Made by a program: the position numbers and the translations under genes. From NCBI RefSeq assembly GCF_037892195.1, contig NZ_JATACI010000002.1:1178001-1242000 (forward strand): 64,000 nucleotides of DNA, read 5' to 3'. The notes below the pieces were generated by a model. The model had not been told where the DNA came from, ran no database searches, and saw nothing but the letters and a program-made list of their open reading frames with translations. The DNA is from Yoonia sp. GPGPB17. GTDB taxonomy: Bacteria; Pseudomonadota; Alphaproteobacteria; Rhodobacterales; Rhodobacteraceae. Positions 1 to 64,000 of this stretch are shown piece after piece. The first letter of the stretch is position 1, and the number at the start of each line of letters is the position of its first letter.

Positions 1-26
1 CTGCACAAGAGGCCGAAGAAGAGTAA
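1..26 (+). CDS. C-terminal end of an unidentified protein (partial)
   Basis: The window opens inside a reading frame (codons starting at base 3) that ends in A-Q-E-A-E-E-E followed by TAA at 24-26. A rho-independent terminator follows 26 bases later, so this is probably the true end of a rightward gene whose body lies outside the window. Acidic tails like this are common, for example on ribosomal proteins, and seven residues cannot identify the product. Confidence 0.5.
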
Positions 27-51
27 ATCTTCAGACACTCTTGCAAAGTAT

Positions 52-81
52 GGGGCCGCTCCTTTTGGGGGCGGCCTTTTT
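52..81 (+). terminator. Rho-independent terminator
   Basis: A GC-rich stem (54-62 with 68-76, one G-T pair) closes a TTTT loop and is followed by five T. It ends the transcript of the partial gene at the left edge. Confidence 0.85.
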
Positions 82-179
82 CATTGCGATCAAGCCGCAA
101 AAGATCGCCCCGGCAAAGTTCACGATTTCTTAGCTCGCACGCGCAATGGTTGCGCGCGCAACACGAAATAAGAGTCACG

Positions 180-752
180 ATGAAACAGCTTATGTCCGGT
201 CTTGCGATCGCAATCGCAACCACGCAACCTCTCTACGCCGATGAAACACAGCAAGCGATGCAATCGTTTCTGACAGAAAACATCATCAATTGGGCATCTG
301 ATCCTACGCTGATCGCCGCGATTGAAGCGCAGAATACCGAAACCGCTGGCTTCGATCAGGCAAAGATTGATGAACTTGATCAACTTTGGCGCGGTTTCTA
401 TGGCTTCGACGACGCCGAAATCATCGCGGATGTGATCAACACGCCCGCGGCTGACTTTCTGCGCACGCAAGTCGATAAATCGGACGTTGCCATCACCGAA
501 GCCTTTATAATGGACGCCCGGGGTCTGAACGTTGCCGCCTCTATGCCGACATCCGATTACTGGCAAGGGGATGAAGCGAAGTTCCAGCAAACCTATATGG
601 TTGGCGAAACTGCTGTCCACTTTGGTGAGGTCGAACTCGACGAATCCACAAAGCAGGCGCAGGCACAGGTGTCCATGACCATCGTCAACAATGATACTGG
701 TGTCGCGATCGGCGCTTTAACGGTTGGTATCAATCTCAACGCCCTGATGTAG
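180..752 (+). CDS. Secreted PDC/Cache-like sensory domain protein
   Basis: Predicted 190-residue exported protein. I chose the ATG at 180 rather than an upstream in-frame start because it places a normal signal peptide (MKQLMSGLAIAIATTQPLYA, then DETQQ) at the N-terminus. The rest reads like a single PDC/Cache fold, the extracellular ligand-binding domain of many chemoreceptors and histidine kinases: a helical first part (about residues 20-90), then the pattern AFIMDARGLNVAASMPTSDY and a C-terminal strand pair ending IGALTVGIN. It has no transmembrane segment after the signal peptide and no signalling domain, so it would be free in the periplasm. Family assignment rests on motif resemblance, and the ligand is unknown. 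It is followed by an FMN-binding protein gene about 80 bases on. Confidence 0.65.
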   Translation: MKQLMSGLAIAIATTQPLYADETQQAMQSFLTENIINWASDPTLIAAIEAQNTETAGFDQAKIDELDQLWRGFYGFDDAEIIADVINTPAADFLRTQVDKSDVAITEAFIMDARGLNVAASMPTSDYWQGDEAKFQQTYMVGETAVHFGEVELDESTKQAQAQVSMTIVNNDTGVAIGALTVGINLNALM

Positions 753-833
753 GCGACGTCTTGACGGCGGTACTCTTGACTATAGGGCGTGCTGTTCACC
801 AATGTTTTCCGACGAAAGCATCGGGGGCGCAGC

Positions 834-1469
834 ATGTCTTACAAACCACAAACTGTTCTAACGACAATCGACGAAGTCAGGTCAGTGATCGATGGCATTC
901 ATGAGGCTCAAAAGCTCAAGGTTCTCGATCACATCGACACCCATTGCCGCGTCTGGATTGAACGCAGCCCCTTCTTGGTGATGTCGACGGTTGATGCACA
1001 GGGCAACCTTGACGCATCACCCAAGGGCGACCCCGCTGGTTTTGTGAAGGTCGTTGATCGCAAAACCCTCGCCATCCCCGATCGGCCCGGAAACCATCGT
1101 TTCGACAGCTTTCAGAACATCCTGCAAACCGGGCGTATCGGTTTGGTGTTCATGGTGCCGAACCGAAATGAAGTTGTCCGCGTCAACGGCAGTGCGCAAA
1201 TCACCCGCGACGCAGCACTACGTAAAATCATGGCCATCAAGGGGCGCGTTCCTGACTTTGCCATCGTGGTGCATGTTGAAGAGGCCTTCTACCACTGCGG
1301 CAAGGCGATTATCCGTTCCAAGCTCTGGGCACCCGATCAAGCCGCACCTGTTGACGGGCTGCCAACCTACGGCGAAGCACTTTTTGCCCAATCCAAAAGC
1401 GGATTGACCCGGGAAGAGATTGAAACACGACTCCAACACAACGACACAAACAGGCTCTATGATGAGTAA
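834..1469 (+). CDS. Pyridoxamine 5'-phosphate oxidase-family FMN-binding protein (MSMEG_1061-type)
   Basis: A 211-residue protein of the PPOX/split-barrel flavin-binding family. The family core is readable: FLVMSTVDAQGNLDASPKGD (residues about 45-65), then FVKVVDRKTLAIPDRPGN and RIGLVFMVP, the usual strands of the FMN-binding barrel. The MSMEG_1061-type subgroup is recognised by this spacing and by the later CGKAIIRSKLW. Such proteins are probably FMN- or F420-dependent reductases, but the substrate of this subgroup is not known. The ATG at 834 gives the canonical N-terminus; an in-frame start further up would add 15 unrelated residues. A complete PdxH role is not supported, because the PLP-synthesis signature is absent. 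Confidence 0.8.
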   Translation: MSYKPQTVLTTIDEVRSVIDGIHEAQKLKVLDHIDTHCRVWIERSPFLVMSTVDAQGNLDASPKGDPAGFVKVVDRKTLAIPDRPGNHRFDSFQNILQTGRIGLVFMVPNRNEVVRVNGSAQITRDAALRKIMAIKGRVPDFAIVVHVEEAFYHCGKAIIRSKLWAPDQAAPVDGLPTYGEALFAQSKSGLTREEIETRLQHNDTNRLYDE

Positions 1470-1639
1470 GAGCCGCATCATATTTGTTGGCCACAGATAA
1501 TCGCAACTTACCCCATCCGCCGTCTAAACAGGCAAACCGGAGGGTCTTCGCCGACCCATCGACAATGGCGTGACATACCCTTGTCACATCGGCAACCCAC
1601 AGGTTTAGTGACAGCATTAATCAAAAATTGGGGGTTCAA

Positions 1640-3598
1640 ATGTCACTACGCTTAAATCGTCGTCATTTTATCGCGGGGTCTGCCGGACTGGTCGCATTGC
1701 ATCCATTCTCGGTCAACGCTGCGACAGGGCAAGCACATTTGCGGCTGATGGAAACCACTGACCTGCACGTACACGTCTTTCCATACGATTACTATGCGGA
1801 TCGGCCGGTCGATACCGTCGGTCTGTCACGCACCGCCAGAATTATTGAAGAAGTCCGCGCCGAATCCACCAACTCACTGCTGCTCGATAACGGTGATTTC
1901 CTGCAAGGAAACCCAATGGGCGACTACATCGCCTATGAGCGCGGCATGAACGAAGGCGATATGCATCCGGTCATCACCGCGATGAATACGCTTGGGTTTG
2001 ATGCCTCGACATTGGGCAATCACGAATTCAACTACGGCATTTCGTTCCTGATGAAATCCGTGGTAAGCGCGGCCTTCCCGATCGTGTCCGCAAATGTCGT
2101 CAAGGACATGGGCGCATCCCCCACCGCGGATACCACTTTGCTACCGCCATACACCATTCTAGAACGCGAGATCATCGACGGCGGCGGGACCGCTGCCCCG
2201 ATCAAGATCGGCCTCATTGGGTTCGTCCCTCCACAAATCATGAACTGGGACCGCAAGCATTTGGAAGGCAACGTGCAGGCGCGCGATATCATCGAAAGCG
2301 CCCGGGCCTATGTCCCACAAATGAAAGAGGAAGGGGCAGACATCATCGTCGCCCTCGCCCATTCGGGCATCGGCGGCGCGAACGCAGAAGACGGCATGGA
2401 AAATGCAGCCATCCCATTGGCTGCCATTGATGGAATCGATGCGATCCTGACTGGCCACAGCCACCTTGTTTTCCCATCGTCCAACTACGATGACTGGGCG
2501 GGCGTCGATACTGCGGCAGGCACCATCGGGGGCAAACCCGGTGTGATGGGTGGCTTCTGGGGCAGTCATATGGGCCTCATCGATCTGCTGATCGAACGCG
2601 ACGGGGCCAGCTGGCGCGTCCTCTCGCACACTTCAGAAGCACGGCCCATTTCGCGCCGCGAAGAAGACCGCAGCATCACACCGCTGGTCGCGGATTTCCA
2701 ACCAGTCTTGGCGTCAATCCAGGACGTCCATGAAGAAACATTGACCTATGTGCGCACCGCTGTGGGCAAGACGGCCGCACCGCTGCACAGCTACTTCGCG
2801 CTGGTCGCCGACGACCCATCGGTGCAAATCGTCTCAAACGCCCAACGCTGGTACATCGCAGACCAGCTCATTGGCACAGAGTTCGAAGGGCTGCCGATCC
2901 TGTCGGCTGCAGCCCCCTTCAAAGCGGGTGGTCGTGGTGGGCCCGAGTATTTCACAGACGTTCCCGTCGGCGATGTAGCCATCAAAAACGTCGCTGACCT
3001 TTACCTCTACCCAAACACAGTCCGCGCTGTGAAAGTTACCGGGGCAGAGGTCAAAGACTGGCTGGAACGCTCGGCCGGTATGTTCAATCAGGTTGAGGCG
3101 GGGGCGACAGACGCCATCCTGCTGAACCCGGATTTCCCCAGCTACAACTTCGATGTGATGGATGGGGTGACCTACCAGATCGACCTGACTCAACCGTCAA
3201 AGTTCGATCGTGAAGGGGCCGTTATTAATGCCGAGGCCAACCGCATTGTGGACTTGCAGTTCGATGGACAACCCGTTGATCCAGAACAGGAGTTTATCAT
3301 CGCGACCAATAACTATCGCGCATCAGGCGGTGGCAGCTTCCCGGGCGCGTTGGGCGATACAATTGTCTTCGAAGGGCCGGACACAAACCGCGATGTCATC
3401 GTGCGCTACATCGTCGATCAGGGGACGGTGGACCCCAAGGCAGACGCCAACTGGTCCTTTGCACCCCTGCCCGGCACGTCGTTGATGTTCGAGACTGGCC
3501 CGGCAGGCGCCGCCTACGCGGACAGCGTGACAGGCATGACCATCACACCCGCGGGCACCAGCGACAGCGGTTTCGCGCTGTTCCGTATCGAGATGTAA
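1640..3598 (+). CDS. cpdB: Bifunctional 2',3'-cyclic-nucleotide 2'-phosphodiesterase/3'-nucleotidase
   Basis: A 652-residue periplasmic enzyme expected to hydrolyse 2',3'-cyclic nucleotides and 3'-nucleotides, releasing nucleosides and phosphate. The N-terminus carries a twin-arginine signal (NRRHFIAGSAG then a hydrophobic stretch), so it is probably exported folded with its metals. Metallophosphoesterase motifs follow in order: TTDLHVHV near residue 29, DNGDFLQGNP, GNHEFNYG and GHSHL. The second half is the 5'-nucleotidase C-terminal domain with the substrate-stacking and NNYRASGGG region. ATG 1640 follows a GGGGG ribosome-binding site; the track start at 1628 (TTG) adds four residues and is less likely. 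The length matches the family. No partner gene is adjacent, so it is probably monocistronic. Confidence 0.9.
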   Translation: MSLRLNRRHFIAGSAGLVALHPFSVNAATGQAHLRLMETTDLHVHVFPYDYYADRPVDTVGLSRTARIIEEVRAESTNSLLLDNGDFLQGNPMGDYIAYERGMNEGDMHPVITAMNTLGFDASTLGNHEFNYGISFLMKSVVSAAFPIVSANVVKDMGASPTADTTLLPPYTILEREIIDGGGTAAPIKIGLIGFVPPQIMNWDRKHLEGNVQARDIIESARAYVPQMKEEGADIIVALAHSGIGGANAEDGMENAAIPLAAIDGIDAILTGHSHLVFPSSNYDDWAGVDTAAGTIGGKPGVMGGFWGSHMGLIDLLIERDGASWRVLSHTSEARPISRREEDRSITPLVADFQPVLASIQDVHEETLTYVRTAVGKTAAPLHSYFALVADDPSVQIVSNAQRWYIADQLIGTEFEGLPILSAAAPFKAGGRGGPEYFTDVPVGDVAIKNVADLYLYPNTVRAVKVTGAEVKDWLERSAGMFNQVEAGATDAILLNPDFPSYNFDVMDGVTYQIDLTQPSKFDREGAVINAEANRIVDLQFDGQPVDPEQEFIIATNNYRASGGGSFPGALGDTIVFEGPDTNRDVIVRYIVDQGTVDPKADANWSFAPLPGTSLMFETGPAGAAYADSVTGMTITPAGTSDSGFALFRIEM

Positions 3599-3641
3599 TC
3601 AGGATGGCGCTAGCTCTCTCCGGGGTCGGCGCAATCATCCG

Positions 3642-4121
3642 TCACCGATCAAACGTCTCCATCTCAAGACGGGCATTGCAGTATTCGCCATCATAGGTGC
3701 CGATCCAGATATCAATCCGTCCGTTCGCCGGGCGCGTCAGCACAATACGCGGGTCATAGTTTCCGCGATCATCGTCATCATAGTACCAGTTGGCCGACGC
3801 CGTGTTGATCAAAAGCGCTGCATCACACTCACTGACAACGCTCACAACCAGCTGATAGGGATTCATGTTTGATAGCTGGAATGAAAAGTCGGGCGCCGTT
3901 GGAAAGTACCCCGCGCCAGTGTCGGTGCCAGGCCGCACGTTCGGGCAATCCCAGATATAGTTTTCGCCTCCGGCGACGACGTCAAATGTGCGTAGGGAAT
4001 AAAGCTGTTTGCCTGACGCCTGATAGGATGCCTGTGGTGATACGTTGTAGTCCGGGCAAGCAATCGCCGTTGTCGAAAAGCCGACAACCGCGCAAATCGT
4101 TAACAGAATTGATCTTAACAT
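3642..4121 (-). CDS. Secreted beta-sandwich (PPC-like) protein of unknown function
   Basis: A 159-residue protein with a clear signal peptide (MLRSILLTICAVVGFSTTAIA, cleaved before CPDY). The mature part contains four cysteines and is rich in aromatic residues, Asn and Asp. Its end (PRIVLTRPANGRIDIWIGTY) resembles the strand pattern of pre-peptidase C-terminal (PPC) domains, which are small beta-sandwich modules of secreted proteins. No catalytic motif is visible. It is convergent with cpdB, and its 5' side faces the 3' end of tig with a terminator between them. The PPC assignment is an inference from pattern, and the function is unknown. Confidence 0.65.
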   Translation of the reverse strand: MLRSILLTICAVVGFSTTAIACPDYNVSPQASYQASGKQLYSLRTFDVVAGGENYIWDCPNVRPGTDTGAGYFPTAPDFSFQLSNMNPYQLVVSVVSECDAALLINTASANWYYDDDDRGNYDPRIVLTRPANGRIDIWIGTYDGEYCNARLEMETFDR

Positions 4122-4234
4122 CGTGTTGTTCCTTCACTTCATTGCCCCACTATAGATCAAAGCAAAACAACAAAGAACGTGGATTTTTGGGCAGCCAGAC
4201 GCCATTTTGATGACCGCATGGACCAATGCAACGC

Positions 4235-4265
4235 AAAAAGGGCGCCCCATTTGGACGCCCTTTTT
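4235..4265 (-). terminator. Rho-independent terminator of tig
   Basis: Stem GGGCG(C)CC / GG(A)CGCCC with one mismatch and an ATTT loop, flanked by A5 and T5, so it could work in both directions. It lies just past the tig stop codon in the leftward direction. Confidence 0.85.
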
Positions 4266-4285
4266 CAAAATGGATCAGAAAGAAC

Positions 4286-5617
4286 CTATTCTTCTTCGAG
4301 CTTCTCAACAGCCTTCTGAAGGTCTTCCTTGGACACTTCTTTGTCTTTCATCGCGGCCTGCTCAAAAATGTGGTCAACGACCTTGTCTTCAAACATCGGC
4401 GCCTGCAACTGCTGACGGAACTGCGCATTCTGCTGCACAAACTCAAAGAACTGACGCTCTTGGCCCGGGTATTGGCGCGCCTGATTCATGATCGCCTGCG
4501 TCATTTCCTGATCAGAGACCTTTACATCAGCCTTCTGCCCAATATCAGCAAGCAACAGACCCAGCTTTACGCGGCGCTCGGCCAATTTGTTGTGCTCGTC
4601 TGTAGGCTGAACCTCTGGATGATCATGCCCTTCGACCTCAGGGTTTTCTTCGTGCCACAACTGGTGCGCAATCTGGCTCGCCTCTGCTGCAACAAGCGAA
4701 GCTGGCAGGTCAAACTTGACCTTCTTGTCCAGTGCATCCAGCAGGCCACGCTTGGCAACGGCACGTGAGGCGCCGGTATACTCAGCCTCCAAACGCTCAG
4801 TGATCTGCGCCTTCAAAGCATCCAGATCCTCAGCACCGAACTTCTTGGCCAGCTCATCATCCAATTTTGGCTTCTTGGGGCCTTTGACTTCCTTGATCGT
4901 GCAAGAGAACACGGCCTGCTTACCGGCAAGGTTCTCGGCCTGGTAGTCCTCAGGGAAGGTCACCTCAACGTCTTTTTCATCACCCGCCTTGACCTTCAGC
5001 AGACCATCTTCAAAACCGGGAATGAATGAGTTGGACCCCAGCACAAGCGGATAATCCTCTGCAGCGCCACCTTCAAATGGCTCGCCATCGACCTTGCCGA
5101 TAAAGTCCAAAACAACCTGATCGCCATCCTTGGCTTGGGTTTTCTTGGGCTGGTAGTCAACGGCCTGTGGGCTCTCGGCCAGGTTATCGAGGGCTTCTTT
5201 GACAGCGTCCTTGTCTGCCTTCACGACCATGCGCTCCAGCTTGATCTTGCTGAAGTCAACATCATCAATCTCAGGCAGCTTTTCGTAAGACACGTCAATC
5301 TGGACGTCGTCGCCCTCTTTCCAGTCTTCGTTTGTCATTTTCATCTCAGGCTGGGCCGCGGGACGATCACCCGTTTCTTCCAGATGGGAAGACAGCGCAC
5401 CATCGATGCTTTCCTGCATGGTTTCGCCCATCAGGCGCTGACCAAACTGCTTGCGCAACAATGCCATTGGCACTTTGCCCTTACGAAAGCCCTTCATTTC
5501 AACGGTCGGCTGCGCTTCTTTCAGCTTTTCTTCAACCTTGGCATCCAGTTCAGCCGCCGTGACGGTGATCGCATAACCGCGCTTGAGGCCTTCGTTCAGG
5601 GTCTCAGTGACCTTCAT
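4286..5617 (-). CDS. tig: Trigger factor (ribosome-associated chaperone, peptidyl-prolyl isomerase)
   Basis: A 443-residue chaperone that docks at the ribosomal exit tunnel and shields nascent chains. The ribosome-binding signature GFRKGKVP lies at about residues 43-50 of the N-terminal domain. A central FKBP-type isomerase domain (about 160-245: [20 protein letters not shown]) and a long helical C-terminal domain follow. The ATG at 5617 is preceded by AAGAAGGACAG, a good ribosome-binding site; an in-frame start six codons up is less likely. The end is a run of acidic residues (EKLEEE). A tRNA-Leu gene lies 22 bases upstream on the same strand, so tig may share its transcript or have a promoter overlapping it. 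Confidence 0.97.
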
Positions 5618-5639
5618 ATGCTGTCCTTCTTTCAAACTT

Positions 5640-5724
5640 TGGTGCGGGTGAAGGGACTTGAACCCCCACGCCTTGCGGCGCCAGAACCTAAATCTGGTGC
5701 GTCTACCAATTCCGCCACACCCGC
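5640..5724 (-). tRNA. tRNA-Leu (anticodon UAG)
   Basis: Read on the minus strand the sequence folds into a class II tRNA: a 7-bp acceptor stem (GCGGGTG / CACCCGC), an anticodon arm CCAGA-TTTAGGT-TCTGG giving anticodon TAG (UAG, leucine), a variable arm (GGCGCCGCAAGGCGT), a T-arm with GTTCAAGTC, and an encoded 3' CCA. It is 85 nt long. Confidence 0.96.
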
Positions 5725-5813
5725 ATGATCAAAAGGGGCAGGTTTTTGGGCCTGCCCCATGGTTGCGCGCTGTCTAGCAAAGGTCTGCGAGGGATGCGAG
5801 AGGAAAAATCGCC

Positions 5814-7425
5814 TTAAATGCCCAATGTACGAAAGACCTTGGGGAGTTCTTCGGGCAAGTCCTCGGCAATCAGACCCGGACCGAAAGAAAGGGCGCATTC
5901 GGTATGCAGCCAAGCTCCCGTTTCTGCCGCCTGCATCGGAGCGAAACCCCGCGCCAGAAGGCCGGTAATAAAGCCCGCCAAAACGTCACCAGACCCGGCC
6001 GTTGCGAGCCAAGGTGCGCTGCGCTCATACACGGAGGCGTTGATACTGCACCGGCCTGACGGATCAGCGATTACCGTATCCGGCCCCTTGAACAACACAA
6101 CACACCCTGCCCGCTTGGCAGCCTCCCGCGTCGCATCCACCTTGGAATAGGCCGGGCCTTTAGTGGCAGGTGCATCCAACTTCGCGGCGATATCTGGAAA
6201 TACCCGCGCAAACTCGCCGCCATGCGGCGTCAAAACGCATTTGTCGTGCAACAAAGCGAAAAGAGGCGCATCGCGCCCGATGAGCGTCAAAGCATCCGCG
6301 TCCAGCACCATCGCCCGCCCGCTCTTCAAGCCTGCCTCGATCAGGCCGCGGCTCTCATCGCTCACCCCCATCCCCGGGCCCATGCAGAGAGCATTGATGC
6401 GGTTGTCGTCCAGAACATGGTCCAATGCATCCGCATCCTTGATCTTGGAGAGCATCACAGCATTCAACTGTGCGGCATTCTCGATCAACGCAGCTGTCGG
6501 GCAACCAAGGGTAACAGCCCCTGCCCCAACCCGCAACGCACCGCGCGCTGCAAGGCGGGCCGCACCGCCTCTGCCGACACCACCAGAAAGGATCAGGGCA
6601 TGGCCGTGAGAGTACTTGTGGCCATTTCGTTTGAAACGCGATCCGCTTTCATTGGCCATTCTAACTAGTTCAGACCGTGGCAACGTCCGCGAAGCTGAGC
6701 TTGAAATTCCAATGTCCGCACAGACAACCTTGCCACACCAAAACCCACCCGATGCGAGTGCATGACCAAGTTTTCGAGTGTGAAAACTAACCGTCAGGTC
6801 AGCTGCCGCACAAAGGGCACTGGAACCTCGTCTAATTCTCTCAACAACAGCTTCGTCAAAGATTGGTCGACCGCTATCGGCACATATACCAGAGGGAATA
6901 TCAATTGCGACGACCGGTGGCGAAAAAGGCCAACGTTCCTTAAGCAATAGGGAGCCTCCTGCATCGACGCAGTCACAGATGTCTCTAAGGAAGGGACCCA
7001 GCCCTGACAAAGGCCGCGTCAAGCCCGTTCCAAACAACGCATCAATCACGATGTGCCGGTGCGCTAACTCTGGCGGTGCTTGTGGCGCGAACGGTAAAAC
7101 CTCTCCCATCTCCGACCAACGCTCACAACTCACCTTCGCGTCTGGCGGCAGCTTCGCAGCATCCCCGTAAAGAAACACCTCCAGATCCCACCCGGCCTCT
7201 TTCAACAGCCGCGCAACAACAAACCCATCCCCGCCGTTGTTCCCCGGCCCGCATAGCACCACTGCCCGGTGCGCACCTTCCTTCAGCGCTTAGCCACTCT
7301 TCAAAAATAGCCTCCACAACGCCCCTGCCTGCGCGCTCCATCAACTCCAGCCCGGTCACTTCGCCAGACGCGATCGCTGCCTCTTCGATGGCCCTCATTT
7401 GCGCAGCAGTTAGCAGTTCGGTCAT
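5814..7425 (-). pseudogene. nnr: Bifunctional NAD(P)HX epimerase/dehydratase, interrupted by a frameshift
   Basis: This enzyme repairs hydrated NAD(P)H: an N-terminal YjeF_N epimerase domain and a C-terminal carbohydrate-kinase-like ADP/ATP-dependent dehydratase. The N-terminus (MTELLTAAQMRAIEEAA) starts at 7425 and runs in one frame to about 7290. The rest, beginning KEGAHRAVVLCGPGNNGGDG, is in the next frame and continues to the stop at 5814. The kinase part shows LILSGGVGRGGAARLAARGAL, LTPHGGEFARVF and the catalytic ATAGSGDVLAG motif. The break is in 7281-7296, within the epimerase domain. Both halves are otherwise intact, so a one-base indel error in the sequence is the likely cause, though a real mutation cannot be excluded. 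It is divergent from glnB. Confidence 0.88.
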
Positions 7426-7485
7426 GGTTTCAGCACCCAAAGTTTTCAGATCGCCCGCAAAACAGACAAGTTGCACAAAATTTAA

Positions 7486-7938
<453 letters not shown>

Positions 7939-7969
7939 TCTAAACGATACGAAAAAGGGACCTGTATAG

Positions 7970-9376
7970 ATGGACAACAAAGCTGTTCTGAAACTGATCA
8001 AAGATGAGGAAGCCGACTACGTCGACATCCGCTTCACCGATCCACGCGGCAAGCTGCAACACGTCACCGTTGTGGCTGATCTGGTCGACGAAGACTTCCT
8101 CGAAGAAGGCTTCATGTTTGACGGGTCTTCCATCGCGGGTTGGAAATCGATTGACCAATCCGACATGAAACTGATGCCACAGGCCGAAAGCGCCTATGTT
8201 GATCCGTTCTACGCTGAAAAGACGGTTTGCATTAACTGCAATATCGTTGAACCCGACACGATGGAAGCTTACAGCCGCGACCCACGTGGTACTGCCGTTA
8301 AGGCGGAGGAGTACCTGAAGTCTTCGGGCATCGGCGATGTCGCCTACTTCGGTCCCGAAGCTGAATTCTTCGTCTTTGACGATGTGCGCTTCAGCGTCTC
8401 CATGAACAAAGTGTCCTACGAAGTCGACGCTATGGACGGCGCATGGAACACAGACACAGAGTATGAGATGGGCAACACTGGCCATCGTCCTGGCGTCAAA
8501 GGTGGCTACTTCCCCGTAAACCCCATCGACGATGCACAGGAAATGCGCTCTGAGATGCTGTCGACCATGAAGCGTATGGGCATGAAGGTCGACAAGCACC
8601 ACCACGAAGTGGCGTCTTGCCAGCATGAGCTGGGCTTGATCTTCGGGTCGCTGACGCATCAGGCGGATGAGCTGCAAAAATACAAATACGTGATCCACAA
8701 CGTCGCCCAAGCCTATGGCAAATCCGCGACATTCATGCCTAAGCCCATCGCAGGCGACAACGGCACCGGCATGCACGTGAACATGTCGATCTGGAAAGAT
8801 GGAAAGCCACTGTTTGCGGGCGACAAATACGCTGATCTGTCACAGGAAGCGCTGTACTTCATCGGTGGTATCCTTAAGCACGCCAAAGCGCTGAACGCGA
8901 TCACCAACCCGTCCACAAACAGCTACAAACGCCTGATCCCAGGCTTTGAAGCGCCCGTTCTGCGCGCCTACTCTGCGCGTAACCGGTCGGGTTGTGTCCG
9001 TATCCCGTGGGCCGAAAGCCCCAAAGCCAAGCGCGTCGAGGCCCGTTTCCCTGATCCCGCAGCTAACCCATACCTGTGCTTTGCAGCGCTGCTGATGGCT
9101 GGCCTTGACGGCATCAAGAACAAGATCGACCCGGGCCCATCGTCCGACAAAGACCTTTACGATCTGCCACCAGAAGAGCTGGCAGCGATCCCAACGGTCT
9201 GTGGCTCACTGCGTGAAGCGCTGGAAGCTTTGGAAGCCGATCACGACTTCCTGACAGTAAGCGACGTCTTCACCAAAGACCAGTTGGAAGGCTACATGGA
9301 ACTGAAGTGGGAAGAGGTTTATGCCTACGAGCACACACCACACCCAATGGAATACAAGCTGTACTACAGCTGCTGA
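7970..9376 (+). CDS. glnA: Glutamine synthetase type I
   Basis: A 468-residue dodecameric enzyme that makes glutamine from glutamate, ammonia and ATP. The beta-grasp domain carries FMFDGSSIAGW, and the catalytic domain has the GPEAEFFVFD, NGTGMHVNMS and NRSGCVRIPW motifs. The adenylylation site of the GSI-beta class is visible as Tyr397 in DLYDLPPEE, matching the Escherichia coli numbering, so activity is probably switched off by GlnE. It is co-transcribed with glnB and closed by a strong terminator. Start ATG 7970 follows AAAAAGGGACC. Confidence 0.98.
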   Translation: MDNKAVLKLIKDEEADYVDIRFTDPRGKLQHVTVVADLVDEDFLEEGFMFDGSSIAGWKSIDQSDMKLMPQAESAYVDPFYAEKTVCINCNIVEPDTMEAYSRDPRGTAVKAEEYLKSSGIGDVAYFGPEAEFFVFDDVRFSVSMNKVSYEVDAMDGAWNTDTEYEMGNTGHRPGVKGGYFPVNPIDDAQEMRSEMLSTMKRMGMKVDKHHHEVASCQHELGLIFGSLTHQADELQKYKYVIHNVAQAYGKSATFMPKPIAGDNGTGMHVNMSIWKDGKPLFAGDKYADLSQEALYFIGGILKHAKALNAITNPSTNSYKRLIPGFEAPVLRAYSARNRSGCVRIPWAESPKAKRVEARFPDPAANPYLCFAALLMAGLDGIKNKIDPGPSSDKDLYDLPPEELAAIPTVCGSLREALEALEADHDFLTVSDVFTKDQLEGYMELKWEEVYAYEHTPHPMEYKLYYSC

Positions 9377-9392
9377 TTTCCTAAAGCTGAAC

Positions 9393-9430
9393 GAAAGCCC
9401 CGTCAGAGCAATCTGACGGGGCTTTCTCTT
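9393..9430 (+). terminator. Rho-independent terminator of glnBA
   Basis: A perfect 15-bp stem (9393-9407 with 9412-9426) with a four-base loop, followed by a T-rich run. It begins 16 bases after the glnA stop. Confidence 0.95.
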
Positions 9431-9458
9431 TTGTATGCAACGGGTTGATCAGCGATGC

Positions 9459-10268
9459 TCAACCCCATGTCGTCGGATCCAGTCTCAGCAAAGTTGATAA
9501 TTGCGCGTAGATCTGCGGTTCATCGCGCTTCAGCTGATCCGGCCTCTCAAAAAACGTCTCAATCGCTACGGCAAAGAACTCTTGATGGTTCGTGGCCGCG
9601 TAAGGGTCCAAAACCGCAGGTTTGCCACGTTCTACCGTCTGCTCATGGCGTGCAAAGGCGTCTAGGAACACCCGTTCCCACTCTGCAAAGGTCTGGCCTT
9701 TTCCAAACACCGGAACACCATTGGTCTGGCCCGACAGATCATCCAACTGGTGGGCAAATTCGTGCAGAACGACGTTTTTGCCGTCCTCCTCGTTCGCGGC
9801 CCCTTGCTGGCTATGATACCAAGACAAAATCACCGGGCCTAGAGACCAGCTTTCGCCCAAACGCACGACTTCTTCTTCGCGCACAACATAGCCGTCGTGC
9901 ACCTGTGTGGTGGACTTGAATGCCCCCGGATAGATCAGGATTGTCCGCAGGTTCTTGTACCACGCATCGCTGTTGGCGATGATCAGACAGGCTTGTGCTG
10001 CAATGGACAGCCGCATTTCCTCAGTCACGTCCAGCCCATCGCAACCAATGAATGTGACCTGATCGAGGAAACGGTTGATCTTGCCCTCAAACCCCGGCCG
10101 CAACACCTGTGGGAGCCTGCGACTGATCGGTACCTCTTGAGCAATCACTCTGCGTTGATCATCGCCCAGCGCACTTGCTAACAATGTTTGGATGCGCGTC
10201 CGCTTTTGCCAGGCGCGATAGCCAAAGATGGCCAGAAGACCCGTAATCAGGATAAGAACCACTGTCAT
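9459..10268 (-). CDS. mtfA: M90-family zinc metallopeptidase (MtfA-like)
   Basis: A 269-residue protein of the M90/MtfA family. It begins with one transmembrane segment (residues 1-20, ILITGLLAIFGYRAW), so unlike Escherichia coli MtfA it may be membrane-anchored. The zinc-binding motif HEFAH is at residues 169-173, and a downstream EFFAVAIETFFE supplies the family's third ligand region. In enterobacteria MtfA titrates the glucose repressor Mlc and has peptidase activity; whether that applies here is unknown. It converges on glnA, with the shared intergenic terminator between them. Confidence 0.88.
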   Translation of the reverse strand: MTVVLILITGLLAIFGYRAWQKRTRIQTLLASALGDDQRRVIAQEVPISRRLPQVLRPGFEGKINRFLDQVTFIGCDGLDVTEEMRLSIAAQACLIIANSDAWYKNLRTILIYPGAFKSTTQVHDGYVVREEEVVRLGESWSLGPVILSWYHSQQGAANEEDGKNVVLHEFAHQLDDLSGQTNGVPVFGKGQTFAEWERVFLDAFARHEQTVERGKPAVLDPYAATNHQEFFAVAIETFFERPDQLKRDEPQIYAQLSTLLRLDPTTWG

Positions 10269-10380
10269 TGCAAATACCTATAGCGGAATTGTTGATGTAC
10301 AAGCCATCGCCCTGCGGTACCTTGACTAACGCGTCATTCATGCTTGTTTGTAAGCCAGAACCCTGGCTAGAGGTATTTTC

Positions 10381-12234
10381 ATGAGACCCAAACTCTGCGC
10401 GACGCTGTCCCTGATTGCTTTCGCACCTATCGCCTATGCCGATGTTACGATCAGCCACGGCTATTCCACCTTCGGCGATCTCAAATACGGGCCTGATTTC
10501 ACGCATTTTGACTACGCCAACCCCGATGCGCCCCAAGGTGGCACCATGAGCCAGCGACAGCTCTACGGCACCCCAACATTTGACAGCCTCAACGCCTTTA
10601 TCATTAAGGGCGACGGCGCGCCCGAGGTTCAGGTGCACATCTATGACAGCCTCATGGTACGCGCCAATGATGAGCCCGATGCGCTCTATGGTCTGGTCGC
10701 AGCAACGATCGAGTACCCGGATGATCTGTCTTATGTCACTTTTAACATGCGCCCCGAAGCAAGGTTTCATGACGGCGCACTCATTTCAGCGCAGGATGTC
10801 GTGTTCACCATCAACGCGCTGAAAACGGACGGGCACCCTTTCTACCGCAACCGTTTTGCAGACATTCTGAACGTCGAAGCCGAGACGGACCTGCGTGTCC
10901 GCTTTGATCTGGCCGAAGGCGCAGGCAGCGGACTTCTGGGTGCAATTGCAGAGCTTCCGGTTTTGCCTGAACATTTCTACGATACAGTCCCGTTTGCTGA
11001 TAGCTGGATGGATATTCCTCTTGGGTCTGGACCGTATGAGTTAACAAACGTTGATGCCCCCCGTACGCTGACCTTTTGTAAGCACGAAGATTACTGGGCC
11101 GCCAGCTTGCCTGTGAACGTCGGCCGCAACAATTTTGACTGCTTCAACTACGAATACTTTGCCGATGATACCGTGGGGCTAGAAGCCTTTGCCGCCGGTG
11201 AATACCACCTGCGGGTGGAAAACCGCTCGTCTTCGTGGGCGACCGGCTATGACTTCCCCGCAGCGCAAGCGGGACATGTCAAAAAAATACTTATCCCCGA
11301 TGGTCGCCCAGGAAGGGCACAGGGCACGTGGTTGAATATGCGCAGTCCTGTGCTGCAAGACATCCGCGTCCGCCAAGCCCTTGGTTACGCCTTCAACTTC
11401 GAATGGACCAACGCGACGATCTTCTATGATGCCTATGGGCGGACTGACAGCTTTTTTGAAAACACGGACATGCAGGCCAGCGGCCTGCCCGAAGGTGCTG
11501 AACTGGCTTTGTTAGAGGAGTTTCGCGATCAGCTCCCGTCAGAGATTTTCACCGAACCCGCCTTTGTCCCCAACACCAGCGGTGACCGTCCGCGCGACCG
11601 GGCTGCACTGCGCCGCGCTGGCGAGCTGCTTGATGCCGCATGCGGCTGGGTTGTGGGCGATGATGGCGTTCGCCGCAATGCTGCCGGAGAGCCGATGCGC
11701 CTCGACTTCCCCGACAGCAGCCGCAGCCTCGAGCGGATCATGATCCCCTACACCGAAAACCTGAAGGCCCTAGGCATTGACATCGAATACGATGTGATTG
11801 ACCCCAGTTCATGGACGCAGCGCAGGCAGGCCTTTGATTTTGATCTGTCGCATACCGCGTGGTCTGTGCTGACCACACCCAGTTCCGAACTGCGGGCGTT
11901 CTATGGATCAGCGGCGGCCGATGCTGAAGGCAGCAATAACCTGACCGGCCTTGCCGATCCGGTAGTGGATGCATTGATCGAACGGGTTGTCGTGGCCGAA
12001 AGTCGGGACGAACTTAACACCGCCGTGCGCGCGCTCGATCGGGTATTGCGGTCGAAACACCTCTGGGTGCCCGGCTGGACAAGCAAAGATCACCGCGTCG
12101 CGGTCTGGGACATCTTCGGCATCCCCGAGGAACCCGCCCCATATGATTTCTTCCGCAACATGGAGTTCTGGTGGTTTGACCGTGAAAACTACGACGCATT
12201 GGTTGCCGAAGGGGCATTGGATCCCGGACTATAA
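10381..12234 (+). CDS. Family 5 extracellular solute-binding protein, YejA-like (oligopeptide ABC transporter)
   Basis: A 617-residue periplasmic binding protein with a signal peptide (MRPKLCATLSLIAFAPIAYA, then DVTISHG). The family 5 pattern is clear: FGDLKYGPDFTHFDYANPDA typical of YejA-type proteins, then DEPDALYGLVAATIEYPDD, the FHDGALISAQDVVFTINALK block and RVRQALGYAFNFEW. YejA relatives take up oligopeptides and microcin C-like compounds. No permease or ATPase gene is next to it, so the partner must be elsewhere. It lies 80 bases upstream of dddP on the same strand. A role with DMSP metabolism is possible but unsupported, since DMSP is normally imported by BCCT or betaine systems. Confidence 0.9.
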   Translation: MRPKLCATLSLIAFAPIAYADVTISHGYSTFGDLKYGPDFTHFDYANPDAPQGGTMSQRQLYGTPTFDSLNAFIIKGDGAPEVQVHIYDSLMVRANDEPDALYGLVAATIEYPDDLSYVTFNMRPEARFHDGALISAQDVVFTINALKTDGHPFYRNRFADILNVEAETDLRVRFDLAEGAGSGLLGAIAELPVLPEHFYDTVPFADSWMDIPLGSGPYELTNVDAPRTLTFCKHEDYWAASLPVNVGRNNFDCFNYEYFADDTVGLEAFAAGEYHLRVENRSSSWATGYDFPAAQAGHVKKILIPDGRPGRAQGTWLNMRSPVLQDIRVRQALGYAFNFEWTNATIFYDAYGRTDSFFENTDMQASGLPEGAELALLEEFRDQLPSEIFTEPAFVPNTSGDRPRDRAALRRAGELLDAACGWVVGDDGVRRNAAGEPMRLDFPDSSRSLERIMIPYTENLKALGIDIEYDVIDPSSWTQRRQAFDFDLSHTAWSVLTTPSSELRAFYGSAAADAEGSNNLTGLADPVVDALIERVVVAESRDELNTAVRALDRVLRSKHLWVPGWTSKDHRVAVWDIFGIPEEPAPYDFFRNMEFWWFDRENYDALVAEGALDPGL

Positions 12235-12284
12235 AACCGGGAAATGTCGAAAACGGACATGATCTGACACGACGCGCGCGCATA

Positions 12285-12304
12285 CTTGGCCCCGCAAGGC
12301 CAAG
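12285..12304 (+). promoter_or_regulatory. Hairpin overlapping the dddP ribosome-binding site
   Basis: Perfect 7-bp stem CTTGGCC / GGCCAAG (12285-12291 with 12298-12304) with a six-base loop. The right arm shares bases with the AAGGA ribosome-binding site (12302-12306), eight bases before the ATG at 12315. It could limit translation when folded. Only the pairing is seen; a regulatory role is inferred. Confidence 0.4.
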
Positions 12305-12314
12305 GATCACTACG

Positions 12315-13655
12315 ATGAATACCCACTACCGCGATACCCGCAAAATCGACCCGACCCGCGGCGCAACGCTGGGCGATGGCACCCCCAACGATCAGGACCG
12401 GGTCGAGATTGGCCCCACCCAACTGGCCTTCAGCGAATGGGCCGCCGCAGGACTGCAACTGCCCAATCTGCCCGCGATGCGCGCCTGGCGTCACAAGCGA
12501 TTGACCGATGCGGTGAACGCGCGAGACTACGGCGGTATCTTGATGTTCGACCCGCTCAACATCCGCTACGCGACCGACAGCACCAATATGCAGCTTTGGA
12601 ACAGCCATAACCCGTTCCGCGCCTGCATCGTTTGCGCGGACGGTTACATGGTGATGTGGGACTATAAGAACGGGATGTTCCTGAGCAAATTCAATCCACT
12701 CGTGAACGAACAGCGCACTGGCGCGGACCTGTTCTACTTCGACCGTGGTGACAAACTCGAACCTGCGGCAGACAATTTCGCCAATGAAGTCCGCGATCTT
12801 ATCGTGGAGCACGGCGGCGGCAACATGGCACTTGGCGTCGACAAACCCATGCTGCACGGCCTCCGCGCGCTAGAGGCGGTCGGTTTCACCGTCCACCCCG
12901 GCGAGGAGCTAACCGAGAAGGCGCGCAGCATCAAAGGCCCTGACGAAATCCTCGCCATGCGCTGCGCCAGCTACGCCTGCGAAGCCGCCTGCTATGCAAT
13001 GGAAGACGCCGCGCGTGCCGGTGTGCCCCGAGGCAATATGTCAGAAGATGACATCTGGGCGGTCCTACATGCCGAAAACATCAAACGCGGTGGCGAATGG
13101 ATCGAAACGCGGCTGTTAACCTCTGGCCCCCGCACGAACCCGTGGTTTCAGGAATGCGGCGGGCGGATCGTGCAAAACAACGAAATCGTGGCCTTTGATA
13201 CGGACCTAGTGGGTGCCTACGGCATCTGCGTTGACATCAGCCGCACATGGTGGATCGGCGACCAAAAACCGCGTCCCGATATGATTGAGGCGATGCAAAT
13301 CGGCGTCGAACACATCCGGTACAACATGGATATGCTGAAACCCGGCGTGAACATCGAGGACCTCAGCCGGAACACCCATGTGCTGCCCGACAAGTACCAG
13401 AAACTTAAATACGGCTGCCTGATGCATGGCGTAGGTCTGTGCGATGAATGGCCTCTGGTGGCCTACCCCGACAAGATGGTCCCAGGTGCCTTCGACTATG
13501 AATTGCAGCCCGGTATGACTCTATGTGTCGAGGCCCTGATCAGCCCCGGGGGCGGCGACTTTTCCATCAAACTGGAAGATCAGGTACTGATCACCGAAGA
13601 CGGCTATGAGAACCTGACGAATTACCCGCACGACCCGGCCTTGATGGGGCACTAA
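12315..13655 (+). CDS. dddP: Dimethylsulfoniopropionate lyase DddP (M24 metallopeptidase fold)
   Basis: A 446-residue cytosolic enzyme that cleaves DMSP to dimethyl sulfide and acrylate. It has the creatinase/aminopeptidase-P fold. The six metal ligands known for roseobacter DddP (Asp295, Asp297, Asp307, His371, Glu406, Glu421) are found at exactly these positions here, in AFDTDL, CVDISRT, HGVGLCDEWP, CVEALI and KLEDQV. The N-terminal block DPLNIRYATDSTNMQLWN is also characteristic. This separates it from ordinary Xaa-Pro peptidases. The stop codon overlaps that of the convergent gene by three bases. Translation may be modulated by the hairpin just upstream. It is the clearest ecological marker in the window. 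Confidence 0.95.
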   Translation: MNTHYRDTRKIDPTRGATLGDGTPNDQDRVEIGPTQLAFSEWAAAGLQLPNLPAMRAWRHKRLTDAVNARDYGGILMFDPLNIRYATDSTNMQLWNSHNPFRACIVCADGYMVMWDYKNGMFLSKFNPLVNEQRTGADLFYFDRGDKLEPAADNFANEVRDLIVEHGGGNMALGVDKPMLHGLRALEAVGFTVHPGEELTEKARSIKGPDEILAMRCASYACEAACYAMEDAARAGVPRGNMSEDDIWAVLHAENIKRGGEWIETRLLTSGPRTNPWFQECGGRIVQNNEIVAFDTDLVGAYGICVDISRTWWIGDQKPRPDMIEAMQIGVEHIRYNMDMLKPGVNIEDLSRNTHVLPDKYQKLKYGCLMHGVGLCDEWPLVAYPDKMVPGAFDYELQPGMTLCVEALISPGGGDFSIKLEDQVLITEDGYENLTNYPHDPALMGH

Positions 13656-14515
13656 CGGGTCAAAGAGACATCTGCCAGCACACCCAGGTGATCGGAGCCC
13701 AGCAGAGCGCGATACTGTACTCTGCCGCCGCCCGGTGCATGGACATGATCGAGCATCAGGGGCACGCCACGCAAGTCCAGTGTTGAGCGCACTGGCTGTG
13801 CTACTTGCAGGTCTGCAATCTTTTGCAATGATCTAACGCTATTTGCCCAGGGAAAGATGTTGAAGTCTCCCGCTATCACCACCGGTCCTTCCATTTCAGA
13901 CAGCACCTCGGTCGCGGCTTGCGCCGAGGTGGCGTTCGCATAAGGGAAAGGCCAACTCAGATGCATAGAGGCCACCCAAACCTGCCCATCACGATGCTCG
14001 ATCATTGCCGCTGCGACCGCCCGCCGCTCCGTACACGTCTGCTGGCGCATCGGCGTCCGGGAAAGGACGGCGATACCGTTCCACCCATTGAAGGTGCACA
14101 TATGTTGGTACGGGTAAACGTCTTGCAACCCGGCCAGCATCGCACCATTCCGGAGCGAGACTTCTTGCAAGGCCACAACATCTGCTTCGCTCGCGCGAAT
14201 GTCAGCGGCAAGTGCGTCGCCCTCGGGGTTTCCGTACCACATGTTCTTGGAGTAAATCCGCAACTCTCCCGCGGCTGGCGCGGCAAAGAACATCGGCACC
14301 GTCGTCGCTGCCCCCAGCAAAGCAGTCCCAGCAAGCATCAAACGCAGGCGCACGCGCATTGGAAAGACCAGCACTAAAAGACACAAAATGGCAAGCGGAA
14401 GTCGCAGTAAAGATAGGCTGTCAAATGCAGGATGCAAAGCACCCGCAAAGCCCAAAAGTACAGCCAGGATCAGGCAGAATGCCCCTGCCTGCGTCATTAG
14501 AACCAAGAATCTCAT
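13652..14515 (-). CDS. Membrane-anchored endonuclease/exonuclease/phosphatase family protein
   Basis: About 287 residues. The N-terminal third holds three hydrophobic segments (FLVLMTQAGAFCLILAVLL, a second near LPLAILCLLVLVFP and a third near MLAGTALLGAATTVPMFF). An EEP-fold domain follows, with LRIYSKNMWYGN, DVVALQEVS, the GDFNIFPW motif and the terminal LGSDHLGVLADV pair of Asp-His. In this topology the catalytic domain would face the periplasm. EEP proteins cleave phosphodiesters in DNA, phospholipids or inositol phosphates, and the substrate here is unknown. I chose the ATG at 14515 (MRFLVLM); an in-frame start 22 codons up is possible. The stop overlaps that of dddP. Confidence 0.8.
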   Translation of the reverse strand: MRFLVLMTQAGAFCLILAVLLGFAGALHPAFDSLSLLRLPLAILCLLVLVFPMRVRLRLMLAGTALLGAATTVPMFFAAPAAGELRIYSKNMWYGNPEGDALAADIRASEADVVALQEVSLRNGAMLAGLQDVYPYQHMCTFNGWNGIAVLSRTPMRQQTCTERRAVAAAMIEHRDGQVWVASMHLSWPFPYANATSAQAATEVLSEMEGPVVIAGDFNIFPWANSVRSLQKIADLQVAQPVRSTLDLRGVPLMLDHVHAPGGGRVQYRALLGSDHLGVLADVSLTR

Positions 14516-14629
14516 TGTCGTAACATCTCTCACCTTGCCGCGATTTCCGCCAATAAGCGTTGCCGCATACGCATTTGACACCCATGTCTTGCGCAGAATT
14601 TATGCAGACCGCAAAAGAAAGGTCCTAAG

Positions 14630-15835
14630 ATGCCAACCGAAAAGCTCACTTTCACCGGGCATGCAAGCAACACGCTTGCCGCGCGCCTTGATCTGCCCAA
14701 TGGCCCACATCTGGCGACAGCCCTCTTTGCGCATTGCTTCACATGCTCAAAAGACATCACATCGGCCCGCCGCATCGCCGCGCGCCTGTCGTCGATGGGG
14801 ATCGCCGTCTTGCGGTTTGATTTCACCGGGCTGGGCCATTCAGAGGGTGAGTTCGAAAACACCAGCTTCACCTCCAACGTCGATGATCTGATCGCAGCTT
14901 GCGAAGCGCTGGACGCCCGAGGCATGTCGCCTTCGCTGATCATCGGGCATTCGCTGGGCGGTGCAGCAGTACTGAAAGCGGCCCCAACGATGGAAAGCAT
15001 CAAAGCTGTCGTGACCATCGGCGCACCCTACGACCCCGAGCATGTAACCCATAACTTTTCGGACTCGATTCCAGAGATTGTTGACCAGGGTGTCGCCGAG
15101 GTCTCACTCGGCGGCCGCCCTTTCCGCATCGGAAAAAACTTCGTCGAAGACGTCAGCAAAGCCAATCTGAAATCCTCCATCGCGAAACTGGGCGCGGCCC
15201 TTCTGGTGCTGCACGCCCCCCGCGATGCAACGGTGGGCGTCGAGAATGCCTCTGACATCTTCCTTGCAGCCAAACATCCCAAAAGCTTTGTGACTCTGGA
15301 CGATGCCGACCACCTGATCACACGGCCCGCTGACGCTGAATATGCGGCAGACGTGATCGCGGCATGGTCCAAGCGCTATCTCAAACTGGAAGAGCCCAAA
15401 CCGCTGACGACCGTCCCAGAGGGGATCATGCGGGTCACCGAAGCCGATGCGAACGGCTTTCTGCAAGACATCCAATCCGGCCCCCACCACATGCTGGCTG
15501 ATGAGCCCGCTAAGTTCGGCGGCACCAACAAAGGGCTCACCCCCTATGGGCTGGTGTCAGCGGGTCTGGGGGCATGTACTTCAATGACCATCCGCATGTA
15601 CGCGCGGCGCAAGGGCTGGCCTTTGACTGGCGTCAACGTCGACATCACCCATGCTAAAGAGCATGCAGCCGATGCGGCGGACCCCGGCGCTAAAGTCGAT
15701 CACTTTGATCGCGCGATCAGGCTTGAAGGCAATCTTGATGATGAACAACGCGCGCGACTTCTTGAGATCGCAGACAAATGCCCCGTGCATCGCACACTGG
15801 AACGGGCCTCAACGGTCTCGACACATCTGGCATGA
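14630..15835 (+). CDS. Alpha/beta hydrolase-OsmC fusion protein
   Basis: A 401-residue two-domain protein. Residues 1-250 form an alpha/beta hydrolase with the oxyanion region LFAHCFTCSKD, the nucleophile elbow GHSLGG (serine near residue 107) and a DADHL histidine near 225. Residues about 265-401 are an OsmC/Ohr-like domain with GLTPYGLVSAGLGACTSMTIRMYARRKGW and the CPVHRTL cysteine, giving the two peroxidatic-type cysteines of that family. Such fusions are known in proteobacteria and annotated as bifunctional hydrolase/OsmC, with a presumed role in handling acyl or organic hydroperoxide substrates. The reaction has not been defined. A terminator follows immediately. Confidence 0.92.
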   Translation: MPTEKLTFTGHASNTLAARLDLPNGPHLATALFAHCFTCSKDITSARRIAARLSSMGIAVLRFDFTGLGHSEGEFENTSFTSNVDDLIAACEALDARGMSPSLIIGHSLGGAAVLKAAPTMESIKAVVTIGAPYDPEHVTHNFSDSIPEIVDQGVAEVSLGGRPFRIGKNFVEDVSKANLKSSIAKLGAALLVLHAPRDATVGVENASDIFLAAKHPKSFVTLDDADHLITRPADAEYAADVIAAWSKRYLKLEEPKPLTTVPEGIMRVTEADANGFLQDIQSGPHHMLADEPAKFGGTNKGLTPYGLVSAGLGACTSMTIRMYARRKGWPLTGVNVDITHAKEHAADAADPGAKVDHFDRAIRLEGNLDDEQRARLLEIADKCPVHRTLERASTVSTHLA

Positions 15836-15871
15836 AAAAAGGCGCAGCGGTTCGCTGCGCCTTGTTTTATT
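15835..15871. terminator. Bidirectional rho-independent terminator
   Basis: Perfect 9-bp stem GGCGCAGCG / CGCTGCGCC (15841-15849 with 15853-15861), preceded by A6 and followed by TTGTTTTATT. It serves the rightward hydrolase-OsmC gene and the leftward bioY gene. Confidence 0.92.
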
Positions 15872-15885
15872 CTCTCGGTAAGTGC

Positions 15886-16497
15886 TTACGACCGCGCGTT
15901 ACCAAACAGCTTCCACAAGCCAGGTATCAGCAGCGCTGCAAGACCAAGTTTAAGCGCATCACCAATCACAAAAGGTGTCAGGCCAACTTCAATGGCCCAA
16001 GCCAGACCTTTGCCTTCATAAAGCACCGTCAGCCAAGCAACACCAGGCACATAGATCAGCGCGTTCGCTACCAGCAGCGCGACGACCATCAACAACACCG
16101 AACGATCCCAGCCAGCACGGGCTGCAATACCAAGTGCCAAAGTAGCCAGCACATAACCGACCAGATAGCCACCGGTGCTGCCCATCATGTAGGTCAGCCC
16201 GTTGAGTTCCGCCGTGGAGTTTTGGAAGATATCAAACCCAAGCATACCAATAATCATGTAGCCGATGATTGTGGTCAGGCCCAAACGCGGGCCATATGCA
16301 GCACCGATTGTCAAAACGGCAAATGTGCCCATGCTCAGCTCGACCGGGCTACCGGGCACGGGTACTTTGACCTTGGCCAGTATTGCCAGCGCCAAGATAC
16401 CAAGAACCACCATCACAGCCTGTTTGACGCGCAGTGCCGTGCCTTCAGATGGACCAAAGGCCTCTGTCAGAACTTTGTCATTGAGTGCGAGGGCCAT
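15886..16497 (-). CDS. bioY: Biotin transporter substrate-binding subunit BioY
   Basis: A 203-residue integral membrane S-component of the biotin ECF transporter, with about six hydrophobic segments. BioY signatures are present: KVPVPGSPVELSMGTFAVLTIGA, then YGPRLG, and GGYLVGYVLATLA followed by GLTPFVIGDALK. No bioM or bioN gene is adjacent, so it may work alone or with shared ECF modules encoded elsewhere. I looked upstream for the BioR operator (TTATMKATAA) common in alphaproteobacteria and did not find it. Confidence 0.95.
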   Translation of the reverse strand: MALALNDKVLTEAFGPSEGTALRVKQAVMVVLGILALAILAKVKVPVPGSPVELSMGTFAVLTIGAAYGPRLGLTTIIGYMIIGMLGFDIFQNSTAELNGLTYMMGSTGGYLVGYVLATLALGIAARAGWDRSVLLMVVALLVANALIYVPGVAWLTVLYEGKGLAWAIEVGLTPFVIGDALKLGLAALLIPGLWKLFGNARS

Positions 16498-16600
16498 GTG
16501 CCGCTCTCCCCTATTATTTGTTTCGTCACGGTTTTATTGCCCATGCCGCGACGCAGCGCAAGTCAGATGGCGCTAACATGGGTCTTTCCGATATCTTGGA

Positions 16601-17032
16601 TCACGGCGGTGACGGCATTGGCGCGTAGATCGAGGTCGAGACATAGTTCTTGCGCGGCCCGGTCACGGTCCAAACGGCAGTCCATCGCGGCCAGGTGGTA
16701 AAGTCATAGCGCACCTTGTAAAAATCACCACCACAAGGATGATCTGTGCCTATGGCGTGATCAGATGGTACGAATTGATGGAACAAGCCGCCATCAGAAA
16801 AAGTCACTGTCACCAGATCAGGTGAAAACGTCCAAAGATATTGCCGGGTGGCTTCCAAATGCACACCATTCTCTAGCGTCAAGGTGCCGGTCTCATCGTA
16901 TGTCAGGCGGGTCGCATCGACCTGAGTAAAGGTCGCGTTGCCCGCTAGCGCCCCATGCTGCCCGTTCAACTGGTCACGGATGGTGCGTTGTAAAGACCAT
17001 CTGCCAACGAAATCCTCCGGCGTACGTGTCAC
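16601..17032 (-). CDS. DUF6314 family protein
   Basis: A 143-residue soluble protein. The start EDFVGRWSLQRTIRDQLNGQHG and the end YDFTTWPRWTAVWTVTGPRKNY match the pattern of the DUF6314 family, which looks like a small lipocalin-like barrel. The start codon is GTG at 17030-17032, sharing bases with the TGA of the upstream gene (GTGA overlap), so translation is probably coupled to it. The function is unknown. Confidence 0.75.
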   Translation of the reverse strand: MTRTPEDFVGRWSLQRTIRDQLNGQHGALAGNATFTQVDATRLTYDETGTLTLENGVHLEATRQYLWTFSPDLVTVTFSDGGLFHQFVPSDHAIGTDHPCGGDFYKVRYDFTTWPRWTAVWTVTGPRKNYVSTSIYAPMPSPP

Positions 17033-17358
17033 GGGGCAAACATCCCGTCAGTTACACTGCCGTCGATACCGATAAACCGGATCATCCCCTCCATTTTGGC
17101 GATATCATAACAATCCCACTGATCGCCCGGTGGCCACTGGCTGCAATATTGATCATCGCGCACGACCCAATAGCCCCAGCTATCCTGTCCCGCACTATAA
17201 AGCGTACGCCCCGACGCATAAAAACGCTGTGTCGCGTTTTCATAGATCACCGTCTGATCCGTCAGCACTTCGGCAATCTCGGCCCCATCCATGGACTTCC
17301 AGTCGTCGGCAAACACACTGCCCGGCAACAAGAGCAGCACCATTAACACCCGCACCAT
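17029..17358 (-). CDS. Small exported protein of unknown function
   Basis: A 109-residue protein with a cleavable signal peptide (MVRVLMVLLLLPGSVFA, then DDWKS). The mature part has two cysteines in CSQWPPGDQWDC and a tryptophan- and tyrosine-rich core (ATQRFYASGRTLYSAGQDSWGYW). It resembles small roseobacter periplasmic proteins for which no role is known. It overlaps the DUF6314 gene by four bases, which suggests a two-gene unit. Confidence 0.65.
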   Translation of the reverse strand: MVRVLMVLLLLPGSVFADDWKSMDGAEIAEVLTDQTVIYENATQRFYASGRTLYSAGQDSWGYWVVRDDQYCSQWPPGDQWDCYDIAKMEGMIRFIGIDGSVTDGMFAP

Positions 17359-17445
17359 TCATATCTCTCCCTTGAGGGTTCTGGCCCCGCCCCTTATGAC
17401 GCGTCAGGAATCCTCTGCCCACCCTACATCAAGAAGGTGTTATCC

Positions 17446-18754
17446 ATGATCCCTCGTTATTCTCGCCCGGAAATGACCGCCATTTGGGAACCAGCCACGA
17501 AATTCCGCATCTGGTACGAGATCGAGGCCCACGCCTGTGACGCACAAGCAGCGCTGGGTGTGATCCCCAAGGAGAACGCCGAAGCAGTCTGGAAAGCCAA
17601 AGATGTCGAATTCGATGTGGCACGCATTGACGAAATCGAGGCGGTCACCAAACATGATGTCATCGCCTTCCTCACCCATCTGGCCGAACACATCGGATCA
17701 GACGATGCCCGGTTCGTGCACCAGGGCATGACGTCATCAGACGTGCTGGACACCACACTAAACGTCCAACTGGTCCGCGCCGCCGATCTGCTGATTGCCG
17801 ATATGGACCGCGTTCTAACCGCCCTGAAAACTCGCGCCTATGAGCATAAAGATACTGTCCGCATCGGGCGCAGCCACGGCATTCATGCCGAGCCAACCAC
17901 CATGGGCCTGACCTTTGCCCGCTTCTATGCGGAAATGGATCGCGGTCGTGCGCGCCTTGTGAACGCCCGCGCGGAGATCGCCACCGGTGCCATCTCGGGC
18001 GCTGTCGGTACTTTTGCCAACATCGACTCATCAGTCGAAGAACACGTCTGTGCGCAGCTGGGCCTCAAGCCCGAACCAATCAGCACCCAGGTCATTCCGC
18101 GCGACCGCCACGCGATGTTCTTTGCGACGCTCGGTGTGATTGCGTCCAGCATCGAAAACATCGCCACCGAGATCCGACACATGCAGCGGACCGAGGTGCT
18201 TGAAGCCGAAGAGTTCTTCTCGAAAGGCCAGAAAGGATCTTCCGCGATGCCACATAAACGCAACCCCGTGCTGACCGAAAACCTGACCGGTCTGGCCCGC
18301 CTGGTGCGCATGTCCGTCGTGCCTGCGATGGAAAACGTGGCGCTTTGGCATGAGCGTGACATCAGCCACTCGTCGGTGGAGCGCGCGATCGGACCAGACA
18401 CAACGGTCACCCTCGACTTCGCCCTGAACCGTCTTGCTTGGCGTCGTCGAAAAGCTGGTGATTTACCCCGACAACATGCTGACCAACATGAATAAATTCC
18501 GCGGCCTGATTATGTCGCAGCGGGTTCTTCTGGCCCTGACGCAAGCGGGCGTCAGCCGCGAAGACGCGTACAAACTGGTGCAGCGAAACGCCATGAAAGT
18601 GTGGGAACATGGGGCCGATTTCAAAACCGAACTCCTCGCCGATGCAGACGTTTTGGCCGCACTCTCTCCGGCGGAGATCGAAGAGAAATTCGATCTCGGG
18701 TATCACATGAAAAACGTTGATACGATTTTTGCGCGCGTCTTTGAGACACACTAG
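17446..18754 (+). pseudogene. purB: Adenylosuccinate lyase, interrupted by a one-base insertion
   Basis: PurB cleaves SAICAR and adenylosuccinate in purine synthesis. The reading frame from ATG 17446 (MIPRYSRPEMTAIW, ribosome-binding site AAGGTG) carries IGRSHGIHAEPTTMG and the signature SSAMPHKRNP with its catalytic serine loop. At 18438-18439 the text reads CTTGCTTGGC where CTTGCTGGC (LAG) would keep the frame. The C-terminal part (VVEKLVIYPDNMLTNMNKF to VFETH) continues in the next frame to 18754. Removing one T restores a full protein of about 435 residues. The gene is normally essential on minimal medium, so a sequencing error is far more likely than a real mutation. Confidence 0.93.
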
Positions 18755-18810
18755 AGGGTCAGCGACCTGACAGCCCAACCAGCGGCGTTCAGGTCTTTAT
18801 GGCGGCGTAC

Positions 18811-19506
18811 CTAGATCTTGGATGGCGCGTGTACCGCACTTTGCGGCAAGGCATGGGTCGATTGCTTAAGACCGATAGGCTGTGTCGGTGTCACGTCCGC
18901 CTCACGCGAAGCTCTTGGCCTGATCCCAGCGATCTTACCTTTCATTGCAACATACTTCCGATTGTCATGCGCATTGATGTAGGGTTCGCCGATCGGATAA
19001 ACCGGGTATCCCAACTGGCGCATTGTGCGGGCAAACACCGGTGGGCAAAGCGCCATAATCTCGGTTCCGCCATGTTCGTGCGCTTGTGCAACAACACCGT
19101 CAAGCAGCATCGCCAAGCATTCAGAGCGTTCCGCGTGTGTCTTGATGTCTTCCGAAATCACGATGCGCGTTGCTTCCCAGATTGTGGGCGTGACTTCTGC
19201 CTCAGGCAGGATGTCCTCTGGGATGCCGATCAGTTTACCATCAACGGCATCACGTAACATATAAGTATGCGATCCCCATTGCGCGGTTGTTGCCATTGTG
19301 CGCATCCCGCCAACAACCTTACCGTCCTTCAAAACAAGCGAATAGTACGCCTTTGGGTTGTCGTATTGATCCATCTCCACATCATCGTCATGCGGGATGT
19401 CCCAGCCCAGCTGATCCACAAAAAACTGTTTGCGCAGCGCCAGGAACTCAAAGAACGCAGATCCGTACTTGTGCAGCTCTGTCAGGTTAAAAGTGATATT
19501 CTCCAT
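18811..19506 (-). CDS. luxI: Acyl-homoserine-lactone synthase (LuxI family)
   Basis: A 231-residue autoinducer synthase that makes an acyl-homoserine lactone from S-adenosylmethionine and acyl-ACP. The conserved catalytic residues are visible: R and F in LRKQFFVDQLGW, the tryptophan closing that motif, the aspartates of EMDQYD, R in GGMRTM, and E and R in WEATRIVIS. The start at ATG 19506 follows AGAGGGAAG; an in-frame start 22 codons up is less likely. It has a C-terminal extension of about 30 residues beyond the usual end at KYVAMKGK. It lies downstream of luxR on the same strand, with an inverted repeat between them. The acyl chain cannot be predicted. Confidence 0.93.
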   Translation of the reverse strand: MENITFNLTELHKYGSAFFEFLALRKQFFVDQLGWDIPHDDDVEMDQYDNPKAYYSLVLKDGKVVGGMRTMATTAQWGSHTYMLRDAVDGKLIGIPEDILPEAEVTPTIWEATRIVISEDIKTHAERSECLAMLLDGVVAQAHEHGGTEIMALCPPVFARTMRQLGYPVYPIGEPYINAHDNRKYVAMKGKIAGIRPRASREADVTPTQPIGLKQSTHALPQSAVHAPSKI

Positions 19507-19558
19507 AATCTTCCCTCTGGTTGTAGCCAATGTGGCGACGGCCCCCACCACCGCCGAT

Positions 19559-19581
19559 GTTAATGTCACCAAGACGTTAAC
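19559..19581. promoter_or_regulatory. Inverted repeat upstream of luxI (possible LuxR operator)
   Basis: Two 9-base arms (19559-19567 GTTAATGTC and 19573-19581 GACGTTAAC) match in 8 of 9 positions around a 5-base spacer, 53 bases before the luxI start. The size and place suit a lux-box-like operator, but the sequence is not the classical lux box. Confidence 0.5.
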
Positions 19582-19630
19582 AATTTAGGTCTAATTGTTC
19601 AGAAAGTAGAAAAAAAGGGATATGTGCTTT

Positions 19631-20239
19631 TCAGACCAGCCCGTACTGGTTAGCCAAGGCCGCAGCTTGCGTACTTGTTTTTGCACCCAGTTTAAGTTTG
19701 GCGTTTTTGAGCCGTTGCTTGACCGCACCCTCACTCACGCTCAACTCAAACGCGATTTCCTTGAGGCGCTTGCCGTCTTTGACCATGCCCAAGGCCTCTA
19801 GTTCAGCTTTGGTCAAATTCGTCGGAGGCGCCGTTTCATTGTGGCGGCGCGACAGATACGCCTGCAAAAGCTTGATCTCAAGATCGGTATATTCGCGGTC
19901 AGATCGCGTAAAAGATGCAAAGGATCGCTGCGCATCAGCACTGCTGTCGAACACAGAAACGGTCACGCCATACCGCATGCCAAAGGTCTGCGCCTGCGCG
20001 ATGATCCGCTTGGGATCATCAACGGGAAACTCGCTCCAACGGACGGCACCAATGTTGCTGTAGGCCCACCTAAGTACAGGATCAAACAAGGCAAATCGTT
20101 GTTTCGTGTAATGAGCCACCCAGTCTTTCGGCAGCTCATTCACTTCTTCCATCGGGAAGGCGAAGCCGATCCGCAACGCAATATAATGGCCGGACGGGGC
20201 GAGTTGCCCAATCTCATCCAGACCAAGAAGTTTCGACAT
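19631..20239 (-). CDS. luxR: LuxR-family autoinducer-responsive transcriptional regulator
   Basis: A 202-residue regulator. Residues about 10-135 form the autoinducer-binding domain (KDWVAHYTKQRFALFDPVLRW, then RWSEF and the GMRYGVTV block). Residues about 140-202 form the LuxR helix-turn-helix (LTKAELEALGMV, KRLKEIAFELSVSEGAVKQR, KLGAKTSTQAAALA). It is directly upstream of luxI on the same strand, the common arrangement for a cognate pair, and head to head with a second autoinducer-binding protein. A 12-base inverted repeat (20244-20255) sits at its ribosome-binding region. Confidence 0.93.
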   Translation of the reverse strand: MSKLLGLDEIGQLAPSGHYIALRIGFAFPMEEVNELPKDWVAHYTKQRFALFDPVLRWAYSNIGAVRWSEFPVDDPKRIIAQAQTFGMRYGVTVSVFDSSADAQRSFASFTRSDREYTDLEIKLLQAYLSRRHNETAPPTNLTKAELEALGMVKDGKRLKEIAFELSVSEGAVKQRLKNAKLKLGAKTSTQAAALANQYGLV

Positions 20240-20243
20240 TCAG

Positions 20244-20255
20244 CTACCCCGGTAG
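20244..20255 (-). promoter_or_regulatory. Short inverted repeat in the luxR leader
   Basis: CTACC-CC-GGTAG ends five bases before the luxR start codon (on the minus strand) and covers its possible GGGGTAG ribosome-binding site. It could be an operator or a small hairpin. Five-base arms are weak evidence. Confidence 0.3.
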
Positions 20256-20378
20256 AACCTTCCTCACGAAAAGCTCTTGTTCATATGACCGTGTTAGCCC
20301 TAAACTATCAAGACCACGATCAGCGGGACATTATTTCGTTATTGTACGGCTTGGCAACTGGAAAGCGAGTTGAGTTAA

Positions 20379-20867
20379 ATGAGTTCTACGCAATTTGAGA
20401 TTAGCGAAACACTAGGCAAGCTGCACGAGATCGCACCAGCAGGGTACGCATTGGGCTTTCATGTGGAATATACCACCCCTAAATTCGTCTTTCAGACGTA
20501 CCCAAAGGCTTGGCTAGACTACTACTCCAGCAACGGATTGATCATGAGCGACCCAATGGTCGCCTGGGGTTTTGAGTTTACCGGCAGCCAGAAATGGTCA
20601 GATTTGGAAGATCCCGCTGGCGTCATGCAGAAAGCCGCAGACTATGGCATGAAGTATGGTGTTGTGATCGCCGTCGCATCGGATGACAGCCGCAGTATTG
20701 GCGGGTTCGCCCATCCTGACCGCGAATTCACGGACGAAGAGACGGCACAGATAGAAGCGATGGTCATCAGTATCCATGACAACACCGCAGATACCGCTCA
20801 GCTTGATGAAGGCACGGTCGAACAACTTAAAAAAATGTCAGTTATGGTTACGCATCCGGGTTCCTGA
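20379..20867 (+). CDS. LuxR-type autoinducer-binding protein lacking the DNA-binding domain
   Basis: A 162-residue protein homologous along its whole length to the autoinducer-binding half of the neighbouring LuxR: PKAWLDYYSSNGLIMSDPMVAW, KWSDL, YGMKYGVVIAV, DSRSIGGFAHPDREFTDEE. It stops at LDEGTVEQLKKMSVMV, where the other protein enters its first HTH helix. No HTH sequence follows in any frame: only 48 bases remain before fliG, too few for the missing 60 residues. It is therefore probably a genuine stand-alone sensor or a dominant-negative partner, like the truncated TrlR of Agrobacterium. It is divergent from luxR and may be co-transcribed with fliG. Confidence 0.88.
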   Translation: MSSTQFEISETLGKLHEIAPAGYALGFHVEYTTPKFVFQTYPKAWLDYYSSNGLIMSDPMVAWGFEFTGSQKWSDLEDPAGVMQKAADYGMKYGVVIAVASDDSRSIGGFAHPDREFTDEETAQIEAMVISIHDNTADTAQLDEGTVEQLKKMSVMVTHPGS

Positions 20868-20915
20868 CGCCCTGTACTAACCAAACTTTTACGGTCAGCA
20901 GGCTATACGTGTTTC

Positions 20916-21977
20916 ATGAATATGCACGTATCGCCTTTGTCTGAACAGCCACTGACGCGGCGCCGAAAGGCCGCCATGATTATTCAGATGTTGCTGGAGG
21001 ATGGAAACACCCTCGCTCTTGGTCAGCTGCCTGAATCACTGCAACTCCAGCTCACTGACGAATTGGGCACGCTCAGGCTGGTGGACAAAGCCACTGTTTC
21101 TGCCGTCGCCGAAGAATTCACAGCCGAGTTGGAGGCTGTTGGCCTCACCGCCCCTGGTACCCGCGAGGGGGCGATCACCGCACTTGCTGACCATCTCAGC
21201 CCCGGCATCGCTAACAACCTGCGCAACCAGCTGGAAAGCGTACGCAATGGCGATCACTGGCCCATCGTGGTTGATCTGAGTATTGAGCGGATTCTTGCCA
21301 TTATGATGGCCGAAAGCACCGCAATCTGTGCGGTTGCCCTATCAAAACTGCCGGTTTCAAAGGCGGCAGAGGTCTTGTCACGGACACCCGGGGAACGTGC
21401 GCGCCGAATCACATACGCAATGTCGCAAACCGAAAACATCCCACCTGATGCGGTCCGCCGCATAGGGGCCGCCTTGGCAAAGGAATACGGTCATCCGGCT
21501 GATGTTGCCTTTGACAAAGCACCGGTGCAGCGTTTGGGAGCTATCCTTAACTCCACAGTCACCGACACACGTGAAGACGTTCTTGATGGCCTGAGCCAAG
21601 AGGACGCTGATTTTGCCACAAATGTCCGCAAGGCGATTTTCACCTACAAAGATATCGCCCCACGCGTCAAACCCACCGACATCCCCAATGCAATCCGCAA
21701 TGTGGATAGCGATGTGTTGATCACAGCGATCGCAGCCGGGTTGAAAGGCGACGATACGCTGGTGGCATCGACAGAGTTCATCCTCGGAAGCATATCTCAG
21801 CGTATGGCAACGCAGTTACGCGAAGACGCCGAAGAACGTGGCCATGTTAAAAAAGCCGATGCAGAAAAGGCGATGTCAGCGATCACCACGGCCATCCGCG
21901 AAATGGTTGATTCTGGCGTCATTACCCTGATTGACCCGGACGAGGTGGACGAGGACGACAGCGACCAGGGCGAATAG
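20916..21977 (+). CDS. fliG: Flagellar motor switch protein FliG
   Basis: A 353-residue protein of the flagellar C-ring that contacts the stator and sets torque. The N-terminal RRRKAAMIIQMLLEDGNTLAL, the middle domain AALSKLPVSKAAEVLSRTP-like region and the C-terminal torque domain are recognisable. The charged ridge includes RKAIFTYKDIAPR, ILGSISQRMATQLREDAEERG and the acidic tail (DPDEVDEDDSDQGE). No other flagellar gene is nearby, so it is either an isolated copy or a paralogue. It follows the HTH-less LuxR-type gene by 48 bases, which suggests a possible link between quorum sensing and motility. Confidence 0.9.
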   Translation: MNMHVSPLSEQPLTRRRKAAMIIQMLLEDGNTLALGQLPESLQLQLTDELGTLRLVDKATVSAVAEEFTAELEAVGLTAPGTREGAITALADHLSPGIANNLRNQLESVRNGDHWPIVVDLSIERILAIMMAESTAICAVALSKLPVSKAAEVLSRTPGERARRITYAMSQTENIPPDAVRRIGAALAKEYGHPADVAFDKAPVQRLGAILNSTVTDTREDVLDGLSQEDADFATNVRKAIFTYKDIAPRVKPTDIPNAIRNVDSDVLITAIAAGLKGDDTLVASTEFILGSISQRMATQLREDAEERGHVKKADAEKAMSAITTAIREMVDSGVITLIDPDEVDEDDSDQGE

Positions 21978-22016
21978 TGATTCACGTTCCCAAAGGAATG
22001 GTTTACACTTTGGCCC

Positions 22017-22364
22017 ATGACTGAAGACACCGCATTCGATGGACGCCGCTGGCATGATATGGGGGGCAGCGCCGCTGGCCCGGTGCCCACTGACCAGCAT
22101 GATTTTTCACTTTGGGAGAAGCGTGTTGATGCGCTGATGATTATCACCTCTGGAAAAGGGCACTTCACCGTCGATGGCCTGCGCCGTGTACTCGAAGATA
22201 TGGGTGAAGAGGCTTTTGAGACGATGACTTACTATGAGCGTTGGATCGCATCGGTGAACCAGAACCTGATTGAAGCTGGGGTTTACACCACCGCCGAGCT
22301 TGCGAAACGCATGACCGACGTGGCCGCACGTGGCGCCACTTATGGCGAGGCGGCAAGTGAGTGA
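22017..22364 (+). CDS. Nitrile hydratase beta-subunit N-terminal domain protein (thiocyanate hydrolase beta-like)
   Basis: A 115-residue protein equal to the N-terminal half of a nitrile hydratase beta subunit: RRWHDMGGSAAGPVPT, LWEKRVDALMIITS and YYERWIASVNQNLIEAGVYTTAELAKRM. In thiocyanate hydrolase and toyocamycin nitrile hydratase this half is a separate subunit, and the gene order there (N-half, C-half, alpha-type) is the order seen here. The gene overlaps the next by eight bases (GTGAGTGA). Because single-base indels are common in this sequence, the split could also be an artefact: removing one base would fuse the two halves. Confidence 0.78.
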   Translation: MTEDTAFDGRRWHDMGGSAAGPVPTDQHDFSLWEKRVDALMIITSGKGHFTVDGLRRVLEDMGEEAFETMTYYERWIASVNQNLIEAGVYTTAELAKRMTDVAARGATYGEAASE

Positions 22365-22644
22365 GCGCCAGTATATGCGGGTTCGGGCAGACATGCCGCC
22401 GGGCCATGTACGTACACCGAACTACCTGCGCGGCAAGGTCGGTTGGGTCGAGCGGACCCTTGGTCCCTTCCCCAACCCGGAACAACTCGCCTATGGCAAC
22501 AAGGCCGATCCGCTCCCGCTGATGCGGGTTCGGTTTTCCATGGCAGAAGTCTGGGGTGACACATCTCAGACCTCTAACGACACGATCGATGCAGAAATTT
22601 ATAGCCACTGGCTCGAACCGGCAGAGGCCCCACATGCCACATGA
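22357..22644 (+). CDS. Nitrile hydratase beta-subunit C-terminal SH3-like protein (thiocyanate hydrolase alpha-like)
   Basis: A 95-residue protein starting with GTG at 22357 (GTG 22361 is out of frame). It has the SH3-like barrel of the nitrile hydratase beta C-terminus: MRVRADMPPGHVRTPNYLRGKVGWVER, then FSMAEVWGD and the end YSHWLEPAE. No start codon has a clean ribosome-binding site, which fits translation coupled to the upstream gene. It overlaps the following gene by 11 bases. Together the three genes match the alpha/beta/gamma layout of thiocyanate hydrolase. Confidence 0.72.
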   Translation: MSERQYMRVRADMPPGHVRTPNYLRGKVGWVERTLGPFPNPEQLAYGNKADPLPLMRVRFSMAEVWGDTSQTSNDTIDAEIYSHWLEPAEAPHAT

Positions 22645-23278
22645 TCATCACGACCATTTATCACCCTCGGGTCACCCCTACCGACCAGATGACGATCACC
22701 CGCTGACCTATTGGCAACAAATGGAAATCGCCGTTCGCGAGTTGCTGATCGAAAAAGGTGTAACAACGGCACAGGAGATTGCAGCACAGATCGACGCGAT
22801 GGATGCGCGTAGCCCGGCAAACGGCGCGGCTGTCGTGGCGCGCGCCTGGACCGACCCAGTGTTCCGCGATGCTTTGCGCGCGGACGCCAGTGCTGCCACC
22901 CGCGAGATGGGTTTTGACATCGGGCCAATGCGCCTGATCGCGCTGGAAAACACTGACACAGAACACAATGTCGTCGTCTGCACCCTATGTTCTTGCTATC
23001 CCCGCAACCTTCTGGGCTTGCCCCCCGATTGGTACAAATCCCGGGCCTATAGATCCCGCACCGTCAAAGAACCACGCAAAGTGCTTGCTGAGTTCGGCGT
23101 CACGCTACCCGAAACCACCACGGTGCGCGTCCATGACAGCACCGCTGATATGCGGTATGTCGTGATCCCTGCACGGCCCGCCGATACCGAAGGTTGGAGC
23201 GCTGATGACCTGGCCAAGCTGGTTACCCGCGACAGCATGATCGGCACCGGCTTGCCCAAATCGCCAGACGCTGCGTGA
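22634..23278 (+). CDS. Cobalt-type nitrile hydratase alpha subunit / thiocyanate hydrolase gamma-like
   Basis: A 214-residue catalytic subunit. The metal-binding claw VVCTLCSCYP has Thr between the first two cysteines, the form found in cobalt-type enzymes and thiocyanate hydrolase; iron-type enzymes usually have Ser. It is followed by the conserved LLGLPPDWYKSRAYRSR and EPRKVLAEFG. The N-terminus is histidine-rich (MPHDHHDHLSPSGHPYRPDDDH), which might help metal loading. The reaction is either nitrile to amide or thiocyanate to carbonyl sulfide and ammonia; the sequence alone cannot decide. No metallochaperone gene is adjacent. Confidence 0.88.
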   Translation: MPHDHHDHLSPSGHPYRPDDDHPLTYWQQMEIAVRELLIEKGVTTAQEIAAQIDAMDARSPANGAAVVARAWTDPVFRDALRADASAATREMGFDIGPMRLIALENTDTEHNVVVCTLCSCYPRNLLGLPPDWYKSRAYRSRTVKEPRKVLAEFGVTLPETTTVRVHDSTADMRYVVIPARPADTEGWSADDLAKLVTRDSMIGTGLPKSPDAA

Positions 23279-24149
23279 CAGCAGAAACGGCCCCCTCAGG
23301 AACCAGAGCCGATTGGCTGGCGGACCGTGCGTTGCGCGGGCTCATCAACACATTGATGCGTTTGCCATATGAAAAGCGTGTCGTCATGATGGGCAGCGCA
23401 CTGCGCCGCGCGATTGGCCCGCTGACTGGTTATCGCAAACGGGCCGAGGAAAACCTTGCCCTCATCTATCCCGATATGGGCATGATTGATCGCTAAAGCA
23501 ACTGGCCGGGCAATGCTGCGACAATTTCGGGCGCACCATCATCGAAAACTATTCCTGGAAAGAGTTTGGCCAGCGGCTGGACCAGACCCAAGCAACGGGC
23601 GATGGGCTTGATGCCCTCGCCGAGGTCACCAAAGCAGAAAGACCCGTCATCTTTGTCACCGCCCATTTTGGCAATCACGAGGCCCCGCGCCATGTTTTGA
23701 CGAGAATGGGCCATACCATCGGCGGGCTCTACCGTCCGATGCAAAACGCATATTTCAACGATCACTACGCCAAGACCATGACATCCTGGGGTGGACCTGT
23801 CTTTGCACAGGGGCGCCGCGGCACCATGGGCTTTGTCAGACATCTGCGCGGGGGGGGACTGGGTACGCTGCTATACGATGTGTCTGCACCCGGCGCGCGA
23901 TTGCCATTTCTGGGGCATCCGGCGCGCACTTCATTATCGGCCGCAGAGATCGCCCTGAAAATTGACGCGCTTGTCATCCCCTATTTCGGGATCAGACAGG
24001 CAGACGGGCTGTCATTTCAGATCGAGGTCGAAAGCCCAATCGCACCCGCAACGCCGGAACAGATGCTCCTAGAGATGAATGCCCGGCTGGAAGCGCAGAT
24101 CGCCCGTAACCCCGCGCAATGGTTCTGGGTGCATCGTCGCTGGAAATAG
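23275..24149 (+). pseudogene. Lysophospholipid/lipid A acyltransferase (LpxL-like), interrupted by a frameshift
   Basis: A membrane-associated acyltransferase of the LpxL/HtrB family, which adds acyl chains to lipid A or similar lipids. It starts with GTG at 23275, overlapping the previous stop (GTGA). The first frame (to GMIDR) ends at TAA 23494-23496. The rest, CCDNFGRTIIENYSWKEF onward, is in another frame and carries the HFGNHE catalytic motif (HX4D/E type), YRPMQN and WFWVHRRWK. One missing base near 23491-23494 (for example CGCC read as CGC) would restore about 291 residues. This is probably a sequence error. Confidence 0.82.
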
Positions 24150-24152
24150 CTT

Positions 24153-24845
24153 TCAGCGCAATTCAGCGGCGCCGACAATCGGCCCGTTTGTCGCCTGTTG
24201 CACAATGATAACAACAGGGCTGTCACCTGGAGCATCAGCCTCGAGCGCGAGAGCTGTTCGCCCGTCCCAGCGCCCGATCACATCCCAGGATGTAACGATA
24301 TTGGCATAAGTCAGATTACGGCCCGCATTTTCCCCACGACGGATCGCAACAGTCTCTTCCGGCGTATAACGGACCAGTTGCACAACATAGTCACCGCCGC
24401 GGCCCGCTGCGGCACTGACAAAGACATTGCTACCCCGCCGGGTCAGTTCCACATCGACCGGGTTTCCTTGACGACTATGCGCCTGTACAACATCCATCAC
24501 CTGCATTGGGCGCGACCCAATCACATGATCAACTCCGCCAATCACCATCTGTGGGGTGTAGACCGTGGTTGCATTTGCCGCCCGTGCATAGGCATGCTGA
24601 CGCTGTGTATACTCGGCACTGGCAAAGCTGTCTTTCCAGCCGATGTAGTCCCAATAATCAACGTGCAGCGCCAGAGCGATGACATCATCGCGTTTGGCAA
24701 GATCATGCAGCATCGCATCCGCAGGCGGGCAAGACGAGCATCCCTGCGACGTATAAAGCTCGATCACCACAGGTCCGTTCTCGGCTGTGGCATATGTTGC
24801 ATTGAACAAGCCAACAAAGGACAAAAGTGCTAAGATGGAACGCAT
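24153..24845 (-). CDS. DUF1223 thioredoxin-fold exported protein
   Basis: A 230-residue protein with signal peptide (MRSILALLSFVGLFNATYATA). The DUF1223 family signature is present: VVIELYTSQGCSSCPPADAML with a CSSC motif, then HVDYWDYIGWKDSFA and TVYTPQMVIGG. The fold is thioredoxin-like and the CxxC is probably redox-active in the periplasm; the partner is unknown. The start at ATG 24845 gives the signal peptide; the longer frame has no support. It converges with the acyltransferase gene, four bases away. Confidence 0.9.
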   Translation of the reverse strand: MRSILALLSFVGLFNATYATAENGPVVIELYTSQGCSSCPPADAMLHDLAKRDDVIALALHVDYWDYIGWKDSFASAEYTQRQHAYARAANATTVYTPQMVIGGVDHVIGSRPMQVMDVVQAHSRQGNPVDVELTRRGSNVFVSAAAGRGGDYVVQLVRYTPEETVAIRRGENAGRNLTYANIVTSWDVIGRWDGRTALALEADAPGDSPVVIIVQQATNGPIVGAAELR

Positions 24846-24957
24846 GAGCAGACCCCGGGAGTTTGTATTTGTCCACCCGGTGTAGTCAGCTTCGGCTGAA
24901 ATAACCAATCAACCAATTGCGAGTGAGGCGTTAGCAATGTTTCAGTTGCAAACGCTG

Positions 24958-24986
24958 TTGATTTTAATTGTGTGCAATAGTATACA
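24958..24986 (+). promoter_or_regulatory. Putative sigma-70-type promoter of acnA
   Basis: TTGATT at 24958-24963 and TATACA at 24981-24986 are separated by 17 bases, near-consensus housekeeping elements. They lie about 93 bases before the acnA start in an AT-rich stretch. Confidence 0.6.
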
Positions 24987-25078
24987 AATGGTGAAAGCGC
25001 CGCATTGTATGACGACCATGCACGGTGCATTACCTACACCACAGCCTTGCTCACGCATAAGCCATGAAAGGGAGCGCC

Positions 25079-27769
25079 ATGACGATTACAGTCGGCAAAG
25101 ACACCTCAAAAACCCGCAAGACCCTGACAGTCGGCGACAAGTCGGTTGCTTTCTATTCGATCCCGGCTGCACAAGATGCGGGTCTGGGCGATTTTTCCAA
25201 ACTACCCGCGGCGCTAAAGGTGGTACTTGAAAACCTGCTGCGCTTTGAAGACGACGGGTTTTCAGTGTCCGTGGACGACATCAAGGCATTCTCGGCATGG
25301 GCGGACAACGGCGGCAAGAACCCCCGCGAAATCGCCTACCGCCCTGCCCGCGTGCTGATGCAAGACTTCACCGGCGTCCCTGCCGTGGTCGATCTTGCCG
25401 CGATGCGCGATGGCATTGTCGCCCTTGGTGGTGATGCCCAGCAGATCAACCCGCTGAACCCTGTTGATCTGGTCATCGACCACTCTGTCATGATTGATGA
25501 GTTCGGCAACCCTCGTGCGTTCCAGATGAACGTGGACCGGGAATATGAACGCAACATGGAGCGGTACACCTTCCTTAAATGGGGCCAATCTGCCTTCAAC
25601 AACTTCCGTGTTGTCCCTCCCGGCACAGGCATCTGCCATCAGGTGAACCTTGAATACCTTGCCCAAACCGTCTGGACAGACAAGGACCAGAATGGGGAAG
25701 AGGTTGCTTACCCTGACACGCTTGTCGGCACAGACAGCCACACGACGATGGTCAATGGCCTGGCCGTTCTGGGTTGGGGCGTCGGCGGGATTGAAGCCGA
25801 AGCCGCGATGCTCGGCCAGCCTGTATCGATGCTGATCCCCGAAGTTGTCGGGTTTGAGCTGACCGGCGAAATGATGGAAGGCACGACGGGTACCGACCTT
25901 GTGCTGAAAGTTGTTGAAATGCTGCGCGAACTCGGCGTCGTCGGGAAATTCGTTGAATTCTACGGCTCAGGTTTGGATGTCCTGCCACTGGCCGACCGCG
26001 CGACTATCGCCAACATGGCACCAGAATACGGCGCAACCTGCGGCTTCTTCCCCATTGACGGTGAAACCCTGCGCTATCTGCGCAATACGGGCCGCGACGA
26101 AGACCGGATCGCGCTGGTCGAGGCCTACGCCAAGGAAAACGGGTTCTGGCGTGGCGCGGATTACGCGCCAATCTACACAGATACCCTACATCTCGACATG
26201 GGCACCATCGTGCCTGCGATCTCCGGCCCCAAGCGCCCACAGGATTACGTGGCATTGACCGACGCCAAGTCCGCCTTCACCAAGGAAATGGCAGAGATGT
26301 TCAAGCGGCCGATGGGCAAAGAAGTCGCGGTCGCTGGCGAAGACTACACCATGGAAAGCGGGAAGGTCGTGATCGCCTCGATCACCTCCTGCACCAACAC
26401 ATCCAACCCCTATGTCATGATCGGCGCGGGTTTGGTCGCGCGCAAAGCGGCCGCTTTGGGTCTGGACCGGAAACCTTGGGTCAAGACATCGCTCGCCCCC
26501 GGATCACAGGTTGTATCGGAGTATCTGGAGGCTGCGGGCCTGCAAGAAGACCTCGACAAAATCGGGTTCAACTTGGTCGGCTACGGCTGTACCACCTGCA
26601 TCGGTAATTCTGGCCCGATCCAGAAAGAACTGTCTGACGCGATTGCCGAAGGCGATCTGGTGGCAACATCCGTGCTGTCTGGAAACCGGAACTTCGAAGG
26701 GCGAATTTCGCCCGACGTGCGCGCGAACTATCTGGCCTCTCCGCCGCTGGTCGTGGCCTATGCGCTTGCGGGCACAATGGACATTGACCTCGCAAACGAC
26801 CCGCTTGGCCAAGATCAGGACGGCAATGATGTGTTCTTGAAAGATATCTGGCCGACCTCAGCCGAGATTAACGCGCTGGTCGAAAAAACCGTGACGCGCG
26901 AGGCGTTTATCAGCAAATACGCTGACGTCTTCAAAGGCGACGAAAAGTGGCAATCGGTTGAAACAACCGACTCACTGACCTACGACTGGCCCTCGACATC
27001 GACATATGTCCAGAACCCACCCTATTTCCAAGGCATGTCCAAGGATGCGGGCACGATCCAAAACGTCGAAAGCGCCAAAGTACTCGCGATGCTTGGCGAC
27101 ATGGTTACAACCGACCACATCAGCCCCGCCGGGTCGTTCAAAGACACCACGCCGGTCTACCAGTACCTGCTGGAACGTCAGGTGCCTGTGCGCGAATTCA
27201 ACTCCTACGGGTCACGCCGCGGCAACCACGAGGTCATGATGCGCGGGACCTTCGCCAACATCCGCATCAAGAACGAAATGCTGGATGGTGTCGAAGGTGG
27301 CTACACCACAGGACCCGACGGCGCGCAAACCTCAATCTTTGATGCTGCGATGGCGCATCAGGAAAACGGCACACCATTGGTTATCTTCGCAGGCGAACAA
27401 TACGGTGCCGGATCCTCGCGCGACTGGGCGGCCAAGGGCACGTCCTTGCTGGGCGTCAAGGCCGTGATCGCCGAAAGCTTTGAGCGTATCCACCGCTCGA
27501 ACCTCGTTGGTATGGGCGTTGTGCCGTTTGAGTTCACCGGTGGTGATAGCCGCACATCACTGGGTCTGACGGGTGAAGAAACGGTGACCATCGAAGGTCT
27601 GGATAGCGTGAAGCCCCTGCAGGACATGACGGCCAAGATCACGATGGGCGACGGAACAGTGAAAGAGATCACCGTGAAATGCCGCATCGATACAGCCGTT
27701 GAGATCGAATACATCGAGAACGGTGGTGTTTTGCACTACGTGCTGCGGAATTTGGCGAAGGCTGCTTAA
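25079..27769 (+). CDS. acnA: Aconitate hydratase A
   Basis: An 896-residue TCA-cycle enzyme that isomerises citrate and isocitrate using a [4Fe-4S] cluster. Cluster cysteines are visible in SITSCTNTSNP and GYGCTTCIGNSGP. Other AcnA blocks are VGTDSHTTMVNGLAVLGWGVGG, the SYGSRRGNHEVM active-site region and GSSRDWAAKGT in the swivel domain. The length and domain order (1-2-3-linker-4) fit AcnA/IRP1-type proteins rather than AcnB. Start ATG 25079 has the ribosome-binding site AAAGGGAG. It is flanked by its own promoter and terminator, so it is probably transcribed alone. Confidence 0.98.
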   Translation: MTITVGKDTSKTRKTLTVGDKSVAFYSIPAAQDAGLGDFSKLPAALKVVLENLLRFEDDGFSVSVDDIKAFSAWADNGGKNPREIAYRPARVLMQDFTGVPAVVDLAAMRDGIVALGGDAQQINPLNPVDLVIDHSVMIDEFGNPRAFQMNVDREYERNMERYTFLKWGQSAFNNFRVVPPGTGICHQVNLEYLAQTVWTDKDQNGEEVAYPDTLVGTDSHTTMVNGLAVLGWGVGGIEAEAAMLGQPVSMLIPEVVGFELTGEMMEGTTGTDLVLKVVEMLRELGVVGKFVEFYGSGLDVLPLADRATIANMAPEYGATCGFFPIDGETLRYLRNTGRDEDRIALVEAYAKENGFWRGADYAPIYTDTLHLDMGTIVPAISGPKRPQDYVALTDAKSAFTKEMAEMFKRPMGKEVAVAGEDYTMESGKVVIASITSCTNTSNPYVMIGAGLVARKAAALGLDRKPWVKTSLAPGSQVVSEYLEAAGLQEDLDKIGFNLVGYGCTTCIGNSGPIQKELSDAIAEGDLVATSVLSGNRNFEGRISPDVRANYLASPPLVVAYALAGTMDIDLANDPLGQDQDGNDVFLKDIWPTSAEINALVEKTVTREAFISKYADVFKGDEKWQSVETTDSLTYDWPSTSTYVQNPPYFQGMSKDAGTIQNVESAKVLAMLGDMVTTDHISPAGSFKDTTPVYQYLLERQVPVREFNSYGSRRGNHEVMMRGTFANIRIKNEMLDGVEGGYTTGPDGAQTSIFDAAMAHQENGTPLVIFAGEQYGAGSSRDWAAKGTSLLGVKAVIAESFERIHRSNLVGMGVVPFEFTGGDSRTSLGLTGEETVTIEGLDSVKPLQDMTAKITMGDGTVKEITVKCRIDTAVEIEYIENGGVLHYVLRNLAKAA

Positions 27770-27790
27770 GCGCTGATCAATGAGAATAAC

Positions 27791-27818
27791 AAAGCCCAGT
27801 CATCGGACTGGGCTTTTT
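27791..27818 (+). terminator. Rho-independent terminator of acnA
   Basis: Perfect 11-bp stem AAAGCCCAGTC / GACTGGGCTTT (27791-27801 with 27806-27816) with an ATCG loop and T5. Confidence 0.95.
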
Positions 27819-27829
27819 CGTTTCGTAGG

Positions 27830-27845
27830 TCGGGGTTAACCCCGA
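27830..27845. repeat. Perfect 16-base palindrome between acnA and ccmG
   Basis: TCGGGGTT is followed directly by its reverse complement AACCCCGA. The element starts four bases after GTAG and lies only five bases from the end of the leftward ccmG gene. It may act as an end-of-transcript hairpin for the ccm operon or be a copy of a dispersed intergenic repeat. No T-run follows on either strand. Confidence 0.5.
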
Positions 27846-27849
27846 AAAC

Positions 27850-28386
27850 TCACTCCACCGCCTTGGCCAACTCCGGCAAAAACCGCTGCTCATAGTCTGA
27901 CCCCACCAGCGGCCCAACGAACCGGTAGAGCACCGTCCCGTCCCCATCCACGATGAAGGTCTCCGGCGGTGCGGTCACCCCCCAGTCAATCGCCGTCCGC
28001 CCCCGCAAGTCAAAGGCCGTCGCGAAGAACGGATCATCATAGTTGGTCAGGTATTCGGCGGCCATCGACTGTTGATCGCGAAAGTTGATGCCAGCAACGC
28101 GGTAGCCTTGCGCTTCCAAGTCCAACAGGTTCGGATGCTCGGCACGGCACGGCGGGCACCAGCTGGCCCAAAAATTCACCAATGTGATATCGCCCGTGCG
28201 CAGATCTGCGTCCGTTAGCTGTACCGTTCCCTGCACCGCTTCTGTCGGAATCGCGGGTGCCTGATTGCCCACAAAGGTGGATGGCAGTTCGTCGGGGTTA
28301 TCCCGTAACATCCCGGCCAGCGCCAAACCTGCAAAGGCCGCAAAGATGACCGGCGGCATGATCATCAGGGGCGAGACTTTAGCCAT
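27850..28386 (-). CDS. ccmG: Thiol:disulfide interchange protein CcmG (DsbE)
   Basis: A 178-residue membrane-anchored periplasmic thioredoxin that keeps apocytochrome c cysteines reduced for heme attachment. An N-terminal anchor (MIMPPVIFAAFAGLALAGML) precedes the thioredoxin domain with the active site WASWCPPCRAEHP and the CcmG-type insert GINFRDQQ, with VTAPPETFIVDGDG near the end. The start overlaps the ccmD stop by eight bases. It is the last gene of the sec-ccm run. Confidence 0.96.
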   Translation of the reverse strand: MAKVSPLMIMPPVIFAAFAGLALAGMLRDNPDELPSTFVGNQAPAIPTEAVQGTVQLTDADLRTGDITLVNFWASWCPPCRAEHPNLLDLEAQGYRVAGINFRDQQSMAAEYLTNYDDPFFATAFDLRGRTAIDWGVTAPPETFIVDGDGTVLYRFVGPLVGSDYEQRFLPELAKAVE

Positions 28387-28522
28387 TCTTCTCAACCTCC
28401 GCCAAGGCGGCACGTACCTTTGCGTAACGTCGCCAGCTCAGCCAGACGAGCGCCGCCAGTAACACAATGCTGACCGCGTAGGCCGACAAGACCTCCATTC
28501 TATAGTCACCCAAATCAGGCAC
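28379..28522 (-). CDS. ccmD: Heme exporter protein CcmD
   Basis: A 47-residue single-pass membrane protein that links CcmC and the CcmE heme chaperone. It starts with GTG at 28522 (VPDLGDYRMEVLSAYAVSIV); a transmembrane segment (VLSAYAVSIVLLAALVWL) and a basic cytoplasmic tail (SWRRYAKVRAALAEVEKNG) follow, as expected for CcmD. The longer open frame upstream belongs to ccmC in another frame. Both ends overlap neighbouring genes, indicating coupled translation. Confidence 0.9.
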   Translation of the reverse strand: MPDLGDYRMEVLSAYAVSIVLLAALVWLSWRRYAKVRAALAEVEKNG

Positions 28523-29243
28523 GGCGCGCCCTCGCTTCCAAGGCGCGGATACGGCGTGCGCGGATTTCGGTGCGGGTGCGCAACAGCACCAAGGCGATAA
28601 ACAACAGTACAAACCCCGCGATACAGACTAAAAGCGGAAACCAGAACACATCCGAGATATTCTCTTCCTTATCCAGCGACAGCGTCGCCCCTTGGTGCAG
28701 CCCCTGGTTCCAGAACAGCACCGCATAGCGTGACAGGATCGCAAAGACTGACCCCACCAGACACAGAACAGACGTTAGGTCTGCGGCTGTGTCAGGGTCC
28801 TCAATGGCCTCCCACAGGGCGATGTAGCCAAGGTAAAATAGAAACAGGATCAGGAAAGACGTCAGACGCGGATCCCACGCCCAATAGGTTCCCCACATGG
28901 GCTGGCCCCAGATACCGCCGGTAAAAAGCGCAATGAGCGTAAAGACAACGCCGACAGGCGCGGCCGCGCGCGCCGCCAAGGCAGAAACGTGGTGCCGCCG
29001 TACCACCCAGATCAGCGAGGCGACCAGCATCATGATCCACGCGTTGATCGCCATCAATGCCGATGGCACATGCAGATAGATAATCTTGACCGTCGACCCC
29101 TGACGGAAATCATCAGGCGTAAAGAAGAAGCCCCATACCAGACCAACCACCAGGCAAACCCCAGCCAGCGCAAACGTCCAAGGCAGGACCGGTCTGGTCC
29201 AGCTCATGAACAGCTTTGGATTGGCATATTCCCACATCGACAT
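28515..29243 (-). CDS. ccmC: Heme exporter/heme handling protein CcmC
   Basis: A 242-residue protein with six transmembrane segments that loads heme onto CcmE. The tryptophan-rich WWD heme-binding region reads GIWGQPMWGTYWAWDPRLTS, flanked by conserved histidines (YLHVPSALM and RYAVLFWNQGLHQG). It overlaps ccmD by eight bases and follows ccmB with a 42-base gap. Confidence 0.97.
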   Translation of the reverse strand: MSMWEYANPKLFMSWTRPVLPWTFALAGVCLVVGLVWGFFFTPDDFRQGSTVKIIYLHVPSALMAINAWIMMLVASLIWVVRRHHVSALAARAAAPVGVVFTLIALFTGGIWGQPMWGTYWAWDPRLTSFLILFLFYLGYIALWEAIEDPDTAADLTSVLCLVGSVFAILSRYAVLFWNQGLHQGATLSLDKEENISDVFWFPLLVCIAGFVLLFIALVLLRTRTEIRARRIRALEARARRA

Positions 29244-29285
29244 GGCGGTTATCTATCCTTCATCCCTAGCGCCCTCAATCCCCGA

Positions 29286-29942
29286 TCACCGCAGATTGAT
29301 GCGTAAGACAGCCGCAGTCGCGAACGGCAAGAGCGCGAATGACCCTGCCGTGATCCCCGCCATCAGCATCAATGCGCCCGTCGGGTCCAACCCATCAGCA
29401 CCCCGTCGGACGGCCTCAGCCCCGAAGATTAGGGTGGGGACATAGAGCGGCAGGACCAGCAGCGACAACAAGAGCCCGCCGCGCCGCAGGCCAATCGTAA
29501 GCGCCGCACCGAAGGTGCCGATCATCGACAGCGCAGGTGTTCCGATCAAAAGAGAAACAAACAGATAGGCGTAGGCCTCGGGCGCAAGGCTCAGCAAGAA
29601 CCCCAAAGCAGGTGCTGCCAGTGTCAGCGGCAGCCCGGTCGTGATCCAATGTGCCAGCGCCTTGACCATCGCGGCCCCTTCCAAAGGCAAAGGCGATGTC
29701 GCCAAGAGCGCGAGCGAGCCATCCTCATAATCCAGCGCGAAAATCCGGTCGAGTGACAGCAGTGCCGCCAAAAGCGAGGCCACCCAGAGTATCCCAGGCG
29801 CAATGCGCGACAGCAGTTCCGTTTCTGGCCCCACACCAAAAGGCACCAGCACAACGACGATCAGAAAAAACGCCAAACCCAGCCCAAAACCGCCCCCTGC
29901 CCGAATGGCCAAACGCAAATCACGCAGTAACAGCGCAATCAC
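29286..29942 (-). CDS. ccmB: Heme ABC exporter permease CcmB
   Basis: A 218-residue membrane protein with six hydrophobic segments, the permease partner of CcmA in the cytochrome c maturation ABC complex that releases holo-CcmE. Family blocks include LLRDLRLAIRAGGG, WVASLLAALLSLDRIFALDYEDGSLALLATSPLPLE and LLSLLVLPLYVPTLIFGAEAV. It overlaps ccmA by four bases (ATGA). Confidence 0.96.
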   Translation of the reverse strand: MIALLLRDLRLAIRAGGGFGLGLAFFLIVVVLVPFGVGPETELLSRIAPGILWVASLLAALLSLDRIFALDYEDGSLALLATSPLPLEGAAMVKALAHWITTGLPLTLAAPALGFLLSLAPEAYAYLFVSLLIGTPALSMIGTFGAALTIGLRRGGLLLSLLVLPLYVPTLIFGAEAVRRGADGLDPTGALMLMAGITAGSFALLPFATAAVLRINLR

Positions 29943-30553
29943 AAGAACGCCTCGTCTGATCCGCCACCTGTGTCATCGGCCGCTTTAAAAGGGGTCAGGT
30001 CCAGTTCCGGCGCGTCCAACCCCAGATCAATATGTGTGGCGATCACTGCGACTCCGCCTGCCGCCAAATGCGTATTCTGCAGCCAATCGGCAAAGAGCCT
30101 GACCGAAAAACCATCCAGCGACACGGTCGGCTCATCCAAAAATAAGACCTTGCGCCCGATCACGCCCAGCCGCGCCAGACCAAGACGGCGCTTTTGCCCG
30201 GCTGAGAGCGCACCGCCGAGGCGATCACGCAAATCGGCCAAATCGAAGGTTTCAAGAATATCGTCAGGCAAAGGCGCACCATGCACATCAGCCCAGAACT
30301 TCAGGTTTTCGGTGACCGTCAGTGCCGTCTTTATGCCATCAGCGTGGCTGGCATAGGCCCCCTCATCCTCAGGAAAAGTGACCTCCCCCGAAATGACGGG
30401 CTGCAACCCCGCCAAACTGCGCAACAACGTCGTTTTGCCGATCCCATTTGGGCCCCGCAGGATCAATACAGTCCCTGCTTCAACCGCAAAGCTGACATCC
30501 GTCAGCACCGGCACACCGCCGCGCGCGCAGGTCAGGTTTTGAACGGTCAGCAT
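29939..30553 (-). CDS. ccmA: Heme ABC exporter ATP-binding protein CcmA
   Basis: A 204-residue ATPase. Walker A is GPNGIGKTT, the ABC signature is LSAGQKRRLGLARL and Walker B is VLFLDEPTVSLD. It begins one base into the stop of the Mth938-like gene (TAATG) and overlaps ccmB. With CcmB it powers release of heme-loaded CcmE. Confidence 0.96.
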   Translation of the reverse strand: MLTVQNLTCARGGVPVLTDVSFAVEAGTVLILRGPNGIGKTTLLRSLAGLQPVISGEVTFPEDEGAYASHADGIKTALTVTENLKFWADVHGAPLPDDILETFDLADLRDRLGGALSAGQKRRLGLARLGVIGRKVLFLDEPTVSLDGFSVRLFADWLQNTHLAAGGVAVIATHIDLGLDAPELDLTPFKAADDTGGGSDEAFL

Positions 30554-30906
30554 TAGACGGGCAACAGGGCCACAGCCACGCGCCGCCCCTCTGACAACAA
30601 AACGTTGTAGGTACGACAGGCAGCGGGCGAGGCCATCGTCTCAACACCGATCCCGGCCTCTTCCAGCGTTGTGCGGAAATCTTTGGGGGGATGCGCAATC
30701 TCGGCCCCGGTACCGACGAACAGCACGTCGATGTCCGAGATGTGTTCCAACACAGCCGCGGTATCTTCAAAGCCGCCCCAGACGCTGACACCGGTAGGCA
30801 GCACCAGCACCGCTCCATCGTGTTTCTGGCCGCCCACCCGGAAAAAACCGGGGCCGTAGCCGTCAATCGGCACCGCGTCGTTATAGCTGATCTCGTTCAG
30901 GCGCAT
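30553..30906 (-). CDS. Mth938-like domain protein (DUF498)
   Basis: A 117-residue protein of the Mth938/NDUFAF3-like family: MRLNEISYNDAVPIDGYGPGFFRVGG, then DVLFVGTGAEI and AACRTYNVLLSEGRRVAVALLP. The mitochondrial relative NDUFAF3 assists complex I assembly; the bacterial role is not established. It lies between secF and ccmA with a 10-base gap and a one-base overlap. Association of this family with secDF-yajC is common in alphaproteobacteria and suggests a membrane protein assembly role, which is inference. The start at 30906 excludes a non-homologous N-terminal extension. Confidence 0.88.
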   Translation of the reverse strand: MRLNEISYNDAVPIDGYGPGFFRVGGQKHDGAVLVLPTGVSVWGGFEDTAAVLEHISDIDVLFVGTGAEIAHPPKDFRTTLEEAGIGVETMASPAACRTYNVLLSEGRRVAVALLPV

Positions 30907-30916
30907 GATGCCCCCT

Positions 30917-31884
30917 TCAGGTGTCGATATGACCGTATTTGGTGCCTGCACTTGGGTCTTTCTTCGACCAGTCGCGCTTAACCCCCAGCACCAGCAGAAT
31001 AGCAGAGGCCACAAAGATCGACGAATAGGTCCCAATCAGCACGCCCCACATCATTGCGAAGACAAAGCCCCGGATCACGTCACCGCCAAGGGTGAACAGC
31101 GCCAGAAGCGCCAGCATGGTCGTCACCGAGGTCATCAAGGTCCGGCTGAGCGTTTCGTTGATCGAGATGTTGAGGACGTCTTTCAGGTCTTTCTTCTTAT
31201 ACTTGCGCAGGTTTTCCCGCACGCGGTCAAACACGATCACCGTATCGTTGATCGAATAACCCACAATGGTCAGCAAGGCCGCGATGATCGCGAGGTCAAA
31301 TTTGATCTGAAGCTCCGAAAAGATACCGATTGTCAGGATCACGTCGTGGCTCAGCGCCAACACGGCGCCAATGGCAAACTGCCACTCAAATCGCAGCCAG
31401 ATATAAAGCAGGATCGCGACAACGGCCAAGGCAACCGCAATGATCGCCGTCTGGATCAACTCACCTGAAACCTTGGGGCCAACGGATTCGACCGAGGGGA
31501 AAGTCATATTCGGGTCAATGGTGCGCAAGGCAGATTGAATGGCCTCAATCGTCTCAGATGCGATCCGTTCGTCGCCTTCCTGCGCTTGGACCCGGACCAA
31601 CGCAACATGCTGATCCTCATCAAACAGCGGGTCGTCCACCTCAGCGATCGAGATGTCGCCAAGATCCAACACCTCAAGCGCTGCTCGATACTCTGCGACG
31701 TCTACAGGAACAGAACTATCCGTGCGGATACTTGTCCCCCCTGAAAATCGATCCCGAAGTTCAGCCCCTGGATCAGGAAGGATGCAAAGGCCAGCACCAT
31801 GGCAACCATGGAGATCCCCAGCCAAATCCGGGCCCGGCTAAAGAAATCAATCGATGTGTTTTCACGAACCAGTCTCAGACGCAT
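30917..31884 (-). pseudogene. secF: Protein translocase subunit SecF, interrupted at a G-run
   Basis: SecF works with SecD to pull exported proteins across the membrane using the proton gradient. The N-terminus (MRLRLVRENTSIDFFSRAR, first membrane segment and NFGIDFQGG) starts at 31884. At 31736-31741 the coding strand reads six G where seven would give FQGGTSIR in frame. The remainder (SIRTDSSVPVDVAEY onwards, with the YSINDTVIVFDRVREN motif) is in the shifted frame to 30917. Adding one base yields about 322 residues. A homopolymer undercall is the natural explanation. Confidence 0.93.
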
Positions 31885-31886
31885 GA

Positions 31887-33552
31887 CTAAACCTCGATTG
31901 TCTTGGGGCGGGTGCGCGCGAACCAGATCACGATCAGAGAGCGTGTGACGAAGATCGCGGTGAAAACAGACGTGATAATACCAAAGCCCAAGGTCACCGC
32001 AAAGCCGCTGACGGGGCCGGAGCCCATGGTGAAGAGGATCACAGCTGTAATGAATGTTGTGATGTTGGCGTCGATGATTGAGGACAGCGCCTTTTCGTAG
32101 CCCAGCTCTATTGCGCGCGTCAAGCCCTTTGGCCGTCTTGAGCTCCTCGCGGATGCGCTCAAAGACAATCACGTTCGCGTCCACCGCCATACCGATTGTC
32201 AACACAATGCCTGCAATGCCGGGCAGTGTGAGGGTTGCGCCGACAATACTCAGCAAGCCAAAAATGAGCCCCACGTTGATGACCAATGCGATGTTGGCGA
32301 ACACGCCAAACAAGCCATAGCTCAAGATCATATAAAAAAGTATCGCGATACCCGCGACGATGCAGGCAATCTGCCCTGCGGCGATACTATCCGCCCCCAA
32401 TTCAGGGCCGATGGTCCGCTCCTCAAGGAAAGTCAGTTCAGCGGGCAACGCACCTGCACGGAGCAAAACTGCAAGGTTGGTGGCGCTATCAACCGTGAAG
32501 TTTCCGCCTGTAATCTGGCCTGAGCCACCTGGAATGTGGCTTTGAATCGTGGGGGCCGAGATTACCTCATCATCCAGCACAATCGCGAAGGGCCTTCCGA
32601 TGTTTTCCAGTGTATAGTCACCAAACTCGCGCGCGGCTGAGGTATTGAAGCGGAAGGCAACGGCAGGCCGCCCGTTCTGATCAAAGTCAAGCTGCGCGTT
32701 CTCGAGGTCTTCACCCGTTACAACGGGGCGCCGTTGGACAATGTAGAACTGACCTGGGATATCGAGCGAGGGCAATATCACGTTGCCTGTTCCCGCATTT
32801 GCATCGGGGTCGGACGTCGGCGCCACAACAGGGTTGAACGTCAGCTGCGCTGTTGTCCCCAAGAGTTCAATGATCTCGTTTGCAGACCCAACGCCAGGAA
32901 CCTGCACCAATATCCGTTCAGACCCTTGCCGCTGGATCGTAGGTTCACGTGTCCCCACCTCGTCAATACGGCGGCGGATGATTTCGAGCGTTTGCAGGAT
33001 CGTGCGTTCGTCCATCGCGGCGATCTCTGCCTCGCTCAATGTGATCGTCAGAAGCGGACCATTGATACGCACATCAATATTTGTCGCCGCAGCACCGGTG
33101 AATGACGCGACGGGAGAGGCCAGCCCACGCGCAATTTCAAAGGCGCGGGTCGCGCCATCAGCTTGCGAAATACGAATACGCAATTCCGTCGGGGGGCTGT
33201 CTTCGCGTGTGACGAAACCCACTGTATCCCGCTCTGCCGCCAGCGCATCGCGCACCGTGGGCCAGAACCCTTCGAGGAAAGAGGCGTGCACATCTTCCAC
33301 CTGCACCTCGACCAGCAAATGCGCGCCGCCGCGCAAATCAAGCCCTAGGTTCACAAGATTGGAGGGCAGAAAGCTCGGCCACTGCGCCGCATCGGCCTCA
33401 AGCTCCGCATTGGTCTGGCCGGTCTCGATGATCGCCATCGCATCATTGTGGGTCTCAACCCGGCCATAAAAGCCGTTTGGCATCGCAAAGGTCAAACCAA
33501 CGATGACCGTTAGCCAGATCATCACAAGCTTGGGAAACGAAATATTCAGCAT
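31887..33552 (-). pseudogene. secD: Protein translocase subunit SecD, interrupted by a one-base insertion
   Basis: SecD, the larger partner of SecF. The N-terminal membrane segment and the periplasmic P1 domain (LGLDLRGGAHLLVEV, TREPTIQRQGSERILVQVPG) are intact. The transmembrane part reads [19 protein letters not shown] and then, in the reading frame, loses homology after KTAKG. The expected [21 protein letters not shown] continues in the next frame to the stop at 31887, two bases before secF. The extra base lies in 32125-32130 (runs of CCC and TTT on the plus strand). The corrected length is about 555 residues. This is almost surely a sequence error, since loss would be severely harmful. 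Confidence 0.94.
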
Positions 33553-33575
33553 AAAGCGCGCCTCGTTACCAGTTA

Positions 33576-33860
33576 TCAGGACTTCGCCGGTTCGGTTTTG
33601 TTCATCACCGTGGCGATGGTGGATTTGACCACGCGGACTTTGACATCCTTAGCAATTTCAACCTCAACTTCGTTGCTGTCGTCCTCTTTGACCTTCACGA
33701 TCTTACCGACAAGCCCACCTTGGGTGATCACCTGATCGCCGCGGCGCAGTCCGGCAAGCATGGCTGCATGCTCTTTCATCTTTTTCTGTTGCGGACGGAT
33801 CAACAAGAAATACATGATCGCAAAGATCAGTAGCAACATAATCAGGTCGGCAGGTCTCAT
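33576..33860 (-). CDS. yajC: Preprotein translocase accessory subunit YajC
   Basis: A 94-residue single-pass membrane protein of the SecDF-YajC complex: membrane segment IMLLLIFAIMYFLLIRPQQKK, then GLRRGDQVITQGGLVGKIVKV. ATG 33860 has the ribosome-binding site AGGGATGG; the longer frame upstream is not needed. It is the first gene of the leftward sec-ccm run, 23 bases before secD. Confidence 0.96.
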   Translation of the reverse strand: MRPADLIMLLLIFAIMYFLLIRPQQKKMKEHAAMLAGLRRGDQVITQGGLVGKIVKVKEDDSNEVEVEIAKDVKVRVVKSTIATVMNKTEPAKS

Positions 33861-34068
33861 AATCCATCCCTTTTGGTCATGCGGCGTTCGCGCCCTTGAA
33901 ACTCGCGGCACATTATGTCCGCCACCCCTGATTGGCAACCGCGATTGGCTTCATTCAGATAAGGTTGCGTGGCATATGGGTTGACCACTTGCGGAAAGCA
34001 ATCTCAACGGATCACTTTCGCCAAAAAACACATCTGCCAAAGTGCCTCTTTTCGGAGGTGGCAAACGA

Positions 34069-34097
34069 AAAGGCCCGCAGCAATATGCGGGCCTTTT
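34069..34097 (-). terminator. Rho-independent terminator downstream of the porin gene
   Basis: An 8-bp stem GGCCCGCA / TGCGGGCC with a short AT-rich loop, flanked by AAAA and TTTT, so usable in both directions. It lies 19 bases beyond the porin stop codon in the leftward direction. Confidence 0.88.
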
Positions 34098-34115
34098 GTG
34101 AAAATCTGTGGCAGA

Positions 34116-35075
34116 TCAAATAAAGCTAAAACTACCGGCAAAGATACCGAAACCCAGATTGGGTTGAGTACCAAAAATCCCATGTTCAAGATCTTCAAAT
34201 GCGTCTTCTGTCATGTTGCGATCAAGACGCTTACGTGAACCAACCTCATATGTCAGACCGATGGATAGGGCATCCGCGTCGTCGCCGTCGCTATCAATAT
34301 TGGTGTAACTTGCGCTTGCGGCAATACCGGGCGCAAATTCATATTCACCACCGATCGAAAGAGCCGTGTAATCTATGCCGAAATCATCGCCAGAGATGGT
34401 CTCAAACCCACCGGTAAGCGCAATGGCATCGGTAAACCAATACTCCCCACGTGCGCCATAAATCGCAAAATCGGCGTCTTGGATACTGGTATAATATGCC
34501 CGCCCAAAGATTTGACCGGCATCATAGCTTGCTGACAGAAAATATGCGTTTTCATCTACTTCAGAGAATGACTCGACAATGCCACCGACTGTGAACCCTG
34601 GGGACACTTCGGCCTCGACAAAGAGCGTTGTAATATCGAAATCATCGATGTCTTGGTCGGGGCGCGAATAATTGACCGCAATGCCAAATGCTCCGGTCTG
34701 GTACTGTCCGAAGATATCAAATCCGTTCAGATCCTCGTCGGAGAATTCATCATCAACATTGAGTGAGGTAAAGCCAGCACCGACAAGCGCTTCCGGGGTA
34801 ATCTCGTAGCCTGCATAGACACCGAGTTTGCGAACAGTGACTTCTGGTCCATCGCCAAATTCAAAAACATCATTCGAGCCAACGGCGCCAAGGACGAACT
34901 GGTTCACAGTGAATTCGCCTTCACCCTGCAGATCAAAGCTTGTCAACTCTTCACCATCGCCCTCTGGCGTAATGTTGATATAGTCCAAGCTGAAAGAACC
35001 ATATGTCAGTTCCTGTGCAAATGCAGGAGCGGCCAAAACACCAAGCGCGGTGGCCGTTAAGGCTTTCATAATCAT
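34116..35075 (-). CDS. Outer-membrane porin-like beta-barrel protein
   Basis: About 319 residues with a signal peptide (MIMKALTATALGVLAAPAFA, then QELTYGSFSLDY). The mature chain is acidic and made of alternating aromatic/polar strands with Asp- and Glu-rich turns, for example FDIFGQYQTGAFGIAVNYSR, FDITTLFVEAEVSPGFTVGG and the C-terminal GFGIFAGSFSFI ending in an aromatic/hydrophobic pair typical for BAM recognition. It resembles roseobacter porins of the Gram-negative porin type. The start at 35075 follows AGGAAAA. The transported solutes are unknown. Confidence 0.82.
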   Translation of the reverse strand: MIMKALTATALGVLAAPAFAQELTYGSFSLDYINITPEGDGEELTSFDLQGEGEFTVNQFVLGAVGSNDVFEFGDGPEVTVRKLGVYAGYEITPEALVGAGFTSLNVDDEFSDEDLNGFDIFGQYQTGAFGIAVNYSRPDQDIDDFDITTLFVEAEVSPGFTVGGIVESFSEVDENAYFLSASYDAGQIFGRAYYTSIQDADFAIYGARGEYWFTDAIALTGGFETISGDDFGIDYTALSIGGEYEFAPGIAASASYTNIDSDGDDADALSIGLTYEVGSRKRLDRNMTEDAFEDLEHGIFGTQPNLGFGIFAGSFSFI

Positions 35076-35174
35076 TTGTTTTCCTATCATAAACTCGTGT
35101 TTCATTTACTTGCTATCGCAAGATTCTGTCGTCTTTCGCAAGGCTGAATTAGGTCCATTTTCCAGACGCTTCAA

Positions 35175-35200
35175 GCGCTATTTTGTCGCAAGTCAATAGC
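35175..35200. promoter_or_regulatory. Inverted repeat in the porin-serS intergenic region
   Basis: Seven-base arms CGCTATT (35175-35181) and AATAGCG (35194-35200) lie in the AT-rich divergent intergenic region, about 100 bases upstream of the porin start. It could be an operator. The rest of the 278-base interval shows no gene. Confidence 0.3.
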
Positions 35201-35353
35201 GTATTCCTGCCATGTCATTCTAACACGTCAAAGAACGTATCTCCATATGATTGTCGCCCAATCCGCATGGAAGAGACCGTGTTTTCTTTGCTTCACTTGC
35301 CCCCGCAATCAGGCATATGACCCGCACGGAAATACCAAATAAGGACCGATGCT

Positions 35354-36646
35354 ATGCATGATATTCGCACCATCCGTGACAACCCCGCTGCTTTTGATGC
35401 AGCTCTGTCTCGTCGTGGGATTGCACCTGTATCGTCCGAAATCCTTGCACTGGACGAAGCGCGTCGCGCCAAGATCCTCGCTGCAGAAACGGCACAAGCC
35501 GACGCGAACAAAGCCGCCAAAGAGGTCGGCGCCGCTAAGGGCCGCGGGGATGAGGCTGAATTTGAACGTCTGCGCGCTTTGGTCGGTGAAAAGAAAGCAC
35601 AAATTGCAGCCTTGAACGATGAGGCCAAGGCCGAGGATGCGGCCCTCACAGATTTGCTGATGGGTATTCCCAACCTGCCCGACGACAGCATTCCCGATGG
35701 CGCCAACGAGGACGACAACGTCGAAATTCATCGCCACGCCACGCCCAGCAACCTCACCTTTGATCCGGTTGAGCATTTCGATATCCCCGCCATCCGGCCC
35801 GGCATGGACTTTGAAACCGCCGCCAAACTGTCTGGCAGCCGCTTTGTGCTGCTGTCTGGTGCCGTCGCCCGCCTACATCGCGCCCTCGCGCAGTTTATGC
35901 TGGATGTGCATGTGGAAGAGCATGGGCTGACCGAAACCATCACGCCGGTGCTGGTGCGCGAAGAAATGATGTATGGCACCGGACAACTGCCCAAATTTGG
36001 CGAAGACAGCTATCAGACCACAAATGGCTGGTGGCTGATCCCGACGGCCGAGGTCACTTTGACCAATATCGTCAATGGGCTCACGGTCGAGGAAAGCTAT
36101 TTGCCCCGCCGCTATGTCGCCCACACGCAGTGTTTCCGGTCCGAGGCCGGATCGGCCGGGCGTGACACATCCGGCATGCTGCGCCAACATCAGTTTGAAA
36201 AGGTGGAAATGGTCAGCGTGACCAAGCCCGAAGACAGCGCAGCCGAACACGCGCGCATGACCGGTTGCGCCCAAGCGATCCTTGAAAAACTGGAGCTGCC
36301 CTATCGCACGGTGGTGCTTTGCACCGGCGACCTGGGCTTTGGCATGACCAAGACGCATGATATCGAAGTCTGGCTGCCGGGCCAGAACACCTATCGCGAG
36401 ATCAGCTCGGTTTCCGTGGCTGGCGATTATCAGGCACGTCGGATGAATGCGCGGTTCAAGCCCGAAGGCGGCGGCAAACCGCAGTTCGTCCATACGCTGA
36501 ACGGATCGGGCCTCGCCGTTGGCCGTACACTGATCGCTGTGGTGGAAAACGGTCAACAGGCAGACGGCTCGGTTGATTTGCCATCAGCGCTGCATCCCTA
36601 CCTGCGCGGCAAAACGCGGATCAACGCCGACGGCCAAATGGTCTAA
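35354..36646 (+). CDS. serS: Serine-tRNA ligase
   Basis: A 430-residue class II aminoacyl-tRNA synthetase. An N-terminal coiled-coil arm (residues about 35-105, charged and Ala-rich) is followed by the catalytic core with [11 protein letters not shown], motif 2 ([22 protein letters not shown]) and motif 3 ([21 protein letters not shown]). The length is normal. The start at ATG 35354 follows AAGGACC. Its last bases overlap the stop of the convergent DUF2235 gene. Confidence 0.98.
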
Positions 36647-37838
36647 TTTGGCGGCAAGAGGTCGTCTTTGGTGATGGCCTCTTGCAGCTTTTTCAGCACT
36701 TGTTCGAGCGTCTTCGGCTGATAGGACGGATCACATGCCACACGATCCAGCGCTGTCTGACTGACATCTACGACGCGAAACGGCCCATTGCGGTCTTTCG
36801 CGCTCAGTCGCATCAATCGTGTCATCAGGCCAACATCTGACTTATTGACCAAGGCCTCTCGGATATTGCGGCCATTCTGCACAGTATCCAGTACCGTCGC
36901 ATCCATGTTCAGGTCCGCCTTTCTGGCACCCTCTGCGATCCACTCAAAGCTGAAAGACGACAACCCCTGACGGTCGCCCCCACCGCCAACAGAGCCGTGG
37001 TCGCCGGGGAACCATTCTTGTCGATAGGGCCAGTCCTTTCGGGTGTCGGGATGCAGAGTAGTATCCTCATCCAACCCCATCGCGCGACGGTTCATGTCGT
37101 CCAGTTTGTCCGACCACATCGCCGGTGGAAACGTCTTGCGGCGCTCGTCAATCGCAACGGCATGGCGTGCGGACAAGACGGTGCGTGACAGGTCCGCATC
37201 ATGAAACTGGTGCTTTTTGTTAAAAAGGGGGCTGCCGCCCAATACCCCGGCACGCCCAGTGCGCCCACCGTATCCCAGACGCCAAGGTACTTGATCGTCA
37301 GATTTACGCAAAGACCCGGGTTTGTCTTTTGCCGCCAGTTCCACTCCAACTCACTTGTAGCTGTGTAGGGAGCAAAGTCGCGCCGCCATGCGAAACTTGC
37401 CGGATCATCAGGTTTGGTGTCGCTAGCGCGGGACCGATAGCGTTTGATGGCTTCACCAATCCGGCCCACATTCTCGCGCGGCGGGATACCGCAGGATCGC
37501 ATCAGGCCAGCCAGTGAGCGCGCCGTATAGGCCCCCCGCGAAAACCCAAAGATGAAGATTTCGTCCCCGGGCTCATAACAAAACACCAAGGCGCGATAGG
37601 CGTCCTCGATATTCTCGATCAGGCCCCAACCCAAGGCACCACCAGCGATCCGGTCCAATGTGCGGGCCACGGCGTTTGATCCGCGCCCTGCCCCCACACC
37701 CAACACATAAAACACCTGCTGCTTTCGCCCGTCATCTGCCGTGTGCTTCACTGCTTGCGCCAAGCGCACCACATTCGTGGGATTCACGGCATCATGGCGG
37801 TTCCACGTTCCATCGCAAAAAATCGCAATCCGTTTCAT
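36643..37838 (-). pseudogene. DUF2235 (T6SS phospholipase-like) hydrolase, interrupted by a frameshift
   Basis: An alpha/beta-hydrolase-like protein of the DUF2235/Tle1 type: MKRIAIFCDGTWNRHDAVNPTN, then GVGAGRG, FGFSRGAYTARSLAGL (GxSxG nucleophile), and LGVWDTVGALG. The frame changes at 37222-37231, where A5-G5 on the plus strand (C5T5 in the gene) lacks one base. The second part reads NKKHQFHDADLSRTVLSARHAVAIDERR and continues to 36643. The corrected length would be about 398 residues. The start at 37838 is chosen from homology; the open frame upstream of it is antisense to the TspO-like gene. No type VI secretion genes are nearby, so an effector role is not indicated. Confidence 0.85.
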
Positions 37839-37949
37839 ACCAATATCCTTGTTACAATGCCCGGATGCTGACGCAAGGTCAGGTTGCGGGCAAGTCGGCT
37901 TTTCCCGACCTGTCGATGGAACCGGATCAAATAGCCCTATATCAGCAGG

Positions 37950-38669
37950 ATGAAGCAGATTTACGCGATCCTGACCCTCATCTTTACTGCGACCTTTGCG
38001 ATCGCGCCATTTCTGACCGCGCCCTTCAGCGGCTTCCGCGCGGATCAACTGCCGATCCCGCAGATTGACCCGCCAATCCAGCCCGAAGGCTATGCTTTTG
38101 CCATCTGGGGGTTGATTTATGGCTGGCTCGTGGTTTCGGCACTCTACGGCAGCGTGAAACGGGCCGAGAATGCAATGTGGGACGCTGCGCGCAAGCCGCT
38201 TATCATCAGCCTGGCCATCGGCACCACGTGGCTTTCGGTGGCCAATGTCAGCGCTGTCTGGGCCACAATCTTGATTTTCCTCATGGCGATCACGGCAATT
38301 GCCGCGCTGCTGCGTGCGTCCGCCAATGACTATTGGATGTTCAAAGCACCCGTTGGCATTTACGCAGGCTGGCTGACGGCTGCGTCCTTCGTCTCGCTCG
38401 GCAGCACAGCCGCAGGATATGGTGTGCTGACGGGTGCGATGGGCTGGGCCTATATCGGCATCAGCGGCGCGTTGATTGTCGCCGCTGGCGTCCTGATGCG
38501 CTGCAATGCTGTCCCTTATGGGTTGACGGTGATATGGGCACTTGTCGGGATCATCGTGGCCAATGGTCTGACCTTGTGGACGGTCTCTGCGCTCGCTGGC
38601 ATTGGCATCCTGATCTTGCTGAGTCTGATGGTGGCCACACGCGCTAACGCTCGCTCGATCCCTTCTTGA
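37950..38669 (+). CDS. TspO/MBR-related membrane protein
   Basis: A 239-residue protein with about seven hydrophobic segments. The [21 protein letters not shown] region resembles the tryptophan-rich FxxWxxIY motif of TspO/MBR relatives, but the protein is longer than the typical 160 residues. TspO binds porphyrins and heme-related ligands and regulates photosynthesis genes in Rhodobacter; transfer of that role is uncertain. Its stop region overlaps the 3' end of der on the other strand by 26 bases. Confidence 0.65.
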
Positions 38670-40101
38670 GATGCTTTGACAGGCGCGACGGTTGCGAGGA
38701 CTTCTTGTCTTTGTAAGGGTTCTTATCCCCCTGATCACGCAGGAACAGCCGGATTGGCGTGCCGGGCATATCAAAATCGACACGTAAACCATTAACAAGA
38801 TAACGCTTATAGCTTTCCGGCATTTGATCGGGGTGCGATGTCATCACAACAAACGCTGGCGGACGCGTTTTGACTTGTGTCATATAGCGCATCTTGATCC
38901 GCTTGCCGCCCGGCGCAGGTGGCGGGTGCTGTTCCAGCATCCCTGTCAGCCAACGGTTCAGGTTTGCAGTGGATACGCGGCGGTTCCAAACATCATGGGC
39001 CCGCATGATGGCCTGCTGCAAACGGTCGAGCCCCTTGCCCGTCTTGGCAGAAACCGTGACCAAAGGTGCGCCCCGCAGCTGCGGCAAAAGACGCTCAAAG
39101 CTTTCGCGCAACTCTTTGAGCTTGCTCTGCTTTTCGTCTTCGACGTCCCACTTGTTGACCGCAACGACAACTGCACGCCCCTCACGCTCGGCCAAATCGG
39201 CTATGCGCAGATCCTGCTGCTCAAACGGGATTTCCACGTCGAGCAACACAACGACAACCTCTGCAAACTTTACCGCCCGTAGGCCATCGGAAACCGAAAG
39301 CTTCTCAAGCTTTTCCTGCACTTTGGCCTTCTTGCGCATGCCCGCGGTATCAAAGATGCGCATCGGCACCCCGCCCCAGTCCTGCTGGACCGAAATGGCA
39401 TCGCGGGTGATCCCGGCCTCGGGCCCGGTCAACAAACGCTCTTCACCGATGATCTTGTTGATCAGCGTAGATTTACCCGCATTCGGTCGCCCCACAACGG
39501 CAATCTGCAAAGGCTTGGCACGTGTCGGAACACGCGCCGCGTCCTCATCATCATCGCCGACATCCACATCGACCTCAGGCGCATCAGCGGCTACCTGTTC
39601 TGCGTGTGCATCCGCGATGGGGCGCAGCATATCCATCAGCTCGCCCATGCCCTCACCATGTTCGGCCGACATGCGGATTGGTTCACCCAGACCCAGCGCA
39701 TAAGCCTCGAGGATCGACGCGTCAGCCGCTTTGCCTTCACCTTTGTTGGCAGCTAGAATGACATTGGCGTTCTTCTTGCGCAGGATATCGGCAAAGACCT
39801 CATCCGCTGGCAACACCCCGGCCCGCGCGTCGATCATAAACAGGCAGACATCGGCCATCTCAACCGCGCGTTCCGTCAAACGACGCATGCGGCCTTGCAG
39901 ACTGTCATCTGTCGCCTCTTCCAATCCCGCGCTGTCAATCACGGTAAAACGCAGATCGGCCAACCGCCCTTCGCCTTCGCGCAGGTCACGCGTTACCCCC
40001 GGCTGGTCATCGACCAATGCCAGTTTCTTGCCCACCAAACGGTTGAACAAAGTGGATTTGCCCACATTCGGACGACCCACAATTGCAAGGGTAAAGCTCA
40101 T
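38644..40101 (-). CDS. der: Ribosome-biogenesis GTPase Der (EngA)
   Basis: A 485-residue tandem GTPase needed for 50S subunit maturation. The first G domain has [12 protein letters not shown] and the DQPGVTRD switch region. A linker of acidic residues ([14 protein letters not shown]) leads to the second G domain with [28 protein letters not shown] and NKWDVE. The C-terminal KH-like domain ([22 protein letters not shown]) follows. The length is typical for alphaproteobacteria. It lies downstream of bamB, as in many proteobacteria. Confidence 0.98.
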
Positions 40102-40149
40102 CTTATGGCTCCTGACGGCGTTCGCCTGCGCAGCTACACCACTTCAGAC

Positions 40150-41450
40150 TTAACGGAAAGCGTGCAATTGCCCGTTTTTGCTCAGGACGTAAAGGGCCTC
40201 TCCAGCGATAACAGGGCCTGACGCGGCGCCACCCGGCAGGTCGATCTGGCCGATCAGGGCACCAGAGGTCGGGTCGAACTGCCGGATCAGCCCATCCGAA
40301 GAGGTCACAATCAGACGACCGCCAGCCAAAACGGGACCATAATGAGCAAAGACGCGTTTCTGCTTAAGCGGGTACGTTCTTCGTCTTCGAATATAGGCAA
40401 GGCCGTGCGCCAAACAGGATTGCCATTTGCCGCATCAAGTCGGACCAGTTCATTCAGATCGTTGATCAGGAAAACAGCATTGGCGACAGGCCAGACAGGG
40501 CTGACTGACCCGTCGGTTGCCGTCCAAAGACGGGTGCCATCATCCAGATTAACCGCAGCTGTCCGGCCGCCAAAGTTGCCGATGTAAACGCGGTCACCCA
40601 CGATAACCGGGTCACCCGAGATATCGTTGATCACACCGGCAGCGTTGCCCACGCGGTCACCTGAAACGAACGTCGACCAGCGGGTCAAACCACCTTGTGG
40701 ATAGGTTGACAGTACTTCGCCAGATGAGAACGGAAACACTACAAATTCGCCGCTGACCGCAGGCGATGCCCCGCCCGCGAAATTCGCCGTCGATGGTGCA
40801 CCAGACCGCTGCCAGCGGATACGGCCGTTGCCGGTATCCAGGGCCCATGCGGTGCTGTCACGCGCAACAACATAGACCAAATCTCCGCGCAAGGTCGGCG
40901 CAGCACCGGCGGGTGCATCCAAATCCTGCGTCCAGATCTCCGCGCCGGTTGCCGCATCAAGCGCCGTAATCTCGCCGAATCCGGTGGTGACGTACACCTG
41001 CCCATCCCCGACAGAGATCCCACCACCAGACGCATCGCCCGGATTGTCGCGGGTCGGCGTCAGACTGCGGGTCCACAGGTTGTCACCGTTTACGGAGGTG
41101 GCCGTCACACGCGCGCGCGCATCAACTGTGTAGATGACACCATTTGCAACAACGGGATGAGATGTAATCCGCGCACCCTTGCCATCGCCTTCGCCAATAT
41201 CGGCAACAAATATGGGGCTCAGCGTTGCGCCAAGTGCGGGATGTGTGATGCTGTGGCTTGGGGTTCCGTTCCGATGGCCCCAATCGCTATTGGCACGTGC
41301 GGCAGGCAGGTTCAGTGGCAACGCCTGATTTTCAAACGCCGTCTGCGCGCGAATGTCAAACCGTTCGCCCGGCAAGATCACGTCATCATCGCCACAAGCC
41401 GCAAGGACAACAAGGCTAAGGGCGGCGGCAATGCTAACTCTTAAAATCAC
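40150..41450 (-). pseudogene. bamB: Outer-membrane assembly lipoprotein BamB, interrupted by a frameshift
   Basis: BamB is a PQQ-type beta-propeller scaffold of the BAM complex. A lipoprotein signal (SIAAALSLVVLAACGDDD, Cys lipobox) precedes propeller blades: ITALDAATGAEIWTQDLDAPAGAAPTL, YVVARDSTAWALDTGNGRIRWQ and AVNLDDGTRLWTATDGSVSPVWPVAN. At 40370-40372 (GGG on the plus strand) one base is missing. The frame after DEERT loses homology, and the last blade (YPLKQKRVFAHYGPVLAGG to QLHAFR) continues in another frame. The corrected length is about 433 residues. A homopolymer undercall is likely. Confidence 0.9.
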
Positions 41451-41470
41451 GGGTCAGATCCAATCTGCGC

Positions 41471-42127
41471 TTACTGGGTCACAGGGTCGGGCAACGGCTC
41501 GCCCAAGGCTACCATGAGGGTCTGCACCCTCTCGCGCAAGCCACGCGTCACACCTGCGTCTTCTTCAATCTGGCGCATGATGACGATCGCACCGTCCGCG
41601 TCACCTTCGGCAAGGGTCATGTAAGCCATTTGTTCAAGGGCCAGCAGGCGAAACGGTTGGCCGGGCTCGGACAAAGCGTCAAGGCTGGCGCGGCGGGTCG
41701 CGGTGTCGTATGATGGCAGCATCGCCGCTTTCAGCGCAGCCACATCGCGGTACATTTCCGGCAAATCAGGGTTTGTAACGACGTCGCCCAACGTTTGGGC
41801 CGCGCCCGCGATATCACCGGCCTCCTGTTGCGTCGCCGCGCGCAACAGCATGGTCACTGCGGCTGCGGCCCCCTCGCCTTCAACCTGGGCCATGGCCGCG
41901 GCACGCGCTGCTGGTTCGTTGACTTCAAGAGCAGCCATCAACGCATCACCGGTCGCTTCTGCGGCATTGCGCGATTGCGCATTGCTATACTCGTTCCATG
42001 CGGCACCACCAACCAACGCAAGAACCAACGCAACTGCAATCCAGCCATAGCGGCGCAGATACCCATACAGCTTCTCGCGGCGGACTTCTTCTGTCACTTC
42101 GTTGATAAAACTGTCGGTGTCGCTCAC
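41471..42127 (-). CDS. YfgM-like tetratricopeptide membrane protein
   Basis: About 218 residues starting with GTG at 42127 (SDTDSFINEVTEEVRREKLYGYLRRYGW) after a GGGGGCCGA ribosome-binding site. One membrane segment (IAVALVLALVGGAAW) anchors a periplasmic region of helical TPR-like repeats rich in Ala and Glu. Position next to bamB and der matches the E. coli yfgM-bamB-der order, where YfgM is an ancillary SecYEG-associated chaperone. The function here is inferred from context and topology. Confidence 0.82.
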   Translation of the reverse strand: MSDTDSFINEVTEEVRREKLYGYLRRYGWIAVALVLALVGGAAWNEYSNAQSRNAAEATGDALMAALEVNEPAARAAAMAQVEGEGAAAAVTMLLRAATQQEAGDIAGAAQTLGDVVTNPDLPEMYRDVAALKAAMLPSYDTATRRASLDALSEPGQPFRLLALEQMAYMTLAEGDADGAIVIMRQIEEDAGVTRGLRERVQTLMVALGEPLPDPVTQ

Positions 42128-42392
42128 CTCGGCCCCCAATTACTGGTCGGTTTTATGACGTCTTTGCGGGTACATATCGTGAAGCCCGCACAATGAACAA
42201 GAGGTCAGTGGCAAATGCGCGCCCTATTCCAGCAATCCACACGCAAAAGTGCGCTTGCCGTTGGGGCATCTTCCGTATATTTTGAACTGAATGGTTTAGT
42301 ACAATAATATGATCCGTACTGCGAAATAACGCGTAAAATCCAGATCGAAACAAAGGCTGCCCGCAAAAACGGTAGCCAAAGGGGACGACGAA

Positions 42393-43631
42393 ATGAAAAT
42401 CATTCCGGTGATTACCGCACTTTTGGTGCTGGCTGGCCTCTACATGGTTGTGTTCGAGCGTGAAATGCTTGTCGGATTTGCGCAAAGCACTGCTGCGGAA
42501 GACACCCCCCTTGCGGCGGACATGGAAACACAGGACGAAGCCACGCCCAGTGACGAATCTCTTGTTGGTGTCGTGGCCATGCATTCGGTCGCCCAAACAA
42601 TCGATAGCGCAGTCATCCTGCGCGGCCGGACCGAGGCTGCGCGGCAGGTGACCGTCGCATCCGAAACATCCGGCCTTGTGATCTCGGAACCGCGCCGCAA
42701 GGGTGCGTCCATTGTCGAGGGCGAGATGCTCTGCCGGCTTGACCCCGGCACGCGCGAGGCATCACTGGCCGAAGCCCGCGCCCGCCTGGCAGAAGCCGAA
42801 GGTCGCGTTCCCGAGGCCGAAGCCGGCGTGATCGAGGCAAGCGCCCGCGTGCGCGAGGCCGAGATCAATCTGAACGCCGCCCAGCGCCTGTCCGAAGATG
42901 GCTTTGCTTCCGAGACGCGCCTTGTCAGTGCCGAAGCCGCCATGGAGGCGGCCACCGCTGGCGTACAGCGCGCAAATTCTGCTGTGGCCTCTGCTCAGGC
43001 TGGTATCGAGTCCGCACAGGCCGCTGTCGCATCGGCGGCACGTGAAATCGACAAGCTGACGATCACGGCCCCTTTCTCTGGCCTATTGGAAACCGACACG
43101 GCCGAACTTGGCGCGCTGATGCAGCCCGGTACACCCTGTGCGACGATCATCCAGCTGAACGAAATCAAGCTGGTCGGCTTTGTGCCAGAGACTGATGTTT
43201 CGAAAGTCAACGTTGGTGCCACGGCGGGTGCCCGCCTGACCAGCGGTGAGCAGGTGCAGGGCCGCGTGACATTCCTGTCGCGCAGCGCAGATGAGCTGAC
43301 CCGCACCTTCCGCGTTGAGGTGACCGTAGATAACGATGATCTGGCCATCAGTGATGGCCAAACCGCCGAAATTCTGATCGCTTCGGACGGGCGCACCGCA
43401 CACCTGATTGCGCAATCATCATTGACGCTGGATGACGAAGGCGTCTTGGGCGTGCGCACCGTTTCAGATGGGAACATCGCCCAGTTCATGCCTGTGACCT
43501 TGCTGCGCGACACAGCCGAAGGTGTTTGGGTCACCGATTTGCCCGAAACCGTCGACATCATTACAATCGGCCAAGAATTTGTCGTGGATGGTGTCCAAGT
43601 CGCGCCGACATTTACGGAGGTCAAAGGATGA
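42393..43631 (+). CDS. RND efflux periplasmic adaptor (HlyD/MFP family)
   Basis: A 412-residue membrane fusion protein bridging an RND pump and an outer-membrane channel. An N-terminal membrane anchor (MKIIPVITALLVLAGLYMVVF) precedes the barrel-sandwich start (VTVASETSGLVISEPRRKGASIVEGEMLCRL) and a coiled-coil hairpin of Ala/Glu heptads (residues about 115-215, SLAEARARLAEAEGRVPEAE). The second lipoyl half (APFSGLLETDTAELGALMQPGTPC) and a beta-barrel domain follow. Its stop overlaps the permease start (ATGA). Ribosome-binding site AAGGGGACG precedes ATG 42393. Confidence 0.93.
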   Translation: MKIIPVITALLVLAGLYMVVFEREMLVGFAQSTAAEDTPLAADMETQDEATPSDESLVGVVAMHSVAQTIDSAVILRGRTEAARQVTVASETSGLVISEPRRKGASIVEGEMLCRLDPGTREASLAEARARLAEAEGRVPEAEAGVIEASARVREAEINLNAAQRLSEDGFASETRLVSAEAAMEAATAGVQRANSAVASAQAGIESAQAAVASAAREIDKLTITAPFSGLLETDTAELGALMQPGTPCATIIQLNEIKLVGFVPETDVSKVNVGATAGARLTSGEQVQGRVTFLSRSADELTRTFRVEVTVDNDDLAISDGQTAEILIASDGRTAHLIAQSSLTLDDEGVLGVRTVSDGNIAQFMPVTLLRDTAEGVWVTDLPETVDIITIGQEFVVDGVQVAPTFTEVKG

Positions 43632-46600
43632 CTGGACTGGTTGACTGGGCCGCCTCACGCGCCCGGATGGTTCTGGCCTTTATCGCCCTCTCGCTGCTGG
43701 CGGGGGGCATGGCTTATGTCGGTCTGCCCAAGGAAGGTGAGCCTGACATCGAAATCCCGGCGATCTTCGTCTCGGTCCCCTTCCCCGGTATCTCTGCCGA
43801 AGACAGTGAAACACTGCTCGTCAAACCGATGGAGACTGAGCTTTCAGATCTCGACGGCCTGAAAACCATGTCTGCGACAGCCGCCGAGGGCTATGCGGGC
43901 GTTGCGCTTGAATTTGAATTCGGCTGGGACAAGACCAAAATCCTCGCCGATATCCGCTCGGCCATGAATAACGCCGAAGCGCAGTTCCCAAGCGGGGCGG
44001 ACCAGTACTCGATCAACGAGATCAATTTCTCTGAGTTCCCCATCGTGATCGTGAATCTGACCGGCCAAGTGCCTGAACGGACGCTGCTGCGCGTTGCGAA
44101 GGATTTACAGGATCACATTGAAGGGCTTGATGCGGTCCTTGAAGCGGGACTTGCGGGCCAACGTGATGAAATGCTTGAGGTGGTGATCGACCCGCTGCGC
44201 CTGGAAGCTTACAACGTCACCGCAGGTGAACTGATCGGCGTTGTCACCAACAACAATCTACTGATTGCGGCCGGTGAAGTCGAAACGGCCCAAGGGACAT
44301 TTGCAGTAAAAATCCCGTCATCCTTTGATGAACCCCAGGATGTCTACAATCTACCCGTCAAAACCAATGGCGATCGGGTGATCACCTTGGGTGACCTTGC
44401 TACGATCCGCCTGACGTTCGAAGACCGGCTTGGCACCGCCCGCTTCAACGGCGTGAACACGGTGGCCTTGCAGGTGGTCAAACGCAAAGGGTTCAACCTG
44501 ATCGACACCGCAGCCCTTGTGAAAGAGGTTGTCGAAGAAGAGCGCGCCAGCTGGTCCCCCGAGCTGCAATCGGCGATTCAGGTTGGGACCTCGAATGACC
44601 AGTCCCGCAACGTGGCCTCGATGGTCAGCCAGTTGGAAGGGTCGGTCCTGACCGCCATTGCGCTGGTGATGATCGTGGTTTTGGCCACATTGGGCACCCG
44701 TCCCGCGCTGTTGGTGGGCTTCGCGATCCCAACCTCATTCCTGCTATGTTTCGCCCTGCTCGCCGTGATGGAAATCACGATCTCGAACATCGTCATGTTC
44801 GGTCTGATCTTGGCCGTCGGTATGCTGGTGGATGGGGCCATCGTTGTGGTCGAATACGCTGACAAACGGATCAAAGAGGGCACGGGCCCCATGCACGCCT
44901 ATGTTGAGGCAGCAAAGCGGATGTTCTGGCCCATTATCTCATCCACTGCGACCACGCTCTGCGCCTTCCTGCCCATGTTGTTCTGGCCGGGCGTGCCGGG
45001 ACAGTTCATGGGCATGTTGCCAGTCACACTGATCTTCGTTCTCTCCGCCTCATTGGTCGTCGCGCTGGTTTATCTGCCGGTGATGGGCGGCGTCACAGGG
45101 CGGATGAGTAAGCTGTTTGGCAACGCATCTGACGCCCTGCGCGCGCGGCTGCCATGGGTCCTGCGCGCAATACTGGTGTTGCCAGCCATCATGGTCGTGT
45201 TTACCGGCGCGATGCTGACACTGAACCCCGGCTATCTGACAGGTGAAGCCGTGCAAACCAGTGGTCTGAGCGACTCGCTTCCGGGTATGCTGCTGTTCCT
45301 TGTGGGCGCATTCCTGTTGTCCATCACCATCGGGGCGGCCAAGATTGAGCGGGAAGCCAAGACAATCAAAGCAGGTTATCGCCGTTCCCCTTTCGGGCAT
45401 TTCATGCATTTCATTGCGGGCAACCCAGTGATGCCTTTGGTCACGGTTGGGGCCGTTGCCTTCACCGTCTTTTCGATCTTTGGCTACTATGGCGCCAACA
45501 ACAACGGTGTCGAATTCTTCGTCGAATCCGAGCCCGAGCAAGCCATCGTCTATGTCCGCGCACGTGGGAACCTGTCTTTGGAAGAAAAGGACGATCTGGT
45601 GCGTCAAGCCGAAGAAATCGTACTGGCCCACCCCGGCGTCATCACCGCGTTTTCTTTTGCTGGTGACGGCGGCTTGAACACCGATGCAAGCGGCGCAAGC
45701 ACGCCCAGCGATACGGTGGGTCAGGTCCAGCTGGAAACCATCCCGTGGGAAGATCGCGCAGGCATTGCTGAGCTAGATGGCGATGTCGTGCTGGCCGAGC
45801 TGCAACAAGAGCTGAACACCATCCCGGGCATTGAGACCGAAATCCTTGCGCAGTCCCGCGGGCCCGCATCCGGTAAGCCCGTGCACCTGCGACTCAAGAG
45901 CGACAACTTTGCGGAACTGCGCGAAGCAACAAACATCGCCCGCGCGCAGTTTGACCAGACACCGGGGTTGATCACCATCGAAGACTCACTGCCATTGCCC
46001 GGCATCGACTGGCAGATCGACGTGGATGTTGAAAAGGCGGGCCGCTATGGCGCAGACGTCGCGACTGTGGGCGCCATGGTCCAGATGGTCACGCGGGGTA
46101 TTCTGCTGGATACCATGCGGGTTGATACCTCGGACGAGGAAATTGAGATCCGCGTACGTTTGCCCGAAGAGGACCGTGTCTTGTCGACGCTTGATAACCT
46201 GAAGGTACGCACCGATCAGGGTTTGATCCCGCTCTCGAACTTCATCACTCGCACGCCAGTGCAAAAGCTCGCCCAGATCGACCGGATTGAGCAGAAGCGG
46301 TACTTCGATGTGAAGGCCGGGGTTGAAGCCGGGCTGACCAACCTCACCCTTGACGGCGAGGCCATTGCGGTGGTGCGCATCGTCAGCGAAGACACCATCG
46401 GCATGGATCGCTATGAGGTTGTAACGCTTTTGGGCGATACGACCTTTGCCAGCCTGACCGAAGCCGTCAACAATGATGAGACATCCGAAACACCCCTGAA
46501 CGCGAACGAGCGGATTGCCGTATTGACCGAATGGCTCGACACCAATCCCCTGCCCGCCTCTATCGACTGGGAATGGACAGGTGATCAGGAAGAACAGGCC

Positions 46601-47320
46601 GAATCCGGCGCCTTCTTGCAAGTTGCCTTTGCGGGTGCCCTGGGCCTGATGTTCATCATCCTGCTGGCGCAGTTCAACAGCATCTATAACTCCATCCTTG
46701 TGCTAATGGCTGTGGTCATGTCCACCGCTGGTTCGCTGGTGGGGATGCTGGTGATGGATCAACCCTTCTCGATCATCATGACGGGGACCGGCATCGTGGC
46801 CTTGGCCGGGATCGTTGTGAACAACAACATCATCCTGATCGATACCTATCAGGAATACAGCAAATACATGCCCCGCACCGAAGCGATCACGCGGACAGCG
46901 GAGGCCCGTATCCGCCCCGTCTTGCTGACCACGATCACGACCATGGCGGGTCTGGCGCCGATGATGTTCGGCCTCAGCTTGGATTTCATGAATGGTGGCT
47001 ACTCAATAGACAGCCCAACGGCCCTGTGGTGGAAGCAACTGGCGACCGCGGTGGTCTTTGGCCTGGGCATCGCCACGATGCTAACCTTGGTGTTTACACC
47101 CTCTATGCTGGCGGTGCGCGTCTGGTTCGTGACCTACGTGCAGTGGTTTGCACAACTGTTGGCCAAGCTTTCCATGGGCCGCAGCAGCAAAGCGGCGCGC
47201 GACTGGGCACTTGCGCGGCAGGCAAAACGGATCAAGGCGCCAGAGTTTATCTGGGACGAGGACGAACCATCAAAACTGCCGCCGCTTGAACTCAAGACCT
47301 CTATGCAGGCCGCTGAGTAA
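43628..47320 (+). CDS. RND efflux transporter permease subunit
   Basis: A 1230-residue inner-membrane pump of the AcrB/HAE type. The start at ATG 43628 gives the normal first helix (GLVDWAASRARMVLAFIALSLLAGG), followed by a PEIEIPAIFVS-type porter entry. TM4 reads AVGMLVDGAIVVVEYADKR, so the first proton-relay aspartate is present but the second position is Gly instead of Asp, as in a known subgroup. The repeat AGIVVNNNIILIDTYQEYSK is in the second half. A cytoplasmic C-terminal tail is long and charged. The pair lacks an adjacent outer-membrane gene and no regulator is next to it. Substrate unknown. Confidence 0.94.
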   Translation: MTGLVDWAASRARMVLAFIALSLLAGGMAYVGLPKEGEPDIEIPAIFVSVPFPGISAEDSETLLVKPMETELSDLDGLKTMSATAAEGYAGVALEFEFGWDKTKILADIRSAMNNAEAQFPSGADQYSINEINFSEFPIVIVNLTGQVPERTLLRVAKDLQDHIEGLDAVLEAGLAGQRDEMLEVVIDPLRLEAYNVTAGELIGVVTNNNLLIAAGEVETAQGTFAVKIPSSFDEPQDVYNLPVKTNGDRVITLGDLATIRLTFEDRLGTARFNGVNTVALQVVKRKGFNLIDTAALVKEVVEEERASWSPELQSAIQVGTSNDQSRNVASMVSQLEGSVLTAIALVMIVVLATLGTRPALLVGFAIPTSFLLCFALLAVMEITISNIVMFGLILAVGMLVDGAIVVVEYADKRIKEGTGPMHAYVEAAKRMFWPIISSTATTLCAFLPMLFWPGVPGQFMGMLPVTLIFVLSASLVVALVYLPVMGGVTGRMSKLFGNASDALRARLPWVLRAILVLPAIMVVFTGAMLTLNPGYLTGEAVQTSGLSDSLPGMLLFLVGAFLLSITIGAAKIEREAKTIKAGYRRSPFGHFMHFIAGNPVMPLVTVGAVAFTVFSIFGYYGANNNGVEFFVESEPEQAIVYVRARGNLSLEEKDDLVRQAEEIVLAHPGVITAFSFAGDGGLNTDASGASTPSDTVGQVQLETIPWEDRAGIAELDGDVVLAELQQELNTIPGIETEILAQSRGPASGKPVHLRLKSDNFAELREATNIARAQFDQTPGLITIEDSLPLPGIDWQIDVDVEKAGRYGADVATVGAMVQMVTRGILLDTMRVDTSDEEIEIRVRLPEEDRVLSTLDNLKVRTDQGLIPLSNFITRTPVQKLAQIDRIEQKRYFDVKAGVEAGLTNLTLDGEAIAVVRIVSEDTIGMDRYEVVTLLGDTTFASLTEAVNNDETSETPLNANERIAVLTEWLDTNPLPASIDWEWTGDQEEQAESGAFLQVAFAGALGLMFIILLAQFNSIYNSILVLMAVVMSTAGSLVGMLVMDQPFSIIMTGTGIVALAGIVVNNNIILIDTYQEYSKYMPRTEAITRTAEARIRPVLLTTITTMAGLAPMMFGLSLDFMNGGYSIDSPTALWWKQLATAVVFGLGIATMLTLVFTPSMLAVRVWFVTYVQWFAQLLAKLSMGRSSKAARDWALARQAKRIKAPEFIWDEDEPSKLPPLELKTSMQAAE

Positions 47321-47462
47321 ACAATGACAAGCCTTCTTCTAAGTGGGCCTGTCATTTTCGAGGTTTGAAACGGCCAGTTCCGGTCCTTTGAACGGCCACC
47401 ACAGGTTGTGTTTGCCTGAAAAGGCTATCCTAAGATAAGCTTGGGCAAAGGATAGCCCACCC

Positions 47463-48032
47463 ATGCCCGTCTTTATCGTACCATCAACCGCTGACATCAC
47501 TGACCCCGCTTTCTGGGCGGGGTTGCTTGTCGACGACAACAGTACGTTTGATGCCCGCAATGTGGACGATGCGCTTGAGATCACGATAACCGGGTCAAGC
47601 ATCACAATCACCGATACGGGCAGCGGCATGGTGACAACCTTCACCGATGCTGACCTGGGCGGCGGATCATTCAGTAACTTCGTAGCCTTTCGCGCCAATG
47701 ATGCTGACGCCGATATCAGCGGATCGGTTGGGTTGGACAGCTTTGGCTATCGTGGCGGCAGCGGCGATGACACGCTCACGGATAGCGGTGCGGATGGCGG
47801 CACGATCCGCGGTCGCGGCGGCGATGACATCCTGACGGGCGGGACTGGCGATAACCAGATACGCGGCGGTGGCGGCAGCGACATCCTGATCGGCGGTGGC
47901 GGCAACGATATTCTTGAGGGCGGCGGTGGTCAGGATACCCTGATCGCGGGTGACAGTTCAGGCAACCTGATCGGCGGCGGCGGCGCGGACACAATCTTTG
48001 TCGGGGAGAACACCGACTTCGTCGATGCTTAA
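47463..48032 (+). CDS. RTX-type calcium-binding repeat protein, ends at an in-frame stop
   Basis: A 189-residue acidic protein whose second half is hemolysin-type nonapeptide repeats (GGSGDDTLTD, GRGGDDILTGG, GGGGSDILIGG, GGGGNDILEGG), which bind Ca2+ and are usually secreted by type I systems. The frame ends at TAA 48030-48032 after FVDA. The same frame reopens at once as SNGSDF and a Hint-domain ORF, so the two are probably parts of one protein (423 codons) interrupted by one stop codon. There is no signal peptide. Confidence 0.7.
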   Translation: MPVFIVPSTADITDPAFWAGLLVDDNSTFDARNVDDALEITITGSSITITDTGSGMVTTFTDADLGGGSFSNFVAFRANDADADISGSVGLDSFGYRGGSGDDTLTDSGADGGTIRGRGGDDILTGGTGDNQIRGGGGSDILIGGGGNDILEGGGGQDTLIAGDSSGNLIGGGGADTIFVGENTDFVDA

Positions 48033-48050
48033 AGCAATGGGAGTGATTTC

Positions 48051-48734
48051 ATGATCCTGCCAGCGGGATCGACGTTCGCGCCTTTCAGTCCAGGGTCTTT
48101 GAGCGGCAGCATCACTCTGCCCGATGGCAGAACAATCACCTATATCAGTGTGGCAGAGGAAAACATCTCGGTCGCCTGCTTTGCCCAAGGCACGTTGGTG
48201 CGCACACCTTCAGGCGACAAAAAGGTTGAGGATCTGGTCGCAGGGCAATTGGTCGATACCATGGACGATGGGCCACAACCTTTGCGCTGGGTTGGTGCGC
48301 AGTCCGTACCGGGCCACGGAAAGTTTGCACCGATCTGTTTCGATACGGGCGCAATCGGCAACTATGCCCCGCTCTATGTCTCTGCCCAGCATCGTATGTT
48401 CATCACCGGTTGGCGTTGCGAGCTGTTTTTGCAGGAATCTGACGCCCTTTGCGCTGCCATCCACCTGTGTGATGGCGACAAGATCTATCGCAAGCCCGTC
48501 CAGCGCATCAGCTACTACCACCTCATGTTCGACCAGCATCAGATCGTCTATGCCAATGGTGCCCCTGCCGAGAGCTTCTTTTTGGGCGAGTATCAAGCAG
48601 ATGCCGACAAGGCGACATATGACGAGCTGGTCTCGCTTTTCCCCGAACTTGCAGCGCGTGATCACCCGTTACGGCATCCCGCCCGCCCATTCGTGCGTGG
48701 GTTTGAAGCGTGCTTACTGAACGCAAACGCATGA
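48051..48734 (+). CDS. Hint-domain protein, C-terminal part of the RTX/Hint protein
   Basis: A 227-residue ORF in the same frame as the RTX gene before it. It contains a Hint (hedgehog/intein) module: CFAQGTLVRTPSGDKKVEDLVAGQ at the start with the nucleophilic Cys, LRWVGAQ and the YVSAQHRMFITGWRCELFL block with the splice-site His-like pair. Roseobacters commonly encode such RTX-plus-Hint proteins as type I-secreted self-processing proteins. The real start codon is uncertain if the upstream stop is an artefact. No ABC exporter lies next to it. Confidence 0.78.
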   Translation: MILPAGSTFAPFSPGSLSGSITLPDGRTITYISVAEENISVACFAQGTLVRTPSGDKKVEDLVAGQLVDTMDDGPQPLRWVGAQSVPGHGKFAPICFDTGAIGNYAPLYVSAQHRMFITGWRCELFLQESDALCAAIHLCDGDKIYRKPVQRISYYHLMFDQHQIVYANGAPAESFFLGEYQADADKATYDELVSLFPELAARDHPLRHPARPFVRGFEACLLNANA

Positions 48735-48786
48735 CTTACTTCAGGGACGACAAGCAGCGTTGCGAACCATGTCATTAGTTTACCAG

Positions 48787-48820
48787 TTGATTAATTAACG
48801 ATTTGGTTTATTAATAAACC
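48787..48820 (+). promoter_or_regulatory. Promoter with overlapping palindromic operator, arsR-type gene
   Basis: TTGATT (48787-48792) and TATTAA (48809-48814) are spaced by 16 bases. A perfect 16-base palindrome GGTTTATT-AATAAACC (48805-48820) overlaps the -10 element and ends one base before the ATG at 48822. No ribosome-binding site fits between them, so the transcript is probably leaderless and may be autorepressed. Confidence 0.6.
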
Positions 48821-48821
48821 T

Positions 48822-49160
48822 ATGGACAGCTCTGATCAACTCGACGCCACGTTCTCTGCCCTTGCCCATCCGACCCGGCGCGCCATCCTGGCGCGTTTGG
48901 CTAAGGGCAAAGCAACAGTGAACACCCTGGCAGAACCGTTTGAAATGAGCTTGCCTGCGATCTCAAAACACATCCGCGTCTTGGAAAATGCGGGGCTGAT
49001 CAAACGGGGGCGCGACGCGCAGTTTCGCCCCTGCACGCTTGAGACTCAGCCGCTTGAGGCTATCGCCCATTGGACGGATCAATACCGTCATATCTGGGAC
49101 GCACGGTTTGATGCCATGGATCGCATACTCAGTAACATGAAGGACGCTAGCAATGACTGA
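48822..49160 (+). CDS. ArsR-family transcriptional repressor
   Basis: A 112-residue winged-helix regulator: LDATFSALAHPTRRAILARLAKG, then the recognition helix MSLPAISKHIRVLENAGLI and a wing ending RGRDAQFRPC. It lacks the ArsR metal-binding CVCDL motif, so it belongs to the SRPBCC-linked branch, which often lies beside an AHSA1-type gene as here. The overlap with the next gene is eight bases. A palindrome at its start suggests autoregulation. Confidence 0.93.
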   Translation: MDSSDQLDATFSALAHPTRRAILARLAKGKATVNTLAEPFEMSLPAISKHIRVLENAGLIKRGRDAQFRPCTLETQPLEAIAHWTDQYRHIWDARFDAMDRILSNMKDASND

Positions 49161-49638
49161 CCAGCCAAATTGGGTAAGACTGCACCGCGAATTTGATGCC
49201 CCAATCGATGTCGTTTGGAGCATGTGGACCGACCCTGAGCTCTTCAAACAGTGGTACGGCCCCATGGGCATGAGCGTCCCAACCGCCGAAATGGATGTCG
49301 CCGTGGGTGGCACACGCAAGATCAACATGACGATGAAAACGCCCGAGCGCGAGATGAGCATGTGGTTCATCGGGGTGTATAAGGAACTGAACGCGCCACA
49401 TAGGTTGGTTTACACCGAAAGCATGTGCCAACCCGATGGCACGTTAATTCCGCCACAAAGCATGGGGATGCCAGAGGGCAGCCCGGATATCACAGAAGTG
49501 ATTGTGGAACTTAGCGAAGAAGGTGGAAAAACCCACATGACCATGGTGCATGTTGGCGTCCCCGCAGGCACCGCTGGTGAAGGCGGCTGGAACCAGGCAC
49601 TGGATAAGCTGGTGGCGTTTGCAAACGGTCGGGGCTGA
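49153..49638 (+). CDS. SRPBCC/AHSA1-family ligand-binding protein
   Basis: A 161-residue START-like protein: WVRLHREFDAPIDVVWSMWTDPELFKQWYGP is the AHSA1 (activator of Hsp90 ATPase homologue) pattern, followed by GGTRKINMTM and VHVGVPAGTAGEGGWNQALDKL. It probably binds a hydrophobic ligand in its cavity and signals with, or is controlled by, the ArsR-type regulator. The ligand is unknown. Confidence 0.9.
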   Translation: MTDQPNWVRLHREFDAPIDVVWSMWTDPELFKQWYGPMGMSVPTAEMDVAVGGTRKINMTMKTPEREMSMWFIGVYKELNAPHRLVYTESMCQPDGTLIPPQSMGMPEGSPDITEVIVELSEEGGKTHMTMVHVGVPAGTAGEGGWNQALDKLVAFANGRG

Positions 49639-49771
49639 ACGGCATCTAGAGCAAAGCTGTGAGAGCTTGCCACCAAACCCGCAGCCTGTGGATGAAGCAT
49701 TTATGGTTTTCTTTTGAACAAAGAAACGGGTTAGTCTGGTGTTATTAGATAGAGCCAGCAAAGTGCACCCC

Positions 49772-50188
49772 ATGATCTTTGAGTTCACTACAAGCAAACA
49801 CAATGATGACCCGGCGACACTGCAAGAGCATATAAACAGGTTAGCAGGTCGCAGCTTACTGACAGCGATCCACGACAGCCTAGCAAACCATGGGTATGCC
49901 CCAAGCGCAGTCGATCAAGAAGACTGGGGATGGTACACAGAACTTGTTGCGGAAATGCCCTATTTGATCGGCGCAATCGTCTATCAAGATGCCGATGAGG
50001 TCGTTGATGCCAATGCAACATTTGAGGCGCTTATTCAGGTGTGGCGCACCGAATCGCGCAAGTTGTTTGGACTGATCAACTATAAGAAAAAGGTCCACGC
50101 CCCGTTGGACGACCCGTTTGTCACCACCTTGGATGGGATAATTCAAGCGCTGAACGGGGTTGAAAATGTGAGGGTCAGCTCCGGCTAG
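49772..50188 (+). CDS. Hypothetical protein
   Basis: About 138 residues from ATG 49772 (MIFEFTTSKHNDDP); an in-frame start 11 codons upstream is also possible. The protein is soluble and slightly acidic with an internal DWGWYTELVAEM segment and a C-terminal helix. I recognise no family. It lies alone between the AHSA1 gene and the ABC exporter on the opposite strand. No clear promoter, and its reality rests on codon pattern and length only. Confidence 0.55.
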   Translation: MIFEFTTSKHNDDPATLQEHINRLAGRSLLTAIHDSLANHGYAPSAVDQEDWGWYTELVAEMPYLIGAIVYQDADEVVDANATFEALIQVWRTESRKLFGLINYKKKVHAPLDDPFVTTLDGIIQALNGVENVRVSSG

Positions 50189-50224
50189 CGCACCCAGTGG
50201 ACCATACTCATTGGACCACTTAAC

Positions 50225-52048
50225 TCAAACTACATCTTCCTCTTCGGACTGCCTGTTCCACAGATGCGCATAGCGCCCGTCTGCCGCCAACAGGTCATCG
50301 TGGCGCCCTTCCTCGACGATCACACCATCCTCCAGAACCACGATCCGGTCCGCATCGGCAATCGTGGACAGGCGGTGCGCGATCGTGATCACCGTGCGGC
50401 CCTCACCCATCTCCTTCAACTCAGCCTGAATCTCCATTTCGGTTTCAGTGTCCAAGGCAGAAGTTGCCTCATCCAATAACAGGATCGGCGGGTTTTTGAG
50501 GAGCGTACGCGCAATCCCGACACGCTGCTTTTCCCCACCAGAGAGCTTCAATCCCCGCTCGCCCACCGTCGTGTCATACCCATCGGGCAAGCTCTCGATA
50601 AAATCATGGATTTTAGCGGCCTTCGCCGCGGCGATAATTTCATCCTCAGATGCGCTCGGACGGCCGTAAGCAATGTTGTAGTGCACGGTGTCGTTAAAAA
50701 GCACGGTATCCTGCGGCACGACGCCGATCTGCGCATGCAGGCTTTCCTGGGTCACATCGCGAACATCCTGACCATCAATCAGCAACGCGCCGCCGCCGAC
50801 ATCATAGAACCGGAACAACAGGCGTCCGATGGTCGACTTTCCCGACCCGGATGACCCCACAATCGCAACGGTCTGACCCGGTGCTGCCTCCAGACTGACC
50901 CCCTTCAGGATCGGGCGGGCATCGTCATAACCAAAGGTAACATCCTGCAAGGCTACGCGCCCGCCATTCACCTGCAACGCTTTCGCGTCCGGCTTGTCCT
51001 GAACCTCGGCGGGCTGTTCAAGCAGGTCAAACATGTCGCCCATATCAATCAGCGCCTGCCGGATTTCGCGATAGACCGTGCCAAGGAAATTCAGCGGCAT
51101 TGTAATCTGGATCATATAGGCGTTAACCATCACGAAATCGCCAACCGTCAGGTCGCCGCGCTGCACACCAATCGCCGCCATCACCATGACTGCAACAAGG
51201 CCGCCGGTAATCAAAAGCGACTGGCCGAAATTCAGAAACGCCAGCGAATAGTTGGTGCGGATCGCAGCACCCTCGTAGTTCTCCATCGCCACATCATAGC
51301 GGTCCGCTTCCCAGCGTTCCGCGCCAAAGTACTTCACAGTTTCGAAATTCAGCAGACTGTCGATGGCTTTTTGGTTGGCGTCGGTATCCTGGTCGTTCAT
51401 CTCTTTACGAATTTTCACGCGCCATTCGGTCACTTTGAAGGTGAACCAGACATAGAGCGCAATCGTCACAACAACGACCGCCAAATACCAGACATCAAAC
51501 AGGAAAAAGAGAATCACACCGATCATCAATAGTTCCAGAACCAGCGGTCCGATCGAGAACAACAAGAAGCGCAGCAGGAAATCGACACCTTTCACACCCC
51601 GCTCGATAATCCGTGACAGGCCACCGGTTTTACGGGTGATGTGATAGCGCATAGACAGGCGGTGAATATGGGTGAAAGTCTCTAGCGCCAACTGGCGCAA
51701 GGCGCGTTGGCCTACTTTGGTAAAGACCACATCGCGCAGCTGTTGGAACCCAACTGTCATCAAGCGCGCCATCCCATAGGCGATGGTCAAACCAACTGCA
51801 CCCAACCCCAACATTGTTGCAGCATCCATCCCGTCAGGTGCCAGGGCATCAACGGCTTCGCGATAAAACAGCGGGGTCGTCACGGCGATCAGTTTCGAAA
51901 TGACAAGAACCGCCAGGGCGATCACAACCCGGCGTTTGACCCAAGGATGCGCGTCTGGCCACAAATAGGGTGCCACGCGGCGGATCACGCTCCACCCCTG
52001 GATTTGTGCGTCATTCAGATTGGCATCAGTTTTGGCTAGACCACGCAT
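50225..52048 (-). CDS. Atm1/ABCB7-type ABC exporter (permease-ATPase fusion)
   Basis: A 607-residue half-transporter. The N-terminal six-helix membrane domain (residues about 40-330) includes the Atm1-type motif RYHITRKTGGLSRIIERG and EWRVKIRKEMNDQDTDANQKAIDSLLNFETVKYFGAE. The nucleotide-binding domain has Walker A GSSGSGKST, signature LSGGEKQR, Walker B ILLLDEATSALD. Family members export glutathione-bound or Fe/S-related species and heavy metals; Novosphingobium Atm1 is the structural model. Lone gene; its C-terminus is acidic (SEEEDVV). Confidence 0.95.
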   Translation of the reverse strand: MRGLAKTDANLNDAQIQGWSVIRRVAPYLWPDAHPWVKRRVVIALAVLVISKLIAVTTPLFYREAVDALAPDGMDAATMLGLGAVGLTIAYGMARLMTVGFQQLRDVVFTKVGQRALRQLALETFTHIHRLSMRYHITRKTGGLSRIIERGVKGVDFLLRFLLFSIGPLVLELLMIGVILFFLFDVWYLAVVVVTIALYVWFTFKVTEWRVKIRKEMNDQDTDANQKAIDSLLNFETVKYFGAERWEADRYDVAMENYEGAAIRTNYSLAFLNFGQSLLITGGLVAVMVMAAIGVQRGDLTVGDFVMVNAYMIQITMPLNFLGTVYREIRQALIDMGDMFDLLEQPAEVQDKPDAKALQVNGGRVALQDVTFGYDDARPILKGVSLEAAPGQTVAIVGSSGSGKSTIGRLLFRFYDVGGGALLIDGQDVRDVTQESLHAQIGVVPQDTVLFNDTVHYNIAYGRPSASEDEIIAAAKAAKIHDFIESLPDGYDTTVGERGLKLSGGEKQRVGIARTLLKNPPILLLDEATSALDTETEMEIQAELKEMGEGRTVITIAHRLSTIADADRIVVLEDGVIVEEGRHDDLLAADGRYAHLWNRQSEEEDVV

Positions 52049-52115
52049 GAAAACTCCAACGACAGCGAAAGTCCTACCTAAGGTTCCCTAAGCCGGAACA
52101 CCAGAGGCACGCCGC

Positions 52116-53282
52116 CTATTGCGTGATTTCGGGCATGCGAAAGATCTGACCGGGGTAAATCAGATCAGGGTCGCGGATCAGATCACTGTTGGCCTCAAAA
52201 ACCTCGACGTAAAAGATACCGTTACCAAGGCTCTCTTCTGCAATCGCCCAGAGCGTCGCACCAGGCTGCACCGTGCGCACGGCGACCTCAAACCCATCGA
52301 CCGATGTTTCTTCGGCCAGCACCGCGGCGACCTCCTCGGGTTCTTCACGTTTAAACGGCGTTTCGAGACGCGATACCACATCGCCAGCCTCATCAACCTC
52401 ATCAATGCGCAGTGTATACACACCGGTGTCGATATCTGGCAGATCAATGCGCCAATCGCCACCTTCCGTTACGGGTGATCCGGTCACTGGTTCATTGTTG
52501 ATATAGACCTGCACTGCACCATCACCCGTAGCACGCCCCGAAAGTTGAACCTCTCCCTCAGGATCATAGGTAATGGCATCAAGTGCGACATTTGGGTCCA
52601 CTTCCGGATCATCCAACGTTGGTGTCCCCTGTACGACACGCACCCCGCTCGCATCAGCCTGCAAGACAGTTGGCGGTGCCGGTGCCACGATAGCCGGGGT
52701 ATCAACGACAGGGGCCACCGGCGCGTCTGGTGTCTCAGAGGCGGCAGCTTCGTCCTGAATGCCCGGTTCGGTCGCGGGCGCAACGGCCACGACAACAGGT
52801 GCCGCAATGGGCGCGACGATGTAGCTGGTTGTCGAGGCGACCGCCTCGCCCTCAGGGTCGGCCAAAAGTGACAGACGGCGGGGCTGGTCGGACGGGTCCA
52901 CGACTGTGAATGATACAAAGCTGCCGGAACCATCTGCCTCGACCCGGTCAATCGCGGCACCGGACAGCATCACATCCACAGTTTGTCCGGGTGCGGCACG
53001 CCCGGCGATCACCATGCTGCCATCAGGTTCGACCCGGAACGTATCAAAGGCAGGCACCTGAGGTGATTGCTGTGGTTCGGGTGCATCGACGACAACCTCC
53101 GGTGCCTCGGGCGCCGCAACCACATCCTCAGCGGCGGCGGGAGCGGGGGTTTCAACCTCACTTGCCGGAGCCTCGGCAATATCAGGCTGGGGCATCAGCG
53201 CGAATATAGCCAGACCAATGACTGCCGCAGCAATACCGCCCAGCACGACGGGCTTCGCGCCCGGTTTTGCGTCATCTGTCAC
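52116..53282 (-). CDS. LysM-domain membrane-anchored protein
   Basis: About 388 residues starting with GTG at 53282 (TDDAKPGAKPVVLGG) behind AAAGGGAC. One membrane segment (LGGIAAAVIGLAIFALMP) is followed by a long Pro/Ala/Val/Glu-rich linker and Ig-like or carbohydrate-binding beta modules. A C-terminal LysM domain follows (TVQPGATLWAIAEESLGNGIFYVEVFEANSDLIRDPDLIYPGQIFRMP). It probably binds peptidoglycan in the periplasm. The role is unknown. Confidence 0.9.
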   Translation of the reverse strand: MTDDAKPGAKPVVLGGIAAAVIGLAIFALMPQPDIAEAPASEVETPAPAAAEDVVAAPEAPEVVVDAPEPQQSPQVPAFDTFRVEPDGSMVIAGRAAPGQTVDVMLSGAAIDRVEADGSGSFVSFTVVDPSDQPRRLSLLADPEGEAVASTTSYIVAPIAAPVVVAVAPATEPGIQDEAAASETPDAPVAPVVDTPAIVAPAPPTVLQADASGVRVVQGTPTLDDPEVDPNVALDAITYDPEGEVQLSGRATGDGAVQVYINNEPVTGSPVTEGGDWRIDLPDIDTGVYTLRIDEVDEAGDVVSRLETPFKREEPEEVAAVLAEETSVDGFEVAVRTVQPGATLWAIAEESLGNGIFYVEVFEANSDLIRDPDLIYPGQIFRMPEITQ

Positions 53283-53393
53283 GTTTTGTCCCTTTTGCAG
53301 TGCCAATCCATGGCCGCCCCATCCCCGGTGGTTGAGCCACCTTAACAACGCGGCTATGACCGGTCAAAGCGAAGCTCGTTCAGGGGGATCACA

Positions 53394-53948
53394 ATGTCCG
53401 GATATCAAAAGTCGATTTGCGTCTACTGTGGCTCTCGGGACGGGGCTGCGCCGGAGTATGCGCAGGCCGCCAGCGAAACCGGGCAGATGCTGGCCGCAAA
53501 CGGATGGCGGCTGGTTTATGGGGCGGGCGATGTGGGTCTGATGGGCCGCGTGGCCAATGCGGTACAAGAGGCAGGCGGCGCAACCTTTGGCGTGATCCCA
53601 ACCCATCTGTTGGATTGGGAAGTGGGCAAACGCGACCTCGATCACTTTGTGATCACCGAAACGATGCATGAGCGCAAAAAGGTCATGTTCATGAACGCCG
53701 ATGCGGTCGTTGTGTTGCCCGGCGGTGCCGGGTCTTTGGACGAGTTTTTTGAGGCGCTGACATGGCGACAGCTCAAGCTGCACAACAAACCGCTGATTCT
53801 ACTGAATATTGATGGGTTTTGGGATCCGCTGTGCGACCTTCTGCAACATGTCGTCGATAACGGCTTTGCAGGCGATGACATTCTGGCTTTTGTGCAAGTG
53901 GCCGAAGATGTGGAAGAGCTTGAAGCGCTGCTGAAAGCCGCGCTATAG
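53394..53948 (+). CDS. LOG-family Rossmann-fold protein (TIGR00730), probable nucleoside monophosphate phosphoribohydrolase
   Basis: A 184-residue enzyme of the LONELY GUY family, which hydrolyses N6-substituted or plain nucleoside monophosphates to base and ribose phosphate. The signature PGGAGSLDEFFEALTWRQL (PGGxGTxxE-type, with Ser in place of Thr) and GAGDVGLMGRVANAVQEAGG are present. Its stop overlaps the stop of the convergent dehydratase gene by six bases. Whether it makes cytokinins or serves purine salvage is unknown. Confidence 0.92.
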   Translation: MSGYQKSICVYCGSRDGAAPEYAQAASETGQMLAANGWRLVYGAGDVGLMGRVANAVQEAGGATFGVIPTHLLDWEVGKRDLDHFVITETMHERKKVMFMNADAVVVLPGGAGSLDEFFEALTWRQLKLHNKPLILLNIDGFWDPLCDLLQHVVDNGFAGDDILAFVQVAEDVEELEALLKAAL

Positions 53949-54917
53949 CCCCTCCATCAGCTCAGCATAGCGCGTCAGTGAGATATTGGACCCGCAGGCG
54001 ATGATGCCCACCTGACGCCCGGCCAGATCATCCTTCAGCGGGCCCAGAACCGCCGCAAGCGAGGCCGCACAGGCAGGCTCCGCCGTAATGCGCAGGTTTT
54101 GCTGATAGATATCCATCGCTGCAAGCATCTCGCGGTCGGCGATCTGGACAATCCGCTCCACATTGGCCCGCGCGACACCATAGGTCAGCGGCATCGCCAG
54201 CGGCGCGCCGAGGCTGTCTGCGATGGTCGCGACCTTCTCGATCCGCACCGGTTCACCAGCGGCAAAGCTTTGTGACATGCTGTCTGCCCCAAAAGGTTCG
54301 ACACCGATCACCTGCGCATCGGGATTCACTTGCTTGATGGCACAGGCCATCCCGCTGATCATCCCACCCCCGCCGATCGGGATAACATAAGTGTCGATCT
54401 GCGGAGCCTGCATCGCATATTCGTGGCCGCAGGTGGCCGCGCCAAGGATCATATGCGCTGCCTCAAACGGATGCATCAGCGCGCGGCCCGCGTCAGCGGC
54501 GTCATTCATCGCAGCAAAGGCGGCCGCCATGTCATCGTGAAGCGTGACAGTGGCCCCCAATGCCTCACACCCCGCAATCCGCGCCGGATCGGTGGCCCGC
54601 GGCATCGTAATCAGCGCGTCCACGCCAGCGGCCTTCGCTGCCCACGAAACACCCAAGGCATGATTGCCGCCACTTGCCGCGACAACACCTGCGGCGCGTT
54701 GTGCCGCGTTCAGGCGTTGAATGCCCAGCAATGCCCCACGCGCTTTGAACGACCCGGTTTGCTGGAACAACTCCAGCTTCACGGTAACACCTGCGCAATC
54801 CGGCAGAACACCATCCCAACGCGCCGATGTGAGCGGCAGAACCGGCGTTTCGATCAGGTTTGCCTGTACCTCTGCCTTGGCGGCAATGATCTCATCTAGC
54901 GTCAGTCCGATCATCAT
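53943..54917 (-). CDS. Threonine/serine dehydratase (PLP-dependent)
   Basis: A 324-residue fold-type II PLP enzyme resembling IlvA/TdcB catabolic types: LFQQTGSFKARGALLGIQ contains the PLP-lysine in SFKARG, with SGGNHALGVSWAAK and the glycine loop PIGGGGMISGMA. It lacks the C-terminal ACT regulatory domain of biosynthetic IlvA. ATG 54917 follows GGGAG. It reads leftward right after the sodB terminator; the terminator's U-run is only about 12 bases before the start, so expression must come from a promoter inside or beyond it. Confidence 0.9.
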   Translation of the reverse strand: MMIGLTLDEIIAAKAEVQANLIETPVLPLTSARWDGVLPDCAGVTVKLELFQQTGSFKARGALLGIQRLNAAQRAAGVVAASGGNHALGVSWAAKAAGVDALITMPRATDPARIAGCEALGATVTLHDDMAAAFAAMNDAADAGRALMHPFEAAHMILGAATCGHEYAMQAPQIDTYVIPIGGGGMISGMACAIKQVNPDAQVIGVEPFGADSMSQSFAAGEPVRIEKVATIADSLGAPLAMPLTYGVARANVERIVQIADREMLAAMDIYQQNLRITAEPACAASLAAVLGPLKDDLAGRQVGIIACGSNISLTRYAELMEGL

Positions 54918-54928
54918 CTTCTCCCAAG

Positions 54929-54962
54929 AAAAAGGCCCGCGGGAAGATGTCCCACGGGCCTT
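54929..54962 (-). terminator. Rho-independent terminator of sodB
   Basis: Stem AGGCCCG(C)GGGA / TCCC(A)CGGGCCT, one mismatch, short AGATG loop, followed on the minus strand by U5. It overlaps the leader of the dehydratase gene. Confidence 0.85.
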
Positions 54963-54985
54963 GCAGATTGTCCAGAATGAACGGG

Positions 54986-55585
54986 TCACATGCGCGAGGC
55001 GACGTTTTCCCAGTTCACAAGGTTATCAAGGAAGTTGGTCAGATAGACCGGACGCTTGTTGCGGAAATCGATGTAGTAGGAGTGTTCCCACACATCACAG
55101 CCCAAGAGCGCAGTCTGACCAAAGCACAGCGGGTTCACGCCGTTTTCGGTCTTGGTCACAGCCAAGGACCCATCCGCATTTTTGACCAACCAGCACCAGC
55201 CGGACCCAAACTGGTAAGCACCCGCCGCGCTGAACTGCGATTTGAAGTCGTCAACCGAGCCAAAGCTCTCAATCAGCGCCTTCTCCAATTCGCCCGGCAT
55301 CGCATTGCCGTCAGGCCCCATCATTTCCCAGAACTGGTTGTGGTTCCAAAGTTGGCTGATGTTGTTGAAGATACCGTTCTGCGCAACAGCGGACTTGTCG
55401 TATGTGCCAACGATGATCTCTTCAAGGGACTTGTTTTCCCACTCGGTCCCCGCAATCGCCGCGTTGCCGTTCGTGACATAGGCGTTGTGGTGCAGATCAT
55501 GGTGAAACTCGAGGGTTTCAGCAGACATGCCTTTGGACGCAAGCGCGTCGTGGGCATAAGGAAGATCGGGAAGCGAAAAAGCCAT
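54986..55585 (-). CDS. sodB: Superoxide dismutase (Fe/Mn type)
   Basis: A 199-residue dimeric enzyme converting superoxide to hydrogen peroxide and oxygen. Metal ligands are visible: His in ETLEFHHDLHHNAYV, His in ISQLWNHNQFWEMM, and Asp and His in LLGCDVWEHSYYIDFRNKRPVYL. The absence of a signal peptide and the sequence pattern suggest the cytosolic Fe-type SodB, but a cambialistic or Mn form cannot be excluded. Start ATG 55585 is standard. Confidence 0.95.
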   Translation of the reverse strand: MAFSLPDLPYAHDALASKGMSAETLEFHHDLHHNAYVTNGNAAIAGTEWENKSLEEIIVGTYDKSAVAQNGIFNNISQLWNHNQFWEMMGPDGNAMPGELEKALIESFGSVDDFKSQFSAAGAYQFGSGWCWLVKNADGSLAVTKTENGVNPLCFGQTALLGCDVWEHSYYIDFRNKRPVYLTNFLDNLVNWENVASRM

Positions 55586-55821
55586 ATCAGGTATCTTTCT
55601 GAATTGAGGACAGGGATATGGTGATAGATGTCACATGCAGGGCGAAGGTCAAGGGGTGGTCCGGTACTGCTTGGCCTTTCGCTGCCGTTAAGGCAGCCTC
55701 GCATGGCAAACCGGACTCTCGCCATGAGTGCGCCAATGGCCCCTTTCGGCAAAGTCCACGAAATTGGCCCCTTCTGTTGCTCTCCAAAAGACGCCAACTT
55801 CTGCTGGATTTGCTGCGAAAC

Positions 55822-56265
55822 CTAGGCCGCCTCTATACCGACTGCGACTGTTACCAAATCTGGGTTATTTTTATCGTAGATATCGTAGTCAGCGATATAT
55901 GATCGGTTGAGATCACCATCCCAAATCGCTTGCCACTGGGCGATCAACGTATCCGGCTGCGGACCGGTTGCTTCGTAGATCGCTATTTTTTGAGGCGGAA
56001 CCTCTGCGCAGTGCAAGCCAATCGGAACGGACGCCGACTTTGGCATGCGATGTCCGATCGTCATGCGGTAAGGATCCATGAAACCGCCATCATAATCGTG
56101 ATAAACGCAATAGACGTCTTCGGAGGCATCCGGCCCGAGCTTTGATCGCACGGCATCTGCGCGAAAGGCCCCCCATAGGGCACCTATTGCCGCTGGGTCA
56201 TCGTTCCGCACCTTTGCCGATAGACCAACGACAACAAAACCGTCCTCGTTACGTTGTTGCTTCAT
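55822..56265 (-). CDS. GyrI-like/AraC effector-binding domain protein
   Basis: A 147-residue stand-alone effector-binding domain: FVVVGLSAKVRNDDPAAIGALW, then VYCVYHDYDGG and FMDPYRMTIGHR, LIAQWQAIWDGDLNRSYIADYDIYD. Such GyrI-like proteins bind small amphipathic ligands or titrate gyrase inhibitors; none carries a DNA-binding domain here. It is divergent from the Rrf2 regulator, sharing a 58-base promoter region, so it may be its target. The 236 bases between it and sodB hold no convincing gene. Confidence 0.85.
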   Translation of the reverse strand: MKQQRNEDGFVVVGLSAKVRNDDPAAIGALWGAFRADAVRSKLGPDASEDVYCVYHDYDGGFMDPYRMTIGHRMPKSASVPIGLHCAEVPPQKIAIYEATGPQPDTLIAQWQAIWDGDLNRSYIADYDIYDKNNPDLVTVAVGIEAA

Positions 56266-56288
56266 TTCGCTTTCCTTCCAACGCTATT

Positions 56289-56306
56289 GATATAAACTAA
56301 GATATC
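56289..56306. promoter_or_regulatory. Inverted repeat between GyrI-like gene and rrf2 (possible Rrf2 operator)
   Basis: GATAT (56289-56293) and ATATC (56302-56306) are spaced by 8 bases in an AT-rich stretch 18 bases before the regulator's start. The spacing resembles Rrf2/NsrR sites, but short arms make the call weak. Confidence 0.35.
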
Positions 56307-56323
56307 TATTGTCGGAGTTAATA

Positions 56324-56824
56324 ATGCAGCTTTCAGAAACTGTCGAGTGGGGACTTCACGCCTGTCTCGCACTTGCAATGATGCCACAGGGAGCACGCAT
56401 CCCTTCACGCGCATTGGCAGAATACCACGGGGTCAAACCCAGCTATTTTTCAAAAGCGATGCAGAAGCTTGTCGCAGCAGGTGTCGTTGAAGCCATTGAG
56501 GGGCGTTCCGGGGGGCTGGCGATGGCAAAACCAGCGGAAGAGGTATCACTGCTGCAGATTGTGATGGCACTGGAGGAGAACAGTACGTTCTTTCGCTGCA
56601 CCGAAATCCGCCAGAAAGGTCCATGTTCGGCCGCGCCGAAGCACTACCGCGCGCCCTGCAATATCGCACGGATCATGTATAAGGCAGACGCGGCGTGGCG
56701 GCGGGTGCTGGCAGAGACGAGTCTTGCCGATCTGAGAGAGTCGGCCACTGCCGAACCGATCCCCGGTGTGAATGAGGCGACATTGGCCTGGCTCACTGAA
56801 ACCGGCGCTGTGCGGGGGCTTTAA
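56324..56824 (+). CDS. Rrf2-family transcriptional regulator
   Basis: A 166-residue winged-helix protein: MQLSETVEWGLHACLALAMMP, then RALAEYHGVKPSYFSKAMQKLVAAGVVEA is the Rrf2 HTH. Three cysteines (FRCTEIRQKGPC, then C-N-I) are spaced C-X8-C-X10-C, different from the IscR/NsrR [Fe-S] pattern, so cluster binding is uncertain. ATG 56324 follows GGAG. It is divergent from the GyrI-like gene. Confidence 0.9.
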   Translation: MQLSETVEWGLHACLALAMMPQGARIPSRALAEYHGVKPSYFSKAMQKLVAAGVVEAIEGRSGGLAMAKPAEEVSLLQIVMALEENSTFFRCTEIRQKGPCSAAPKHYRAPCNIARIMYKADAAWRRVLAETSLADLRESATAEPIPGVNEATLAWLTETGAVRGL

Positions 56825-56994
56825 CAGACATAGCTGATAAGCCGGCGTGATCAGAGACATAGACCATCTGTGACATGTTTGCGGCTGTCATGATCGTGCA
56901 AGAACGGGGCCTTGATCACTAGTTTACAAGTGTCTCAGGCAGTGCCAATGCGCTCAAAGCGGCCATTCACCTGCCGCTTGCACCCGCACAATCC

Positions 56995-57561
56995 TCACCC
57001 CAGATGCCCGACCGACCCTGCTTTCGCTGATGCCGCCAACAGATCAAACGTGTACTGCCCCACCGAGCGAAAGCAGATCACCATAAACGTATCCTCATCC
57101 CGCATCCAGAAAGCCGCTGCGACCTGCCCAAGGCGCGTCCGCCGGAAATCGCCAGCCTTGAACGTGTCAGGGTGCAGATCAACCGGCGCAAGCTTGGCGA
57201 TCACTTCACGGGCGAACGCGCCCTCAACGTAGATGACCGCACGCGCGTCTGAGACATTTTCGGCCAAATAATGGGTCCCGCTCAATGCCGCATCAATCTG
57301 TGCCGCCGCTTGGCCAGTTTTCGCATAGGGCACAAGCACCAACAGTTCATCAGGCGACATCCAGCAGAGGCCCTTGTCACCTTCGGCATTGGCTTGCCCG
57401 CCCTCCGGAAACTTCACCCCGGTCAGATCAGTGCAAACCTTGCGCAGTTTTTTGTCGCCCAGATCACCGCGCAGGATGATCATCCCGCGCAGGCCCGCCT
57501 CGCGGATGGTGACTTCACCGGGGGCCACTTTGCCGTGCAATGCGCTGACAGCATTAGACAT
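56995..57561 (-). CDS. soxG: Sarcosine oxidase subunit gamma
   Basis: A 188-residue subunit of tetrameric sarcosine oxidase, which oxidises sarcosine to glycine using FAD, FMN, NAD and tetrahydrofolate. Family blocks: VTIREAGLRGMIILRGDLGDKKL, GLCWMSPDELLVLVPY and MVICFRSVGQYTFDLLAASAKAG. It starts at ATG 57561, overlapping the soxA stop by eight bases; the longer frame upstream is not needed. Last gene of the operon. Confidence 0.93.
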   Translation of the reverse strand: MSNAVSALHGKVAPGEVTIREAGLRGMIILRGDLGDKKLRKVCTDLTGVKFPEGGQANAEGDKGLCWMSPDELLVLVPYAKTGQAAAQIDAALSGTHYLAENVSDARAVIYVEGAFAREVIAKLAPVDLHPDTFKAGDFRRTRLGQVAAAFWMRDEDTFMVICFRSVGQYTFDLLAASAKAGSVGHLG

Positions 57562-60500
57562 TCTGCTTCTCCCCTTCTTTGTCATAGAACACTGGGTCAA
57601 CGATCTTGGTCCGCACTGTCGTGCCATCGACCTTGTTGAATTCGATCACCTCTCCCATCCGCTCCGGCCCCTTGTGAACCAGCCCCATCGCGATACCGCG
57701 TTCAAGATTGGCGGAGTAATATGTCGAGGTCACACGGCCCTGCGTGTTGCTTTGCCCATTGGCATTTTCTCCAGAGGCAATTGCATATGACCCATCCGGC
57801 AGAACCGAGCCGTCCTCGGTCTCCAGCCCCACCAGTTTCCAACGGTTCGGATCGGCCATGTGGGATCGTTCATGCGCACGCTTGCCCAGATAGTCTGTTT
57901 TCTTCTTCGACAGCGCCCATTGCAGGTTCAGGTCCTGAGGGATCACCGTACCATCGGTCTCATCCCCGATCATGATAAAGCCCTTCTCGGCCCGCAGGAT
58001 ATGCAAGGTCTCGGTGCCATAGGGCATGATCCCGAACTCTTCGCCGGCTTCCATCAGCGCCGCCCAAAAGGCCGCACCCTGCCCCGCTGGCACAGCAATT
58101 TCATAGGACAGCTCGCCCGAGAATGAGATGCGGAATACGCGCGCATCGAAGTCCCCGATCTTGCCTTCGGCCCACTGCATAAATGGTAATGCCTCGGCGG
58201 AGACATCCATGCCACCCAGCTTGCGCAGTAACTTGCGCGCGTTCGGGCCGACAACGGCGATCTGCGCATATTGCTCGGTCACATTGGCGACATAGACCTT
58301 CCAGTCCCACCATTCGCATTGCAGCCAGTCTTCCATATGGCCGTGGATATGCTCGGCCCCGCCGGTGGTGGTGTGACATAGCCATGTATCCTCGGACATC
58401 CGCACGACAACGCCATCATCCATCAGAAACCCGTTTTCAGAACACATCAGACCATAGCGGCATTTGCCGACGGGCAGCGTGGACATCATGTTGGTGTACA
58501 TCATATCGAGGAACTTGCCCGCATCCGGGCCTTTGACCATCAACTTGCCAAGGGTGGATGCATCCAGCAAACCAAGGTTCTCGCGTGTGTTCTTGACCTC
58601 GCGATTGACGGCGTCATGCACGCTCTCACCAGGCCGTACATAGGCGAAAGGCCTGCGCCATTGGCCGACAGGTTCGTTGTCAGCACCATTTGCGTTCGAC
58701 CATTCCGAAATGGGCGTCATACGCACGGGTTGGAACAATTCATCTCTGGCAACACCTGCGATCGAAGACAGCGAGATGGGCGTATATGGCGGGCGGAAAG
58801 TCGTTGTGCCAACGTTCGGGATATCTGCATTCAGCGATTGCGAAAGGATCGCCAAGCCGTTGATGTTGCTTAGCTTCCCCTGATCCGTCGCCATGCCCAA
58901 CGTCGTGTAGCGCTTGGTATGTTCAACGCTCTCGAACCCCTCTTGGGCGGCCAGTTGCACATCGCTGACCTTCACATCGTTCTGGAAATCCAGCCACGCC
59001 TTTGAGCGCAAGGCATGGCTTGCCCCCTGCGGCATCAACCAAACTGGGGAAATCGGGCCTTCCACCGCATCTTCCCCCATCGGCGCTTGTGCACCGCGCT
59101 TGGTGTGGCCTGCGGCCTTGGCCGCAGCACGGCCAGCGGCCCAACCGTCACTCACGGCCTCTGCTGTGAACAAATGTCCGTTGGCGATGCCAGCGGTGAT
59201 GACAAATCCTTCGCCATCCGCGGCTGTTGGCGCACGCTCTGGATCTGGGCGGAACATCACTTGCGCGGGGTCCCAGTTCAGCTTGCCGCCGCAGTGCGAC
59301 CACAGGTGCACGACAGGGGACCAGCCGCCTGACATAGCAATGCAATCGCATGCGATCTCTTCCAGCACAGCGCCTTCGCCAGCCTGTGCACAGAGGGCTA
59401 CGCCTGTCACGCGCTTGCCCCCTTTGGCCTTGGCAATGCCCTTCCCCATCTCAATACGGATACCCAACGCGCGGGCACGGTCTATCAGTGCGCCGTCTGC
59501 TTTCGTGCGGGCATCAATGATCACAGGCACCTCAAGGCCCGCTTCCTTAAGGACAATCGCCGTGCGGTATGCATCGTCGTTGTTTGTCACTACAACGGTA
59601 CGGTCACCAATGGAGACACCAAAATTCACCGCATAGTCGCGCACGGCAGAGGCCAGCAGGACACCGGGCAGATCGTTTGCCGCGAAAGACAAGGGTCGCT
59701 CAATCGCGCCCGTCGCCGTGACGATCTGCTTGGCACGAATACGCCACAAGCGGTGCCGTGGGCCATCATTGTCGGGCGCATGATCGGTCAGGCGTTCATA
59801 GGCCAGTGTATAGCCGTGATCATAAACACCCGCGCCCATGCAACGCAGGCGTAGATCAACATTCGCCATTTTTTCAAGTGCTTCCAAAGTGGTGTTAATC
59901 CACTCTTGCGCTTAAGCATATCGTCAATTTTCGGCGTATCTACGACGGCCCGACCACCCCAATCTGCTGTTTGTTCCATCAGCAGAACACGCGCACCGCG
60001 CTCACCCGCAGCCTTTGCCGCGGCAAGACCTGAGATACCGCCACCTACGATCAGAACATCAACGTGACAGTGGAAATGCTCATAGGTGCCCTGATCACGG
60101 TCCTTGGGCGCTTTGCCAAGGCCCGCAGATTTGCGGATCACGGGTTCATAAACGTGTTTCCAGAAGGACCGCGGATACATGAACATTTTGTAGTAAAAAC
60201 CCGCAGGCAGGAACCGCGACAGGTGCGTGTTGATTGCACCCACATCAAACTCAAGCGTCGGCCAGTGGTTTTGCGATTGCGCGGTCAGCCCTTCAAACAA
60301 TTCAGTTGTGGTCACACGGGCGTTGGGTTCGAACTGCGCGCCTTTGCCTAAGTTCACCAAACCATTTGGTTCTTCGGCACCAGAGGCAACAACGCCGCGC
60401 GGCCGGTGATACTTGAACGACCGACCGACCAGCATCTGATCATTGGCCAGCAGGGCTGAGGCGAGTGTGTCACCCTCAAACCCACGCAAGTGCTTGCCAT

Positions 60501-60567
60501 TAAAGGTAAAAGAGACGGCCTTGTCCTTGTTGATCAGACGGCCAAGGTTTGCCAAACGGGTGCTCAT
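57554..60567 (-). pseudogene. soxA: Sarcosine oxidase subunit alpha, interrupted by a frameshift
   Basis: The large subunit with a 2Fe-2S-like N-terminal domain (FNGKHLRGFEGDTLASALLAN, then GRSFKYHRPRG), an FAD/NAD binding domain (VLIVGGGISGLAAAKAAG) and a C-terminal aminomethyltransferase (GcvT) domain binding folate (LMVKGPDAGKFLDMMYTNMMSTLPVGKCRYG region). The frame from 60567 loses homology after KIDDM near 59920. The correct continuation, EWINTTLEALEKMANVDLRLRCMGAGVYDHGY, starts in another frame at about 59905 and runs to 57554. The break lies in 59903-59922. The corrected length is about 1004 residues, normal for SoxA. Sequence error is likely. Confidence 0.92.
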
Positions 60568-60893
60568 TTGAAATCCCCCCAAGACCAACCCGGGCGTTTG
60601 GCCGAAATTTTGTCTTTGATCTCTTGTGGTGGTTCAAGCGTTTGGGCCGGATAGGTGCCAAAAACCTCGAGTGTGTTGGTGCAACGGGCCACGTGAAACC
60701 ATTTGCCGCAGCCATAGACGTGCCGCCAGCGTTCAAAATGCACGCCCTTGGGGTTCTCGCGCATGAACAGGTAATCCTCAAAATCATCGTCAGATGACCC
60801 CGGCCCTTCGCGTTTCAGATGGGCCTGACCGCCAGCGTGCAGATCAGTTTCGTCGGCATCAACGCCGCAACAGGGGCAATGCAGGATCAGCAT
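60564..60893 (-). CDS. soxD: Sarcosine oxidase subunit delta
   Basis: A 109-residue zinc-binding subunit: LHCPCCGVDADETDLHAGGQAHLKRE shows the CPCCG part of the zinc site, and YGCGKWFHVARCTNTLEV supplies the other ligands. It overlaps soxA by four bases (ATGA). It belongs to the soxBDAG order seen in many rhizobia and roseobacters. Confidence 0.96.
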   Translation of the reverse strand: MLILHCPCCGVDADETDLHAGGQAHLKREGPGSSDDDFEDYLFMRENPKGVHFERWRHVYGCGKWFHVARCTNTLEVFGTYPAQTLEPPQEIKDKISAKRPGWSWGDFK

Positions 60894-60956
60894 GGGGCAC
60901 CTTTGATGTAGAGGGTGTTGGGAATGTCGAAACGGCGCACAGCTGCAACAAACGCA

Positions 60957-60990
60957 CCAAAGGCGCGCGCATTGCTGCGCCCGCCTTTGG
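60957..60990 (-). promoter_or_regulatory. Strong hairpin in the sox operon leader of soxD
   Basis: Fourteen of fifteen positions pair between 60957-60971 and 60976-60990 around a TTGC loop. There is no T-run, so it is not a classical terminator; it could stabilise or attenuate the mRNA between the small gene and soxD, 64 bases upstream of the soxD start. Confidence 0.55.
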
Positions 60991-60996
60991 CCGTTG

Positions 60997-61024
60997 AGTG
61001 GTGAGTGGTAGTGGTAGTGGTAGT
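60997..61024. repeat. Hexamer microsatellite AGTGGT
   Basis: Four near-identical copies of AGTGGT (one with an extra G) run just beyond the stop of the 74-residue gene. Slippage here would not alter that protein. Confidence 0.75.
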
Positions 61025-61025
61025 A

Positions 61026-61250
61026 TTATTCGCCCACAGCTGGGGCGACCGGTTGTGCTGGTGCAGTTTCTTCAAGAACAGGGGCGCCTTGGTCCGTTGT
61101 ACCCAATGTCGCTGGATCAACGGTTGTGCTGGTACCACCGCCTGCAAACAGCGCATAGAGCAGGACCAGAACGACGATAACAGCAGCGACAAGGAAACCG
61201 ATGCCGCTCCCGCTGGAGGTATTTGTTTTGGTGTGGCTGAATTCATCCAT
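61026..61250 (-). CDS. Small single-pass membrane protein inside the sox operon
   Basis: A 74-residue protein: a polar N-terminus (MDEFSHTKTNTSSGSG), one transmembrane helix (GFLVAAVIVVLVLLYALFAGG) and a Pro/Ala/Glu-rich tail. The ribosome-binding site AGGAGG lies eight bases before the ATG, one of the strongest in the window, so the gene is probably real and well translated. It sits between soxB and soxD in the same orientation, separated from soxD by a hairpin. I recognise no family; a link to sarcosine oxidase is only from position. Confidence 0.75.
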   Translation of the reverse strand: MDEFSHTKTNTSSGSGIGFLVAAVIVVLVLLYALFAGGGTSTTVDPATLGTTDQGAPVLEETAPAQPVAPAVGE

Positions 61251-61417
61251 GGTGCGTCCTCCTTCTGAGACAGACCCATCATCGCCAAACCCTTAGCATA
61301 AGGAACATAAGCGGAAATCCCCGGCTGGTTTAGGCAAACCGCGGCCATTTCCGCCGATTGCACTCGGCCAACCGCCGCCGGGGTCGCAGGCAAGCAGCCA
61401 GGTGTTACGTTTGTGAC

Positions 61418-61531
61418 ATGGAACTTGTACTTATTGTCATCGGCGGCATCCTTTCGACCGCTATCATCTTTGTGGTGATAGACGGGGTTTGCAGCAAACC
61501 GTCCGACGATGATGAGGATGGGGTTGAATAG
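61418..61531 (+). CDS. Possible small membrane protein, 37 residues
   Basis: ATG 61418 opens a 37-codon frame (MELVLIVIGGILSTAIIFVVID, then an acidic tail DDDEDGVE) ending at TAG 61529-61531, two bases before the soxB stop on the other strand. The hydrophobic helix followed by a charged tail is protein-like, but there is only a weak AGGTG site and no homology known to me. Too short to be sure. Confidence 0.35.
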   Translation: MELVLIVIGGILSTAIIFVVIDGVCSKPSDDDEDGVE

Positions 61532-61533
61532 CA

Positions 61534-62778
61534 TCAGTGTGCCACCCCTGCGGCCACGCTTTCATCAATGAACTTGCCTTCGCGGAAGCGGAACATGCTG
61601 AACTCTTCGGTCAGTGGTGAGTGTCCTTTGGCCATCAACTCGGCCATGGCCCAGCCAGACCCAGGGATCGCTTTGAACCCGCCTGTACCCCAGCCACAGT
61701 TTACAAAGACACCTTCAACTGGTGTTTTTGACAGAATGGGTGAGCGGTCACCCGTCACATCCACGATTCCGCCCCATTGCCGCAGCATCTTCAGGCGCGC
61801 CAGCATCGGGAAGGTTTCGACCAAAGCGCGTACCGTTTCCTCGATATGGTGGAACGATCCACGCTGGGTGTAGTTGTTGTACCCGTCGGTGCCACCGCCG
61901 ATCACCATTTCGCCCTTGTCGGATTGCGACAGATAGCCGTGCACGGTGTTGGCCATAACGACAATATCCATGGCCGGTTTGATCGGCTCTGACACCAGTG
62001 CCTGCAAAGCAACACTTTCAATCGGCAGCCGGAACCCAGCCATCTGCGCCAAAACGCCAGAATGCCCGGCCACGACCACGCCCAGTTTGTCGCAGTCAAT
62101 TGGCCCTTTCGACGTATCCACGCCAACAACCTTGCTACCCTCTTGCCGCACACCCTGCACTTCGCATTGCTGGACCACATCCATGCCCATGTCCGAACAG
62201 GCACGCGCATAGCCCCAAGCAACCGCATCGTGACGCGCGGTGCCGCCACGGGCCTGCCAGAGGCCACCAAGGACCGGGTACCGTGGCCCGTCGATATTCA
62301 TGATCGGGCAGAGTTCTTTCACGCGCGCGGGCTCAATCCACTCGGTCTGCACCCCTTGCAAGGCATTCGCATGGGCGGTGCGCTTATAGCCGCGCACTTC
62401 GTGTTGGGTTTGGGCCAGCATGATCACACCACGCGGGCTGAACATGACGTTGTAGTTCAGGTCCTGCGACATCGTCTCATAAAGCGAGCGCGACTTTTCA
62501 TAGATCGCAGCCGAAGGATCTTGTAGATAGTTCGAGCGAATGATTGTCGTATTGCGCCCGGTATTGCCGCCACCCAGCCAACCCTTTTCAAGAATTGCGA
62601 CATTGGTAATCCCGAAATTCTTGCCCAGAAAATACGCCGTCGCCAGCCCGTGTCCGCCTGCACCTACGATGATCACATCGTACTTCTTCTTGGGTTCACG
62701 TTTCGCCCACGCCCGGTCCCAGCCGGTGTGTTGGCGCATGGCTTCTTTGGCGATGGCAAAGGCAGAATAGCGTTTCAT
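61534..62778 (-). CDS. soxB: Sarcosine oxidase subunit beta
   Basis: A 414-residue FAD-dependent subunit carrying the sarcosine oxidation site. The dinucleotide-binding motif VIIVGAGGHGLATAYFLG is near the N-terminus and the ARHDAVAWGYARAC block holds the histidine that carries covalent flavin in relatives. C-terminal GWGTGGFKAIPGSGWAMAELMAKG is conserved. Start ATG 62778; the longer open frame upstream has no homology and is rejected. First gene of the operon. Confidence 0.96.
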   Translation of the reverse strand: MKRYSAFAIAKEAMRQHTGWDRAWAKREPKKKYDVIIVGAGGHGLATAYFLGKNFGITNVAILEKGWLGGGNTGRNTTIIRSNYLQDPSAAIYEKSRSLYETMSQDLNYNVMFSPRGVIMLAQTQHEVRGYKRTAHANALQGVQTEWIEPARVKELCPIMNIDGPRYPVLGGLWQARGGTARHDAVAWGYARACSDMGMDVVQQCEVQGVRQEGSKVVGVDTSKGPIDCDKLGVVVAGHSGVLAQMAGFRLPIESVALQALVSEPIKPAMDIVVMANTVHGYLSQSDKGEMVIGGGTDGYNNYTQRGSFHHIEETVRALVETFPMLARLKMLRQWGGIVDVTGDRSPILSKTPVEGVFVNCGWGTGGFKAIPGSGWAMAELMAKGHSPLTEEFSMFRFREGKFIDESVAAGVAH

Positions 62779-62981
62779 CAGAGTCCAGAATCCTTGTGGC
62801 AGGCGGGCGATGCCTTGGCACCTTATCTGGACCCTGCATGGACCCAAGAGGATACTCTCAGCGGCGTATAGTTTGCATTTTACGACATGCTGGCGGTGTC
62901 GTGAATTGTCATGGCGTCGCAGGCCCTTTTCATGAAGACATCGGGCGTTTATGTCAGCCCAAGGTAAAGGACCCAAAACTG

Positions 62982-64000
62982 ATGATTTTCTGGCTTGTAT
63001 GCGCAGTGATGACGCTCGTTGTAACCGCGTTGATCGTGAAACCGCTTTTGCAGCCAAAAGAGATTGGTGACGACAACCCGGACATCGCCGTGTATCGCGC
63101 GCAGTTGGCCGAGATTGACCGCGATCTGGAGCGTGATCTGCTGGCCCCTGACGAGGCCGAGCGGGCCCGGACCGAAGTTGCGCGCCGCCTGCTGGCAGCT
63201 GACAAGGCCGCGACAACGCCCACGGGTGTCGCAACACCCACCCGTTGGCTGTCTGCTGCGATTGTTGCGATCATGCTGGCGCTGGGTTTTGGTACGTACT
63301 GGACGCTCGGCGCACCGGGGTATCCTGACCTGCCGCTGCAAGCGCGTCTTGCAGCCAGTGAAGAAATGCGGCTCAACCGCCCGTCACAAGACGCGCTTGA
63401 GGCCGCAGCGCCCGCGCCACCGCCAGTTGAGGTGCCTGATGATTATCGCAACGCGATAGACCAGCTACGTGTTATCGCCCCCACCCGCCCCGACGACCTT
63501 GAAGCCTGGAGCCGTCTGGCCTTTCACGAGGTCGAGTTGCGCAACTACGCCGGTGCCGCCGACGCGCAAGCACAGGTGAACCAGATCAAAGGCGACGCGA
63601 TTGAAACGGCCGATCTCCAGCGCTTACTCGACCTCAAGGTCGTTGCCGCTGGCGGTTTTGTGTCGCCCGAGGCCGAAGAGGTCATCCAGCAAATCTTTGA
63701 ACGGGACGATCAGAATACGGCGGCCCGTTATTATTTGGGTGCGCTCTACAACCAGACTGACCGCCCCGATCTGGCGCTGCGCCTATGGCGCGACATCATC
63801 GAGACCGGCGATCCAAATAACTTCCACATTGCCAGCGCAAGGTCGCAGGTCAGCGATGCGGCCTTCCGCGCTGGTGTCGAATACGCCGTGCCAGAGGCAC
63901 GTGGCCCGTCATTTGCTGATATGGATGCAGCTGCAGAAATGTCGCCCGAGGACCGCCAAGCCATGATCGGCGGCATGGTATCCGGGCTTGCGAGCCGCCT
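62982..64000 (+). CDS. ccmI: Cytochrome c maturation protein CcmI (partial, runs off the window)
   Basis: At least 339 residues, open at the right edge. Two membrane segments (MIFWLVCAVMTLVVTALIVKP and WLSAAIVAIMLALGFGTYWTLG) flank a coiled cytoplasmic loop starting with YRAQLAEIDRDLERDLLAPDEAERARTEVARRLL, the hallmark of CcmI. The GAPGYPDLPLQAR that follows and a periplasmic TPR region (LEAWSRLAFHEVELRNYAGA, then AARYYLGALYNQTDRPDLAL) bind apocytochrome c. ATG 62982 has AAAGGAC. It lies far from the other ccm genes in this window, divergent from soxB. Confidence 0.95.
   Translation, partial: MIFWLVCAVMTLVVTALIVKPLLQPKEIGDDNPDIAVYRAQLAEIDRDLERDLLAPDEAERARTEVARRLLAADKAATTPTGVATPTRWLSAAIVAIMLALGFGTYWTLGAPGYPDLPLQARLAASEEMRLNRPSQDALEAAAPAPPPVEVPDDYRNAIDQLRVIAPTRPDDLEAWSRLAFHEVELRNYAGAADAQAQVNQIKGDAIETADLQRLLDLKVVAAGGFVSPEAEEVIQQIFERDDQNTAARYYLGALYNQTDRPDLALRLWRDIIETGDPNNFHIASARSQVSDAAFRAGVEYAVPEARGPSFADMDAAAEMSPEDRQAMIGGMVSGLASR

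Follow-up and report, generated by a model that had tools for sequence, protein, structure and literature searches.

A LuxR-type gene without a DNA-binding domain faces luxR at the luxI and fliG locus of Yoonia sp. GPGPB17 and probably encodes a CerN-like antagonist

CerM, a LuxR of Cereibacter sphaeroides, binds DNA in the absence of AHL, and according to PMC11655674 (2024) its partner CerN pulls it down only with AHL (section 3.4), while CerN together with AHL frees the DNA site of CerM (section 3.9). AHL alone already weakens the binding of CerM to DNA in vitro, and the discoverers propose that a W57F substitution in CerM lowers its own affinity for AHL (PMC11655674). TrlR, encoded by the octopine Ti plasmids of Agrobacterium, shares 88% identity with TraR and blocks a regulator that depends on AHL (PMC11655674); it is likewise a LuxR-type protein without a DNA-binding domain that antagonises a full-length LuxR (PMC11655674, PMC13043044). 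A gene of similar description is luxB (Dshi_4067) of Dinoroseobacter shibae, an autoinducer-binding gene without a DNA-binding domain that adjoins luxI3 on a plasmid and whose expression is lowered in CtrA-relay mutants (PMC4046655).

The locus analysed here and its truncated gene are already in print. Topology D of the Roseobacter luxRI arrangements comprises fliG in opposite orientation, luxRI and adenylosuccinate lyase, and for strains SKA53 and CCS2 two luxR loci are given next to luxI (Cude and Buchan 2013, PMC3824088); both loci were recovered in our analysis (L178 and L158). The topology section and appendix of that paper do not mention the absence of an HTH from the second luxR, nor does the word "truncated" occur in the available text, and from its position we infer that this second luxR is the truncated gene. 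The group 4 LuxR solos, described as "fliG - [hp - abd] - luxR solo - asl" in Loktanella and Rubellimicrobium, represent the same locus with the gene for an autoinducer-binding-domain (ABD) protein drawn in (Subramoni et al. 2015, PMC4338825). The available portion of that paper offers no mechanism for the ABD gene of group 4, but reports that an ABD-only LuxR often has a LuxR in its vicinity, and that luxR/luxI occupy this locus in O. antarcticus. Group 4 is listed as solo, whereas the locus described below has a luxI. The half-receptor is a real but not an unprecedented part.

The window, which is the whole 64,000-nucleotide stretch of Yoonia sp. GPGPB17 DNA that was analysed, contains fliG, the ABD gene, luxR and purB in this layout, with luxR opposite to fliG. 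luxI (18811-19509, minus strand, start ATG at 19509) encodes a 232-residue AHL synthase (PF00765 Autoind_synth, 60.6 bits) and luxR (19631-20239, minus strand) a 202-residue receptor of the type here called R, comprising PF03472 Autoind_bind (66.4 bits) and the HTH domain PF00196 GerE (35.3 bits). Head to head with luxR lies the truncated gene (20379-20867, plus strand), encoding a LuxR-type protein of 162 residues (PF03472, 56.2 bits), which is followed after a gap of 48 bp by fliG (20916-21977, plus strand; Pfam FliG_N/M/C). Pfam thus confirms the gene content and order given in the initial annotation, yet its term "island" is not apt, as at every locus of the genus that was read these three genes, luxR, the truncated one and fliG, stay together as one fixed block of the chromosome. 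luxI is matched at 30 of 30 loci in a first set that includes the window and at 19 of 20 in a second set, the one miss (L049) being a stretch that starts about 0.6 kb beyond luxR. purB in the same window is frame-broken, so single-base errors or breaks do occur in this DNA.

Autoind_bind is the only Pfam match of the truncated protein up to an E-value of 0.01; GerE is not matched, and the protein has the autoinducer-binding domain of LuxR-type factors without their C-terminal HTH. The PDB matches of its profile include RhlR, SdiA, LasR and TraR. A profile of the missing DNA-binding domain finds no counterpart in the three forward frames of 20700-21500 or the three reverse frames of 20300-21500 (best 2.7 bits, E 0.077), compared with 141.7 bits for the neighbouring LuxR, which is itself among the sequences that built the profile. 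The initial annotation let the protein end ahead of the first HTH helix; instead the start of that helix is retained, as hhalign places residues 142-151 opposite residues 142-151 of LuxR when the two profiles are compared. Residues 142-162 (20802-20864, plus strand) make up the C-terminal helix with its tail, and in the alignment of the loci read the remnant of the helix is followed by a conserved tail, M-S-I-M-V-T-H-P-G-S. The AlphaFold2 model (pLDDT 88.2, pTM 0.83) places a helix at 144-158 within a C-terminal block of pLDDT 64-69. The pocket residues W57, Y61, D70, P71, W85 and G113, in TraR numbering and as listed in PMC11655674, are intact in both proteins of the window, and all six are intact in 121 of 126 truncated proteins and in 118 of 126 R-type LuxRs. 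The receptor half can probably bind the signal but not DNA.

A frame-broken purB in the same window, together with an in-frame stop in the copy of one fragmentary genome (G049), could suggest that the truncated gene is a decaying pseudogene or an assembly artefact that has lost its HTH. We give this virtually no credence, as it is refuted by the relatives. The protein is matched in 52 of 55 genomes of the same genus and ends at a nearly identical point in the 48 of these that were read, all of which have luxR head to head and fliG downstream. Its length is 154-168 residues across 50 loci (the window, 48 of the genus and one of another genus), and 162 residues at 37 of them. dN/dS is 0.031-0.137 in the seven of ten species pairs in which dS is unsaturated, which indicates purifying selection, and the downstream frames searched contain no remains of an HTH. 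The initial annotation had likewise argued against a frameshift, and conservation in related genomes, by which it proposed to check the gene, bears this out, with luxR and fliG as neighbours at 49 of 49 genus loci (window included) and luxI at nearly all. A frameshift or a lost HTH is rejected, and the evidence supports a truncation that is old and selected for.

In terms of relatedness, the truncated protein is only 29% identical to the LuxR it faces. Its closest full-length relatives by identity (38-49% to ten receptors) are the GtaR/LuxR1-type LuxRs, proteins of 203-205 residues encoded beside luxI that, unlike the truncated protein, carry an HTH domain; the name GtaR-type is taken from the orthogroups in PMC11655674 and not from comparison with the R. 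capsulatus GtaR itself. The main tree comprises 41 of 124 pairs and ten full-length receptors, hand-picked, over 134 columns. On it the GtaR-type receptors fall among the truncated rows, which need two changes and come together in 3% of 200 bootstrap replicates; their monophyly is neither rejected (AU p 0.37) nor demonstrated. An earlier tree, which included outgroups, groups the R and GtaR types (SH-aLRT 94) and requires four changes for the truncated rows, among which two long outgroup rows were placed.

These identities bear on the proposal in the initial annotation that the protein may act on LuxR as TrlR does on its partner. A role via the adjacent LuxR remains the best reading, but TrlR is a poor model, because it is a near copy of its partner (88%, against 29% here) and acts on an AHL-dependent target, while CerN acts with AHL on a protein that binds DNA without it. 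As a family parallel TrlR is therefore rejected; as a mechanism it remains a rival. In that case LuxR would be an AHL-dependent activator with luxI among its targets, and inactive AHL-bound heterodimers would set a threshold or switch the circuit off. The list of parts is the same, and the LuxR of the window has a full pocket including W57 and may therefore need AHL. However, the nearest characterised relatives work in the opposite sense, CerM being on DNA without AHL (PMC11655674), and the truncated protein resembles the GtaR-type receptors more than its partner, which makes a dominant negative of the TrlR kind unlikely, if still a serious contender.

CerN and CerM are the best functional precedent. 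For comparison we used locus L133, which fits the cerN-cerM-cerR-cerI cluster in its layout, in its CerM-specific W57F and in its Pfam scores (65.7 / 46.2+40.2 / 128.9+61.8 / 282.8, against 66.1 / 47.5+42.9 / 128.1+63.4 / 281.5 in Table 2 of PMC11655674). Its CerN-like protein has 160 residues, consists like the 162-residue protein of the window of an autoinducer-binding domain without an HTH, and retains the pocket residues. Its gene lies head to head with that of an R-clade LuxR, the CerM-like one, and the clade that unites this LuxR with the one in the window has a support of 100/99. The two truncated proteins are 35% identical over 139 positions, and since the pairwise alignment reaches residue 160 of 160, the CerN-like protein also ends just after the helix remnant, with a different tail. 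The window LuxR is 43% identical to the CerM-like protein over 178 aligned positions.

Our favoured reading, probable by analogy, is that the truncated gene specifies an antagonist that binds AHL and is dedicated to the LuxR it faces, a CerN-like protein opposite a CerM-like LuxR. At low cell density and without signal, LuxR would most likely sit on DNA. Once LuxI makes enough AHL the half-receptor would bind it, pair with LuxR via the autoinducer-binding domains and remove LuxR from DNA, because the mixed dimer would have only one DNA-binding domain. The gene content, the conserved truncation, the selection on the protein and the intact pocket residues are observed, as are the family-wide pairing described below, the common clade of LuxR and the CerM-like gene and the similarity of the truncated protein to the CerN-like one of L133. 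AHL-dependent pairing, release of LuxR from DNA and control of motility via CtrA would carry over from CerN and CerM; binding of the partner with AHL is demonstrated for CerN.

Several observations run against a simple transfer of the CerN model. CerM has F at position 57, while W57 is kept by the window LuxR and by 125 of 126 R-type LuxRs, the CerM-like one alone having F; the window LuxR may thus bind AHL itself, and its logic may differ from that of CerM, whose binding to DNA is in any case weakened by AHL alone. Where cerR and cerI follow cerM, the window has one, different LuxI, which shares 31% identity with the CerI-like protein, and a CerR-type gene is absent from the locus. With up to three mismatches allowed, the window contains no copy of the published CerM site, against 1.05 expected by chance. 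The truncated genes do not form one side of the tree, and 40 of 126 truncated proteins, the CerN-like one among them, fail a tail pattern that is our own and loosely defined.

Outside the genus, 74 genomes from other genera of the family carry HTH-less genes, at 76 loci in total. The LuxR pair recurs in no fewer than 74 of the 392 other genera sampled, a lower bound from a non-random sample of best search matches and of stretches hand-picked from the match tables. An R-type LuxR lies in the stretch at 74 of the 76 loci, and the pair is head to head at 70 by script and at one more (L110) by eye, where the script had scored "tail" owing to an over-long reading frame. LuxI was seen at 62 loci, a count that depends, like that for fliG, on stretches of 1.5-3.5 kb. 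Overall, 124 of 126 loci with the truncated gene also carry the R-type LuxR; one genome (G058) is counted twice (L052, L058) in each set of 126, and two R-type rows (L141 and L151) come from stretches that lack a truncated gene. By the cut-offs used the HTH-less gene is absent from 12 of 88 stretches, of which ten have a full-length GtaR-type receptor and the same two (L141 and L151) another LuxR alone. Beyond the family, a search of 289 genomes of the class gave matches at 1e-8 only in the window's own genome and one of its genus; two other family members and the remaining 285 had none, 267 of the latter being unnamed and following the rows from outside the family. A plasmid search with the truncated protein returned 45 records, all below 60% identity. 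LuxB of D. shibae is not seen among the 40 of these that are listed, and Dinoroseobacter is not among the ten organisms named, one further organism being unnamed.

This distribution also bears on whether the half-receptor mainly serves as a sink or buffer for the signal, binding AHL without contacting LuxR, which would fit the intact pocket and the absent DNA-binding domain. A sink need not stay by one type of LuxR, yet beyond the genus that LuxR accompanies the gene at 74 of 76 loci, and most of the pairs are head to head; moreover CerN binds CerM (PMC11655674), and we regard a mere sink as quite improbable. Extended to the whole family, which includes both Yoonia and Cereibacter, the antagonist reading would describe a standard two-receptor quorum switch in which an AHL sensor that lacks the HTH, and is nearer to the GtaR type than a copy of its partner, strips a LuxR able to work without signal off DNA, with CerN and CerM as one case; we give this somewhat less than an even chance. 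With W57F confined to the CerM-like partner, the gathered pairs argue that it cannot be the general cause of the receptor asymmetry, and if the switch is family-wide the division of labour must rest on something else, for example the C-terminal helix and tail. For these marine bacteria, luxR-luxI pairs alone are often the basis on which quorum sensing is interpreted; if the HTH-less partner is the signal sensor, many of them would have the opposite sign of control. Those at 124 of 126 loci where the truncated gene is paired with an R-type LuxR form a comparative set for testing what CerM and CerN show only once.

The link to motility suggested by the position before fliG had already been pointed at by PMC3824088 and PMC4338825. 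Within the genus the placement is constant, the two genes lying close together on the same strand at 49 of 49 loci with gaps of 26-106 nt (from our own ORF calls, with opposite-strand loci measured from coordinates). Elsewhere in the family fliG is seen at only 25 of 76 loci, against 74 of 76 for the R-type LuxR, so the stable unit is the LuxR pair and not the link to fliG; FliG is likewise not matched in the 11-kb stretch of L133. fliG is the only FliG_C match in its genome, which is 96% complete, and lies 1.9 Mb from fliF on the same contig. This isolation and the constant spacing in the genus would suit a half-receptor acting with the product of fliG from the same operon, so that AHL would bear directly on the flagellar switch. 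Given the family-wide count, within its stretches of 1.5-3.5 kb, and a characterised relative of the same layout that acts on a transcription factor (PMC11655674), we find such a role highly improbable.

The divergent intergenic region measures 139 bp (20240-20378). It holds an inverted repeat in the luxR leader, the arms of which vary together in the genus alignment and pair better within than across species (0 of 2000 permutations as high); the best stem is 3 bp or less in 12 of 37 species, and RNAalifold predicts no consensus structure for this leader. A scan of 19400-21050 gave three promoter-like sites against 1.2 in shuffles and two terminators against 2.1. None of the promoter-like sites precedes the truncated gene on the plus strand, and one on the minus strand of the divergent region (20357-20330, 10 of 12 matches) points towards luxR. 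Just 5' of the truncated gene lies a leader element (20351-20370, plus strand) that is conserved in the alignment and, by pattern searches, occurs once in its own genome.

The half-receptor of Yoonia sp. GPGPB17 is a 162 aa protein (20379-20867, plus strand) whose sole Pfam match is an autoinducer-binding domain, and no hidden HTH domain was found in the frames around its gene. The gene lies 139 bp from, and head to head with, luxR, which encodes a 202 aa protein (19631-20239, minus strand) and is accompanied by luxI (18811-19509, minus strand), while fliG is located on the plus strand 48 bp beyond the half-receptor gene. The initial annotation had the protein end before the first HTH helix, which needs correction: the start of the helix is retained, residues 142-151 align with LuxR 142-151, and an AF2 model places a helix at residues 144-158 with middling confidence. 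The helix is followed in the genus by the tail M-S-I-M-V-T-H-P-G-S, a loose version of which is present at 86 of 126 half-receptor loci.

Close relatives of the protein carry the names Yoonia, Loktanella and Roseobacter sp. CCS2. It was matched in 52 of 55 same-genus genomes, and the three without a match (G025, G037 and G054) are 84, 92 and 72% complete. Fifty loci were read, namely those of 48 of the 52 matching genomes, the window and G058 from another genus. The initial annotation proposed a search of related genomes for conservation of the truncated gene and of its place beside fliG; the gene lacks the HTH at all 50 loci (154-168 aa; exactly 162 aa at 37) and fliG adjoins it at 49, the exception being G058. 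The accompanying LuxR measures 201-203 aa throughout, and the spacing between the two genes is 121-154 bp except at L038, where it is about 1.2 kb. Pairwise dN/dS for the half-receptor is 0.031 to 0.137 in seven of ten species pairs, the remaining three being saturated; amino-acid change is thus strongly constrained.

Beyond the genus, a profile built from the truncated proteins had matches at 1e-12 in 191 of the 394 family genomes, full-length receptors among them. The best matches and a further hand-picked set yielded 76 HTH-less loci from 74 genomes of other genera. An R-type LuxR, the clade of the receptor facing the half-receptor, lies within the stretch at 74 of these; it is head to head at 70 (71 if L110 is counted) and in tandem at three. 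Within the stretches examined LuxI is present at 62 loci and a same-strand downstream fliG at 25; six have a second, CerR-type LuxR. The stable unit is therefore the LuxR pair, with fliG next to it in some of the family's members. In a class sample of 289 genomes, matches at 1e-8 were confined to the window's own genome and one same-genus genome. At the tandem loci L096, L100 and L103, from three other genera, the pocket glycine column holds W in the alignment made here.

The pair is reminiscent of CerN and CerM of Cereibacter sphaeroides, an HTH-less antagonist and its LuxR. At L133 a 160 aa HTH-less gene lies head to head with a LuxR bearing F at the AHL-pocket position W57 (TraR numbering), followed by a second LuxR and LuxI, and the Pfam scores agree with those tabulated for cerN, cerM, cerR and cerI (PMC11655674, Table 2); on these sequence grounds L133 is taken to be the cerN-cerM-cerR-cerI cluster. 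The window LuxR shares 43% identity with its CerM-like LuxR over 178 positions and the half-receptor 35% with its CerN-like protein over 139, which has the helix region in common but a different tail.

In the main tree (92 rows, 134 columns; 41 truncated, 41 R-type and ten GtaR-type, i.e. other full-length receptors) the 41 R-type LuxRs, among them the CerM-like one, all split off with support of 100/99, and the ten GtaR-type receptors form a side of another branch (100/99). Because the latter fall among the truncated rows, these need two changes; they were united in 3% of 200 bootstrap trees, and constraining them to one clade was not rejected (AU p 0.37). A first, quick tree was given an outgroup of four rows, two of them CerR-type and two LuxRs of the window's own genome, all of which were dropped from the main tree. 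There the R clade was fully supported and grouped with the GtaR type (SH-aLRT 94), the two own-genome rows were placed on very long branches among the truncated rows, and the truncated rows needed four changes.

Over residues 10-138 the mean identity of the truncated proteins is 32% with the LuxR each is paired with and 40% with GtaR-type receptors, and 39 of the 41 are closer to the GtaR type; the window half-receptor shares 29% with its partner as against 38-49% with GtaR-type receptors. Judged by these identities the half-receptor is not a truncated copy of its partner, and the low values set half-receptors apart from TrlR, the truncated TraR antagonist of Agrobacterium. Identity alone is no proof that they descend from the GtaR type, since the R clade is long-stemmed and the rooted tree joins it with the GtaR type.

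By alignment, both window proteins have an intact set of AHL-pocket residues, and so do 121 of the 126 truncated proteins and 118 of the 126 R-type LuxRs. CerM is pulled down by CerN solely in the presence of AHL, and gel shifts and a reporter strain show that CerN with AHL frees CerM from its site; in vitro, AHL without CerN also has an effect, though a smaller one. Swimming is severely reduced without CerN or CerI and restored by loss of CerM (PMC11655674). By kinship and layout the half-receptor is expected to act likewise: AHL would enable it to pair with LuxR and pairing would take LuxR off the DNA. The same authors suggest that the difference in AHL affinity may owe much to W57F of CerM. 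F occurs there in one of 126 R-type LuxRs, therefore a general explanation must lie elsewhere, and this rarity leaves room for a TrlR-like alternative in which LuxR requires AHL.

Two stretches of the intergenic region may be regulatory. A 20-nt element (20351-20370) ending 8 bp upstream of the half-receptor start is far more conserved than most of the region, is kept in most aligned genus loci and can be made out by eye in many genera besides; it occurs once in the genome even at three mismatches, the reversed pattern three times. Just upstream of the luxR start (20240-20300, minus strand), there is an inverted repeat of two short arms, which co-vary from species to species to a degree reached in 0 of 2000 permutations. 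The mean best stem is 4.5 bp, with at most 3 bp in 12 of 37 species, and no consensus RNA fold was predicted for the leader; the repeat could be either an operator or an RNA hairpin.

The locus is already in print, as topology D, with fliG opposite, luxRI and adenylosuccinate lyase (Cude and Buchan 2013; PMC3824088), which tabulates SKA53 and CCS2 with two luxR loci, and as group 4, where the abd gene is drawn fliG-abd-luxR and ABD-only proteins next to LuxRs are mentioned (Subramoni et al. 2015; PMC4338825). Both surveys raise the fliG neighbour, and luxB of D. shibae is a gene of this kind (PMC4046655). No paper linking such loci to CerN/CerM was found in the open-licence literature; by word search, a 2026 review of LuxR interactors contains TrlR and not CerN (PMC13043044), and a 2014 roseobacter quorum-sensing review neither fliG nor 'truncated' (PMC3907830). 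A survey of AHLs in roseobacters reports that Loktanella isolates yield many different ones, none tied to the window luxI in the sections cited here (PMC6356624).

The window spans 1178001-1242000 of contig C2 in a 4.2 Mb genome, whose single FliG_C match is the fliG beside the half-receptor. The presence of fliF on the same contig, at a distance of 1.9 Mb, shows that the genome has a flagellar gene set and that this fliG is set apart from fliF. Directly 3' of fliG are genes for nitrile hydratase beta (N-terminal) and alpha subunits (22017-23278, plus strand), also found there at 10 of the 20 loci of a second locus set. On the luxI side, purB lies within the stretch at 18 of those 20 loci, the absences being L049, whose stretch ends near luxR, and L052, from another genus; at L050 a distance of 1.6 kb separates it from luxI. 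The window's purB (adenylosuccinate lyase; 17437-18754, plus strand) is split into two reading frames near 18434-18438, and in the relatives read it is one frame of at least 433 aa wherever complete. The gene is normally important, and the break is either natural or an error of sequencing or assembly. Another LuxR-type gene of the same genome (229-aa frame; 150839-151210 of the 154-kb contig C3) is a distant relative of the half-receptor (51 bits).
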